Shown here: in pieces, positions 1-43,053 of the stretch
How positions within the stretch are numbered: position 1 is the first letter of the stretch
Layout of the letters: each line of letters opens with the position of its first letter
Source: a virus
Strand: one strand, 5' to 3'
Length of the DNA: 43,053 nucleotides
IMG/VR virus record: IMGVR_UViG_3300023174_000296
Location: 1 to 43,053 of that record
Notes under the pieces: model-generated
Told to the model about the DNA's origin: nothing
The model's database searches: none
What the model saw: the letters and a program-made list of their open reading frames with translations, nothing else
Made by a program: the position numbers and the translations under genes

Positions 1-179
1 ACAATGGAGCTTCCAGAGCTGATGGCCTGAGTGGTCACGGCCATGCTGTTTGCCCAGAGCTGGCTGTCCCAGATCATCTGGTAGCGGTTCTTGCAAAATG
101 TTTTAACAGCAGCTACGGCACCAGCGGAGGTATCGTGGGTCTTGATACAGACTTGGTTGGCGATCTGGTCGAGGGTCAT
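1..179 (-). CDS. Neck / head-tail connector-type protein, N-terminal part (runs off the window)
   Basis: Starts at ATG 179, one base after the stop of the upstream 88-residue gene, and stays open to the window edge (59 codons, begins MTLDQIANQV). The segment CKNRYQMIWDSQLWANSM resembles the N-terminus of small podovirus neck/connector proteins, in which a helix with R-x-x-M-I-[WY]-D-x-x-L-W is typical (family memory, not a search). If the molecule is circular, the gene continues from 43053 downward, where a minus-strand ORF has the expected C-terminal half, but the join is one base out of frame. As a connector it would sit between portal and tail nozzle. Function is inferred from the motif and from lying next to the nozzle-like gene across the join. 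Confidence 0.6.
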   Translation of the reverse strand, partial: MTLDQIANQVCIKTHDTSAGAVAAVKTFCKNRYQMIWDSQLWANSMAVTTQAISSGSSI

Positions 180-446
180 TTATCCCTCGCTGGGTTCGGC
201 AGGAGGAGCTTCGTCAACCGCTGGTTCAGCTACCACAGGTGCTTCGACAACTGGCGTTGCTTCGACTGCTGGTGCTGGTTCTTCAACCACTGGCTCGACA
301 GCAGGAAGCGGAGTGTTGCCTTCGGACAGCCATTGTAGATAGGCTTGGTAGTCGGTGTTGGCGGGGTCGAATGGAATATACTTTTGATCTTCTTGCATTA
401 AGACGCAGAAAACATTACCAAACATATTTTTAACTTCTTTATACAT
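180..446 (-). CDS. Small virion-associated protein with Pro/Ala/Val-rich acidic tail
   Basis: An 88-residue protein. The ATG at 446 is preferred over one at 536, because the latter would overlap the upstream fibre gene by 89 bases, while ATG 446 lies two bases after that gene's TAA with GAG upstream. Residues 1-48 form a compact part containing DYQAYLQWLSEGNTP, a signature I associate with small proteins encoded next to tail fibres. Residues 49-88 are a low-complexity run of P, A, V and E. Placed between the last fibre gene and the neck gene, it may be a fibre-assembly or tail accessory protein; no catalytic motif is visible. Confidence 0.65.
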   Translation of the reverse strand: MYKEVKNMFGNVFCVLMQEDQKYIPFDPANTDYQAYLQWLSEGNTPLPAVEPVVEEPAPAVEATPVVEAPVVAEPAVDEAPPAEPSEG

Positions 447-447
447 A

Positions 448-1503
448 TTATAACTCCGATGATGCATTCCACGTATCGAGGAAATAACCATTATTTGTAG
501 TTCCGTTGCAGGTTCTGCCAAATTGAAGACCGACATTTGTTATTCCTCCAGCACCTGATGCCGTTGAGGGAAAACCATTAGCCCCTGCGTTAAATACATT
601 GGTTACTGTCGGTGTAGCTCTTTTTGTTACGATAAATGGTATTCCATAGTAATATGTATTGGTATTTACAGCATAACCACTCCAGATACTGTTACTTGCA
701 CCCCCGCCAGCTTCGTAATACCTCTGACACAACGCCAACTCCGTCCCAATCGGCCTGCGCTCAAACTCGGTTGCGGTTGAGCCTGCTTCAAGTTGGACTC
801 CTGTGATTACAAACCCAGCTCCAGCTGTTCCCATAATAGAGGTTGCTCCAGTTGCTCCAAGAAATCCAGTTGTCCAGCTTCCAGCTGGCGCACTGTAAGT
901 GGAACCAACCCCAAGACCAAAATATAATCTAATACCAATGCCATTATCTGTAAGCCACGTTCCACTTGTATCCCCTGCTAGAGTAATTGTTTTCTTTTCC
1001 CATGTATTTACTGACGATATTTGATATGTGAAGGGATATGATCGTGATGTTGCCGAGTTTGCAAACACACCCCCAAAAGTTCCAGCAATAGTAGAGTAAG
1101 TCCAAAAAGAAAGAGTTACTGCCTTGGCTCCAGATGTTCCCCACCCAAGATCAGCGCAATTAAACCCCTCAACGAAGTGACCTATTAAAAAATAATCCGA
1201 TGCTGTGACCGTGTACGCAGAAGAAACTGTTGCGACCAAACAAAATGTATTGTTATCTGCCTGCTGTGGGTTTGTTACGGCTTGCCTCTGTGCCGTTACT
1301 TTTGAGGCCTGAGAAAGCTGGAAGTTCCATCTATCAACCGAGTATGTATTTGCTATTGGAGTATGGACTGCCCCCGCATTCCTCTGGTCAATCCGCATAT
1401 CACCATTGATGATGCGATTGCGGAAGCCAACCGCAGGACGAGTGTTCTGCGTTGAGCCGTCGTTGAAGGTGATTCCGTTAGTTCCGTGGATTGAGGTTGC
1501 CAT
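448..1503 (-). CDS. Tail fibre / carbohydrate-binding-like virion protein
   Basis: A 351-residue protein rich in G, S, T, N and aromatic residues, predicted to be nearly all beta. The N-terminal block contains GFRNRIINGDMRIDQRNAG (residues 26-44), a signature I know from phage tail proteins with a jelly-roll, sugar-binding-like domain. The middle (about 70-245) reads like such a beta-sandwich and ends with ITGVQLEAGSTATEFERRP, also typical of this family. The C-terminal 100 residues look like a separate receptor-binding tip. It is the last of four adjacent fibre-type genes, separated by only 2 bases from the one upstream. Probably contacts the host surface. Start ATG 1503; no better start visible. 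Confidence 0.75.
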   Translation of the reverse strand: MATSIHGTNGITFNDGSTQNTRPAVGFRNRIINGDMRIDQRNAGAVHTPIANTYSVDRWNFQLSQASKVTAQRQAVTNPQQADNNTFCLVATVSSAYTVTASDYFLIGHFVEGFNCADLGWGTSGAKAVTLSFWTYSTIAGTFGGVFANSATSRSYPFTYQISSVNTWEKKTITLAGDTSGTWLTDNGIGIRLYFGLGVGSTYSAPAGSWTTGFLGATGATSIMGTAGAGFVITGVQLEAGSTATEFERRPIGTELALCQRYYEAGGGASNSIWSGYAVNTNTYYYGIPFIVTKRATPTVTNVFNAGANGFPSTASGAGGITNVGLQFGRTCNGTTNNGYFLDTWNASSEL

Positions 1504-1505
1504 AG

Positions 1506-2216
1506 TTATCCTTCGTACAAAATGTTTACTGAACCTGCGTCAAGAGTTGCTGCAGCAACAGTTGTTAGGCGTACCCGATCAAGAACAGATGATAGTGTTT
1601 TTGTTCCTGCGAACATATGCACATCATATGAATTAAATGCTCCAACTGAAACTAACCCACTCCCAATCCATATATTTCCAGATATGTTTGTAAGTATTAA
1701 ATGCCCAGATACGCTATCTGCGGTAGAAGTACTATAATTTTGCAATACAAATCCGCTTGTTGAAGTAGTGCTCCCAACACCCCCATTATACGTTCCTCGA
1801 ATAACTGATGTATTAACAGCATAACCAGTTGTTTCGACTCCTCCTGAGCCTCCAATTTGGATTTGCAATGCGCTTGCTGTTGCCGTAGAGACTCCATTAA
1901 GCATCACAGTAATCCGCTTCACCCAACTCGGGATACTAGTAAAGTCGATGGCTGTTCCGCTGGTTGATGCAACAGCAGTTCCAGAAGTAATTGATCCTCC
2001 ATTCACAGTAGAAGAGTTAATGGTTACGCCAGAAAATGTTGATCCAGTAATTACTCCGCTTGCATTGATTGAAAGTACATCAGACGTAGTCGCACCGCTA
2101 TTACCCCTTGCCAACTTAATCGTGCCATCGGGTGAGGATGGGACGGAGAGGGTGAAATTATTAGTTCCAGTCGTGGACTGGCCGATTTGAACTGAGTTGG
2201 CTTTTAGGAGGCTCAT
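1506..2216 (-). CDS. Tail fibre-type protein, paralogue of the next gene upstream
   Basis: A 236-residue S/T/G-rich beta protein. Residues 1-90 carry irregular repeats of the sort seen in fibre shafts (INASGVITGSTFSGVTINS). From about residue 90 it has SIPSWVKRITVMLNGVS, then QIGGSGGVETTGY and a final LDRVRLTTVA...SVNILYEG. This second half is clearly related to the 198-residue neighbour (2219-2815), which has SGIPSWAKRVTVILYEV, QVGDSGGLRTTNY and SVNVMYEG. The two genes also share almost the same 3' end at DNA level. It has a different N-terminal part from its paralogue, so the shared C-terminal domain is probably an exchangeable fibre module. Confidence 0.7.
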   Translation of the reverse strand: MSLLKANSVQIGQSTTGTNNFTLSVPSSPDGTIKLARGNSGATTSDVLSINASGVITGSTFSGVTINSSTVNGGSITSGTAVASTSGTAIDFTSIPSWVKRITVMLNGVSTATASALQIQIGGSGGVETTGYAVNTSVIRGTYNGGVGSTTSTSGFVLQNYSTSTADSVSGHLILTNISGNIWIGSGLVSVGAFNSYDVHMFAGTKTLSSVLDRVRLTTVAAATLDAGSVNILYEG

Positions 2217-2218
2217 AA

Positions 2219-2815
2219 TTATCCTTCGTACATTACGTTTACAGATCCTGCATTTAAACCAGTAGCTGCAATTTGTACTCGGTCTAGTGCGCCACTTAAT
2301 CCCGAATTATTTAAAGACCCACCACCAGATACTATGTTGGTTGTGGCTTGCCTACCAGCATGGTCTGCAACCCAAACATTAAGGCCAACGTGTGTAAGTC
2401 GTATTGTGCCAGAGTTTCTATGTGTGGAAGAGTTCCCAAAATTTGCCCAAATAAAACCGTCCGTTGCGCTTACGCCAGCCGTATTTCCAGCAGAATCAAT
2501 AGTTACGCTGGTACTAACATAATTAGTAGTTCGCAGTCCCCCAGAATCACCAACCTGAACATTTATATGTGCTGGTGCGCCACTTGTCCCAACCTCATAC
2601 AAAATCACGGTAACTCGTTTAGCCCAACTCGGTATGCCACTAAAAAGAACCGATCCACCTGTTGCGACTTGCCCTGACATAAGCGTCATCGGTTGCGCCA
2701 ACTTTGCAGTCGTTACCGCACTACCAGCAATATCAGCAGTCGTAATGCAATCGTCAGGCAATCCCCCTGCGGAGATGCCTGTGATTGTTCCTGTGCCGTT
2801 AATTGAGATAGGCAT
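2219..2815 (-). CDS. Tail fibre-type protein with shared C-terminal module
   Basis: A 198-residue protein. The start MPISINGTGTITGISAGG is a fibre-type N-terminus (a beta repeat with ADIAGSAVTTAKLAQP, typical of collar/fibre shafts). From about residue 58 onward it matches the C-terminal module of the 236-residue gene downstream: W-[AV]-K-R-[VI]-T-V near the start, S-G-G-x-x-T-T-x-Y in the middle and S-V-N-[IV]-[LM]-Y-E-G at the end. It begins one base after the stop of the 279-residue gene. Likely a virion tail component that binds host surface; the exact position in the tail cannot be told from sequence. Confidence 0.7.
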   Translation of the reverse strand: MPISINGTGTITGISAGGLPDDCITTADIAGSAVTTAKLAQPMTLMSGQVATGGSVLFSGIPSWAKRVTVILYEVGTSGAPAHINVQVGDSGGLRTTNYVSTSVTIDSAGNTAGVSATDGFIWANFGNSSTHRNSGTIRLTHVGLNVWVADHAGRQATTNIVSGGGSLNNSGLSGALDRVQIAATGLNAGSVNVMYEG

Positions 2816-2816
2816 A

Positions 2817-3656
2817 TTAAACTATTGTCCAAGTTGAGCCACTGGGGACAGTGACAGTCACTCCATTGGCTAGTGTTATCCCGCCAGCAGTCATTGCGTT
2901 CTTACTTGCTGTGATTGTGTAGCTCGAGTTAAGTGTAATATCATTTTCGTAAAACATCCCAGCAGCAGCACCAGCGGATGCTGTGGTAGCGTTTGTAATC
3001 TGACCCTTAGCATTTACGGTAAGCACTGGAACATTCCCACCAGAACCATAGGTTCCAGCTGGGCTTGGCGACAGGTCTGATGGCTGTGCGTTAAACGCAA
3101 GTGCGCTTGTGATTCTTCCTTTTGCATCAACCGTGATTTGCGGAATAGATGTAGATCCACCATATGTGCCAGCTGTGGCACCACTGTTCTCCAGCTTTAC
3201 GCCAGTTACAGATCCATCAGCAATTTGAGCGGTACCAACAGCATCGGAAGCTGTAGTTGTCCAAGAACCAGACGTTACTTTAAGCAAAGATCCGTTATTA
3301 GCACTCGTTACAGATGGAAGGTTACCAGCAACTACAGCAATCGAATCTACATATGCCTTCGTTGTGGCATCGCTTGCAGACACTGGAGTCGCAACACCAG
3401 TAACCCGTGTAGTTCCAGCATCATATATAGAAGATGCGTTCTTCTTTAGAAAGTTTGAGGCAGCAACCTTACGGATTGCTGTTGCGCTATCATCGGCGAT
3501 TGGAAGTGTGTCGGTATCTGCAACTGGATCTGTAAGAGCTGTGAGGCTTGTGATGGCCGTCACGTTCATGCTCGCATCTTCAACAAGCTGATGGAGCTTC
3601 GTGTTTGTCAGCTCCTCAGTTGAGGTAAATGTCTTCCCTTTGGTAAAATTCGGCAT
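2817..3656 (-). CDS. Tail fibre shaft-type protein
   Basis: A 279-residue protein with repeated fibre motifs: DATTKAYVDSIAVVAGNLPS near residue 98, VGTAQIADGSVTGVKLE near 142, and two copies of a TYG-G-x3-[IV]-P-x-[IL]-T-V-[DN]-A-K-G-[RQ]-I-T repeat (about residues 163-182 and 202-221). Such repeats are common in trimeric shafts of phage fibres and head fibres. The C-terminal 50 residues form a further beta segment ending in VTVPSGSTWTIV. It is the first of four adjacent fibre genes; 46 bases separate it from the nuclease-like gene upstream. Role inferred as virion attachment fibre. Confidence 0.72.
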   Translation of the reverse strand: MPNFTKGKTFTSTEELTNTKLHQLVEDASMNVTAITSLTALTDPVADTDTLPIADDSATAIRKVAASNFLKKNASSIYDAGTTRVTGVATPVSASDATTKAYVDSIAVVAGNLPSVTSANNGSLLKVTSGSWTTTASDAVGTAQIADGSVTGVKLENSGATAGTYGGSTSIPQITVDAKGRITSALAFNAQPSDLSPSPAGTYGSGGNVPVLTVNAKGQITNATTASAGAAAGMFYENDITLNSSYTITASKNAMTAGGITLANGVTVTVPSGSTWTIV

Positions 3657-3702
3657 CTCTTTGGTACTCTATTGGTAGCTTCTTAGCAGTCAAGTGCAGT
3701 TA

Positions 3703-4104
3703 TTATAAACCTAAAAGAGACCAGCTGGGGCTTTCGCAATCAGCCCTCCGTACCTGCATGGTCTTCTTTCGCCCCAGTTTAGCTATTGGCATAATCATCC
3801 AAGACCCAAACGGCTCAAGCCATATGGCCATATGATCAATATCATGTTTTTTATATATGGCCTTCTTGGATGTCTTATGGCTTACGCATACCCTGCACCT
3901 GCTTGTAGACCTAGATCCAACCCTGTTTAACACTGTCATCCAGCTACTTTTAACCTGAACCTTGTAGATTCTACCCCTTGAAACAACCAGCCAATCGTAT
4001 GGCTGGGAGTCTCCGATAGGCTTACAGGGCACCCCGCCCCTCTTGAGAACCTCCAAGCAGAACATCTGTTCGGCCAGCTCGCCGAACTTCTTGCCCTCTT
4101 TCAC
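3703..4104 (-). CDS. PD-(D/E)XK-like endonuclease family protein
   Basis: A 133-residue protein. It has the pattern of the small PD-(D/E)XK_5-type nucleases: E9 in an N-terminal helix (KKFGELAEQMFCLEVLKRGG), D37 in SQPYDWLVV, then Q50-V51-K52 in the strand KVQVKSSW, where Q takes the place of the usual E. The remaining half is beta-rich and basic. Metal-dependent DNA cleavage is what the family suggests; the Q at the acidic position leaves activity uncertain. It begins immediately next to the stop of the 88-residue gene (ATG at 4104). Lying among structural genes rather than replication genes, it might be a homing-type or packaging-related nuclease; this is inference. Confidence 0.6.
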   Translation of the reverse strand: MKEGKKFGELAEQMFCLEVLKRGGVPCKPIGDSQPYDWLVVSRGRIYKVQVKSSWMTVLNRVGSRSTSRCRVCVSHKTSKKAIYKKHDIDHMAIWLEPFGSWMIMPIAKLGRKKTMQVRRADCESPSWSLLGL

Positions 4105-4371
4105 CTAGCAGTTCCAAGCCCTCAGCGATTTATTGATTCGTGAATCTGGGTCTTTGGCTGTCGAGCTAGATGTCAGCTTTTTCTTCATGCCAAGCATTCT
4201 GGCGCAAAAAGCCTTCCTTCTTTCTCTATCGCTGTCGGTCTTTGGATTGGGTGCTGGTGCCTTTAGATTGCCTCCTGTAGCCCGATTGTAGCTACGCCTG
4301 CCAGCCTCGTTAAGTCCACCAGATGGATCTTTCCCCTCCTTGCGCTGCCAAGCTGGGCTTTTATACGACAT
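4105..4371 (-). CDS. Conserved small basic phage protein (SPAW...FCARM family)
   Basis: An 88-residue basic protein. The N-terminus MSYKSPAWQRKEGKDPSGGL, the centre YNRATGGNLKAP and the block RRKAFCARMLGMKKKL match a family I recognise from cyanophage and other aquatic phage genomes (I recall it as DUF6321, uncertain). It ends in W-N-C. The function of the family is unknown to me; its basic, cysteine-containing nature would fit nucleic acid contact. Its ATG at 4371 overlaps the end of the upstream gene by 11 bases, so the two are probably translationally coupled. Confidence 0.7.
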   Translation of the reverse strand: MSYKSPAWQRKEGKDPSGGLNEAGRRSYNRATGGNLKAPAPNPKTDSDRERRKAFCARMLGMKKKLTSSSTAKDPDSRINKSLRAWNC

Positions 4372-4648
4372 TTACTGCCGTCCCCTTACGCATAACCGTC
4401 TTGGTGTCGTGGCTACCCCAAGCCTTTTCAAACACACGCCTTGGGGTCTTGATGAATCCACCCTTGGATTCGATGGCCTTGTACCCTGCCCTGATCTTGT
4501 TTGCGGTAATTGTGGGATCATAGGCAGTCCCGATAAAAGCAATGCTAGAGGGTACGGTAACCCTGTTGGGAAACTTGTCCCTGTCTTCCACTGGAAGAAC
4601 TCTGATGGTCTTAGACCCGTCAGCCTCACGATACTCGTATGCTGGCAT
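4361..4648 (-). CDS. Hypothetical protein, FmdB-like N-terminus without zinc ligands
   Basis: A 95-residue protein beginning MPAYEYREADGSKTIRVLPV. This opening resembles the FmdB/zinc-ribbon family (MP-x-Y-E-Y-x-C...), but all cysteines are missing, so it cannot bind zinc in that way. The rest (RVTVPSSIAFIGTAYDP and a basic C-terminal half) is not recognised. It is the first gene after the terminator that follows the capsid gene, so it may be expressed from read-through or a local promoter. Its end overlaps the start of the next gene. Another frame covers the same DNA, but this frame has the better start, coupling and protein-like composition. Confidence 0.55.
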   Translation of the reverse strand: MPAYEYREADGSKTIRVLPVEDRDKFPNRVTVPSSIAFIGTAYDPTITANKIRAGYKAIESKGGFIKTPRRVFEKAWGSHDTKTVMRKGTAVNVV

Positions 4649-4686
4649 GCCATCTGTTTAGCAGTTATGGCTAATCCTGTAAATAG

Positions 4687-4712
4687 AAAACCCCCCATTG
4701 CTGGGGGGTTCT
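4687..4712 (-). terminator. Factor-independent terminator after the capsid gene
   Basis: On the minus strand the capsid stop is followed by a hairpin with a perfect 8-bp stem (AACCCCCC / GGGGGGTT, loop AGCAAT) and then TTTTCTATTT. The stem lies at 4689-4696 and 4703-4710. GC-rich stem plus U-rich tail is the classical form of an intrinsic terminator. It would keep capsid/scaffold mRNA in excess over the fibre genes downstream. Confidence 0.85.
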
Positions 4713-4758
4713 CTAGACTTGCGGGGACGTACCCCAAGTCACGACTCTAGTTAAAGAG

Positions 4759-5811
4759 TTACGAGCTGATCGTGCGAGTTCTGCTCTTTAGAACACGAGC
4801 CTTCTTAGCGTTCAACACTTGGACAGCCCAATGCGCTTTCCATCCAGCATAGATATTCTGGTTGAGAATATCAGATTTATCGGGTTTATCCACGATAACA
4901 ACGGAAGGAGCGTAAGGGGACATGCCACCATAATTGACCGTACCAAAGGCACCATTCGTAAGAACATATGTCGAGACCGTGTGTCCAGATGAAGAATAAG
5001 TTCCTTCAGTGGATTCTTTCCAAGCATTCGTGTGCTGTTGCACATTCACACCATAGATTTGACCGAGCTGGCCTTTGACAATGTCAGAGACACCAGTTTT
5101 GGTATTGTATTGTGCGATGTTAACAACGGTAGAATCCTTGAGCAGATCACCAGCGACAGTCGGATCAACGATAGCGTTAAACTCTTCGTTTAAGCTGACA
5201 TTCTTATCCAAGCGGATGAGCGTAGCTGCATCCAAAAGGTCGGAAGGGGTCAGGTAAACAGGGGTAGAGCTTGCACCAGCGGTTGCGAGTGTAGCGAAAT
5301 CAGTCGCTGCACCAGCATAGATCTTGCTGACGGTATTGCCGTAGATGTCCTGAGTGCGGGCTGCTGCGATAGTATTTGCGATACCAGCAGCTGCGGTCAC
5401 ACCCTGAAGGGCATTACGAACAACGGTGTCCAAGTGGAGAGACGCATCAAGCGTCAAGGCACGGATACCTTCCTGCAGGGCTGAGAACAGCTGGCTGTAG
5501 TTAAGGATATCTGTGACCTTGAGTGCTTCACCGACTTGCGTCAGGGGGACGTTGATCTTGCGGAGTCCAACTTCACGATAAGATGAAATCGGGGTTCCTT
5601 CGGTCAAGTTGCTCACCTGAGTGCCGTCAGCTGTGGTATTCCACTGGAACATGGTGATGCTGTTGTTCCCAGTGTTGGTGGGCAGGTCATACTTCGTTCC
5701 GTAATTGTTCAGAACGAGCGTTTCAGCAACGCCGTCCAGAAGTTTTTTCGAGAACAAAGCCTGAAACTGATCCCCCAACGATGCGGGTACACCTGTAGTC
5801 ATCATAGCCAT
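4759..5811 (-). CDS. Major capsid protein, N4-gp56-like
   Basis: A 350-residue protein that follows the scaffold gene after 24 bases. Residues 30-110 carry the pattern of the N4-gp56 capsid family (HK97 fold): LVLNNYGTKYDLPTNTGNN, then NLTEGTPISSYREVGLRKI (68-86) and LTQVGEALKVTDILNY (90-105). Further on there is a long alternating helix/strand region ending in a basic tail, RVLKSRTRTISS. The length fits the family. It forms the icosahedral shell; the order scaffold-capsid-terminator is as expected for a highly expressed head gene. Start ATG 5811 (an in-frame M also occurs at residue 3). Confidence 0.88.
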   Translation of the reverse strand: MAMMTTGVPASLGDQFQALFSKKLLDGVAETLVLNNYGTKYDLPTNTGNNSITMFQWNTTADGTQVSNLTEGTPISSYREVGLRKINVPLTQVGEALKVTDILNYSQLFSALQEGIRALTLDASLHLDTVVRNALQGVTAAAGIANTIAAARTQDIYGNTVSKIYAGAATDFATLATAGASSTPVYLTPSDLLDAATLIRLDKNVSLNEEFNAIVDPTVAGDLLKDSTVVNIAQYNTKTGVSDIVKGQLGQIYGVNVQQHTNAWKESTEGTYSSSGHTVSTYVLTNGAFGTVNYGGMSPYAPSVVIVDKPDKSDILNQNIYAGWKAHWAVQVLNAKKARVLKSRTRTISS

Positions 5812-5835
5812 ATTGTTTTACCTCAATAGAACTGA

Positions 5836-6804
5836 TTAGAAGCCGTCAGCTTGCATCGCCAAGTTCCTGACATAAGACTCAGCTTCCGCTGTGGTCATAT
5901 CAGTAATCTTCTTGTCGCCCATAGGCGCAGAAGGATTGGAAGATCCAAGTGACATTCTTCCTTTCAGTTTTTGATTTTCGGCCTTTAACCGCTCGTTCTC
6001 TTTCACAACATCCGCAGCAGACTCCCCAGCGAGTTGCAGCTTTGCCAGCGCATTGGCAAGGACAAGACCGTCTGGATGACGGTTCAGGAAGTCCTTCACC
6101 ATAGGATCTTGATGTCCCATATAGGACATAGTCGTCTGATAGAGATCAGAGGACTTATCCGTTAGGTCTGGGTTCTCTTTTACAAGATTGTCCCAGTTCT
6201 GGCGTACACGACTCTCGAATTTAGCTTGTTGATCGGCTTGGAGACGAGACCTGCGAAGGTCATCCTCCTCGATAGTATTTGCTTTTTTGCGAGCTTCGGC
6301 AGCTAGATCATCACGACCTTCGTTCTCCCAATCCTTAGCGTACTGACGGAGTTCGTCTGGCGTGTAGGCTTCACGGGCATTACGAGGAGGAGCAGCTCTA
6401 AGTTGCTCAACCTCCTGTTCCAGTTTTGCCCGTTGCTCCGCAAACTCCTTCTGCTTTTGATTGAACTGCTCCCAGAGATTGCCGAGACGATCTCGGCTTT
6501 TCTGGCGTTCTTCACCAACATCAAGGCTTTTGATTTCCTTGGTGATTGGATCTTCGCTTGCAGAATCTGTTGCGGATGCTGTGCGACGAGTGGCTTTTTC
6601 AGCCGTTTCCTTCTGACCCGCAGACGGGAGTCCGTCTGTTTTACGGGGAGCTTGTGCTTCGACCTTGGGTTCGGAAAAGCCATCGACCTGTGCTGCTAGT
6701 TTCCCGAGTTCCTGTAACTCAGCATCAATACTCTTACCTGCCCCGCTCGTTTCACCCGATTGAGGTGTCGTTGCTGGTTCGGTTAATACTGCTTCATTGG
6801 ACAT
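5836..6804 (-). CDS. Head scaffolding protein
   Basis: A 322-residue, highly charged protein directly upstream of the capsid gene. It is acidic and disordered at the N-terminus (T, P, E and S rich), has a long coiled-coil stretch (about 100-200, with EFAEQRAKLEQEVEQLRA and LRRSRLQADQQAKFESRVRQ), a helical centre (LTDKSSDLYQTTMSYM), a second coiled coil (VVKENERLKAENQKLKGRM) and a helical end. No cysteine or obvious enzyme motif is visible. Composition, length and position match assembly scaffolds of podoviruses, which are lost during maturation. No protease motif is seen here. Confidence 0.82.
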   Translation of the reverse strand: MSNEAVLTEPATTPQSGETSGAGKSIDAELQELGKLAAQVDGFSEPKVEAQAPRKTDGLPSAGQKETAEKATRRTASATDSASEDPITKEIKSLDVGEERQKSRDRLGNLWEQFNQKQKEFAEQRAKLEQEVEQLRAAPPRNAREAYTPDELRQYAKDWENEGRDDLAAEARKKANTIEEDDLRRSRLQADQQAKFESRVRQNWDNLVKENPDLTDKSSDLYQTTMSYMGHQDPMVKDFLNRHPDGLVLANALAKLQLAGESAADVVKENERLKAENQKLKGRMSLGSSNPSAPMGDKKITDMTTAEAESYVRNLAMQADGF

Positions 6805-6829
6805 AACGGAGTCCTTTCTTTCCCGAAGT

Positions 6830-7174
6830 TTAGGGGACTAAATGACCGAGATCTGCCATGTCCCCTTCGCTGGCAGGCTCGGAATCTTTACTTAGATCAC
6901 TGGCACCTAGATAGTCTAGGTAACTGACCATCTCTCGACAGCCAATCGACTTACCAGCCTCAAACGGATTGCCACCAGCCATGCAGGCTCGGGCATCCCG
7001 AAGAGCGCAGTATCCAAGCAAAAGTATTTTCAGTCTTGCTCCAGACCGAGAGTTTAGAAATTGAACAAGTGCGGAACGGTCTTCATCGATCCACTTTGCT
7101 TGCGATGAATTAGAAAAAGAAAAGACACGCCAAGCTGCGGAAAAAGCCCTGATGAATTTGTATAGTGTCGCCAC
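6830..7174 (-). CDS. Hypothetical late protein
   Basis: A 114-residue protein with a probable GTG start at 7174; in-frame sequence upstream meets a stop within a few codons. The first half is aromatic and basic (LYKFIRAFSAAWRVFSFSNSS), the middle helical (LNSRSGARLKILLLGYCALRDARACMAGG), and the end acidic (LSKDSEPASEGDMADLGHLVP). I do not recognise it. It lies between endolysin and scaffold, where podoviruses often keep small decoration or assembly genes. No strong ribosome site precedes the GTG, so the start is uncertain. Confidence 0.55.
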   Translation of the reverse strand: MATLYKFIRAFSAAWRVFSFSNSSQAKWIDEDRSALVQFLNSRSGARLKILLLGYCALRDARACMAGGNPFEAGKSIGCREMVSYLDYLGASDLSKDSEPASEGDMADLGHLVP

Positions 7175-7225
7175 TTGTGGAAAGTGCTACAGCTCAACTG
7201 GCTACTGTCAACTGCTAAACAGTTA

Positions 7226-7750
7226 TTATTTTTGGCGGGGTATCAGCCCTGCTTTTATCTTAGTTTTATTTTGGGTCTTCTGCACCACTGGCTCCTGCTT
7301 TGGCTCGTTACGCTCGAGCCTTGCAAGATCTCTCCAGTCCTTGAAGTACCCGTCCTGCAGATGAGGACGCTCCCATGTAAGTGCCTGCAGGTTATAGAGT
7401 TTCCCGTTCTCAATCCCCATGCCGTACTTATGGATGTTTCCCCAGTCTGCTTCGTATCCGTCATCCTTAACCTTTAATGCGGGCACCCAGTCAATCGCCC
7501 TTCCGTAACAATGAAAGCTCTGGGGCACAGGCAATCCCATCGCATTTGTGACGATGCGCCCAGCCTTTGTCCTACCCTGCTCATACAGATCCTGCTGCTC
7601 CTGTGGTGTCCTGTGACCGCAGTAAACATACGGAATCACACCGCCCGCAATAACCGCATCCCTCCATGCAGCCACCCGAGCTGCGAAGGTAGGCTCTAAT
7701 CCCTTGAGGATATCCTGATATATGGACTCTATCTTCGCACGGGTGATCAT
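7226..7750 (-). CDS. Endolysin: M15-family (VanY-like) peptidoglycan peptidase
   Basis: A 174-residue protein with the zinc-peptidase signature of the M15 family: a CGHRTPQEQQDLYEQGR substrate-arm motif (44-60), S78-F-H80-x-x-G-R-A-I-D87 and W126-E127-R-P-H130. H80, D87 and H130 would bind zinc and E127 would act as base. The family cuts peptide cross-links (D-Ala-D-Ala or L-Ala-D-Glu bonds). There is no signal peptide, so it would need the holin for access. Residues 142-174 form a basic tail (KQEPVVQKTQNKTKIKAG) that may bind cell wall. Its ATG overlaps the stop of the lipoprotein gene (ATGA). Confidence 0.88.
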   Translation of the reverse strand: MITRAKIESIYQDILKGLEPTFAARVAAWRDAVIAGGVIPYVYCGHRTPQEQQDLYEQGRTKAGRIVTNAMGLPVPQSFHCYGRAIDWVPALKVKDDGYEADWGNIHKYGMGIENGKLYNLQALTWERPHLQDGYFKDWRDLARLERNEPKQEPVVQKTQNKTKIKAGLIPRQK

Positions 7751-7980
7751 TTGTTTCGCTCGAGTTCGAGCTGGTATTGAAGCTCATTGATTGTTGAGAT
7801 TGCATCTCTTGCCCATCCTTTCACATCCTCTCCACTATTCATCACAGCCTTAAACCGATAGTCGGTTGTAAGGAAAGTTACTGTGTCTGGAGGGAGATAT
7901 CTCGCACCTGTACTAGCGCACCCACCAAGGGACACCGCTAGTGCCAGTGAAAGCACGATTGATTCTATCCTGATTCTCAT
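7747..7980 (-). CDS. Small lipoprotein, candidate outer-membrane spanin
   Basis: A 77-residue protein with a signal peptide (MRIRIESIVLSLALAVSLGG) and lipobox L-G-G-C, so cleavage before Cys21 and lipidation are predicted. The mature part has 57 residues ending in a helix (AISTINELQYQLELERNK). A small lipoprotein next to holin and endolysin is the classical position of an o-spanin (Rz1-like). Typical Rz1 proteins are Pro-rich, which this is not, so the call is positional. It overlaps the endolysin by 4 bases and the 53-residue gene upstream by 68 bases in another frame. Confidence 0.72.
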   Translation of the reverse strand: MRIRIESIVLSLALAVSLGGCASTGARYLPPDTVTFLTTDYRFKAVMNSGEDVKGWARDAISTINELQYQLELERNK

Positions 7981-8074
7981 CCCTCTTTTTCTTGGATGCC
8001 GAATCCTTTTGTTCCTTCGGTGTCGGCATCAGCCTCAAGACGAGGTCAATGACGGCTCCGAGAAGTCGAATCAC
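7913..8074 (-). CDS. 53-residue lysis-cassette protein, overlapping the lipoprotein gene
   Basis: GTG at 8074 overlaps the TGA of the holin-like gene in a GTGA junction; the frame runs to TAG at 7913. The protein starts MIRLLGAVIDLVLRLMPTPK (amphipathic or membrane-associated helix) and continues with a very charged stretch (KEQKDSASKKKRDENQDR). The last 68 bases are read in another frame by the lipoprotein gene. The position and nested overlap recall Rz/Rz1 pairs, but an i-spanin is normally longer, with a coiled coil. It may be a minimal inner-membrane partner or a holin regulator. No homologue is recognised. Confidence 0.5.
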   Translation of the reverse strand: MIRLLGAVIDLVLRLMPTPKEQKDSASKKKRDENQDRINRAFTGTSGVPWWVR

Positions 8075-8238
8075 TTGTCGTTGATATGAAGGCCGAGGGT
8101 CTTTAGGAATGAAACGATCTTTTCCAGAACGCCATCATCCGCAGGTGTAGGAGTCAGCTTCACGATTACTCGTGCAAGCACGATTACAGCACCGACCACA
8201 GCCATGATATTTGCGAAGTTTTCGGTAATCCAGTTCAT
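8071..8238 (-). CDS. Holin-like small membrane protein
   Basis: A 55-residue protein: MNWITENFANIMAVVGAVIV starts a single hydrophobic helix (about 9-27), followed by KLTPTPADDGVLEKIVSFLK and a polar end. One membrane segment with a charged C-terminal part and a position at the head of the lysis cassette suggest a holin that controls endolysin release. Its stop overlaps the GTG of the next gene (GTGA), implying coupled translation of the cassette. I recall the TPTPADDGxLEK motif from small phage membrane proteins, without being able to name the family. Confidence 0.65.
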   Translation of the reverse strand: MNWITENFANIMAVVGAVIVLARVIVKLTPTPADDGVLEKIVSFLKTLGLHINDK

Positions 8239-8275
8239 GTAGGTAATGTAAGACTGGTCGGGGGCGAGTCAACTA

Positions 8276-8533
8276 CTATCGGATGCTTTGCAGATATCTT
8301 AGAGCAATAGCCATATGAATGACTGCCCCAGTTATGTCTGACTTGGCGTAACCGCTTTTCACTAGGATCGTCCGAATACGTTCATAGGCAATGGCATGCT
8401 TGGTTCCACCGTAGTACTCCGTTTCGTCCTGCTGCTCGATTTGCATGGATGCCAGCTTGCAAGCCTCGAGAAAGATATTTCTGTCGTGGTGTGGCAGGAA
8501 GAACCAGATGACAGCCTTAACTATCCAATTCAT
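8276..8533 (-). CDS. Hypothetical late protein (85 residues)
   Basis: The ATG at 8533 overlaps the TGA of the preceding gene (ATGA), which makes it a better start than the GTG nine bases upstream at 8542. The protein opens with a hydrophobic stretch (MNWIVKAVIWFFLP), then a helical, acidic/aromatic section (EACKLASMQIEQQDETEYYGG) and a predicted helical C-terminus (SDITGAVIHMAIALRYLQS). It could be membrane-attached. It precedes the holin by 37 bases. No family recognised. Confidence 0.55.
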   Translation of the reverse strand: MNWIVKAVIWFFLPHHDRNIFLEACKLASMQIEQQDETEYYGGTKHAIAYERIRTILVKSGYAKSDITGAVIHMAIALRYLQSIR

Positions 8534-8703
8534 TTTTTCCACCAGTCTGCTGTATCTTTTGCCAGAGATTTAATTGCCTTCTGAGCCTCCGATACGCTGG
8601 TCGTTAGATATACAGAAGGCTTACCGTCGATATATCCAAGAGAGATAAAGCCTTCATCGAGTAGGTATTGAAGGGCTTGTATTGCTTGATCGTCGGTGTT
8701 CAT
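8530..8703 (-). CDS. Hypothetical small protein (57 residues)
   Basis: ATG at 8703, stop TGA at 8530-8532. The protein is MNTDDQAIQALQYLLDEGFI followed by SLGYIDGKPSVYLTTSVSEA and a helical end. Its composition (helix, short beta hairpin, helix) resembles a small winged or regulatory fold, but nothing specific is recognised. It is coupled to the next gene by an ATGA overlap and starts 5 bases after the glycine-rich fibre gene, so it belongs to the late operon. Confidence 0.6.
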   Translation of the reverse strand: MNTDDQAIQALQYLLDEGFISLGYIDGKPSVYLTTSVSEAQKAIKSLAKDTADWWKK

Positions 8704-8708
8704 TTTGT

Positions 8709-9614
8709 TTATTTATAGAAAAGAATTTTAATTGCACCTTTGCCACCCGCACCACCAACGCCACCAAGACCAACCGTGGTTGCGTTTCCAGTTGCTCCTC
8801 CACCACCGCCCCCGCCACCATTCGCCCCTCCTGTGCCTCCCGCACCTCCGTTAAGACCACTTGCCCTCGTAGCTCCTCCCCCACTCCCTCCACCACCACC
8901 GATAATGTAAGGTTGTGTGGTTGAGGTGGGGGCATTGTATCCCGCCAATCCAGCTCCACCATTTACTGTGATCTTTCCGTCTCCACCAAGTGCCACAAAA
9001 GCACCATTTCCATTAATCGGCCAACCACCAGAACCACCATTCCCACCAGTTTTTGCTTGGTCGGCATCTGTGTTTACCCCACCCGCACCCCCACCCGAAC
9101 CAGCATATCCGTTTCCTCCACTCATCGCTATTGTTCCTGTAGAGCTATTTCCTCCTCCTGAAGAATTGTTCCCCTGCCCTCCGAGTCCGTTGAAAATCAA
9201 CCCGCCTTCGCCCCTACAACCTCCTAATGCTCTCAATGTAAGAGAACCTACTGTTAGAACCGTATCTCCTCCTGCGACTGCATCCCCTCCATATCCACTA
9301 TTGATATTGGAAACTCCTGCTACTCCCCCACTCCCTCCGTTTCCGATATTCCATCCAATATACTGACTACCAGAACCAAACTCGGCACAAGGGAAAAGCA
9401 TGTCGATGTATTGCCCTGCTGCACCGCCACCTCCTCCGTACTTACTGACTGTTGTACTTGCCCTAGACATCCCGCCACCACCGCCACCACCTCCACCAAA
9501 CATAAATATCCGCATAAAGCGAAATGCGTTTAAGACCCTATTTGTATTGCCAGTAGTAGAAGTCTCGATGTAGTCGACTGGGACAAGGGAAAGTTCGGGA
9601 GTAAAAAGAGGCAT
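8709..9614 (-). CDS. Glycine-rich tail fibre/adhesin-type protein
   Basis: A 301-residue protein of which the first 40 residues are ordinary (PELSLVPVDYIETSTTGNTNRV), followed by long glycine runs: a block of nine G at residues 40-48, GGGGG near 61, then many G-G-x-G-G segments and a final (G)8 block before a short C-terminus, GGKGAIKILFYK. Such patterns are known in phage adhesins that stack polyglycine-II helices with variable loops (T2/S16 gp38 type); whether this one folds in that way is inference. The conserved ends with a variable glycine core suit a receptor-binding tip. It lies between a virion protein and the lysis genes. Confidence 0.72.
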   Translation of the reverse strand: MPLFTPELSLVPVDYIETSTTGNTNRVLNAFRFMRIFMFGGGGGGGGGMSRASTTVSKYGGGGGAAGQYIDMLFPCAEFGSGSQYIGWNIGNGGSGGVAGVSNINSGYGGDAVAGGDTVLTVGSLTLRALGGCRGEGGLIFNGLGGQGNNSSGGGNSSTGTIAMSGGNGYAGSGGGAGGVNTDADQAKTGGNGGSGGWPINGNGAFVALGGDGKITVNGGAGLAGYNAPTSTTQPYIIGGGGGSGGGATRASGLNGGAGGTGGANGGGGGGGGATGNATTVGLGGVGGAGGKGAIKILFYK

Positions 9615-9624
9615 TTCCTACTCC

Positions 9625-10092
9625 TTAAGTAAGGCTTGTGACATACGCTGTACCAGCGGTTGCAAAGATCGCATTCATTTGACCGCTGTAGTAGTCGTTC
9701 TCGTAGAAATCTCCGCTATTCATCTGCACTGAGAAATTCGATGCGCTTGCGGTTCCACTACCAAAAAGGACATACAAGATCCCCGCCCCGACATTCTGGA
9801 TCGTCAGCATCTTCCTGCTTGCGTTAGAGGCTATCAATGTGGCCGAGGTAATTGATGTAAATGTGGTAACAGCCCCTGCCGTTGCAAGGATTGGAGCTGT
9901 GCTAAAAGCCCCAGAACCACTAACGCCATTAGCCATATCAGTCTTAATCAGAGCTGTATCAGCAGACAGAGTGGTAAGTAGTCCAGTGGCTGTATCCAAT
10001 TTAGTCTCTACTGTATCTACATTAAGGTTAATCGTATCAGCCTTAATCGAAGTGTTTGAAATAGCATCATAGAAATCTTTATGGGTTGGCAT
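9625..10092 (-). CDS. Virion protein, fibre/base-type
   Basis: A 155-residue protein. The N-terminal 60 residues are a predicted heptad-rich helix (ADTINLNVDTVETKLDTATG, LLTTLSADTALIKTDMANG) that could trimerise. The C-terminal part is beta: ASNASRKMLTIQNVGAGILY and MNSGDFYENDYYSGQMNAIF, with a pattern I know from small phage structural proteins that present a beta barrel (ligand position G-x-L-Y-V). It starts 4 bases after the stop of the coiled-coil/TM gene. The adjacent Gly-rich gene makes a two-component fibre plausible. Confidence 0.65.
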   Translation of the reverse strand: MPTHKDFYDAISNTSIKADTINLNVDTVETKLDTATGLLTTLSADTALIKTDMANGVSGSGAFSTAPILATAGAVTTFTSITSATLIASNASRKMLTIQNVGAGILYVLFGSGTASASNFSVQMNSGDFYENDYYSGQMNAIFATAGTAYVTSLT

Positions 10093-10096
10093 TGTA

Positions 10097-10336
10097 TTAT
10101 CCTCTGTTGAAGAACTTGGTCTTGATTAACTCCCAAGATATGGAGACAGCCGTGCCGACGATGGCAGCTGCTAAGTAGAAATGACCCTTAAGTTTCTCGA
10201 GTGCCGTCACCCGATTCACCAGATCCCCGTAGTTAGAAAGGCTCCGCTCAAGCATGGAACACAGGCCGACCTGACGCTCCTCCATTCTTGCAAGCCGTTC
10301 CCTGATATCCGACATGTCAACGTCTACGATATTCAC
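10097..10336 (-). CDS. Coiled-coil plus single TM protein, XhlA/holin-accessory-like
   Basis: A 79-residue protein with a GTG start overlapping the portal stop (GTGA). Residues 8-50 are a charged helix with heptads (IRERLARMEERQVGLCSMLE, VNRVTALEKLKGHF) and residues 53-69 form a membrane helix (YLAAAIVGTAVSISWEL), followed by a short basic tail. A soluble coiled coil with one C-terminal TM segment is the layout of XhlA-type holin accessory proteins. It might alternatively be a virion membrane-contact protein, given its position next to the portal. Confidence 0.62.
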   Translation of the reverse strand: MNIVDVDMSDIRERLARMEERQVGLCSMLERSLSNYGDLVNRVTALEKLKGHFYLAAAIVGTAVSISWELIKTKFFNRG

Positions 10337-12171
10337 TGCGGTAACATCTGCTGGAACTGAGCATTCTTGGTCTCAGTCTGCATGGCCTTCATAATCTGTG
10401 CGCCGATCTGCTTGGCGAGGTTCGGGTTAGTCTGCGAAAGGAACTGAATGTGTTGCTGTAAGTGCTGGGTGTAGGCAGCACCGCTATCCTGAGCGAGCTG
10501 CTGTCCACGCTGACCAGCCAACTGCAGCCGATCCATATGGATCTGAACATGCACCTCGTGATCGTCGGCAGGCTCAACAGCCACAGCACCGAAGCCTTGG
10601 TCGAGCAACAGATTCTCGCTTCCAGCTTCTTCGGCCTGCATCTGCTTCTTGAGCTGCGGATCGATCAGCATGCGGTTGACAAGGTGGGGATCGTCCACCT
10701 CCAGCAGATCCTTGCGTAGTTCTGGCTGGTTAATGTACGGATCGTTACGGAGGGTCTGGAACCGCACCAAAGCCTTCTGGTACTGCATGACTCGGTTCAC
10801 ACCGTCAGCACTGCCCGAAGGTTTGATCTGATAGTCAAAGATGATTGCCTCGGCGGGCACAGCCGAGAACTGGTTCTGGTACTCAAAGAGAAGCTGGTCG
10901 TGTGCGTACTCAACTAGGATTGCATATGCCTGCTTGTAGATTTCACTCAACGCCAGCCTGAAAAGTTTAATGCGGAGATCTGTGTTCACCCCCATCAGCT
11001 GTCCGATATTCTGCACCTCGGTAGCCGTGCGGGGCTTTGAGCTTCCGAGTCTTCCCTGCGTCAGGCCGAAGTCGGGCATCGACACCAAGTACTCCGAGAC
11101 CTGACGCATCTGCACCATCTCCTGATCAAAGCTGATCGGGGGCTGGGGCATGAGTACTGGCTTAACTCCCGTGGGCAAGAGAACCCCTGTGCCGAATTTG
11201 ATATTGTTCACATTGGGTATGTCCTGATCAGAGGAAAACATCGGTGAGTTGTAGAGGCTCATCGCATCAGCCTTGGCGTTCATTGTCTTGGTCAACGCAG
11301 CTTCAAACGCTGCAACCGTTTCACAAACTCCACGGCTCGAATAAAAACCTTTGTCTGGAGTAAACTCCAGCATGCACGGCACGAACGGCATCTGCCCGTG
11401 GGCATAGGGAAGCTCGAACTTCGGGCGAATAGGTTCGTCAGGAGCCTGCGGGCTGAAGGTCTCCACGATGATCTTCCCCTTGTCGTCCCGATAGTAGCAC
11501 TCCCAGATAATGATGTTATCCCGCATGCTTCCCTCGGTCAGACCCTGCTTGCCTAGCTTGTGCTGATCATACGAGCGAACCCCAGCACCAGCCGAGTTCC
11601 CCTCGCCTTTGATCCGCTTGATAAAATCATCGTCCTGCTTGTACGCCTCGTTGCGACGATACTGGCCTTCAGAAATTTCCATGATGTGGCAGATCCGATC
11701 ACAGCTGTCCATGTCCTTGGTGTAGTACGGGAACACAAGGTACATCGGGTTAACTGCATCAAACTTGACCGACCTGTTGGCTTCATCCCAAGAGGTCTTC
11801 ATAAACGAGATCCCGCAACGGAGCATGGCCGACACATAGACCATCATCTCGGTTTCAAAATTGGAACGCTCACGCAGCATGTAGTTGAACCAGCTCTCCG
11901 CTGCGTAGCGCAGAGACTGCATCTGGGGTTTGCGTGGGGTAAAGCTGGCCAGATTCTCAGCCGAGTAGATCTGGTTTATGTAAAACGGTACGAACTTATT
12001 AATGATCGAGTTCGCTAAAGGATAGTGAAGGTCGGCTGCATTCGGCCAAGGTTTGCGCTTACGACGAAGTCCACCATTGCACATGGTGTACCAAACCTTC
12101 TGCCGATCCTCCCAAGTAGTTCGCTTTTTAAGGTCATCGCAAAAAGCATCGTACAGCTCTTGCGTGGTCAT
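10333..12171 (-). CDS. Portal protein (head-tail connector)
   Basis: A 612-residue protein right after the large terminase with no gap. The N-terminal part has WEDRQKVWYTMCNGG and WPNAADLHYPLANSIINKFV, then IYSAENLASFTPRKPQ, as in podovirus portals that begin with a helical region leading into the wing. The middle contains MSLYNSPMFSSDQDIPNVNN and SMPDFGLTQGRLGSSKPRTA (crown/stem type), and the last 100 residues are Q-rich helices (QLAQDSGAAYTQHLQQHIQF), as in a portal barrel. Twelve copies would make the ring through which DNA is pumped by TerL. Confidence 0.9.
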   Translation of the reverse strand: MTTQELYDAFCDDLKKRTTWEDRQKVWYTMCNGGLRRKRKPWPNAADLHYPLANSIINKFVPFYINQIYSAENLASFTPRKPQMQSLRYAAESWFNYMLRERSNFETEMMVYVSAMLRCGISFMKTSWDEANRSVKFDAVNPMYLVFPYYTKDMDSCDRICHIMEISEGQYRRNEAYKQDDDFIKRIKGEGNSAGAGVRSYDQHKLGKQGLTEGSMRDNIIIWECYYRDDKGKIIVETFSPQAPDEPIRPKFELPYAHGQMPFVPCMLEFTPDKGFYSSRGVCETVAAFEAALTKTMNAKADAMSLYNSPMFSSDQDIPNVNNIKFGTGVLLPTGVKPVLMPQPPISFDQEMVQMRQVSEYLVSMPDFGLTQGRLGSSKPRTATEVQNIGQLMGVNTDLRIKLFRLALSEIYKQAYAILVEYAHDQLLFEYQNQFSAVPAEAIIFDYQIKPSGSADGVNRVMQYQKALVRFQTLRNDPYINQPELRKDLLEVDDPHLVNRMLIDPQLKKQMQAEEAGSENLLLDQGFGAVAVEPADDHEVHVQIHMDRLQLAGQRGQQLAQDSGAAYTQHLQQHIQFLSQTNPNLAKQIGAQIMKAMQTETKNAQFQQMLPQ

Positions 12172-13596
12172 TTAGTCCCCAGCGTCGAAGCCACTTCTGG
12201 CATCTTCAAAGTTAGTTTGGATGGTATTGCCGAATACATCTGTCTGCAAATGACTACCACCAGCATCATTTGAGGTCAAGCTCGGTCTGGTCTTGACATA
12301 AGCCCAGATGGCTCCAGCAGCTGCATCCGCACGATCTGGACTGCTTCCACCTGTTCTTTGTTTATATTCAGCCTTGGACTCCAGCTTAATGCTTCCGTTA
12401 GATGTGCAGAAGAACCTGCGGGTACACAGCTGACCGTCCATGATGTCATCCTTGGGTAGGATCACTCCCCTGTCCTCAATCATCTTGCCAGCCGTAAACA
12501 ACATCTCGGAAGCCTTGTTGGCGTACCCAGCCAAGCCAGCCGTACCAAAGTTCACACGGTTGACGCTGTACCCCTGCTCATCCATGCGCCTGATCATGGG
12601 CGACCCGATACCCCCGTTGTCAGCCCAGACCAGCTTGGGGTTAACCTGAAACGCCCGCAGCTCCCTGATCACCCGTCCGACGGTACGCATCTCGTCCCGA
12701 TCCTTAATAATAATCAGGGGCATCAGCTTGTTCCCGTCCATGATGGCCACGGCAGTCTCGTCAACCCCTGCCCCACCCCAGTCGATAAAAGCCACCCTAT
12801 CCATCGGGAAGTGGGTTGGGGGTGTAGCCCTGCAGTCATGGATCTTGGTTTCCGAGATGACGGTCTCGTTATCAGCCTCATCCACAAACTCGTTATGGAT
12901 CATGCTCCTGACCAGCGGGTGGTCATCCCCATACAGCTCCTTAAGTCTTCTAATCGACTCGTCCGTAATATGTGGGCACTGGCCGATAGGAATAGTGAAA
13001 GTCTTCCAGAACTTAGCATGTTCCCGAAAGCACTTGGCAAAGAAGCTGTTTGCTGAACCTGTGCTGCTAATAGCTAACCAGCGGTTAGGTTGGGTACGTT
13101 CACCTGCATGCCAGATCTCTGCAGGTATGGACTTGGCCTCGTCGTAGATCAGCATCAGGTTGCCCTTGCCACCCGTGGTGCTGCCCTCTGGATGCCACCC
13201 CTCCATCCGCTGAGGTTCGTCCGTGGTAAAGGCCACCGCCCTCCCGTTAATCGGGCTGATCAGCTCGTTGGAGTTAACCGTCCAGCCCTTCAGCTTCGAG
13301 GCATACTTGTGTACGGTGGCAAACAAGCCTGACTTAATCTGTCTGCCTACGTTAGAAGTCACAATCACATAGCTGTTAGGGAATACAGCGCAGTGCCAGA
13401 TAATTGCTGGTACCACTAAGAAGCTGGACTTGCCCGATCCGTTGGGTGCCCTGACAGCTACTCTGCCACCAGCATCAAGTGCATCCATGCACTGGATCTG
13501 CCAAGGGTAGAGGCTGTCCATCCCAAGGTAGTGGCTGGAGAACCCCGCCAGTGTGGACAGGAACTTCAGCTTCTGGAGTTCATTCATTTGGGACAT
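12172..13596 (-). CDS. terL: Terminase large subunit (ATPase/nuclease)
   Basis: A 474-residue packaging motor. ATPase domain: Walker A R49-A-P-N-G-S-G-K56-S57, Walker B LMLIYD152-E153, coupling motif ISSTGS at 177-182. RNase H-like nuclease domain: D272 in AFIDWGGAG, D326 in VWADNGG, D424 in SPDRADAAAG, together with a basic C-terminus. The length is within the usual range. It drives DNA into the procapsid through the portal and cuts the concatemer. It begins at ATG 13596, overlapping the previous basic gene by 17 bases. Confidence 0.94.
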   Translation of the reverse strand: MSQMNELQKLKFLSTLAGFSSHYLGMDSLYPWQIQCMDALDAGGRVAVRAPNGSGKSSFLVVPAIIWHCAVFPNSYVIVTSNVGRQIKSGLFATVHKYASKLKGWTVNSNELISPINGRAVAFTTDEPQRMEGWHPEGSTTGGKGNLMLIYDEAKSIPAEIWHAGERTQPNRWLAISSTGSANSFFAKCFREHAKFWKTFTIPIGQCPHITDESIRRLKELYGDDHPLVRSMIHNEFVDEADNETVISETKIHDCRATPPTHFPMDRVAFIDWGGAGVDETAVAIMDGNKLMPLIIIKDRDEMRTVGRVIRELRAFQVNPKLVWADNGGIGSPMIRRMDEQGYSVNRVNFGTAGLAGYANKASEMLFTAGKMIEDRGVILPKDDIMDGQLCTRRFFCTSNGSIKLESKAEYKQRTGGSSPDRADAAAGAIWAYVKTRPSLTSNDAGGSHLQTDVFGNTIQTNFEDARSGFDAGD

Positions 13597-13810
13597 TTGA
13601 CTTCTCCTTGGCTAACCGCTTCGCCTCCAGCTTGGCCTTCTTTCGTCGCTTGCGGGCTTGTATGCGCCGTTTGACTCGGTGGATGAGTGCGTAGTCTGGA
13701 TCGTTGCGAACCCTGCGTTTAAGCCATTCTCGGCACTTGGCGTAGAACTGTAATTTGTAGGCTTCATCGGAGTGAAGGCGGGCTTTGTGTTCGGTGTAAT
13801 TCCAAGGCAT
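13580..13810 (-). CDS. Small very basic protein, possible DNA-binding or packaging accessory
   Basis: A 76-residue protein with a high share of K and R. Its second half, HRVKRRIQARKRRKKAKLEA, is one basic helix. The N-terminal part (YTEHKARLHSDEAYKLQFYA) is helical and aromatic. It could contact DNA near a packaging site or form part of a head component; there are no catalytic motifs. It overlaps TerL by 17 bases. No ribosome-binding site is obvious before the ATG, and 190 bases of gene-free DNA with G-rich tracts lie upstream. Confidence 0.6.
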   Translation of the reverse strand: MPWNYTEHKARLHSDEAYKLQFYAKCREWLKRRVRNDPDYALIHRVKRRIQARKRRKKAKLEAKRLAKEKSNVPNE

Positions 13811-13921
13811 GGGGTAGGAAATTTAGGGGGTGGGGGTGTAGCCGATAATGCAGGGGGGTGGTAGGTTGCTCGTCTCTATATATTTAGTGTGACGCATGGG
13901 GGGTGGGGTGGTGGTACGGGG
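13811..13921 (+). other. G-rich tract with G-quadruplex potential between terS and the basic gene
   Basis: The plus strand shows G runs of 4 (13811), 5 (13826), 5 (13832), 6 (13853), 6 (13898), 4 (13905) and 4 (13918), spaced by 1-16 bases in two groups. Two sets of four runs suitable for a G-quadruplex exist. No gene covers this stretch. Lying between terS and terL, it might be part of the packaging recognition site or affect the transcript; this is inference from position only. Confidence 0.5.
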
Positions 13922-13975
13922 TATCTGGAGAATCCTGAGGAGCTGATGTAAGTCGTTGATTTTCAGAAAAAGAGA

Positions 13976-14004
13976 ATAAAAGATTTGATGCTCTAATCTT
14001 TTAT
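13976..14004 (-). terminator. AT-rich terminator-like hairpin at the terS stop
   Basis: A perfect 10-bp inverted repeat, ATAAAAGATT and AATCTTTTAT, with a 9-base loop spans the terS stop codon (TAA at 14001-14003). On the minus strand it is followed by TCTCTTTTTCT. Stem plus U-rich tail fits a weak factor-independent terminator or an attenuator. It would limit read-through from terS into terL and its followers. Confidence 0.55.
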
Positions 14005-14624
14005 GATGAACATTGTTGTTCAGTGGTAGGTACTTCCATAAGCTGTGGTGGTGGGTCTGTTAACGGAATAACATCTATGGTCTGCAATCGTGCCTCACTC
14101 AATCTCTGACAGATGGCAGATGATACATCCAGTGAGAGAGTGTTAGTCGTTCCACCTGAGACTCTTAGCTCTGTCTTCTGGCTGAACTCCTCTGGTCTTA
14201 CTCTCTCGAGTAGCCACTGAGCGGATTGAGGCGAGGATTGAGCGTGATTCCTGAGCTTTGTGAGGTTGTCAGCGATGAAGTTCTCTCGCTCTGCATCTAG
14301 CCTCTCGGCAAATTCCCTGCTCTGCTCCTTCATCTCGATCAGCTTCCCGATCCCAATGCCAACAGCACCTGCCATAGTTTTCAGACTCATCCCGAGACGA
14401 GCGAGTCGATACAGCTCTTTGATTTTCGTCTGACTGAAGTTTTCAAATGTTGTCCTCGGTTTTCCTCGTCCTCTTTTTTGCACGACTGGAACAGGAACAG
14501 GAACAGGATCGGGAATCTTTTCTGGCATCGTGACAACTGGTGAGCCGTTCACCATTTCAATGCTGAGATCTTTATTTGGGTCAACTTTCTTGATCCGCTT
14601 TCTACGCATTAATTCTTTCGGCAC
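14001..14624 (-). CDS. terS: Terminase small subunit (DNA recognition)
   Basis: A 207-residue protein read from GTG 14624; an ATG at 14609 (202 residues) is an equally good start, and neither has a strong ribosome site. The N-terminus is basic and Pro-rich (PDPVPVPVPVVQKRGRGKPR). Residues 63-98 make a helix-turn-helix (FSQTKIKELYRLARLGMS, LKTMAGAVGIGIGKLIEM), followed by a long helix to about 127 and SPQSAQWLLERVRPEEFS (131-148), the ending familiar from small terminases. It would recognise the packaging site and recruit TerL. It is the first gene of the late leftward operon and faces the 1 kb divergent control region. Confidence 0.72.
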   Translation of the reverse strand: MPKELMRRKRIKKVDPNKDLSIEMVNGSPVVTMPEKIPDPVPVPVPVVQKRGRGKPRTTFENFSQTKIKELYRLARLGMSLKTMAGAVGIGIGKLIEMKEQSREFAERLDAERENFIADNLTKLRNHAQSSPQSAQWLLERVRPEEFSQKTELRVSGGTTNTLSLDVSSAICQRLSEARLQTIDVIPLTDPPPQLMEVPTTEQQCSS

Positions 14625-15218
14625 AGATCAGTTTTTAATTGCAATCTTTAATCTGTCGACCACTTTCAGCTGTTTAGCAGTTGTCCTCCCAGCGGATGAA
14701 AGATCGAACAGAGCCGTGTGGGTTGTGAATCTCTCGAGAGCTGGCACTCGTGAACTCCTCCAGCTCATAATAAATTATGGCGTTTGACTCGATCATTCGA
14801 GCGTGAGGGTTGGTGAACCCGAGCATGTAAAAACAAACACGGCGAGCGGATCATCCCAAGTGGTGACAACTCCCTGCCTTCCCCTCGATGGGGGAGGCTT
14901 CAGCTCGCAGAGTCAAACCCAGTGAGTGAAGCTCTCTCTCCCTATGACAACTCTCTCCCCTCTGGAATCCATCCGACTATCACTCGCAAAAGATACCCAA
15001 TCGAAACCAAGCGAACCTTTTCTGCTTATAAAATAAATGGTTCGCAAGATTCGTGCATGAGACCTGCCCTCCAGTGAAAGCTACCCGCTGTCCCCATACT
15101 ACCCCGACCCTCAAATCAATTCCTCGGGCATCCTCGTGCGATATTTTGGGCTGTGTGATGGTGATCCCTGCCTTCCTCTGTCTTGTGTCATAAGGCAGAT
15201 AAATAAACTACAAAGCAG

Positions 15219-15247
15219 TTGACAGGATAATCATTATGGTGATAAGC
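15219..15247 (+). promoter_or_regulatory. Candidate early rightward promoter with operator-like palindrome
   Basis: A perfect -35 box TTGACA (15219-15224) is followed after 16-17 bases by GATAAG/ATAAGC as a poor -10 box (15241-15247). The -10 lies in the loop of a perfect 7-bp inverted repeat TATGGTG...CACCATA (15235-15255), which would suit a repressor or activator site. A weak -10 under a strong -35 suggests dependence on such control. Distance to the first gene is about 430 bases, leaving a long structured leader. Confidence 0.45.
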
Positions 15248-15589
15248 TCACCATAGTTCTCACCACAACTTCTACAGGCGATACTAAGTCGTTCGACGCT
15301 TCTAAGTGCGTTCCTCGAGGGAAATTCTCCCCACATATCGGAGACTCCCCGCAATCCCGAGACGATTAATTGGTGCTGACGATCTTTATGATCGGGTGAC
15401 CAAAAAGTTTCGAGGTCTAAAATTTGCAACGAGATCAGCTGGCGGTGACCCGCAGGGATGCGGTGATCTTCCAGAGGGCACTTTGATTCTTGGATAAACA
15501 GAACGGCCTCGGGCAATCACCCGAGCGGGTCACGACTAGCGGGAGCAAGTTGACTCGGCTGATTAAAATTTAAGAACTGATATCATACA

Positions 15590-15623
15590 CCGCACCTCTG
15601 GCCTATGTCGGCTCGGGGTGCGG
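15590..15623 (+). other. Leader hairpin before the first early gene
   Basis: CCGCACC and GGTGCGG form a 7-bp GC-rich stem enclosing 20 bases, 50 bases before the first rightward gene. The shorter hairpin CTCGGG/CCCGAG lies at 15508-15525. Neither is followed by a T-run on the plus strand, so they are not typical terminators and may control RNA stability or translation. Confidence 0.45.
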
Positions 15624-15659
15624 TAATGATCTCAGCCCAGTAAGCGGAGGTCATACAAC

Positions 15660-15673
15660 AGGAGGAACAGACA
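15660..15673 (+). promoter_or_regulatory. Repeated Shine-Dalgarno block (AGGAGGAACAGACA)
   Basis: The same sequence precedes several early starts: 15660 and 16166 (identical, 14 of 14 bases), AGAAGGAGCAGAC at 15971, AAAGGAACAGACAAC at 17066 and 19441, and AAAGGAGGAACAG at 21406. It provides the ribosome site and usually leads into ATGAAC or ATGGAC. It decides the start codon for four of the genes, where longer in-frame extensions exist. Confidence 0.8.
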
Positions 15674-15880
15674 ATGGACAAACGCATCAAGTTATCGGAG
15701 GCAATTAGTTGCGAAAAGTGGTGGATCAATCACTCATGGGAACTCAGAGAAAAGCTCGACGCATCTGAGGCCGAGGTGGCACGGCTCAGGCGAGCCTTGG
15801 TAGTAGTGGCAGAGGTGGCATCGGACACTCAAAAACATTTGGAAAATGTTTCCAAAAAGTTAGCGGTGTACACGCAGTGA
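15674..15880 (+). CDS. Early small coiled-coil protein
   Basis: A 68-residue protein, the first gene of the rightward early operon, starting right after an AGGAGGAACAGACA ribosome site. It is essentially one long helix: residues 20-65 have heptads (SWELREKLDASEAEVARLRR and ALVVVAEVASDTQKHLENVS). No domain is recognised. Small coiled coils at the head of early operons often bind host proteins, but nothing in the sequence proves this. Confidence 0.72.
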   Translation: MDKRIKLSEAISCEKWWINHSWELREKLDASEAEVARLRRALVVVAEVASDTQKHLENVSKKLAVYTQ

Positions 15881-15890
15881 TCACCCTCAG

Positions 15891-15938
15891 CCCTCGGGAG
15901 GAATGCCCCGAGGGTTGCAGTGATCCCTGAGATCAGGG
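15891..15938 (+). other. Two hairpins between early genes 1 and 2, flanked by a 9-base direct repeat
   Basis: CCCTCGGG-N8-CCCGAGGG (15891-15914) is a perfect 8-bp GC-rich stem, followed by CCCTGA-ga-TCAGGG (15925-15938). The direct repeat GCAGTGATC occurs at 15874-15882 and 15917-15925, on both sides of the first stem. No U-tract follows on the plus strand. Possible RNA processing, stabilising or attenuation element. Confidence 0.55.
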
Positions 15939-15983
15939 GGCACAAACAAAAACAAAACGCCCGCAAGGGCAGAAGGAGCAGAC

Positions 15984-16151
15984 ATGAACAACAAAAAACA
16001 AAAAGCAAAAAACCAGATAACAGCAAGAGATGTGGAGCATTGGATTGGCTGTGACGCAACTCGTGAGCAGATATTTAATATCATAGCCGAGATTGCAAAC
16101 GGCAGATACAAGCCAGCCCTTCTCAGCGAAGAAATCAGATCTTGCGAGTAA
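15984..16151 (+). CDS. Early small protein (55 residues)
   Basis: ATG 15984 follows AGAAGGAGCAGAC at a good distance; the stop is TAA 16149-16151. The protein has a basic start (MNNKKQKAKNQITARDVEHW) and a helical body (ATREQIFNIIAEIANGRYKP) with an acidic end. It looks like a small helical DNA- or protein-binding unit. No homologue is recognised. A longer alternative frame over its end only extends the next gene upstream of its true ribosome site. Confidence 0.6.
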   Translation: MNNKKQKAKNQITARDVEHWIGCDATREQIFNIIAEIANGRYKPALLSEEIRSCE

Positions 16152-16179
16152 AGAAACCAAACAACAGGAGGAACAGACA

Positions 16180-17052
16180 ATGAACAACATAACAACAACG
16201 CAACTCAACAGCTACGCTCGACTGGTCGATCTATCGATCAGGCGTTTCATCGGAGGCAGACAAGATCGTAAAGCCACCAGCGAGGTCGAGGCCAATCACT
16301 CGATCTCCGCTGGGCAGGGCGGGCGATTCGTCAAGGCACTGATCCGACCCGACTATTTGAAGTCGGTCAATCAGGTTGCCTCTCGGATCAGGGAGAACTT
16401 CTACAAGTTCACCCTCCCGTGGCGGGGCGAGAGTCGGGTTCTCCCGATCTCTCAGTTCCAAGCCTTCACCGAGGCACACAACAGACTGGTCGATGAGTTC
16501 AACCGACTCGCCGACGATCTCTGTGCCCGCTACGACGAGATCAGGAACGAGGCAGAGGTCAGGTTGAACGGATTGTTCAACGCATCGGAGTACCCCTCCA
16601 GCTCGAGCGAGTTTCGCTCCCGCTTCGAGGTGACCTTCGACGCTGAGGCATTCCCTCGGGAGACCGACCTCAACGACCCCCGCCTGCAGGCTCGTGCCCA
16701 ACAGGCGATCTCAGCCCGACTGGCTGACGCTCACAAACAGCTGCTCGATAGGGTGGCTGATGTGGTCGCTCACTTTGGTCGCACCTTGGCGAATCCCAAG
16801 GCGATCTTTCGTGACTCAACTATCACTGCCATCAGCGAGACCATCGCCGAGGCAGAGGCGTTGAACTTCACGGGCAACGCCGAGATTGCACAGGCACTCT
16901 CGGACGCTCGGAAAACTCTGGTCGCATTCAACGACCCGCAAATTTTGCGGGATAGTAAAGCGGTCAGGAAGGATGCGGTGGTCGCATCCAAGTCGGTACT
17001 AAACACACTGCAGAGTCTACAGTCCTCACTCGGGTCTGTAGCGTCTGCTTAA
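16180..17052 (+). CDS. Helical partner of the MoxR ATPase (DUF3150-like)
   Basis: A 290-residue protein. Start ATG 16180 lies behind the standard AGGAGGAACAGACA; an extension to 16093 would ignore it. The sequence begins MNNITTTQLNSYARLVDLSI and is mostly helical and charged: EAHNRLVDEFNRLADDLCAR (about 115-134), a long amphipathic middle, SETIAEAEALNFTGNAEIAQ, and a Leu/Ser-rich end. Its place directly before a MoxR-type ATPase and a VWA protein, its length and its helical form resemble DUF3150 proteins found in such trios in phages, but the match is from memory. It may act as an adaptor to the ATPase. No enzymatic motif is visible. Confidence 0.62.
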   Translation: MNNITTTQLNSYARLVDLSIRRFIGGRQDRKATSEVEANHSISAGQGGRFVKALIRPDYLKSVNQVASRIRENFYKFTLPWRGESRVLPISQFQAFTEAHNRLVDEFNRLADDLCARYDEIRNEAEVRLNGLFNASEYPSSSSEFRSRFEVTFDAEAFPRETDLNDPRLQARAQQAISARLADAHKQLLDRVADVVAHFGRTLANPKAIFRDSTITAISETIAEAEALNFTGNAEIAQALSDARKTLVAFNDPQILRDSKAVRKDAVVASKSVLNTLQSLQSSLGSVASA

Positions 17053-17080
17053 CAGCACTTAACATAAAGGAACAGACAAC

Positions 17081-18115
17081 ATGAACAACAACATCAACCA
17101 AATTAAAATCGGAAACCTTGCGAGCGATCTCGCAACGGCATTCAAAAACAAAATCTCCTGCCTGCTCATCGGGCGGGCGGGAGTCGGCAAAACTGCCATC
17201 GTGCAGGACGCTTGGAAGCGGGTCGCTTCCGAGATCGGTGGTGACCCCGAGGTCATCGTCGATACACCTGCCTGCTCTGATCCGACTGACTACAAAGGTT
17301 TGCCAGTCGTGATCGACGGGTCAGCAGTGTTCGATCCCATCGGCCTGCTACGCCGACTGCTCAAAGCGAAGAAGCCCACCCTGTGCTTCCTCGATGACTT
17401 GGGTCAGGCCAGTGAGGCGGTGCAGAAAGGTCTGCAACACATAATCTGGGCACGAGAGGTCGAAGGCAAACGCATCCCCGATTGTGTCCAGTTCGTCGGA
17501 GCGACGAATGCCCGCACTGATCGGGCTGGCGTGGGCTGGCTCATCTCTCCCCTGATCGGGAGATTCGATGCGACCATCGAAGTCCTCCCCGACCTCAACC
17601 ACTGGCTGGGCTGGGCTGGCAGTGCTGGGATCTCCCCCGAGATTCTCAGCTTCCTCCAGTTCCGACCTGATCGGTTCGCTGAAGAACCCACCGCCGAGTT
17701 CGCCAAGAAAGTGGCGTGTCCTCGCTCGTGGGAGGCAGTTGACAGACTCGTGAAGGCGAAGCTCACCTCTCCCGCTTGGCTCACCGCCTCGCTCGGGACG
17801 GCGGGCGTTGACCTGCACGGCTTCCTCTCGGTCTACGAGGGGCTGGCAACTCTGCCCGACGAGATACTGGCGAACCCGACGAAGGCATCGGTGCCGACCA
17901 AGCCCGAGGTTCGGTGGGCTTTAATCGGTGCGTTGACGGCGAGGCTGAAGGCTGATGCGAAAAACTCGAAAGCGTTTTTCAGCTACATCCCTCGACTCGG
18001 CGAGGCGTTCGAGGCGTTCGCCTGTAAAACTGCGACCAAGGTCGCACCAAAAGTTGAGATCTGCCCGCACTACGGAGAGTGGGTAGCGAATCGTGGTCAC
18101 CTGTTGGTGGCCTAA
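17081..18115 (+). CDS. MoxR/CobS-type AAA+ ATPase
   Basis: A 344-residue AAA+ protein. Walker A is G31-R-A-G-V-G-K37-T38, Walker B LCFLD105-D106, sensor 1 VGATN143-A-R, and the probable arginine finger R161 in SPLIGRFD. The C-terminal part is a helical lid. The MoxR/CobS group works as ring-shaped chaperones with VWA-domain partners for metal insertion or complex remodelling. The next gene encodes exactly such a partner. The start ATG 17081 follows AAAGGAACAGACAAC. The substrate in a phage context is unknown. Classification rests on the motifs and on the neighbour. Confidence 0.85.
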   Translation: MNNNINQIKIGNLASDLATAFKNKISCLLIGRAGVGKTAIVQDAWKRVASEIGGDPEVIVDTPACSDPTDYKGLPVVIDGSAVFDPIGLLRRLLKAKKPTLCFLDDLGQASEAVQKGLQHIIWAREVEGKRIPDCVQFVGATNARTDRAGVGWLISPLIGRFDATIEVLPDLNHWLGWAGSAGISPEILSFLQFRPDRFAEEPTAEFAKKVACPRSWEAVDRLVKAKLTSPAWLTASLGTAGVDLHGFLSVYEGLATLPDEILANPTKASVPTKPEVRWALIGALTARLKADAKNSKAFFSYIPRLGEAFEAFACKTATKVAPKVEICPHYGEWVANRGHLLVA

Positions 18116-18133
18116 CAAAAAGGAGGTTCAGCG

Positions 18134-19384
18134 ATGAACAAGAAAAAACTATCTGCAGAGTCGATCCTCGAGAAGGCTCGGGTGCGGATCGTGTGCGATG
18201 CCCCGTTCTTCGGGGCAATCGCATGCGGTCTGCCCAGTGAGCTGGACGAGGCAGTCGAGACGGCATGCACAGACGGCACGAGAATCCGCTACGCACCCAG
18301 CTTCCTCGAGAAGCTGGATGTGAGGCAGGTTGTTGGGCTGATCGCTCACGAGGTGCTTCACATCGCACTGCTCCACTCGGTCAATCGTGGAAGCCGTGAC
18401 CCTCAGCTGTGGAATCAGGCGTGTGACTATGTCATCAACCTGATTCTAAAAGACGGCGGGTACTACCTCCCCGAGGGCGGTCTCATCGACGAGAAGTACC
18501 GCAACCTGTCCGAGTATCAGGTCTACGAGATACTGGCAAAGGACAGGGCTGAGAAGCAGAAGCAGAAACAGCAGAAGCAGGACAACCAGTCATCCAGCAA
18601 ACAGGATGACAAGTCATCCAGCTCGGGAGCTGGTGGCGATGAGCAGTCCGACGAGCAATCGTCTGACGGCGAGCCAGACAAGTCATCCGAGTGGGGCAAG
18701 GTTGAAGACCCAACCGAGGACGGCAAGCCACTGAGCGAAGCGAAAAAGGCTGAGGTATCTGAAAAGATTCTTCAGTCAGTCGCTGGCGCAGAGGCTACAG
18801 CCCGACTCGCTGGCAACCTGCCCGCTGGGCTTGACCGACTGCTGGGCAGCTCACGCAAACCAGCGGTCAACTGGCGGGACACACTTCGCCGACTGCTGAC
18901 CGAGAAGACCAACGATGACTGGAGCTGGCGTAGGCCATCTCGCCGTCACCGCACAGCAATCCTCCCGAGCCTCAGCTCTGAGAGTGCAGGCGTACTGGCG
19001 ATCTCGGTGGACACCTCGGGGAGCATCAGCCCCGAGTTGTACGAGCAGGCCATCGCCGAGGTTCAGGAGTGTGCCCAGTCGATCAAGGCGAAAGTCTTCA
19101 TCGGCTCGTGCGATACCGAACACTACGGCTTCGAGGAATACCTCGACGGCGATCCCCTCCCCAAGTTGCGGGGCGGTGGTGGCACAGACTTCGACGATGC
19201 CTCGGTGAAACTCGATGACCTGATCAGTCAGGGCAACGAGGTGAAGGCACATGTCTTCATCACTGACGGCCAAGTCAGCAACTGGGGAGCTGAGGTTTGC
19301 CCGACTGTCTGGGCGATCCACTCCAACACTGAAGGCATCCAGCCCCCGTATGGGGAGCTGGTCAACATCCCTCGGGAGGGATGA
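18134..19384 (+). CDS. Metallopeptidase-like and VWA-domain protein (DUF2201-type)
   Basis: A 416-residue two-domain protein. The N-terminal domain has the zincin motif H72-E-V-L-H76 in a helix, with D98 in NQACDYVINLIL as possible third ligand, typical of the putative metallopeptidase next to VWA domains. A disordered Q/S/D-rich linker (140-200) follows. The C-terminal VWA domain has a complete MIDAS: D293-T-S-G-S297, T351 in GGGGTDF and D378 in FITDGQ. It would be the partner of the MoxR ATPase encoded 18 bases upstream. AGGAGG precedes the ATG. Whether it cleaves peptides or only uses a zinc-site fold is not known. Confidence 0.85.
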   Translation: MNKKKLSAESILEKARVRIVCDAPFFGAIACGLPSELDEAVETACTDGTRIRYAPSFLEKLDVRQVVGLIAHEVLHIALLHSVNRGSRDPQLWNQACDYVINLILKDGGYYLPEGGLIDEKYRNLSEYQVYEILAKDRAEKQKQKQQKQDNQSSSKQDDKSSSSGAGGDEQSDEQSSDGEPDKSSEWGKVEDPTEDGKPLSEAKKAEVSEKILQSVAGAEATARLAGNLPAGLDRLLGSSRKPAVNWRDTLRRLLTEKTNDDWSWRRPSRRHRTAILPSLSSESAGVLAISVDTSGSISPELYEQAIAEVQECAQSIKAKVFIGSCDTEHYGFEEYLDGDPLPKLRGGGGTDFDDASVKLDDLISQGNEVKAHVFITDGQVSNWGAEVCPTVWAIHSNTEGIQPPYGELVNIPREG

Positions 19385-19395
19385 CAAATCGGCGA

Positions 19396-19428
19396 GGGAG
19401 CTGGCTCACCCAATGTGGGTCAGCTCCC
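19396..19428 (+). other. Strong hairpin after the VWA gene
   Basis: GGGAGCTG and CAGCTCCC (8 bp) enclose ACCCA-atg-TGGGT (5 bp) with a 4-base bulge, starting 11 bases after the TGA. No U-run follows, so it is more likely an mRNA end-protecting or attenuating structure than a terminator. The next ribosome site lies directly downstream at 19440. Confidence 0.6.
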
Positions 19429-19455
19429 AAGCCACAACTAAAAGGAACAGACAAC

Positions 19456-19977
19456 ATGAACAACAAAAACAAAACACACATCAAAGAGATATTTGACCGA
19501 CTCAGCAAATCTGACAGGTCAAAGATTCTTGAACTTAATAACGCATACGAAAAGTGTCAGAGGTTATACGGAGAAGATGACTCAGATTCGATTAACGATA
19601 TCGAATCAATCATCCGACCAAAGGCAACAGATTATGCGAAACAGTTGATCAGTAGGAGCGGTGTGCCAGAGGACGGACATGGCTGGGAGTTTACTCCATC
19701 CATCTTCGCCAAGGGTGACGGAGAGATTGAGATTCTACTCTGTCGCACTGAGGATGGTCGGTTCGTTCCGTCCACCTCCTCACCCTGCTGGGAAGCTAAG
19801 GCTGGATCAATAAGCAGCGACTTTGGGTTTACAGATCCAGCATTGGCCTTGGCATACGGGTTGACCGAGGCGTTTGCCTACTACCTTGCGGGGGACATCT
19901 CGCATCTTAGAGACGGCAAGCACTTCCCTAAACTAAAGCGAAACAAATCCAGCAAGAGAAAGGTGGTGGCAAAATGA
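19456..19977 (+). CDS. Early hypothetical protein (173 residues)
   Basis: Start ATG 19456 is preceded by AAAAGGAACAGACAAC; an extension to 19381 would include the hairpin and is rejected. The N-terminal half is helical and charged (HIKEIFDRLSKSDRSKILEL). The second half has a beta part (GEIEILLCRTEDGRFVPSTS) and LALAYGLTEAFAYYLAGDIS, ending in a basic tail (NKSSKRKVVAK). No catalytic motif is recognised. It is coupled to the next gene by an ATGA overlap. The DNA looks more AT-rich than the MoxR/VWA trio before it. Confidence 0.62.
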   Translation: MNNKNKTHIKEIFDRLSKSDRSKILELNNAYEKCQRLYGEDDSDSINDIESIIRPKATDYAKQLISRSGVPEDGHGWEFTPSIFAKGDGEIEILLCRTEDGRFVPSTSSPCWEAKAGSISSDFGFTDPALALAYGLTEAFAYYLAGDISHLRDGKHFPKLKRNKSSKRKVVAK

Positions 19978-20837
19978 GCGTAATTAAAAACAGAGCGGGC
20001 AAGGGTCAGGAGGTTTGGGTCACCAAGACCAACCTCCTTTCCCTGCTACCCAAGCAGGTGTCGGAAAGGATCATCAGGAATGCGGTGACAAATGCTCTCG
20101 GTGGAAACATCCCTCGACTGATCCCCAGCAAGTCAACTTGGGACACCGCATCAAACGATGCGTGGCACAAGGCGAGTGTGTGGATACAGGAAAAGGCTGA
20201 GGCTTATTCCCAGCTCCACGGCTTAGGAGAAATCTTTGGCCGTGGATTGGATATAAGAGTTCACCTTAGAGGCGGGCGGGGTGAGGCAACCTGCATCCAG
20301 TCGGACTGGGGCAAGGTTCTCTCCCAGTACTACAAGCTACCAATCAAGTGGAGGTTTAAGAGCGACACCCTGTCATATGTTCCAGCTCTGTTCGCAGAGT
20401 TGAACAAGCTGGCTGGGGAGCTACCCGCAAAGTACGAGTCGGAGAACGCATACCATGCAGTCAGCAGAAGGCGTAACAGGAGGACAGTACTTGCGTTGAG
20501 GCGTTCTCTTGGATTCGTAAGGCGAGGCAAAACACTCAACGATCCAAGGGAAGATGTGTTTAGCAAGAACTCATCCATCTCACTCGACAAGTGTCTCCGC
20601 TCGGAGTGGCCGTCGAGTACACACACGAGGAAAGTCGGGAAGGTCGGGGTAGACCTGACGATCAGCGGGAATCATGCGAGCCACATCTCGTGTGACCTGC
20701 GACTCAACTTCAGCATCCATGATGAGAAGCTGAGAAACGAAAACAACTGGAAGCTCCAACAGCTTTTCAAAGCTGTTCGTGATCTGACAGACAACCAAGA
20801 AAGGAAAGAAAATGATGAAGCTATCCCAGCTTCTTGA
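19974..20837 (+). CDS. Early hypothetical basic protein (287 residues)
   Basis: A 287-residue protein coupled by ATGA to the previous gene. It is basic and contains aromatic and charged segments, e.g. KNRAGKGQEVWVTKTNLLSL at the start, GRGLDIRVHLRGGRGEATC in the middle and RRRNRRTVLALRRSLGFVRR at about 169-188, an arginine-rich helix that could bind nucleic acid. The C-terminal region is beta-like (VGVDLTISGNHASHISCDL) and then helical. No known family is recognised. It overlaps the next gene by 26 bases. Confidence 0.6.
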   Translation: MSVIKNRAGKGQEVWVTKTNLLSLLPKQVSERIIRNAVTNALGGNIPRLIPSKSTWDTASNDAWHKASVWIQEKAEAYSQLHGLGEIFGRGLDIRVHLRGGRGEATCIQSDWGKVLSQYYKLPIKWRFKSDTLSYVPALFAELNKLAGELPAKYESENAYHAVSRRRNRRTVLALRRSLGFVRRGKTLNDPREDVFSKNSSISLDKCLRSEWPSSTHTRKVGKVGVDLTISGNHASHISCDLRLNFSIHDEKLRNENNWKLQQLFKAVRDLTDNQERKENDEAIPAS

Positions 20838-21009
20838 GGATGACGAAGCACTCGACACGATTGCTGCAACCATCCTCGAGACACTCAAAGACGAGGGAGT
20901 CATCCGAAGTACGGATGAACTCGACGAGAGTGTCGCAGAGGTTCACATCAAAGAAAGTGTTCGGGCTGGTCTCGAACAGGTACAGGAGGAGATGAGCTAT
21001 GAGAATTAG
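20812..21009 (+). CDS. Early acidic small protein
   Basis: A 65-residue acidic helical protein (MMKLSQLLEDDEALDTIAAT, then DELDESVAEVHIKESVRAGL). The start follows AAAGGAAAGAAA; ATG 20812 and 20815 are adjacent alternatives. The end overlaps the ribbon-helix-helix gene by 11 bases. An acidic partner next to a tiny DNA-binding protein is a frequent arrangement for regulator or antitoxin-like pairs, but no toxin signature is present in either. Confidence 0.6.
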   Translation: MMKLSQLLEDDEALDTIAATILETLKDEGVIRSTDELDESVAEVHIKESVRAGLEQVQEEMSYEN

Positions 21010-21133
21010 TGTCAACCTGCCCGACGAAATACGGGCAGACATGGAGAAGATATCGAAGGAGTCTGGTGACCGATCACTCGGATCGATTGTCCGAGAGGCG
21101 TTGCTGGAGTTCATCGAGGAGAAAACGAAATGA
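20999..21133 (+). CDS. Ribbon-helix-helix (CopG/Arc-type) DNA-binding protein
   Basis: A 44-residue protein, too short for standard gene length filters. It reads MRISVNLPDEIRADMEKISK followed by ESGDRSLGSIVREALLEFIE. The strand RISVNLP, the helix DEIRADMEKISKESG, the turn with S26 and the second helix IVREALLEFIEE form a textbook RHH fold. It would bind DNA as a dimer, probably to regulate the early operon. ATG 20999 overlaps the previous stop, and its own TGA overlaps the next ATG (ATGA). Confidence 0.75.
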   Translation: MRISVNLPDEIRADMEKISKESGDRSLGSIVREALLEFIEEKTK

Positions 21134-21399
21134 GTCTGTCGGGTGTGTTGCTCGGCACTCACTCCGAGCTAATGCGGAAACGCATTCGGCGTGAGGGTAA
21201 CAACATGAAGTCCTGCCCCAATATCAATCAGTGGTACTGGCTCAGGCACATCGTGCGTGTTGGCAAAGACTCGGTCATGGCGAAAGCCATAACCCAGAAA
21301 GAAAAGAAAGAGATCATAGGATCTCTCGTCTCAATAGATAAGTGGCTCGAGCATAGGTTCAATACCAAGTTCGAGTTACCCCTGTACGGAGACAGATAA
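21130..21399 (+). CDS. Early hypothetical protein (89 residues)
   Basis: Starts in an ATGA overlap with the RHH gene. An alternative in-frame ATG lies at residue 15. It is basic in the first part (MRKRIRREGNNMKSCPNINQ) and helical later (ITQKEKKEIIGSLVSIDKWL), with an aromatic centre (WYWLRHIVRVGKD). No recognised domain. Co-transcribed with the DNA-binding gene, it may share its regulatory role. Confidence 0.55.
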   Translation: MSLSGVLLGTHSELMRKRIRREGNNMKSCPNINQWYWLRHIVRVGKDSVMAKAITQKEKKEIIGSLVSIDKWLEHRFNTKFELPLYGDR

Positions 21400-21418
21400 A
21401 AACAGAAAGGAGGAACAG

Positions 21419-21586
21419 ATGATTGAGTTAACTATTGATAGGAAGATTCGTGAGGCTCGTGCGACCACGCTCGTTCTATGCGGGGTGGCTATCGGACTAG
21501 CCTTATGTCTTTCTTTTATCCTGTTAGCATCTGCTACGCAGACGGCTACAGAGACCCTGCTGAAATACACTTATGTAATTCGGTAG
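21419..21586 (+). CDS. Small single-pass membrane protein at the end of the early operon
   Basis: A 55-residue protein behind AAAGGAGGAACAG; stop TAG 21584-21586. The N-terminus is charged (MIELTIDRKIREARATT), then one hydrophobic helix (LVLCGVAIGLALCLSFILLA, 18-37) and a short polar tail. Early phage membrane peptides can affect host membrane proteins or superinfection, which is inference here. The last 41 bases overlap the end of the opposing leftward gene. Confidence 0.6.
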   Translation: MIELTIDRKIREARATTLVLCGVAIGLALCLSFILLASATQTATETLLKYTYVIR

Positions 21587-22103
21587 TGGATTTGATCGGG
21601 GGTTGGTTCAATCCCTCCCTCGCATCAAATGCCCTACGCCACAGCTTTTTTCTGAGGCTTGTGAAATCCCTTTGCCTCTCGTCCTCGGGCACCGCCCACA
21701 GCTTAGGCTCGCTATATGCTGGAGCATACTTCTTAACATCCTCGGCAGTGCAGTACGCCTCGATGATGTACTCGGGCATCGTGCCCATAACCAAAACCAA
21801 TTCCCCCCTGTCCCTTTCCTTCACCTTCCACTTACCATCTCGGGAGTGCTTCACATCCACATGGGTGAACGGAAGATCCCCTGTCCCGCTTCGGTAGGTG
21901 TCCACCGACCCGTCCCAGTACAGGCCAATGAACTTGGCGAACGCAAGCTCTGCCCCTGCCCCGTCGATATGCTGACCCCATGCGTTCTGGCTGTCGCTCG
22001 GGTACGCATCCCTCGATGACTTCACGAGTGCCGACAAGTTCCTCGCCTTGCCAACCAAGCAGGCCAGCTGCATCTCATAAAGCTCGAGGCGAACCTTGAT
22101 CAC
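21546..22103 (-). CDS. Putative PD-(D/E)XK nuclease-fold phage protein
   Basis: A 185-residue protein with a GTG start overlapping the previous stop (GTGA). Its pattern LYEMQLACLVGKARN...WGQHIDGAGAELAFAKFIG, then SGTGDLPFTHVDVKHSRDG, is familiar from a widespread phage family of unknown function. E52, D76 and D83-x-K85 are placed as the active-site residues of a PD-(D/E)XK fold. A beta strand with GELVLVMG and a helical end follow. It would be a metal-dependent nuclease or a DNA-binding relative. It is the last gene of the leftward replication block. Confidence 0.6.
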   Translation of the reverse strand: MIKVRLELYEMQLACLVGKARNLSALVKSSRDAYPSDSQNAWGQHIDGAGAELAFAKFIGLYWDGSVDTYRSGTGDLPFTHVDVKHSRDGKWKVKERDRGELVLVMGTMPEYIIEAYCTAEDVKKYAPAYSEPKLWAVPEDERQRDFTSLRKKLWRRAFDAREGLNQPPIKSTTELHKCISAGSL

Positions 22104-22216
22104 TTGAACCTTTGGATGATCTCGTCGCAGATAAAGATAAACCCGACGAGGAAAATACTCAGCAGGCCAAGCACAACAACTGCACTGACAAGAATGCTGG
22201 GGAGTTCTTGGATCAC
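22100..22216 (-). CDS. Tiny membrane protein (38 residues)
   Basis: GTG 22216 overlaps the previous TGA and the stop overlaps the next GTG, so both junctions are GTGA. The peptide is MIQELPSILVSAVVVLGLLS, then IFLVGFIFICDEIIQRFK: one membrane helix with a charged end. Its place in a chain of coupled genes makes it likely to be real despite its size. Function unknown. Confidence 0.55.
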   Translation of the reverse strand: MIQELPSILVSAVVVLGLLSIFLVGFIFICDEIIQRFK

Positions 22217-22476
22217 GGGTCGAACCTCCGATTCATAAACAAGGGAGTCCCGTCACCAACATAAGCCCCGCCTATATTGTACTCGAAGAAGTCGAGGGCA
22301 TCGTCGTAGCTACAACCATCCCTCTTCATTATCTTTTCCACGACCATGTCGATGTCGTAGACCAGCACGGCTTTTGATCCACACCTGTAACCAATCCCGA
22401 CGATGCAGTCATCGTACCCGTCTGCCTTCATCGCCTCGGGTGCTGCCTCCTGCAGGTATTCCTTGGTGAACTTCAT
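22213..22476 (-). CDS. Hypothetical protein (87 residues)
   Basis: ATG 22476 is chosen because it overlaps the oxygenase TGA (ATGA); the upstream extension to 22545 would read through the end of that gene. The protein has MKFTKEYLQEAAPEAMKADG, the strand CIVGIGYRCGSKAVLVYDID, a helix DMVVEKIMKRDGCSYDDALD and FFEYNIGGAYVGDGTPLF. I recognise the pattern D-x-[AV]-x-[DE]-[FY]-x-x-[YF]-N-[IV]-x-G-[AG]-[YW]-[VT]-G as that of small phage proteins of unknown function. It might interact with the neighbouring oxygenase. Confidence 0.62.
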   Translation of the reverse strand: MKFTKEYLQEAAPEAMKADGYDDCIVGIGYRCGSKAVLVYDIDMVVEKIMKRDGCSYDDALDFFEYNIGGAYVGDGTPLFMNRRFDP

Positions 22477-23183
22477 CGGAAGTTTCCTCCGAGGAACCAA
22501 GCAACCAGAACCCAACGCTCCCCCCACCAAGGTGCCTTTGCACAATGCCTTAGACAGCTAGGGAACCAGACCCCTGCACCACGATCTCTTAAATACTTTT
22601 TATTATGGATCTCGCCCAAAACTCTCAGCCCGCCAGCGACATAATCTTTGGGGTCGCTCAGGTTTACAACTGCTGTAATTTTCCTTCCAGAATCTAAGTA
22701 CGAATCGTAATGCCAGTAAAACCGCTGGAGTGGCTGATACCTAAGTATCTGAATCGACTGGATGCCATCGATATGGAAGCCGTAGTTGTTTGCGTTAATC
22801 TCGGCTGTTGTTTCAATCATTCGCCTATACATCCAATCGTTCTTCTCGTTTCTGGGGAGCCATGTCGAAGAGCATGTTCTTGCATAACTCTTTACCGACT
22901 TCCCATTCCTGAGAATCTTTGCCCTCTCCATCCCAGCAACATGTGCATCCAGAATAATTGAAGTGCATTGGTTCGGTGTGAACACAAGCGGGCTACACAC
23001 TGCGACTGCCATGTCCTGCTTAACAGTTGGAGTCTCTAAAATAAAAGAGGTCTCAGCGTGTTTAACAGGGCGGTTAGTATCGGAACAGACGGTGCCCGTG
23101 GAAGGTTCTCCCTTCCCACTATTCACTGAGACCTCCACTGAGGGTAATTCCTTTTTCGGCTTTGGCAAGATTATGACTGGCAT
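22473..23183 (-). CDS. 2-oxoglutarate/Fe(II)-dependent oxygenase (prolyl-4-hydroxylase type)
   Basis: A 236-residue protein. The iron ligands are visible as H158-x-D160 in FYWHYDSYL and H213 in CLRHCAKAPWWGERW, with R223 as the 2-oxoglutarate contact. The double-stranded beta-helix core runs from about 145 to 232, with QSIQILRYQPLQRFYWHYD, then ITAVVNLSDPKDYVAGGL. The N-terminal 60 residues are unlike the family and perhaps disordered. Family members hydroxylate proteins or nucleobases; phage versions occur widely, with unknown targets. It lies inside the replication block, 4 bases after its upstream gene, with GGAGG before the ATG. Confidence 0.8.
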   Translation of the reverse strand: MPVIILPKPKKELPSVEVSVNSGKGEPSTGTVCSDTNRPVKHAETSFILETPTVKQDMAVAVCSPLVFTPNQCTSIILDAHVAGMERAKILRNGKSVKSYARTCSSTWLPRNEKNDWMYRRMIETTAEINANNYGFHIDGIQSIQILRYQPLQRFYWHYDSYLDSGRKITAVVNLSDPKDYVAGGLRVLGEIHNKKYLRDRGAGVWFPSCLRHCAKAPWWGERWVLVAWFLGGNFR

Positions 23184-23187
23184 TTTG

Positions 23188-23502
23188 TTATCCTCCTAAT
23201 TGTGCAAGGGCTAGACAGGATCTGGCCAATGCGTTTCTTGTATGGATTCTGACCGACTCCTGATCCTTCAGATCCACACCATCCAGCAGCATGACTGCCT
23301 GTATGGCATGTCTGGCCACCCTACTCAGGTGCCAGCGTGGGTCAGATTCAACGCCTTGGTTCCATGAACCGTCACCATGTTTGCCAGATGTTAGGCTTTC
23401 GTTCATGGTGTCGATCACTGCTCGATATGCAGTCTCCCCAAGCTCCTCGGTTGTTGGGGTATAACGGCTGATGGGTGCGGTCATGCAAGTGGTGTGTGTC
23501 AC
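23188..23502 (-). CDS. DUF5664-like protein (possible nucleotide pyrophosphohydrolase relative)
   Basis: A 104-residue protein with a GTG start in a GTGA overlap and GAGGAAG upstream. The helical core has GKHGDGSWNQGVES, then HLSRVARHAIQAVMLLDG and HTRNALARSCLALAQLGG, which resembles the H-x3-W-x-G...RH...H-x3-A-x-x-N...L pattern of the DUF5664/dATP-dGTP pyrophosphohydrolase-like family. If right, it would act on nucleotides (MazG-like fold). The usual acidic metal ligands are hard to identify, so activity is doubtful. The comparison is from memory. Confidence 0.45.
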   Translation of the reverse strand: MTHTTCMTAPISRYTPTTEELGETAYRAVIDTMNESLTSGKHGDGSWNQGVESDPRWHLSRVARHAIQAVMLLDGVDLKDQESVRIHTRNALARSCLALAQLGG

Positions 23503-23714
23503 ATCTTCCTCTCTGGCTGGTTTGGTCTGTCCAGTCCGTACATTGCGTTCTCAGTTCCCCTGACCTCACACATATCCACGCAGATATGTTCTCCAGTGTT
23601 CAGCTCGATCAGGTAGACAGGGTTGTCGGTCTTTCCGTAGTCAATCAGGGCAAGCCATAGCCCCTCGCCCTTGGGTGTCTGAACCCAGCGTTCGTTAGGA
23701 AGGAAGGTAATCAC
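23499..23714 (-). CDS. Hypothetical protein (71 residues)
   Basis: GTG 23714 lies in a GTGA overlap with the previous gene and the stop lies in another. Small beta protein: NERWVQTPKGEGLWLALIDY, then PVYLIELNTGEHICVDMCEV. It looks like a compact SH3-like or mini-barrel unit. No family recognised. A two-gene pair with its upstream neighbour, which has a similar beta make-up, is possible. Confidence 0.55.
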   Translation of the reverse strand: MITFLPNERWVQTPKGEGLWLALIDYGKTDNPVYLIELNTGEHICVDMCEVRGTENAMYGLDRPNQPERKM

Positions 23715-23911
23715 GGGTAAACCTTTCCGTAGACGGGGTCAACGATCTCGACCTCGCTCGCATTTGTTCCCACCTGAGTTCCATCAGGCTTGGTGTAGTA
23801 GATGAGATCGTCTTCGGTAAAACCTTGTTGCCCCTCGGGACGTATAAACCAAGACCCAGCAGGCACCACATGTCCTTCAAGAATGAGATTACAATATCCA
23901 TCCCAGCTCAC
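23711..23911 (-). CDS. Hypothetical protein (66 residues)
   Basis: Start GTG 23911 in a GTGA overlap; a longer version to 24031 would only read the preceding gene in another frame. Sequence features: SWDGYCNLILEGHVVPAGSW, FIRPEGQQGFTEDDLIYYT and SEVEIVDPVYGKVYP. It is beta-rich and acidic. Function unknown. Confidence 0.5.
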   Translation of the reverse strand: MSWDGYCNLILEGHVVPAGSWFIRPEGQQGFTEDDLIYYTKPDGTQVGTNASEVEIVDPVYGKVYP

Positions 23912-24108
23912 GGCTCCTTGTCCTCGAGTGCTGCAACAACTCTGCTCATCCACTCGGGCTTTTCTTTCATGGCCTTGATCGATTCGTGTACATGGTAAAG
24001 AGCGTCGAACATTCTTCGGTTGTGTAGCCATAAACGCTCATTGCATTCGGTTGCCTGCTGAAGGCCGATCTCCAGTGCCCGCTTCGATTGGTCTTCGTAG
24101 GTGGTCAC
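23908..24108 (-). CDS. Hypothetical helical protein (66 residues)
   Basis: GTG 24108 overlaps the TGA of the preceding gene (GTGA), giving MTTYEDQSKRALEIGLQQAT, then ECNERLWLHNRRMFDALYHV and a helical end (MSRVVAALEDKEP). A longer frame to 24270 is not supported, since that part runs within the neighbour. All-helical and charged; no known family. Confidence 0.5.
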   Translation of the reverse strand: MTTYEDQSKRALEIGLQQATECNERLWLHNRRMFDALYHVHESIKAMKEKPEWMSRVVAALEDKEP

Positions 24109-24341
24109 TTCGTTCCCCTTCGTCGAGATGATTTGCTTCTGTTGATCTGACGTTCGTCGATATAGGACTGCCACTGCTTCCTCGCTTCCTCGGCCAATAC
24201 CTTTGTAGGCTGATCCCATCCGAGATCGGGCAGGTCTCCACCCATAACCCATCGTGAGCCGAGCCGACATTCTCCAAGGAAGCTGGTAGTAGTCAAATGA
24301 TACTGTTCGCAGTTGCCCCGAACTTTAACTTCGATCTTCAT
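24105..24341 (-). CDS. Hypothetical protein (78 residues)
   Basis: ATG 24341 overlaps the helicase stop (ATGA). The first half is beta-like (MKIEVKVRGNCEQYHLTTTS), then a Gly-rich turn (GSRWVMGGDLPDLGW) and a basic tail (ERQINRSKSSRRRGTK) that could touch nucleic acid. No family recognised. Coupled to the helicase, it might be a loader or accessory; unproven. Confidence 0.55.
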   Translation of the reverse strand: MKIEVKVRGNCEQYHLTTTSFLGECRLGSRWVMGGDLPDLGWDQPTKVLAEEARKQWQSYIDERQINRSKSSRRRGTK

Positions 24342-25630
24342 AGTGCGTCTGGCTTCTCGTAACGGAAGCTCTGGTGCTTCGGGTTAAACTTGAATGGGAT
24401 GTCCGAGTGGTTCGATCCACGACGAGACTTCCTCACCTTAACAAATAGCTTGAAGTCGTTAATCTTGGGGTTCCTTCGGTCAAGGATGAGAACCTCATCG
24501 GCATTCTCGGCCAGTCCGTTGGAGTCCTTTAGATGGTGAAGCTCTGCCTGTGAGTCGTAGACAGACTGCCTGTTCAGCTGGACGCAACCGAGGATCGGAA
24601 TGTCCAGCTCCTTGGCAAGTGCCTTAGTATGCACAGCCACAAGCTCAAGCTCCCTAGCCCTGCTGTCCTGCTTCTTGGTATCGACGCTGACTTTGCCGAG
24701 TAGATCGATGACGAGGAGCTTGCACCCCTTACGCTTCAGCCTTCTGGCCTCAGCCCTGATCTCGTTGACCGACCATGTCGGGCGATCCATCACCACCAGC
24801 GGGAGTTCCCGCATCTCGTTCGCAACGGAGTCCAGCGTGGCCAGCTGATCTGGCGTGATGCTTCCAAGTGTTCTCAGCTCATCCGTGCTGAACCTCTCGG
24901 ACAGTGCGATCATACGCTCGGCAATATCACCAGCCGTAAGCTCCATCGAAATATACCCGACCTTGTTGCCGTTCTTCAGTGCGTTGTAACAAAGCTGAAT
25001 CGCAAAGGCCGACTTGCCCATGTTGGTAAACCCAGCAAGTAGGATCAGGTGCCCGTTCGTCAGCCCGCCGATACAATGATCCAGCTCCGAGTACCCAGTG
25101 GGTAGACCAGAGTAGGTAGCCCCAGTCCTGATAAGGTCTCTTGCCTTCTGAGTTACCGAGTGGGCTGCATCCCCGATCTCAACTCCCTTGGATCTCCCGA
25201 GGCTGGTTGTGTTGGTATACTCCTCCATCGATGCCGACACTTCGGCTGATGGTGCCCCATCTTTAATCAGTCGCAGAGAGTTCTCGGCTGCAACATACAT
25301 CGAACGCAGTCTGGCCATCTCCACTAGCCTGTCCTCGAATGACGCTAGGTGCTTGGCAGTTGGGACAAGATCCTTGGTCGCAAGCTGTCCTACAAAGTGG
25401 GTCATCATCTGACGCTCACCGTTCTTCAGTTCGCCAACTAAAAGCACTGGATCAGCAGGTGCGCCCTTGGCACCGAGCCTGACCATCAAAGAGTGGAGTT
25501 GCTTGGAGACTGGATTGCCGAACAGGTCGGAAGACCAGCCACAGATTTCCTTGTGAACATCTGGATCGGACATTGCGGTTGCAAGGACACGACCCTCGAT
25601 CTCTGAGTCAAACATGGCGAAGTCTTTCAT
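24338..25630 (-). CDS. DnaB-like replicative helicase
   Basis: A 430-residue protein with an N-terminal helical domain (1-140, DnaB N-type, EIEGRVLATAMSDPDVH) and a RecA-like motor domain. Walker A is G200-F-T-N-M-G-K206-S207, then YISMELTAGDIAERMIALSE (DnaB motif 1a), Walker B LLVID309, motif ILGCVQLNRQ and HLKDSNGLAENADEVLIL, typical of DnaB helicases. It would unwind the phage DNA at the fork and recruit the host primase. The length is close to DnaB. No phage primase or polymerase is seen in the window. Start ATG 25630 is coupled by ATGA. Confidence 0.88.
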   Translation of the reverse strand: MKDFAMFDSEIEGRVLATAMSDPDVHKEICGWSSDLFGNPVSKQLHSLMVRLGAKGAPADPVLLVGELKNGERQMMTHFVGQLATKDLVPTAKHLASFEDRLVEMARLRSMYVAAENSLRLIKDGAPSAEVSASMEEYTNTTSLGRSKGVEIGDAAHSVTQKARDLIRTGATYSGLPTGYSELDHCIGGLTNGHLILLAGFTNMGKSAFAIQLCYNALKNGNKVGYISMELTAGDIAERMIALSERFSTDELRTLGSITPDQLATLDSVANEMRELPLVVMDRPTWSVNEIRAEARRLKRKGCKLLVIDLLGKVSVDTKKQDSRARELELVAVHTKALAKELDIPILGCVQLNRQSVYDSQAELHHLKDSNGLAENADEVLILDRRNPKINDFKLFVKVRKSRRGSNHSDIPFKFNPKHQSFRYEKPDAL

Positions 25631-25986
25631 CGGTATACCAGTGCGTACTTGTGGGAATTAGCGAACGCTTCCGCATCCTTACGGCTGTGAAAGAACACAT
25701 CGATCACGGGGAATTTCCCACCACTTGCTTTCCTGCTGATCACAGCAGACCCCGTGTCGTGAACCTGACGGGTACCAATGCCGTCGATATAGATCCAGTT
25801 CCCGTAACCAAAGACCCGAGGGTCAGCTGCAACTGAGATGCCCTCCTTAAGCGTGTAGCCAGAGGCACTCTTCAGTCTCCGAGTGTATGAATCCTCACCA
25901 CGATGATAGGTTGTTAACCTGACCTTGATCGGGTCTGCGTTGCTCATGCAGACACTTAAGAACAATGCAGTTAATGCTTTATCCAT
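25627..25986 (-). CDS. 3D-domain protein with signal peptide (MltA-C/RlpA-like barrel)
   Basis: A 119-residue protein with a short, moderate signal sequence (MDKALTALFLSVCMSNA, cleavage about 17). The core is the 3D domain of the double-psi barrel: LTTYHRGEDSYTRRLKSASG, KEGISVAADPRVFGYGNWIY, D77 in VHDTGSAV and D96 in FPVIDVFFHS. In MltA and related proteins the aspartates act in cleaving peptidoglycan glycan. Here it sits in the replication block, ahead of the helicase, rather than with the lysis genes. It may work at the cell wall in entry, superinfection control or lysis. Overlaps both neighbours. Confidence 0.72.
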   Translation of the reverse strand: MDKALTALFLSVCMSNADPIKVRLTTYHRGEDSYTRRLKSASGYTLKEGISVAADPRVFGYGNWIYIDGIGTRQVHDTGSAVISRKASGGKFPVIDVFFHSRKDAEAFANSHKYALVYR

Positions 25987-26333
25987 ATTCCTTTAACCTC
26001 CGTTTTAGTTTCATCTGCTTGGCAGTTGCCCTTGATCTTAAGGAAATCCTCAGCTCTCATGGCAACCAGCCAGTCTGTTCCGTTTTTCTTGAAGGCTACC
26101 GCTGGAACCTTTCCAGCTCCGCAGTCCCTGACCGACTGCTCGATTGCCTTCCACACATTCAGGTTCTCAACCCACTTCACTTCCCAGTGCATGCCGTCAT
26201 CCGACACAACATCGGGAGAGTCTGGGGAACCCGAGTACTGCCTACCCCTCCGAGCCGAGATACCAACGGCACGAAGGAAATCCCTCCATGCTCTTTCTCC
26301 ACGCTTACCCTTGGCGCAAGAATTGATTGGCAT
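25971..26333 (-). CDS. Resolvase-like PD-(D/E)XK nuclease
   Basis: A 120-residue protein starting MPINSCAKGKRGERAWRDFL. It shows E13 in the first helix, D41 in SPDSPDVVSDDG, E51-V-K53 in HWEVKWVE, then a helix (NVWKAIEQSVRD) and VPAVAFKKNGTDWLVAM, the order of the Holliday junction resolvase/VRR-NUC-type fold. Likely resolves branched DNA or trims recombination intermediates. It is encoded between the small DNA-interaction gene and the 3D protein, in the recombination group. Confidence 0.72.
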   Translation of the reverse strand: MPINSCAKGKRGERAWRDFLRAVGISARRGRQYSGSPDSPDVVSDDGMHWEVKWVENLNVWKAIEQSVRDCGAGKVPAVAFKKNGTDWLVAMRAEDFLKIKGNCQADETKTEVKGIWIKH

Positions 26334-26353
26334 CTCGGCAACCCAGTTAGTGA

Positions 26354-26611
26354 TTAAAAAATATCACCACCCGAGACGGCACCGCCAACATCGGTGAGTG
26401 TGATCGACAACATCTTGTTGCCGTTCTTATCGTCCCGCACCCAGCAAGCAGCTTTGTACTTGCCAGCAGGGATCTCAATAGCCTCGTCCACCCACTTCTC
26501 TCCATCCTTCTTGCGAGGGCTGGCGAACTTAGGTGCCTTGGGGTTTTCTTCTGCCCGTTTGTTTCCAAACAGGTTTAGCTTGATGCCTTTGACTTGCGTT
26601 TCCGTGGCCAT
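26354..26611 (-). CDS. Small beta protein of the recombination block (possible ssDNA-binding)
   Basis: An 85-residue protein. ATG 26611 is chosen inside the end of the exonuclease gene (overlap 37 bases), since the longer frame to 26680 only rereads that gene. Sequence: MATETQVKGIKLNLFGNKRA, then VDEAIEIPAGKYKAACWVRD and NGNKMLSITLTDVGGAVSGG, with a predicted beta barrel and an acidic end. It is comparable to DUF736-like or small ssDNA-binding proteins by shape only. Its position between exonuclease and resolvase fits an SSB-like role, which is inference. Confidence 0.5.
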   Translation of the reverse strand: MATETQVKGIKLNLFGNKRAEENPKAPKFASPRKKDGEKWVDEAIEIPAGKYKAACWVRDDKNGNKMLSITLTDVGGAVSGGDIF

Positions 26612-27291
26612 GTTTTCTGTCCTTTCGTGCGATCTTCGATTTGTTTGTATGCAGAATGGAAGCGCAAGATCGCTTTCCACGCCTCCATCTGCGGGGTTAA
26701 GTCCTCAAAGTTTCTTTCCTCAATGTCGTTCTCGTACCCGATACGAAGTAACTTAACTGCCTCAATGTCCTCGTCGAACGGGTGGCAGTCCTCGTAGAGC
26801 ATCTTGTAACCAGCCATCTGCAGTTCGTACTGTGGCTTCAGGGATGAGCTGGTCTTGAAGTCAACCAGCACCAGCCTCCCCTGCTTATCCCGAGCGATAA
26901 GGTCTACAGTTCCACCGAAGCCGTGCTTATCACTGGCAAGCTGAAGCTCGCAGTGGATGCGATCCAGACCGCTCTTCCACCACCACTTCTTGAATCCCTC
27001 GATCATCTCCTCGGCACACTCGACCTCGTCCTTGGCACACAGGCTGAAGTCGCACTTGAATCCATCTAGGAAACCGTGGGTACCGAAGTGGAATATCGAT
27101 CCGATCCTGCGCTTCTTACCACCATCTTTCTCGAGGCACTTACCTTTCTTGCCTAGCCCAAACGCCCAAGGCACCAGCTGGGGAATGGCTACATGCTTTG
27201 CGATTATCGAAGTAACAGACGGCAGGATATCCCCGCCCTTGTTCTTGTACTTCTGGTGTGGCTCGTCTAGATCCAGCTTAACTGTCTTCAT
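26575..27291 (-). CDS. RecB/Cas4-like PD-(D/E)XK exonuclease
   Basis: A 238-residue nuclease. It has IGSIFHFGTHGFLDG (H68), E115 in IHCELQLAS, GGTVD130-LIARDKQG, LVLVD144-F-K146-TSS and YELQ158-MAGY162-K, which are the motifs of the RecB-nuclease/Cas4 group. The QxxxY motif is intact. The cysteines expected for an Fe-S cluster of true Cas4 are not arranged as in that family, so a phage lambda-Exo/RecB-type function is more likely. It would resect dsDNA ends for annealing with the recombinase encoded upstream. The C-terminus is basic (KGQKTWPRKRKSKASS). Confidence 0.82.
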   Translation of the reverse strand: MKTVKLDLDEPHQKYKNKGGDILPSVTSIIAKHVAIPQLVPWAFGLGKKGKCLEKDGGKKRRIGSIFHFGTHGFLDGFKCDFSLCAKDEVECAEEMIEGFKKWWWKSGLDRIHCELQLASDKHGFGGTVDLIARDKQGRLVLVDFKTSSSLKPQYELQMAGYKMLYEDCHPFDEDIEAVKLLRIGYENDIEERNFEDLTPQMEAWKAILRFHSAYKQIEDRTKGQKTWPRKRKSKASS

Positions 27292-27368
27292 AATCCTTTA
27301 GCTACAATGACTAAGAAAATAATCATTACAGCTGCCTCCATTGCTAGTACTTGGGTTTCGTAATCCAT
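27288..27368 (-). CDS. Possible 26-residue membrane peptide
   Basis: ATG 27368 gives MDYETQVLAMEAAVMIIFLV plus IVAKGL, ending in TGA that overlaps the ATG of the exonuclease (ATGA). It is a single hydrophobic helix. There is no good ribosome site; coupling downstream is the main support. It may be a leader peptide. Confidence 0.38.
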   Translation of the reverse strand: MDYETQVLAMEAAVMIIFLVIVAKGL

Positions 27369-27385
27369 ATCACAAAAGGGATATG

Positions 27386-27553
27386 CTATTTTACTTTGCG
27401 TCTGCTTGGCAGACGCTTCTTACCCGAAGAGGTTTTCTTCGGTTGTTTGGTATGAATGTTCTTAATAGCCCAATCCCAGTTCTTTTTAGAGACACGAACG
27501 TCCATTGGTTCACCGTATGGGGTAGTCTTCCATTCTCCAAACTTTGCCGTCAT
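27386..27553 (-). CDS. Hypothetical basic protein (55 residues)
   Basis: ATG 27553 overlaps the stop of the annealing-protein gene (ATGA), stop TAG 27386-27388. The protein is MTAKFGEWKTTPYGEPMDVR, VSKKNWDWAIKNIHTKQPKK and a Lys/Arg-rich tail. A basic small protein just after the recombinase may bind DNA. No family recognised. Opposite-strand frames here are only shadows. Confidence 0.6.
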   Translation of the reverse strand: MTAKFGEWKTTPYGEPMDVRVSKKNWDWAIKNIHTKQPKKTSSGKKRLPSRRKVK

Positions 27554-28224
27554 TTTACTTCGCCCTTGATTCTTTCAACCACGAGCTTGCCGTGCTTGAC
27601 GATGGCCGAGAGCAGTGCGGTATCTGCCACACCAATGAAAGGCTCATCGATCTTGTCTGTCTTGGCTGGCACCGCTGGGAAGCTGATGCCAAGTTTTTTA
27701 CAGGATGAAGAATTAAGAGATCTCGCAAACTTGTAGAGATCTCCATCGGTCAGCTGGTGCTGGTCGCACATCTTGATGAATGCCTCGGTCAATTCGCCAA
27801 GGCTTTCAGTGGACTTGTTCTTAACCAGCTCCCGCTCCAGAGAGAAGATGTTATCTGACTTCTGAGGGGTCACGGTCTTCGCTTTGTCGAGTTCCTCGGA
27901 GGAGCAAAGCCCATCCTCGATCCCGATATTCAGGAAGCCCAAAGCACGACCCACTGCAGAGGTCTCTGCCACTTCAAGGGCAGCTGCCCCAGCAATCATG
28001 CCAGTCCACTTGGATTGGCTGTGCCCGATAAAGTAACGCTCGGGATGCTCGACGTTCGGAGTCACCTTCGCCCGCATAAATACATGGCTGGCTGGATCTC
28101 CAATAATCTCAGTCTCGATCCGACCATTCGGATACATCGCATGAAAACCGCTCACTCGTGTATGCACCATCACATACGCCTTCCCTTTCATATCGATTGC
28201 CTTTAATCCACCTACTTCTTTCAT
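27550..28224 (-). CDS. Putative ssDNA-annealing recombinase (Rad52/Erf-like)
   Basis: A 224-residue protein. The N-terminal domain is beta-rich (KAYVMVHTRVSGFHAMYPNG, RIETEIIGDPASHVFMRAKV) and leads to ALEVAETSAVGRALGFLNIG (82-101), the ETSAVGRAL signature I associate with phage annealing proteins of the Rad52-like/Erf group. The rest is helical and carries K/D/E-rich linkers. With the exonuclease and resolvase it makes an annealing-type recombination set. Start ATG 28224 after AGAAAGGACGGG. Confidence 0.65.
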   Translation of the reverse strand: MKEVGGLKAIDMKGKAYVMVHTRVSGFHAMYPNGRIETEIIGDPASHVFMRAKVTPNVEHPERYFIGHSQSKWTGMIAGAAALEVAETSAVGRALGFLNIGIEDGLCSSEELDKAKTVTPQKSDNIFSLERELVKNKSTESLGELTEAFIKMCDQHQLTDGDLYKFARSLNSSSCKKLGISFPAVPAKTDKIDEPFIGVADTALLSAIVKHGKLVVERIKGEVK

Positions 28225-28263
28225 ATATTCCCGTCCTTTCTATTTTGTTTTTTAGTAATAATA

Positions 28264-28283
28264 CATTTGCCGTGAGACAAATG
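28264..28283 (-). terminator. Weak hairpin between the HTH gene and the replication block
   Basis: CATTTG and CAAATG make a 6-bp stem with an 8-base loop, followed on the minus strand by TATTATTACT. It stands between the regulator gene stop and the ribosome site of the annealing gene. It could be a leaky terminator or attenuator. Confidence 0.35.
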
Positions 28284-28288
28284 CTGTC

Positions 28289-28510
28289 CTATGACTTGCC
28301 CAATAGGGCACTATCAACCCAACGCTTGCAGGTTAATCGTTTGTCGTTCGGACATCTTTTCAAAGAAACTTTCGCAGCCCAGTTACGAACAGATCCGTAG
28401 GTGCGGTTTAGATAGATTGCGGTGTCACGAAGAGTCCACCAAGATTGTGTGCTGATTCGTGAAATCTCCTCTGGAGAATACTTTTTTCGGTGCTGTTTTG
28501 CGTGGCTCAT
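28289..28510 (-). CDS. Helix-turn-helix regulator
   Basis: A 73-residue protein. Residues 20-47, including SWWTLRDTAIYLNRTYGSVR, form a helix-turn-helix of the MerR/excisionase type, and the basic ends KQHRKKYSPEEISR and KRCPNDKRLTCKRW would contact DNA. It starts at ATG 28510, about 7 bases from a -10-like box, so its transcript may be leaderless. Opposed to the RHH gene on the other side of the promoter region, it could be the repressor or the excisionase of the integrase system. Confidence 0.62.
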   Translation of the reverse strand: MSHAKQHRKKYSPEEISRISTQSWWTLRDTAIYLNRTYGSVRNWAAKVSLKRCPNDKRLTCKRWVDSALLGKS

Positions 28511-28516
28511 TAGAAA

Positions 28517-28544
28517 TATGTAACAATCTGCATGAATATGTCAA
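28517..28544 (-). promoter_or_regulatory. Promoter of the leftward replication block
   Basis: On the minus strand TTGACA (28544-28539) with a 16-base spacer is followed by TACATA (28522-28517). The gene starts at 28510, so transcription would begin at or near the ATG. The -35 is perfect, the -10 weak. It shares the region with the opposite promoter. Confidence 0.5.
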
Positions 28545-28568
28545 CATCTGCTTGCAAATTATTTTAAT

Positions 28569-28597
28569 TTGACATGTGTTGTCACCTGTCATATTTT
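28569..28597 (+). promoter_or_regulatory. Promoter of RHH-integrase genes with pentamer operator repeats
   Basis: TTGACA (28569-28574), a spacer of 17 bases, then TATTTT (28592-28597); ATG follows at 28604, 7 bases later, so a leaderless mRNA is expected. TGTCA occurs at 28539, 28580, 28587 and 28597, and TGACA at 28570 pairs with TGTCA 28580 as an inverted repeat of 5 bp separated by 5. Such repeats overlapping -35 and -10 suit a short-site repressor such as the RHH protein. Confidence 0.6.
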
Positions 28598-28603
28598 GTC
28601 ATT

Positions 28604-28870
28604 ATGAAAACAAGAGCTACAAAACACATCACTGGTTCTGCCAGTGGTGCATTGGCTTATAATATCGGGCTGAGATGCCCGAAAGAAATGAAACAAGCAG
28701 CCGAGCGGATGAGCAAGTTGCTCGACCGTTCAGAGAACAGCATCATCATCGAAAGCGTGATGGCCATCGACGAGATGTCCCGCTCCCTCACGGAGAGCAA
28801 TCACCCGCCGAAGATGGTCTTCATGCTGAGACAGGCGATGACCTACAACGCCAAACAAGCGACAAGCTAA
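28604..28870 (+). CDS. RHH-type regulator next to the integrase
   Basis: An 88-residue protein. The start ATG 28604 is favoured over 28574, since the latter lies inside the promoter. YNIGLRCPKEMKQAAERMSK (19-38) is the strand and first helix, and DRSENSIIIESVMAIDEMSR (41-60) the turn and second helix of a ribbon-helix-helix fold; the N-terminal MKTRATKHITGSAS is basic. The stop TAA abuts the integrase ATG, so both are made from one mRNA. A role as autoregulator or excisionase-like factor is likely. Confidence 0.62.
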   Translation: MKTRATKHITGSASGALAYNIGLRCPKEMKQAAERMSKLLDRSENSIIIESVMAIDEMSRSLTESNHPPKMVFMLRQAMTYNAKQATS

Positions 28871-29866
28871 ATGGCATCGTTGGTCAAGCGTGGGAAGGTT
28901 TGGTATTGCTACTACCGTATTGACGGTAGGCAGTTTGGTGTAACGACCTATCAGGTTGGTAGGGCACCAAATGAAGTAGCCAGACAGATCCTCGAGAAGT
29001 ACCGCCAAATGGAAGGGTGCAACAAGCATGGCCTTCCCTACGTTGATACAGCTGCAAGCGTATCTGACCTGATTGGCAGTTACTGGGAATCGAAACCATC
29101 GCTTACCCTGCATACAGCAAAGAAGAAGAAATCCATGCTTGATACACTCACCCAGTTTATGGGTGGGAGGAAGGTCACATCCATTGGGGTGCCTGAGTGT
29201 GACCAGTTTTTCTCTACCTGCCTGACGCACCTGCACGATAACAGCAAGGAGCTTTATCGTGCCGTAATTTCATCGATATGGTCTTGGGGCATGAAGAGGA
29301 ACCTAGCCACGAAGAACCCTTGGTCTGAGATAGCATTCAAGCGGGCACCAAAGACCCCTCGTCGTTGCCTGAAGCAGCACGAGATAGACAGCCTGATACA
29401 GAATGCCAAGGGGTCTGCCCTGCTGGCGATCATGCTTGGGCTGTACGCTGGTGCCCGTGTCGGTGATTGCGTCAACCTGTACGGTGAGGACATCGACTTC
29501 GCAACGAAGACGATTACCTTTAGGCGCAGGAAGGGTAGCCGTGAGGGTTCTCCAAAGGTGCAGGAGATTCCGCTTCACCCGATTCTTGAGGAAGTATTAT
29601 CCAAGATCCCGCTGGTAAGTAACCAGCCAGTCATACCCCACAAGAAGACCTACCTTGGGATCAAGGTTGCAAATGCAATGAAAGAGGCTGGGGTTAATGC
29701 CACCCATCACTACCTTCGCCACACCTTCATATCGAACATGGCAGAGAAGCAGGCTGGCATGGCTCAGATCAGTCAGCTTGCTGGGCACTCCAGCTGGAAC
29801 ATTACCAAGAGGTACACCCATATTACCCAAGACTCGTTAAGGGAAACGATTGGCGTACTTCAGTAG
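28871..29866 (+). CDS. int: Tyrosine integrase
   Basis: A 331-residue tyrosine recombinase. The N-terminal part (1-60) has an arm-binding-like segment (KRGKVWYCYYRIDGRQFGVT), followed by a core-binding domain (65-160) and the catalytic domain with R196 (YAGARVGD), K221, H280-Y-L-R283 in HHYLRHTF, H306 in AGHSSW and the nucleophile Y315 in KRYTHI. All catalytic residues are present, so it should be active. It inserts the phage DNA at a tRNA-type site; the matching tRNA-like segment lies 137 bases downstream. Confidence 0.92.
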   Translation: MASLVKRGKVWYCYYRIDGRQFGVTTYQVGRAPNEVARQILEKYRQMEGCNKHGLPYVDTAASVSDLIGSYWESKPSLTLHTAKKKKSMLDTLTQFMGGRKVTSIGVPECDQFFSTCLTHLHDNSKELYRAVISSIWSWGMKRNLATKNPWSEIAFKRAPKTPRRCLKQHEIDSLIQNAKGSALLAIMLGLYAGARVGDCVNLYGEDIDFATKTITFRRRKGSREGSPKVQEIPLHPILEEVLSKIPLVSNQPVIPHKKTYLGIKVANAMKEAGVNATHHYLRHTFISNMAEKQAGMAQISQLAGHSSWNITKRYTHITQDSLRETIGVLQ

Positions 29867-29992
29867 GATAAATGTTAATCTATTGTTAACAGTACTTGCA
29901 AAAAGGGGTGATTAATAGTGACAAATATCAACAGTAACAGACAGAAGCAGACATTCCATCATTCTGATAGTAAACCTAAATGGACTTTTACT

Positions 29993-30337
29993 CTAACTGC
30001 TTTGCGCTGTAGAGGAGTTGAACCTCTTGTCGTCATAGTACTGACTATCAATGGCTTCCAGAAGCAATGTTAACTCAGATACTATGAAGTATCCACCCTC
30101 CAAATCTGGCCAGATGCCCCTAGAAGTGAAGAAATCATATAGCTTCTGGTTGAGGTTGATGGCGCACTGTTCCTCTGAATCTATGAAGAAAAATATGAAT
30201 GAGTTCTCGGCATACTTGATCACTGGAATACGCAGGGTCATCACCCCGCTTCTTATGACACAGCTCTTCTTTGCTAGGTCAGCCAGCTTTAGATATATTG
30301 AATCCATGAGACTCGCACTGATCTTCTTACTTGGCAT
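29993..30337 (-). CDS. Hypothetical protein whose end overlaps attP
   Basis: A 114-residue protein with MPSKKISASLMDSIYLKLAD at the start, a beta strand SGVMTLRIPVIKYAENSFIF, an acidic DSEEQCAINLNQKLYDF and SELTLLLEAIDSQ near the end. Its last codons (KRFNSSTAQSS) are encoded by the tRNA-like sequence of attP, so integration would change the C-terminus. No recognised family. The start is uncertain (ATG 30337 or 30307); with the first it overlaps the opposing small gene by 32 bases. Confidence 0.5.
   Translation of the reverse strand: MPSKKISASLMDSIYLKLADLAKKSCVIRSGVMTLRIPVIKYAENSFIFFFIDSEEQCAINLNQKLYDFFTSRGIWPDLEGGYFIVSELTLLLEAIDSQYYDDKRFNSSTAQSS
30003..30027 (-). other. attP core: tRNA 3'-end-like segment
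   Basis: The minus strand reads AGAGG-TTCAACT-CCTCT (30027-30011), a perfect 5-bp T-arm with a 7-base loop fitting TTCRANY, followed by ACAGCGC (30010-30004), which would be the acceptor 3' strand, and A30003 as discriminator. No complete tRNA is present. Tyrosine integrases commonly use such tRNA 3' ends as attachment sites, and it lies next to int. Confidence 0.62.
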
Positions 30338-30587
30338 TGGGTCGCTTTCTTTTGCTCAGGAGATCATCCCCGATAACTTCGGTGGCTACCTTTCCGTTGA
30401 TGAAAAGGAGGGGCTTGAGGAGCGTTCCGTTTTTATCTCCAACCCCAGAACCTCCTATATTGGGGAGATGGATGAAGACGGAGACTTCGTTGCACTTGGG
30501 CGCATGGGTGGTGAAACTTGTTTTGGCAAGCGGGTTGGTCGTAACGCAGTTATCGTTCTGCGTACACCTGTTGACCAAACCGAATAG
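30306..30587 (+). CDS. Small secreted protein, possible lysogenic-conversion gene
   Basis: A 93-residue protein starting MRLALIFLLGIGSLSFAQEI, with a clear signal peptide (cleavage about A17). The mature part is acidic and beta-like (YLSVDEKEGLEERSVFISNP, RTSYIGEMDEDGDFVALGRM) with a conserved-looking GGETCFGKRVGRNAVIVL. The ATG overlaps that of the opposing small gene (30307), and its end overlaps the end of the giant gene by 38 bases. Genes next to attP and opposite to the late operon are often expressed in the prophage; this is inference. Confidence 0.55.
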   Translation: MRLALIFLLGIGSLSFAQEIIPDNFGGYLSVDEKEGLEERSVFISNPRTSYIGEMDEDGDFVALGRMGGETCFGKRVGRNAVIVLRTPVDQTE

Positions 30588-33500
30588 CATCACCCTTCAG
30601 CTCCCTCTTTGCTGGCTTGTAGATAGCCACCGTTCCAGAAAGCAGTGCCCTTGCGTTGTCCATACTCACACCCTGCTCTTTCAGAATCCTCATCACTTCT
30701 CCCCTGCTCACACCCAGCCTCATGGCTGCACTGATTACACCAGACGTTTCGTTGAAGATCTCCTTACGGGAGTTCCTCATCTGCCTGTAGGCTTCTAGCC
30801 TTGCTTCGTTGCTCACGTTGCTCCTGTCGTAGTAGGCAGCTGTAAAGATCCCAGTGGCATCGTTGAGCCTGTTGCTGAACTTACGAGCAGTGAAGCCCAA
30901 GCTCTGGCGAGGATCTAAAGTTACAACTCGTTGACCAGTTAATGTTGCAATCGTCTCCAAGGCTGGGTCGTAGGCACGGCCAGTCTGGGTCACCTGACCA
31001 GTCAGACCCTTGTATACCCTGATGGATGAAACAAGTGTTCCGATATTGAAAGCATCAAACATGTGGGCAGAGATGGCAGATGCCTTCGATGCTATGTCTG
31101 CCTCTGGATTATAGACCCTTCCACCAGTTGTTCCCTTCGTATTACGAGCAATATCCAGAATCTTTCCAGATAGGATCTGTTCTCCGTAGAGTGGCTGGAA
31201 GGCAGTCTTCACCGACTCCAGTAGCTTCTGATCCCAAGTTCCATCCATCTTCATCAGGGCGATAATAGGATCACGGAAGTAGTTGTACGGATCGACGTAG
31301 GACATGTTGACCTGATTGACGTTGCCCTTCTCGTCACGGCCAAGGTACAGCTTGGTTGAGTATTTATCCCAAGGTGCATCCAACTGGCGAATTGCTTTGT
31401 CCTCGTCGTCATCGATGCCCATCGCAGCTGCGATGCCAGCTGCGACTGCGCTGAATCCAATGCTGGCCATCATGGTTCCTGCCAGCCTGTAGGCACCAGC
31501 CTGACGGATGGCTGGGTTATCACTCCTCAGCTCTTCGTTGATTGTGCCGAGAAGATTGTAGCCAGTCCTGACCACCTCGAGCGGGAAGCTAATGAAGGCA
31601 CCGACGAAGGGTTGAGAGCGGAGGACGTTACCTAGCCGAGGGATACGGCTGTAGGTAGGCAGGAGGTTAAGAACCTTATCAGCTGCCATAGGCTCCAGCT
31701 TGGACAGGGGCTGTGTTGGGTAAGCCCTTCTAAGTCTGGACAGCTCCACCTCGAAGGCCACGATCTTTGGGATAGCGTCACCCAGCTGGTAAAGGTTGGT
31801 GGCACCACGACCAATAGCCTTTAGCCCTTTAGTAACATGATTGTCTAGGAAGTCGGCAGCTGTGCTTACGTTCGCATCCTTGAAGTATGACTCCATCTCG
31901 TTTGCAAATACGCTTTGCCCGAGGATGCCCAGCCGAGTCAGCTTGGCGTTGTAGTCACGGAACTCCTTGCTCTTGTTAATCCCGAGCTGGGCACCAGCGG
32001 AAGGCAGTGCCAGCGTCTTGAGCTTGTTGAGTGCCGTGATTCCGTCTGGCGAGAAGATGTACCCGTTGGCGACGAGGAACGATCCGTTGCCAAGCAAGTT
32101 TCTGACCTGCGTCTGAACGGACAGAACGGTCTTGGCGAACTTGGAGAACCCGTTGGCCTTGAGGTAAAGCTCTCCCATCTTGCCCAAGAAGTCCTGAGCC
32201 TTGGCACGACCACCAAAGGTATTGCGAAGTGCGGTGGCGATCTCCTCGCTGGTGTAAACATCGTTCTTCATTCCATCGATGAACATGTTCAGCGGGCTGG
32301 CAGTCCTGCTTCCGTCCGATACCAGCTTGGTCGTGAACCCAGTCCGTGGAGTCGTGAAGAAGATCTTGTTCATGCCAGCGTCACGCATTCCCTTGAGCAT
32401 GTTGTGTGCCTCGAGGAACCCAGACATCTTCTGGACGGACTTAAGGAAGTTCACCCGAGGATCTTTGATCTCACCCCACAGCATACGGATCTCCTCGGGG
32501 ATATCCTTTCTGGCAGTGATGATGGAAAGATCCTTGGTCAGCCCGCTACCGATCTGACCGAAGGGGCTGTCGGTTTCAGGCGAGGCAAGGTATTCGATCT
32601 GACCGTCAACCTCGGCCTTCGTTACGCCACCACTGCGAGCCTTGGCTAGGCCAGCCTGATAGTCGGCCTGATAGGTTGCCGAGTCAGGGTTGATCGCTAC
32701 CTCTCCACGGGCAAGGCTTTGTTGCTTGGCGTACGCATTTGCGTACTTGTTATGCAAGTAGGAGGTGACAGTGGTCACGAGCTTGTTCTGCACTTGTTTC
32801 GGAAGGCTGTTGAAAGGGTTCTTGTAGTTGGGGTTCTCCCACTTCTCGTAGCTACGGTGTAGGTAGACACCCTTGTTGGCTTCGAGGATGGGCTGGAGAT
32901 CTTCTGAGATGGCACCAGATCGGAGCAGGTCTTGTGTCAGGCTATCGATCAGGTTGCGGGCGTTGCCAACGGCAGAGGCAACATCGGTTGGGAGTTTAGC
33001 CCTAGCTAGTGGATTCTGTAGACCTTCGTTGATTCTAGCGATCTCTGCCTCTGGGAGCTGGTCGAGCGACTTCCCGTAGGAACGCTTCACTGCTGCTTCG
33101 ATATCCGAGACTGCGTTCTGCGCCCGAAGCATCTTCTCGTTGACGTTGAATCCACGCTGCTCGATCATGCGGAAGATGTCGTAAGGCAAGGCACCGCCAG
33201 TACGGAGCTGTTGACGGCCAAACGAGATGACGGGTTCTAGCATCTGTCTTGCTTGCTCGCCCCGTGTAGAGAACAAGAAGTCACTCCTGTTGCCCTCAAC
33301 AGCACCCTTAACGAATACGGTATTTCCAATAAGGATAGCCTCATCAGCAGAAATGACGGGGTTGCCATTCTGCTTGCTGTAGAAATAGCTGTGACGTTCT
33401 GGGTCAAATCCTACTTGCTGATAGTTCTCTAGAAGTCCAGCTGGAGCTTCAGTTATTGGAATGTACTTGCCTTCCACAGTTGCCAACGGTGTTTTGTTTA

Positions 33501-36500
33501 GACCAGTTGCTATTTGAAGTGTTCTTTTCTCTGATGCGTTAAAGAACTTGGCATCACTTACAGCAGCGATTCTGTCGTACCCGATTACACTGCCAACACT
33601 GCTCTTGCCTTTTGCTTTATTATGAACCGTGATAACATACTTGCCAGTTCTGTTGAATGAAGGGATATCAATCCGCAGCCCGACTGATGTTCCCTCTGGA
33701 AGAGTTCGTGCAGCTCCATACATATCCCGCTTGCCAGCGTCGAGGGCTGACAGTGCCTCATCGTCCGTAAGGACTGGGATCGATGTTACTGGACGGGCTG
33801 GCTTCTGCTCTTCGGAGATCCTGTTTAGCTCTTCTCTGGTGATCCTACCCTCAAAGAAATCGTTTGCTGCCTTCTGAATAATCGGATTGCGAGCCTGTGC
33901 CCCACGAGTGGAGGCTCTTACTTCTTCGGGTAAAACTTGCTGCGTGTCTCGTCCAGCACTGAGAGCGTTTGCTCGACTGATGGCAGTCTGCCTTCTTTCC
34001 TCAATCGCTCGACTGTCTGGTACAACTTCTCTGCGCTGAATGCCTCGCTCTTCGAGGATCTTAGCTGTTCCATCGGAGTGCTTGTAGTATCCGATTTTTG
34101 CTCCGAGGTCTTTCCAGAGTCCGATTTCATATACCCATGATACTGCCTGTAATTCAGCAACACTCAAGCCAAGTTTATCGGCTGCAAATCTAACTGCCTT
34201 ATCTTGAATCTTAAGTTCTGCTGGTGTTGGTGCCTGAATTATCTCGCCGTTAGCGTCAAGAACTGTACCCATCATCCTATTCCACATACGGCTAAAGTGA
34301 AGATCTGCAGTAAGAACGTCATAGTTGCCGTTCATGTTAAGGTGATATGCGCCACCCTTCTGCCCAAAGATCATTGATCCATACTTAAGATCATCCTGCT
34401 TGCCACCCACGTTTGGGTTGTATTCCCTGAGTTCTTTAATTGGATGTTTTGAGAGCAACCAGTCGGCAGCACCCTTCTCGCCCTTCTCTTCCACGAGCCT
34501 GTTAATCCTATTGAGGTAAATCTCAACTGTCCCACCACGGACAGTCCACCCCTTCCCGTCATCCTGTCTTGGTTTAACTGGGAACTGCTGGTTGGAAGAT
34601 TCCCAGATACGCATTGTAGTTAGAGTCTCTGCCTTGGGTGTCTGGCTAAACGAGTTGCCAACAAGCATGGCTTTGAACAAGACCATCTTTTCTTTAATCG
34701 AGTCAATCGACTCTGGGTAAATCTTGGCAAGATCTGACTCCATCTGCTCAATATCCTGACTATACCAAGTCATACCAGTGTCTTCCTGCTGAAGCTGGTA
34801 CGATACCTCAGACCATGTATTTATAAGGTACTGAGCCATTCTGACATCGGCTGGAGTATCCTTAGTAAGTGGCTCTAAGATTCGGTCAATGCTTCTTTGC
34901 TGAAGGAACTCAGCTACTTCTTTTACTGAAGGCTTATTAAGCCTAACACCATCACGCCTTAACGGAACAGACTCGACGGAGACTGCTCCCCGTGTCGAGG
35001 CTACTACTTCTGACGACCCTGCTTCTTGAAGGCTTCTGCCTTCAGCTTGGATTCGTCCCGCTTGGACATCTGGGTTGACGGTTCGTCTAATGGCGTTGAC
35101 CGCTGTCCGAAGACTCCCTTTTCGTCCAGCGAGGTAATCAACTTTTCCACCCAGCTCTTGTAGTCTTCCCCTGTCTGAGGGCGTGTAAAGGCCACTGGCT
35201 CGTAGGTCTCTGACTGCTGGGGCTGTGTCGATTGACTTCCCAGAGGAGATGTCGAAGATTGCATCTTGTTTGCCATTTTCAGCAACATAAAGCGCATCTA
35301 CCTTATTGTCGAGAACGAAAGAAATATCATAGACAAACTTGTACTGATCCTTGGGTAGTGCCTCATTGTTCTCAGTCGTTTTTAGCCATCCACCAAAATA
35401 CGCACCAGCTCCCTCAACATTCGCCAACCTTTGGCCAATACCGAAAGCCCTAAAGATATCGTCGTTGCTGAGAAGGTAAGATCTGAAAGCCTTAATGCCC
35501 TCTTCCCTGCTCATGTTGAGTGGCATTTCGCCCTCTGTATTCTTGGAGGGGGCTACAATATATCCACTAGCTGGGACATTGAATAATATCGGATCAACAG
35601 TAAATCCATCTGGGTTGTTCCTTGTATAATCAAACAGCTGTTCGTACTTGGCGAGGCCACGGATCGAAGCCTGTGGCTCCTCGTTAATGCCAGCACGACC
35701 AGCCCTAACGGCTTGTTCGATCCTTGTCCGTAATCCCTTAAACCTATCACCCTGATCTAGGAATGATCTGAACTCTAGGTTCAGCCTCTCCCCGTGACCT
35801 GTGTATCGAAGGAACCTGTCGAGTAGGCTTCTGAACGCACGGCCAGCCTTATCCATCACGCCATTCTTTTCGCTGATTCCCTTAGCCCACTGGTCGTTTG
35901 TCCAAGCCAGACGCTCGGAGAAGAACTCCTGCACTGAGTCCATGACACGAGGACTCACCTCGGCCTTTAGTCCACCGAACTCATCAAACAGTGCACCAGT
36001 CCTAGACTCTGTCTCTGCTTTCCATAGACCCCTGATCTCAGCCTGCACACCAGCTGGAAGCGTGTCCCAAAAGGCGTGGCCAAGCTCATGGAGCATCTCC
36101 CTGCGAGCCATAGGCATGGTGGCGAGCTTGTCCGACAGGAAGACCATAGCCTTCCTTCCTTCAGAAGCCCGCTTATAGTAGGCAACAGCACCCTTTGGAA
36201 CCTGACCCGATTCAATTAAAGGAGTGATGTCGCCGACTTCAAAAGTGATGGCATTGCGTAGGGCTGGCGATGCAATGCTGTTCCACAGGTTCTGAAACCC
36301 TTGGACAAGTGCCAGCTTCTGGGATGCGCTTGGAGGCGTGTTCCGTTCGGATGCTAGGATGTACCCTTCTGGACGAGCGGTAAGACCACGAAGCTCGGTC
36401 TCCCGCATGCCGATCATTCGGTTAAGACGGGCAACATTCCGTGAAACACTCTGCTTGTTTTCTATCTTGTTTCCTTCGGAGTCGTACTTAATAACTTCCT

Positions 36501-38217
36501 TTGCAGTGTTTGGATCGTACTCAGTTGTTCCAGAGTTTGGATTACCACCAACTAGAATCTGCTTTGCCAATACAGCCTCACGGATTTTGTAAAGTCTTTC
36601 TATCTCTTTGCTAAGTACAACCTGACGGGCAACTCCACGATCATCTCGTGATACGGATTCTGGAATGATCTGATTGTCTGGGAGAGTTTCCTGCTCTGTA
36701 GCCCTTCCAAGCTGCATGTTGCGCTGGGCTTCTGCAATCAACCTGCGATCCATCTCCTGCTCTGTCTCCAAGCCGAACTCTTTTGCGATACTGCTGGTTG
36801 GAGAGATGATGCGACCCGTGAACTGGGATCGTGTAGCAGTCCTCGGATCTGCTGGGCTGGTGATTGGGTTTAGAAGTGGGCTGTCATCGGTTACGTCACG
36901 AACCCTGACTGGCTCACCCGTCCTGAACTCTGCCTCCCACAAAAGACCTTGAGGGGTATGGAAAGTAAATGTCTCTGTATTGTTTCCATCCGCATCTTGA
37001 CTAACGCTACTACCAAGGGGGACGCTATTGATCGCAGGGTTCTGGCCAATGTCTGGCACTTCTCCAGCAAGCCGATCCCCGAACACAGTCTTGGGGGTTG
37101 AGGTTGTCTCAGTTTCCCCAGTCTCAATATCAATCCTCTGCTGTGTGGTTGTGTTAGCGTTTCTTGCTGCCTCAGTAATCTGTGTAAGTCGTTCTGGAGT
37201 TAGTGATGCAGCTAGGTCTGCTTTGCTCTTAAGCTCGTCAGATAGTTTCTCAGCATAGAAAGCCTCGTTATCACGGGTGATTGCATTCACACCGCCACCG
37301 ATCAGTCCTCCAGTTACGAGTCCTACCGCACCAGACTGCAGTGCACCATCCATGATTCCCCTGTTCGGATCGTACCCAGCAAACTTAGAGGCAACGAAGT
37401 TGTTGGCCATCTGAGAACCAGTCTCCTGCAAGAACTCTTCGGTAGCTCCATCGACCACACCACGAAGTATGGATCTCTTGGCAATTCCAGCCGTTAATCT
37501 ACCAGCAAGACCACCAAGAGGTATTGCCTCTGTCAGTCCGATAGCACCGCCAGCTAGGGCTGATGCACGAGATACAAACTCGTTTGCTCCAGCCTGCTTC
37601 GCCTCTTCATAGATTGATCCAGCGTTTGTTGCTGCGCCCATGACGGCTGCAGTGCCAAGTCCAACACCAGTTACTATAGCTGCTGGAGCCTCAGCTGGAA
37701 CTGCTGCTGCTGCAGCTGCAGCTACACCAAAGAACCCCAGCGCACTTCCAAGACCTTGGGGTAGTAGGGTATTAATGAAGTCATTTCGTAGACGGGGATC
37801 TTCGATGCCAGTTGTCTGCTTAACACTCTCGTCGATATTCTGTGCGATCTTATAGATATCACGCTCAGTGACTGGAGTGTTGTCATCGTAGTTTCCAAGA
37901 GACTCTCCAATCGCTTGCTGGGCTAGGGCAGCTGCCTTGAAGGCTGACGTGAAAGTTCCAGATGCGCCCTTGTAGATATTGCTAAGGAATGCAGATCCAC
38001 GCTCAACCGCACCGAGGTCACCCAGCGCATCCTGCGATGCAATCTTTACAAACTCGTCGGAAGCCTGACCAACTTCCTTTGCATCTCTAGGCTCAACCTG
38101 CGTGTAATACTCCTGAACGTACTGGGAGTACTTGTTGATCGTATCTACTTTACCCTCGGTGGGTAATTCGTCGTACCCTACTTGGGCTTTTATGTCATCC
38201 CAAGGTGTGATCGCCAT
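30550..38217 (-). CDS. Giant polyvalent polyprotein with zincin motif (internal virion-type, 2555 residues)
   Basis: The largest gene, 2555 residues. Residues 157-312 have Ala/Gly-rich membrane-like segments (LGFFGVAAAAAAAVPAEAPA, GLVTGGLIGGGVNAI), as in DNA-ejection proteins. H710-E-L-G-H714 in EMLHELGHAFWD is a zinc-protease motif. Four copies of [A/F]-S-[T/I]-R-G occur at 850, 1073, 1435 and 1649, dividing the chain into five parts. The part after 1077 contains MTWYSQDIEQMESDLAKIYP and GQKGGAYHLNMNGNYDVLTA, which I know from polyvalent proteins, and the end (from about 2180) has SRIPRLGNVLRSQPFVGAFI, an LPD38-like end domain. It follows two internal-protein-like genes and would be injected with the DNA. 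Confidence 0.8.
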   Translation of the reverse strand: MAITPWDDIKAQVGYDELPTEGKVDTINKYSQYVQEYYTQVEPRDAKEVGQASDEFVKIASQDALGDLGAVERGSAFLSNIYKGASGTFTSAFKAAALAQQAIGESLGNYDDNTPVTERDIYKIAQNIDESVKQTTGIEDPRLRNDFINTLLPQGLGSALGFFGVAAAAAAAVPAEAPAAIVTGVGLGTAAVMGAATNAGSIYEEAKQAGANEFVSRASALAGGAIGLTEAIPLGGLAGRLTAGIAKRSILRGVVDGATEEFLQETGSQMANNFVASKFAGYDPNRGIMDGALQSGAVGLVTGGLIGGGVNAITRDNEAFYAEKLSDELKSKADLAASLTPERLTQITEAARNANTTTQQRIDIETGETETTSTPKTVFGDRLAGEVPDIGQNPAINSVPLGSSVSQDADGNNTETFTFHTPQGLLWEAEFRTGEPVRVRDVTDDSPLLNPITSPADPRTATRSQFTGRIISPTSSIAKEFGLETEQEMDRRLIAEAQRNMQLGRATEQETLPDNQIIPESVSRDDRGVARQVVLSKEIERLYKIREAVLAKQILVGGNPNSGTTEYDPNTAKEVIKYDSEGNKIENKQSVSRNVARLNRMIGMRETELRGLTARPEGYILASERNTPPSASQKLALVQGFQNLWNSIASPALRNAITFEVGDITPLIESGQVPKGAVAYYKRASEGRKAMVFLSDKLATMPMARREMLHELGHAFWDTLPAGVQAEIRGLWKAETESRTGALFDEFGGLKAEVSPRVMDSVQEFFSERLAWTNDQWAKGISEKNGVMDKAGRAFRSLLDRFLRYTGHGERLNLEFRSFLDQGDRFKGLRTRIEQAVRAGRAGINEEPQASIRGLAKYEQLFDYTRNNPDGFTVDPILFNVPASGYIVAPSKNTEGEMPLNMSREEGIKAFRSYLLSNDDIFRAFGIGQRLANVEGAGAYFGGWLKTTENNEALPKDQYKFVYDISFVLDNKVDALYVAENGKQDAIFDISSGKSIDTAPAVRDLRASGLYTPSDRGRLQELGGKVDYLAGRKGSLRTAVNAIRRTVNPDVQAGRIQAEGRSLQEAGSSEVVASTRGAVSVESVPLRRDGVRLNKPSVKEVAEFLQQRSIDRILEPLTKDTPADVRMAQYLINTWSEVSYQLQQEDTGMTWYSQDIEQMESDLAKIYPESIDSIKEKMVLFKAMLVGNSFSQTPKAETLTTMRIWESSNQQFPVKPRQDDGKGWTVRGGTVEIYLNRINRLVEEKGEKGAADWLLSKHPIKELREYNPNVGGKQDDLKYGSMIFGQKGGAYHLNMNGNYDVLTADLHFSRMWNRMMGTVLDANGEIIQAPTPAELKIQDKAVRFAADKLGLSVAELQAVSWVYEIGLWKDLGAKIGYYKHSDGTAKILEERGIQRREVVPDSRAIEERRQTAISRANALSAGRDTQQVLPEEVRASTRGAQARNPIIQKAANDFFEGRITREELNRISEEQKPARPVTSIPVLTDDEALSALDAGKRDMYGAARTLPEGTSVGLRIDIPSFNRTGKYVITVHNKAKGKSSVGSVIGYDRIAAVSDAKFFNASEKRTLQIATGLNKTPLATVEGKYIPITEAPAGLLENYQQVGFDPERHSYFYSKQNGNPVISADEAILIGNTVFVKGAVEGNRSDFLFSTRGEQARQMLEPVISFGRQQLRTGGALPYDIFRMIEQRGFNVNEKMLRAQNAVSDIEAAVKRSYGKSLDQLPEAEIARINEGLQNPLARAKLPTDVASAVGNARNLIDSLTQDLLRSGAISEDLQPILEANKGVYLHRSYEKWENPNYKNPFNSLPKQVQNKLVTTVTSYLHNKYANAYAKQQSLARGEVAINPDSATYQADYQAGLAKARSGGVTKAEVDGQIEYLASPETDSPFGQIGSGLTKDLSIITARKDIPEEIRMLWGEIKDPRVNFLKSVQKMSGFLEAHNMLKGMRDAGMNKIFFTTPRTGFTTKLVSDGSRTASPLNMFIDGMKNDVYTSEEIATALRNTFGGRAKAQDFLGKMGELYLKANGFSKFAKTVLSVQTQVRNLLGNGSFLVANGYIFSPDGITALNKLKTLALPSAGAQLGINKSKEFRDYNAKLTRLGILGQSVFANEMESYFKDANVSTAADFLDNHVTKGLKAIGRGATNLYQLGDAIPKIVAFEVELSRLRRAYPTQPLSKLEPMAADKVLNLLPTYSRIPRLGNVLRSQPFVGAFISFPLEVVRTGYNLLGTINEELRSDNPAIRQAGAYRLAGTMMASIGFSAVAAGIAAAMGIDDDEDKAIRQLDAPWDKYSTKLYLGRDEKGNVNQVNMSYVDPYNYFRDPIIALMKMDGTWDQKLLESVKTAFQPLYGEQILSGKILDIARNTKGTTGGRVYNPEADIASKASAISAHMFDAFNIGTLVSSIRVYKGLTGQVTQTGRAYDPALETIATLTGQRVVTLDPRQSLGFTARKFSNRLNDATGIFTAAYYDRSNVSNEARLEAYRQMRNSRKEIFNETSGVISAAMRLGVSRGEVMRILKEQGVSMDNARALLSGTVAIYKPAKRELKGDAIRFGQQVYAER

Positions 38218-38219
38218 GA

Positions 38220-39155
38220 TCAGTTACCAGACTTCAGCTTCTTTTCTTCCTCGATAATGTCTGCTGCAATTCTACGCATGGCTGCAGTGTTCTGGTTTCC
38301 TCTGCTATTCTTTTGCCCCTTGAGGGATTCAAATTCTTTTTTAAGCGTCTCGATCTTCATCCTGCTGCTGTTGGAATTATCGTTTGCGATATCTTCTTTC
38401 GTGCGAACACGACGACCACCGCCACCGCCAGTTGCTGCTGGATTTTTAACTGGCTCAGATTCCCCTGCTCCACTTTCCTGCATCATAGAGTCAACCTGAT
38501 CGTCAGTTGAAATTGGTTTGGTTCTCTCAACTGGGACTTGACTCACATCTGATCCAGTTGGGGTTGGTTGCCTTGGTGCGGTTGCCTTACTTCCAAAGAT
38601 GCCACCAAGAATGCTTGAGTTCTTCTCAGCTGCGATCTCTGGTGCGTTACCCTTAAACATAGACTTGTAAGCCTCAAGATCTGCAGCCGAATCAAATACA
38701 GCTTTAACAGTTGAGCCATCTGCATCTGTCGTGTTGTACTCAAACTTCCCACCACCAAGAGACTTGGTCATCATCTTCATAGCATAGTCACTGTTCTGCA
38801 GTCGTGCCTGTAGCCTTTGCTTTGAAATGTTATCTTCATCTGTTCCGTAGCCACGCTCCTGCATTGTCTTGTCTAGTTTCGACAATTCGCCCATCAAATT
38901 GATCTGCTCGTCTGAGTGGGCATTCAGTGCTGATGTGATTGCACTAAAAGACCGTGCGCCCTTTGAGACTGGATCGTTGCCACTGAAAGAACCACCGCCA
39001 CCAGACCTAGCTGACTGCATTCTTTCTTGAGCTGCAATCCTTTGAGCCTGCATCTCTTTCTCTGCATCTAGCTTTCTTTGCGATGTAATCGCATCCAGCC
39101 CAGAGTTCATCATGTACGCCCCAGCCTGTGCTACTCCTCCGTAATAATCTGGCAT
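38220..39155 (-). CDS. Internal virion protein candidate
   Basis: A 311-residue protein with two bases to the giant gene. It is helical with QRKLDAEKEMQAQRIAAQER (25-44), a GGGGSFSG linker, long coiled helices (ALNAHSDEQINLMGELSKLD) and Gly/Ser-rich linkers, ending in IIEEEKKLKSGN. Such low-complexity helical proteins, encoded just before a giant late protein, correspond in position to the internal core proteins of T7-like phages. Exact role inferred. Confidence 0.62.
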   Translation of the reverse strand: MPDYYGGVAQAGAYMMNSGLDAITSQRKLDAEKEMQAQRIAAQERMQSARSGGGGSFSGNDPVSKGARSFSAITSALNAHSDEQINLMGELSKLDKTMQERGYGTDEDNISKQRLQARLQNSDYAMKMMTKSLGGGKFEYNTTDADGSTVKAVFDSAADLEAYKSMFKGNAPEIAAEKNSSILGGIFGSKATAPRQPTPTGSDVSQVPVERTKPISTDDQVDSMMQESGAGESEPVKNPAATGGGGGRRVRTKEDIANDNSNSSRMKIETLKKEFESLKGQKNSRGNQNTAAMRRIAADIIEEEKKLKSGN

Positions 39156-39156
39156 A

Positions 39157-40185
39157 TTAAGCTCCGTATCCGCAGATGGCCTTAGCCCTGCGAACTTGTT
39201 TTACCTTTGTATCCATCCAGCGTTTGATCCATCCCTTGAGGGTTGCTTTACCACTGATGAAATTAGCGATCCGTTCCCCGTGCTTGATGTATCCGTTCAG
39301 CATCCACTTCGGTGCCATGCTCAACATCCATTCCCTAAAGATCATCCACTCAGGATTATCTTCACCGTAAACCTCACGAGCTACCCAGCATACGAGACCA
39401 CCGATACCCATTCCCAACCCAGCAATACCTTGAGCTGCGCCAATGATCTGTGCGCCCATCGGCTGGTAGGTGGCAGCTTGGTAAGCGAGCTGGGCATTAT
39501 ACCCAGACATCTGCGTCGAGTAGTTCTGTGCGTTGACACCCTGACCCTGCAGGTACTGCTGCCCACCCATGAACGCTGCGTTCTGCATGGGCTGCATTGT
39601 GTTAGGCGAGAAACCAGATGCACTTGTCGAAGGGCTACCAATTTGTCCGTTGGCAATCGGGGCGAGTCCAAGATAGCTCTGCGTATTTGCGATGCGTTGC
39701 TGTTGGAGTTGCTGACCTACGTTAAACTTAGCAAGAACCTCGGCAGCACTGGCTGCGTTACCATACATGTTTCCACGAGCTGCCTGAGAAGAGCGAATAT
39801 CCTGTTCCGCTGTGCGAGCCTGATCGGCTGATAGGCTAGATCCCAAAGCAAGTTCGCTAGAGATCTTTTCACCGAGCTGTTGGTTGGCCTTAAACCTCTC
39901 TGGGTCTGACATCTCCAAGATTCTGCGTTGCTCTGCAACTGCATCAGTGCCGTATCTTTTTGAAAGTGTAATTGCGTTATCGACCTGTGCATCCGAGGTC
40001 TTACGCATGATATCGATATCGGTAGGTACGCTGGCTTCTTTGCCTTTCCTATATGCTTCTAATGTTAATGGATACCCTGTCGTTGCGTAGTATTCCATCG
40101 ACTCCTTGTTCGCAGCTCCAGTATCTGCAGGAGACACTGAGGGCGGGGGTGGCGGTGCAGGAGGAGGTGAAGGAGGCGAACCCAT
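39157..40185 (-). CDS. Virion protein with CWVAREVYG C-terminal domain
   Basis: A 342-residue protein. Residues 1-20 are Pro-rich (GSPPSPPPAPPPPPS). The middle is helical (DPERFKANQQLGEKISSELA, AARGNMYGNAASAAEVLAKF) and Gln/Gly-rich, similar to internal or tail-core proteins. From about 276 there is CWVAREVYGEDNPEWMIF, then GYIKHGERIANFISGKATLK: a conserved Cys-containing end I have seen in several bacterial and phage proteins, whose role I do not know. It is separated by one base from the next gene. Confidence 0.62.
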   Translation of the reverse strand: MGSPPSPPPAPPPPPSVSPADTGAANKESMEYYATTGYPLTLEAYRKGKEASVPTDIDIMRKTSDAQVDNAITLSKRYGTDAVAEQRRILEMSDPERFKANQQLGEKISSELALGSSLSADQARTAEQDIRSSQAARGNMYGNAASAAEVLAKFNVGQQLQQQRIANTQSYLGLAPIANGQIGSPSTSASGFSPNTMQPMQNAAFMGGQQYLQGQGVNAQNYSTQMSGYNAQLAYQAATYQPMGAQIIGAAQGIAGLGMGIGGLVCWVAREVYGEDNPEWMIFREWMLSMAPKWMLNGYIKHGERIANFISGKATLKGWIKRWMDTKVKQVRRAKAICGYGA

Positions 40186-40198
40186 ATTAGTTTGTTAT

Positions 40199-40642
40199 CT
40201 ATATCTGTTTAGAAGCTGAAAGCAGACGGGTCAAGCCTTTATAAGAGAGTCTTGATAGGACTGAAAACGGGTATTCTTTTATAATCCCACCAAGGTGATT
40301 CCTTCTTGCAGCAAACTTTGGCCTATCCCCCCAGACGGTAAGAAGCAGGTCTATCAGTCTAGCTAGGTTCTCTGCCTTTGGGGCTATAACCAGTTCTATC
40401 CAACATATATCGCAGTAAGGGTCGCTGTAGTATGGGTCTTCTAAAGCCCTTTGTACGCTGTCCACAAACCTTACCATAGCCATAGCCTCTATACCGTCCT
40501 TGCCCTTAATGTAGCCAAGCAGCTTGTTCTGACGGTACCACCGCATCCAAGGCTTAAAATCGCCCCAACACATTGAGGGGCTGTAGTGTTCCTGAACGAA
40601 CGACTGAATCGAGTCTAAGTCTTCCTCAAACCCCGAGGCCAC
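40199..40642 (-). CDS. GNAT-like virion or assembly protein
   Basis: A 147-residue protein with a GTG start. Strands GYIKGKDGIEAMAMVRFVDS and CDICWIELVIAPKAENLARL followed by a helix (LIDLLLTVWGDRP) resemble the beta-alpha core of GNAT acetyltransferases, like the small gp13-type protein of T7-like phages. The R-x-x-G-x-[GA] acetyl-CoA signature is not clearly present, so catalysis is doubtful. It overlaps the upstream gene by 17 bases. Confidence 0.5.
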   Translation of the reverse strand: MASGFEEDLDSIQSFVQEHYSPSMCWGDFKPWMRWYRQNKLLGYIKGKDGIEAMAMVRFVDSVQRALEDPYYSDPYCDICWIELVIAPKAENLARLIDLLLTVWGDRPKFAARRNHLGGIIKEYPFSVLSRLSYKGLTRLLSASKQI

Positions 40643-40892
40643 GCTGATCCTCTGGAACCGAGTAATCTGTGACAGCTACCTTGCGGAGGGGATTTGTATC
40701 ACGGTAGTACTGGTTAACCAGCTTGTACCATTCCTGACGCTGGGCATCGCTGGAAGCCAGCATTTCCTTTGTTTTAGGAATATAGATATCCTGACGCTCT
40801 TTGTCGTAAGCCTCCCTACGCTTTTGCTGATCAATACGATCCTGAGCATAGGGGTCAGGTGCTGGTGCTGGTGCGTTTCCTCCTCCTCCCAT
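40626..40892 (-). CDS. Small virion-associated protein (88 residues)
   Basis: The protein is MGGGGNAPAPAPDPYAQDRI, then a strongly charged helix (DQQKRREAYDKERQDIYIPK) and a C-terminal part with YYRDTNPLRKVAVTDYSVPE. The Gly/Pro/Ala-rich start and charged helix resemble small podovirus tail or core proteins. No ribosome site stands out. It lies between the nozzle-like gene and the GNAT-like gene. Confidence 0.58.
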   Translation of the reverse strand: MGGGGNAPAPAPDPYAQDRIDQQKRREAYDKERQDIYIPKTKEMLASSDAQRQEWYKLVNQYYRDTNPLRKVAVTDYSVPEDQRGLGV

Positions 40893-40927
40893 ATATATGC
40901 TCCTATATGCCTAGCAGTTGTAAGATG

Positions 40928-42532
40928 TCAAGTGACTAGGTAGGGCTGCAGGTATGCGGATATGGACATACCACGGACTGCTAGATACCCAGATGTCGAG
41001 CTGACCCTGAAGATAATCTCCCTAAAGTAGTCCTGATCTATCATCGTATCACCATGAGTCTGGATTGGTGCGAACCCGTCCATGTACTGCGGTAGGTTGA
41101 ATGGAAGGTTAAGAGGTGCGCTTGCCGTTGATACAGTGTTCAGTGTTTCCCAGTCCCCGTTGTCCATCAGGTATTCAATAGTTGCAACGGCTTCTGAATT
41201 ATAGAACTCGATCTCGCTCTTGTTGCCTAGCTTCCTCGAGCCAGCCTCGGCAAATGTCATTCCTCTTGTAGCGATGCTTGTCTGGATTCCGACCCCACCA
41301 TCATTCGATGCAGATGCGTCATCAGAGTATGTAATAGCATTTGACGAACCAAAATTATGCCCCCTTCTCCAAAGGTAAATCCTACCGCTTCGATCTCCAA
41401 TCACGAGGCCAGTAAATAAAGCTGTTGCAGCAACTGCATTTGGTAACGTGATCCCGTTGGATGCCTGAACTCCAGTATATGGGTAGAACCTTCCAGACCA
41501 CTCACCAATCCAGCATTTGTTAGAGGTATCAAAAGCAACTGTGATAGTACCACCTTCCACCGTCTTTGCGGAAAGGATCACCGTGTTTTCATGGAATACC
41601 ATCGAGATCTCGCTTGGCTGAGTGATATCAATTTGTTTGATCTTGTCGTTGATCGGAATAGATATCGGAAGACTCACTGCTTGTTCCTGCCCTTGCAGTG
41701 TTCGGCTCAACAGGCGCACCCCGTCACGGGACATGAACATCACATCAGATCCAACACGAAGTGCTGCTGATTGACTAAGTGCACCGTTTGCATTTTCAAC
41801 CGTCTCGACTGAAAACCCAGCAGCAGATGTCTGGGTAATACCGCTTACAACGAATACCCTGTTTTCTTTGAAAACAGCAATACGGTCACCAGTCCACTCC
41901 ACTATTGCCGTGATAGGCGAAGAGTCTCCACCTATCCTGATTGCATTTGTCACAACATCAAAGTTCGATGTTAGGAAATCACCAACATAAAGGGTATCTG
42001 GATTGCTTGCAGTTACGGCAAACAACCTTCCCCTCGTGCTGATCAACCTATTAATCCCAGCGGGGGCTGATACTGCCCCACTGGTTGGTACGGTGGTCAC
42101 GGTAGAACCATCCCAGTACTTCAGCTGACCAGCTGCGGAACCATCCACAAAATAGAGCTTATCTGCTACAGTAGCCGTATAGACCCTGTTACCAGATGTA
42201 TATGCAGATGATGTCCCAGTTTGCCATCCAGTAGCCCAAGTTGACAGGTACTTAAGATTGCCACCAAAGAATGCAACCATCTGCGTCACGGTTGTATTTC
42301 GGTAGGAAGCTAGGCCGCTAATATAGGAGTTAACCCCAGTCGAAGGAGCAAGAACAAGTCCAAGCCTAGTATGAACAAGCCCGTTCTCATCTAGCTCGAC
42401 ATTGACCAGACTGGTGCATTGGTTCTCACCCAAGATTCTAGCTTGAGTATTAGAGTCTTCCCCACCGCTAAACTGCCTCTGCCCGTCGAAGACCAGAGGC
42501 GTATCTAGGGCTTCGTCAAAAATAATAGGCAT
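40928..42532 (-). CDS. Tail nozzle / tubular protein (beta-propeller type)
   Basis: A 534-residue protein. It contains repeated blade-like motifs with VEWTGDRIAVFKENRVFVVS, RVGSDVMFMSRDGVRLLSRT and TALFTGLVIGDRSGRIYLWR, a beta-propeller pattern found in T7 gp12-like nozzle and related stabilisation proteins. The N-terminal MPIIFDEALDTPLVFDGQRQ and the segment VNVELDENGLVHTRLGLVLA are typical openings. It forms the tail below the neck protein. It starts 3 bases after the neck gene. Confidence 0.72.
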   Translation of the reverse strand: MPIIFDEALDTPLVFDGQRQFSGGEDSNTQARILGENQCTSLVNVELDENGLVHTRLGLVLAPSTGVNSYISGLASYRNTTVTQMVAFFGGNLKYLSTWATGWQTGTSSAYTSGNRVYTATVADKLYFVDGSAAGQLKYWDGSTVTTVPTSGAVSAPAGINRLISTRGRLFAVTASNPDTLYVGDFLTSNFDVVTNAIRIGGDSSPITAIVEWTGDRIAVFKENRVFVVSGITQTSAAGFSVETVENANGALSQSAALRVGSDVMFMSRDGVRLLSRTLQGQEQAVSLPISIPINDKIKQIDITQPSEISMVFHENTVILSAKTVEGGTITVAFDTSNKCWIGEWSGRFYPYTGVQASNGITLPNAVAATALFTGLVIGDRSGRIYLWRRGHNFGSSNAITYSDDASASNDGGVGIQTSIATRGMTFAEAGSRKLGNKSEIEFYNSEAVATIEYLMDNGDWETLNTVSTASAPLNLPFNLPQYMDGFAPIQTHGDTMIDQDYFREIIFRVSSTSGYLAVRGMSISAYLQPYLVT

Positions 42533-42535
42533 GGC

Positions 42536-43053
42536 TTATTGGAAGCTGATCGTGCTTCCCCCGTAGTCCCAGTCATCACGGCTCCACTCACCGTTAAACG
42601 CAGCTGAGACCTCGAAGCGGGATGCACCCTGAGAACGCTCGACGTTGCGGGCTAAAGATAAAAGAGTGAGGGCTTCGGACTGCTTGGCCTGAGCCTTGGC
42701 GTAAGCCTGTTTGTATTCCAGCATGTCGGCCTCGACAAGTGTAAGAAGTGCCTGCTCTGCGGTATTTATCACGCATACATCGTCATCCTGCTCCATCGAG
42801 CGGTAGGCAGACACACCATTGTTTGTTACACGGATCTTGGTCTTGCAGAGGACGGAAAGTGTTCCGCTTTCGGATGCAGCACTTAAAAGCTGAAGCCTGA
42901 TATTACCAGCGTCAGACCTTGAAAGGATCACGAAGGATGTTGTATTGCCAGAATCGGTGAAAGAGCTTGGTGACATCATAAATGCCGAGCCGTAGTTGGC
43001 TGGGTCGATTGCGGTTGTGCCGATCTTGACTGCGACAGGAAGATCCATGTTCG
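42536..43053 (-). CDS. Neck / connector-type protein, C-terminal part (enters from the window edge)
   Basis: The minus-strand frame is open from the window edge, with 170 residues after an internal M at 43048: DLPVAVKIGTTAIDPANYGS, SSFTDSGNTTSFVILSRSDA and SASESGTLSVLCKTKIRV are beta strands of a connector head domain. The rest is helical (LTLVEADMLEYKQAYAKAQA) with a short beta end. It seems to be the second half of the gene that begins at 179, with a one-base frame break at the join. Alternatively it starts at ATG 43048 as its own gene. Confidence 0.6.
   Translation of the reverse strand, partial: NMDLPVAVKIGTTAIDPANYGSAFMMSPSSFTDSGNTTSFVILSRSDAGNIRLQLLSAASESGTLSVLCKTKIRVTNNGVSAYRSMEQDDDVCVINTAEQALLTLVEADMLEYKQAYAKAQAKQSEALTLLSLARNVERSQGASRFEVSAAFNGEWSRDDWDYGGSTISFQ

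Follow-up and report, generated by a model that had tools for sequence, protein, structure and literature searches.

How do phages hold several unrelated protein domains in one very long chain, and what marks the borders between them? We addressed this question in a freshwater virus of bacteria (IMG/VR record IMGVR_UViG_3300023174_000296), whose sequence of 43,053 nucleotides, called the window here, encodes a 2555-residue protein in which a five-residue motif recurs four times.

Architecture of the 2555-residue protein

The open reading frame at 30550-38217 lies on the minus strand and starts with ATG. Its coordinates and translation agree with the initial annotation, as do the residue positions given there for HELGH (710-714) and for the four motifs. 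At least two unrelated domains in one long chain of phage or plasmid origin define a polyvalent protein, and this chain holds a zincin, a DUF7178-like, an L5 gp82-like and a virion C-terminal domain, to which the chains of relatives add GNAT domains and second zincins. The features are as follows.

30550-38217, minus strand: gene of the polyvalent (multi-domain) protein, 2555 aa (open reading frame and translation; relatives in IMG/VR)
36463-38217, minus strand: residues 1-585, conserved region at the N-terminus, in which a transmembrane-like stretch rich in Ala lies near residue 164 (alignment, hydropathy scan)
35671-36462, minus strand: residues 586-849, zincin region, kept in the family and matched in the relative L039 at E = 9e-26 (sequence comparison)
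36076-36090, minus strand: HELGH 710-714, predicted zincin active site
35914-35928, minus strand: QEFFSE with E764 and E768, conserved downstream Glu residues as candidates for the third zinc ligand (KEWYAE in L039)
35656-35670, minus strand: boundary motif 1, ASIRG 850-854, where the module swap in L007 begins
35002-35655, minus strand: module A, residues 855-1072, with a homologous module in L024
34987-35001, minus strand: boundary motif 2, ASTRG 1073-1077
33916-34986, minus strand: module B, residues 1078-1434, with a weak likeness to DUF7178 that falls short of the Pfam cut-off (E = 6e-4)
33901-33915, minus strand: boundary motif 3, ASTRG 1435-1439, swap point in L006
33274-33900, minus strand: module C, residues 1440-1648, with a likeness to L5 gp82 that also falls short of the Pfam cut-off (E = 2e-4)
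33259-33273, minus strand: boundary motif 4, FSTRG 1649-1653, where a 153-aa module is inserted in L007
30553-33258, minus strand: residues 1654-2555, alpha-helical domain at the C-terminus, from a family of virion proteins (phrog_22602, E = 2e-40; structure model; phi18:3 gp123)
38220-40185, minus strand: two genes directly upstream (311 and 342 aa) whose products, judging from gene order only, are probably internal proteins of the virion

Module A matched neither Pfam nor PHROG, and the two upstream genes gave no PHROG match and one sub-threshold Pfam match.

A motif conserved at the amino-acid level

Shuffling the protein 2000 times gave [AF]S[TI]RG about 0.02 times on average and never the four copies observed; this pattern was picked after the data had been seen, but the relatives confirm it. 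Across 23 copies in seven family proteins (window protein included), S, R and G are identical throughout, and the extended consensus reads (E/D)-V-x-A-S-T-R-G-E-Q. The four motifs had been described as evenly styled, which holds for these three residues, whereas the first ([AFYTL]) and third ([TIVAR]) positions vary. Invariant S, R and G together with conserved flanks are what an enzyme recognition site would show. When viral contigs were scanned at the DNA level for ASTRGEQA, only family members were recovered, along with two chance matches outside any long open reading frame.

A recurring short sequence at module joints could also be a DNA-level element, either a recombination site or a duplication remnant, and such an origin would suit both the exchange of modules at the motif (described below) and the linker text just upstream of it that is common to some junctions. 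The codons speak against it. Copies within a protein share their codon in 5/32 comparisons for S (expected fraction 0.17), 6/32 for R (0.19) and 8/32 for G (0.25), which is the chance level set by codon usage, and the motif serine is encoded by both TCN and AGC while S, R and G themselves never change. The motif is thus held by protein-level selection and not as a DNA repeat or recombination site; the codon comparison largely refutes a DNA-level origin, to which we assign only a very small probability. That the motif is a boundary signal at the protein level is near certain.

Modules are exchanged, inserted and lost at the motif

A small IMG/VR family shares the N-terminal region and the zincin, and scans of GTDB genomes returned no relative of the zincin region. 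The nearest family members are collinear with the window protein and retain all four motifs. Three others (L006, L007 and L021) exceed 90% identity elsewhere, yet differ from it by whole modules that start and end at the motif. In L006, a module of 431 residues that bears another zincin site, HEVAH, takes the place of module C. L007 has one 572-residue DUF7178 module in place of A and B, as well as an extra 153-residue module after FSTRG1649 that ends in a new ASTRG, and L021 carries a GNAT module, a tandem motif pair and a small module. Module C has been lost from L025, where exactly one motif is found at the joint. The more distant L024, whose C-terminal domain is ~70% identical, carries ASVRG, ASARG and LSRRG in addition to a tandem ASTRG pair, and as in L021 no domain lies between its tandem motifs. 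L093 contains ASARG, YSTRG and ASTRG. The DUF7178 assignment, weak for module B, is clear for the modules of L007 (E = 3e-17) and L024 (E = 1e-29).

The median distance to a motif is 11 aa for BLAST breakpoints between family members, compared with 231 for random positions, and 61% of the breakpoints lie within 12 aa of a motif (3.9% for random positions); by our own count, about eight independent events underlie the 49 breakpoints. In keeping with the initial annotation, the motifs are conserved in relatives and mark exact module boundaries, and FSTRG1649 sits at a fold edge (see below). One border in L093, between a DUF7178 module and a gp82-like module, has no motif, which counts against the processing reading given below.

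Among the exchangeable modules flanked by motifs is a second zincin module, found at protein coordinates 1589-2074 in L024 (HETAH), 1670-2150 in L093 (HETIH) and 122-552 in L006 (HEVAH); in these three proteins it had no significant Pfam match.

A C-terminal domain of a virion-protein family

In PHROG, the match of this domain is phrog_22602, annotated as "virion structural protein", and the domain's homologue in Cellulophaga phage phi18:3 (gp123) is annotated as a virion protein from MS/MS proteomics. Packaging and injection of the protein are plausible given this family membership. An LPD38-like end had been proposed for the chain. At the level of Pfam this was not borne out, as PF18857 (LPD38) was unmatched in the full-length scan and phrog_22602 was found instead; at the level of fold, the modeled C-terminal domain resembles predictions for proteins that carry the annotation large polyvalent protein, LPD or LPD38.

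The model of this domain (42 sequences, mean pLDDT 78) also bears on the position of the motif. The first helix of the fold begins at residue 1650, so that in the model FSTRG1649-1653 borders the folded domain at its extreme N-terminal end and does not lie inside it. This was the one boundary that could be modeled; the low confidence before it coincides with poor alignment coverage and is no proof of disorder, and a sequence-based disorder index places motif 4 at the 41st percentile only. The model of residues 586-1740, which covers motifs 1-3 and the zincin, was poor (mean pLDDT 36).

A Foldseek search of the PDB with the C-terminal model gave no match at E <= 0.001. The two phage matches among solved structures, which are also the model's best, are both internal core proteins, namely the T7 core 9jyy_I (Z 7.5, rmsd 3.9, 183 aligned residues) and the phage E1004 core 9vvp_W (Z 6.6, rmsd 6.9, 244 aligned residues). 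Identity is 12%, and Z scores of this size can arise by chance between helical proteins. The protein resembles T7 gp16-type internal core (ejection) proteins in being the largest internal protein and the last in the virion gene run; with fold resemblance confined to the chance range, we do not claim membership in that group.

A zincin as the candidate processing protease

Just ahead of motif 1, the HELGH site and the QEFFSE of the zincin region are kept in every family member that covers it. HExxH with a candidate acidic third ligand downstream, as expected of a zincin, is present in the window protein, L024 and L093 (E764/E768) and, with an equivalent pair, in L039. The zincin region had no sequence match in the PDB. 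L039 combines the zincin and the C-terminal domain across a linker of ~100 aa and lacks the ASTRG motif, which is also absent from module C homologues in unrelated phage proteins that have no HExxH/zincin. Both observations link the motif with the carrier that has the zincin and not with the modules, an association that common descent could explain.

On these grounds the motif is predicted to be a processing site, which we consider probable, and the putative HELGH zincin appears the single most likely protease for it. Our preferred reading as a whole, to which we give about even chances, is of a packaged polyvalent protein whose motif is a boundary signal and most likely the place where the HELGH zincin processes the chain. 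The chain would run from the N-terminal region through the zincin and a variable set of effector modules to the C-terminal virion domain, with [AFYTL]-S-[TIVAR]-R-G placed between modules. A protease, presumably the HELGH zincin just before motif 1, would cut at the motif, either in the head or after ejection, and the modules so freed could act separately in the host.

Cleavage by a different enzyme is conceivable, be it a host protease or the other HExxH protein of the window, a DUF2201_N putative metallopeptidase (18134-19384, plus strand; E = 9e-56) that has a VWA-like domain and adjoins an AAA ATPase. In favor of this alternative, no other obvious prohead protease was seen among the proteins scanned. 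Against that, the HELGH zincin is present in cis and conserved together with the motif, and we know of no DUF2201 protein that serves as a processing protease, making cleavage by another protease improbable in our estimate.

Alternatively, the motif might not be cut at all. Its boundary position and amino-acid conservation demand a protein-level function, which is not necessarily cleavage, and an uncut linker element could dock modules (e.g., onto the zincin or onto the core domain at the C-terminus) or help in threading the chain through the ejection channel. There is precedent in a survey of polyvalent proteins (PMC5512222), according to which the N4 virion RNA polymerase has a zincin and is yet packaged uncut, and plasmid polyvalent proteins likewise travel uncut. 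We regard an uncut linker as rather unlikely but more credible than cleavage by another protease, given that the five-residue core and its subsite-like flanks look like a site for a protease and that a conserved protease resides in the same chain, although neither point is proof.

Comparison with known systems

Polyvalent proteins were defined by Iyer et al. in 2017 (PMC5512222), and that article already proposes their processing by zincins, which could take place ahead of packaging (as for P1 DdrB), inside the head or once the protein has been injected. The statement in the initial annotation that the protease for linker motifs in polyvalent proteins was not known is therefore incomplete. The accessible part of the article names no cleavage or site motif, and the word "linker" does not occur in the article. 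The protein family described here is like those polyvalent proteins in size, in its unrelated effector-like domains within one chain, in its zincin and in being phage-encoded, and differs from their description, as far as the article was available, in its conserved motif at boundaries at which modules are exchanged. A literature search, which was not exhaustive, returned no report of such a boundary motif. The site consensus, the motif as a joint for module exchange and the link to a particular zincin thus appear to be new, whereas the idea of zincin processing dates from 2017.

P1 DdrB, a packaged phage protein with a C-terminal HELGH zincin, is known to be processed (PMC5512222), to about 76 kDa; its sequence has no ASTRG-type motif, and the accessible text of that article does not say where DdrB is cut. 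Packaged or ejected proteins are also cut during head maturation in SPN3US (gp245) and in P1, where Pro acts on DarA (PMC10052503; PMC12810830). In those systems the protease is a separate phage protein, whereas the candidate in the window family is part of the chain that it would cut, at sites located between exchangeable modules.

With a defined site consensus, the zincin self-processing idea of 2017 becomes directly testable. If cleavage is real, the stops would be reliable domain borders for splitting giant proteins into single effectors, and would show phages exchanging early anti-host functions without breaking the carrier. A more far-reaching and tentative proposal, which we judge somewhat less likely to be true than false, is that of a plug-in effector platform, with a fixed carrier (N-terminal region, processing zincin and virion C-terminal domain), effector modules swapped between cleavable ASTRG stops, and a zincin and stop that co-evolve. 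Other polyvalent lineages would then have stops of their own (e.g., [FY]SR), as parts of a general protease-and-site system for arming virions.

Border residues in other polyvalent proteins

In zincin-bearing polyvalent proteins, [FY]SR is enriched (26 copies where 15.6 would be expected; z 2.7, for one pattern out of 13 examined), and no enrichment was found in polyvalent proteins without a zincin. The tripeptide lies at clear borders in the prophage polyvalent proteins L122, L124 and L152, and Pseudoalteromonas phage Y3 has LFSR nine residues after LPD1, while many other polyvalent proteins have no [FY]SR border. [FY]S[RTKV] precedes HExxxH zincins by 88-110 residues in about half of the non-redundant cases, which are related by descent. 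The modest enrichment is a lead that points only weakly to a general border motif across polyvalent proteins.

In another prophage's polyvalent protein, RYARR joins tandem ART modules. The prophage proteins L122, L124, L152 and L138 each have recurring border residues of their own, [FY]SR or RYARR, beside domain ends.

Further observations in the window

The window encodes a tyrosine integrase (28871-29866, plus strand), so the phage may be temperate, though the GTDB scans turned up no member of the family. The DUF2201 gene (18134-19384, plus strand) and the neighboring AAA ATPase gene (17081-18115, plus strand) constitute a MoxR/VWA-like pair in a phage genome. The adjacent genes at 1506-2216 and 2219-2815 (minus strand) share a "(S/G)IPSW(V/A)KR(I/V)TV" stretch and similar C-terminal ends, a likeness that suggests duplicated tail or fibre modules. 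A PDDEXK_5 endonuclease (3703-4104, minus strand) is situated amid structural genes, possibly as a homing-type insertion.
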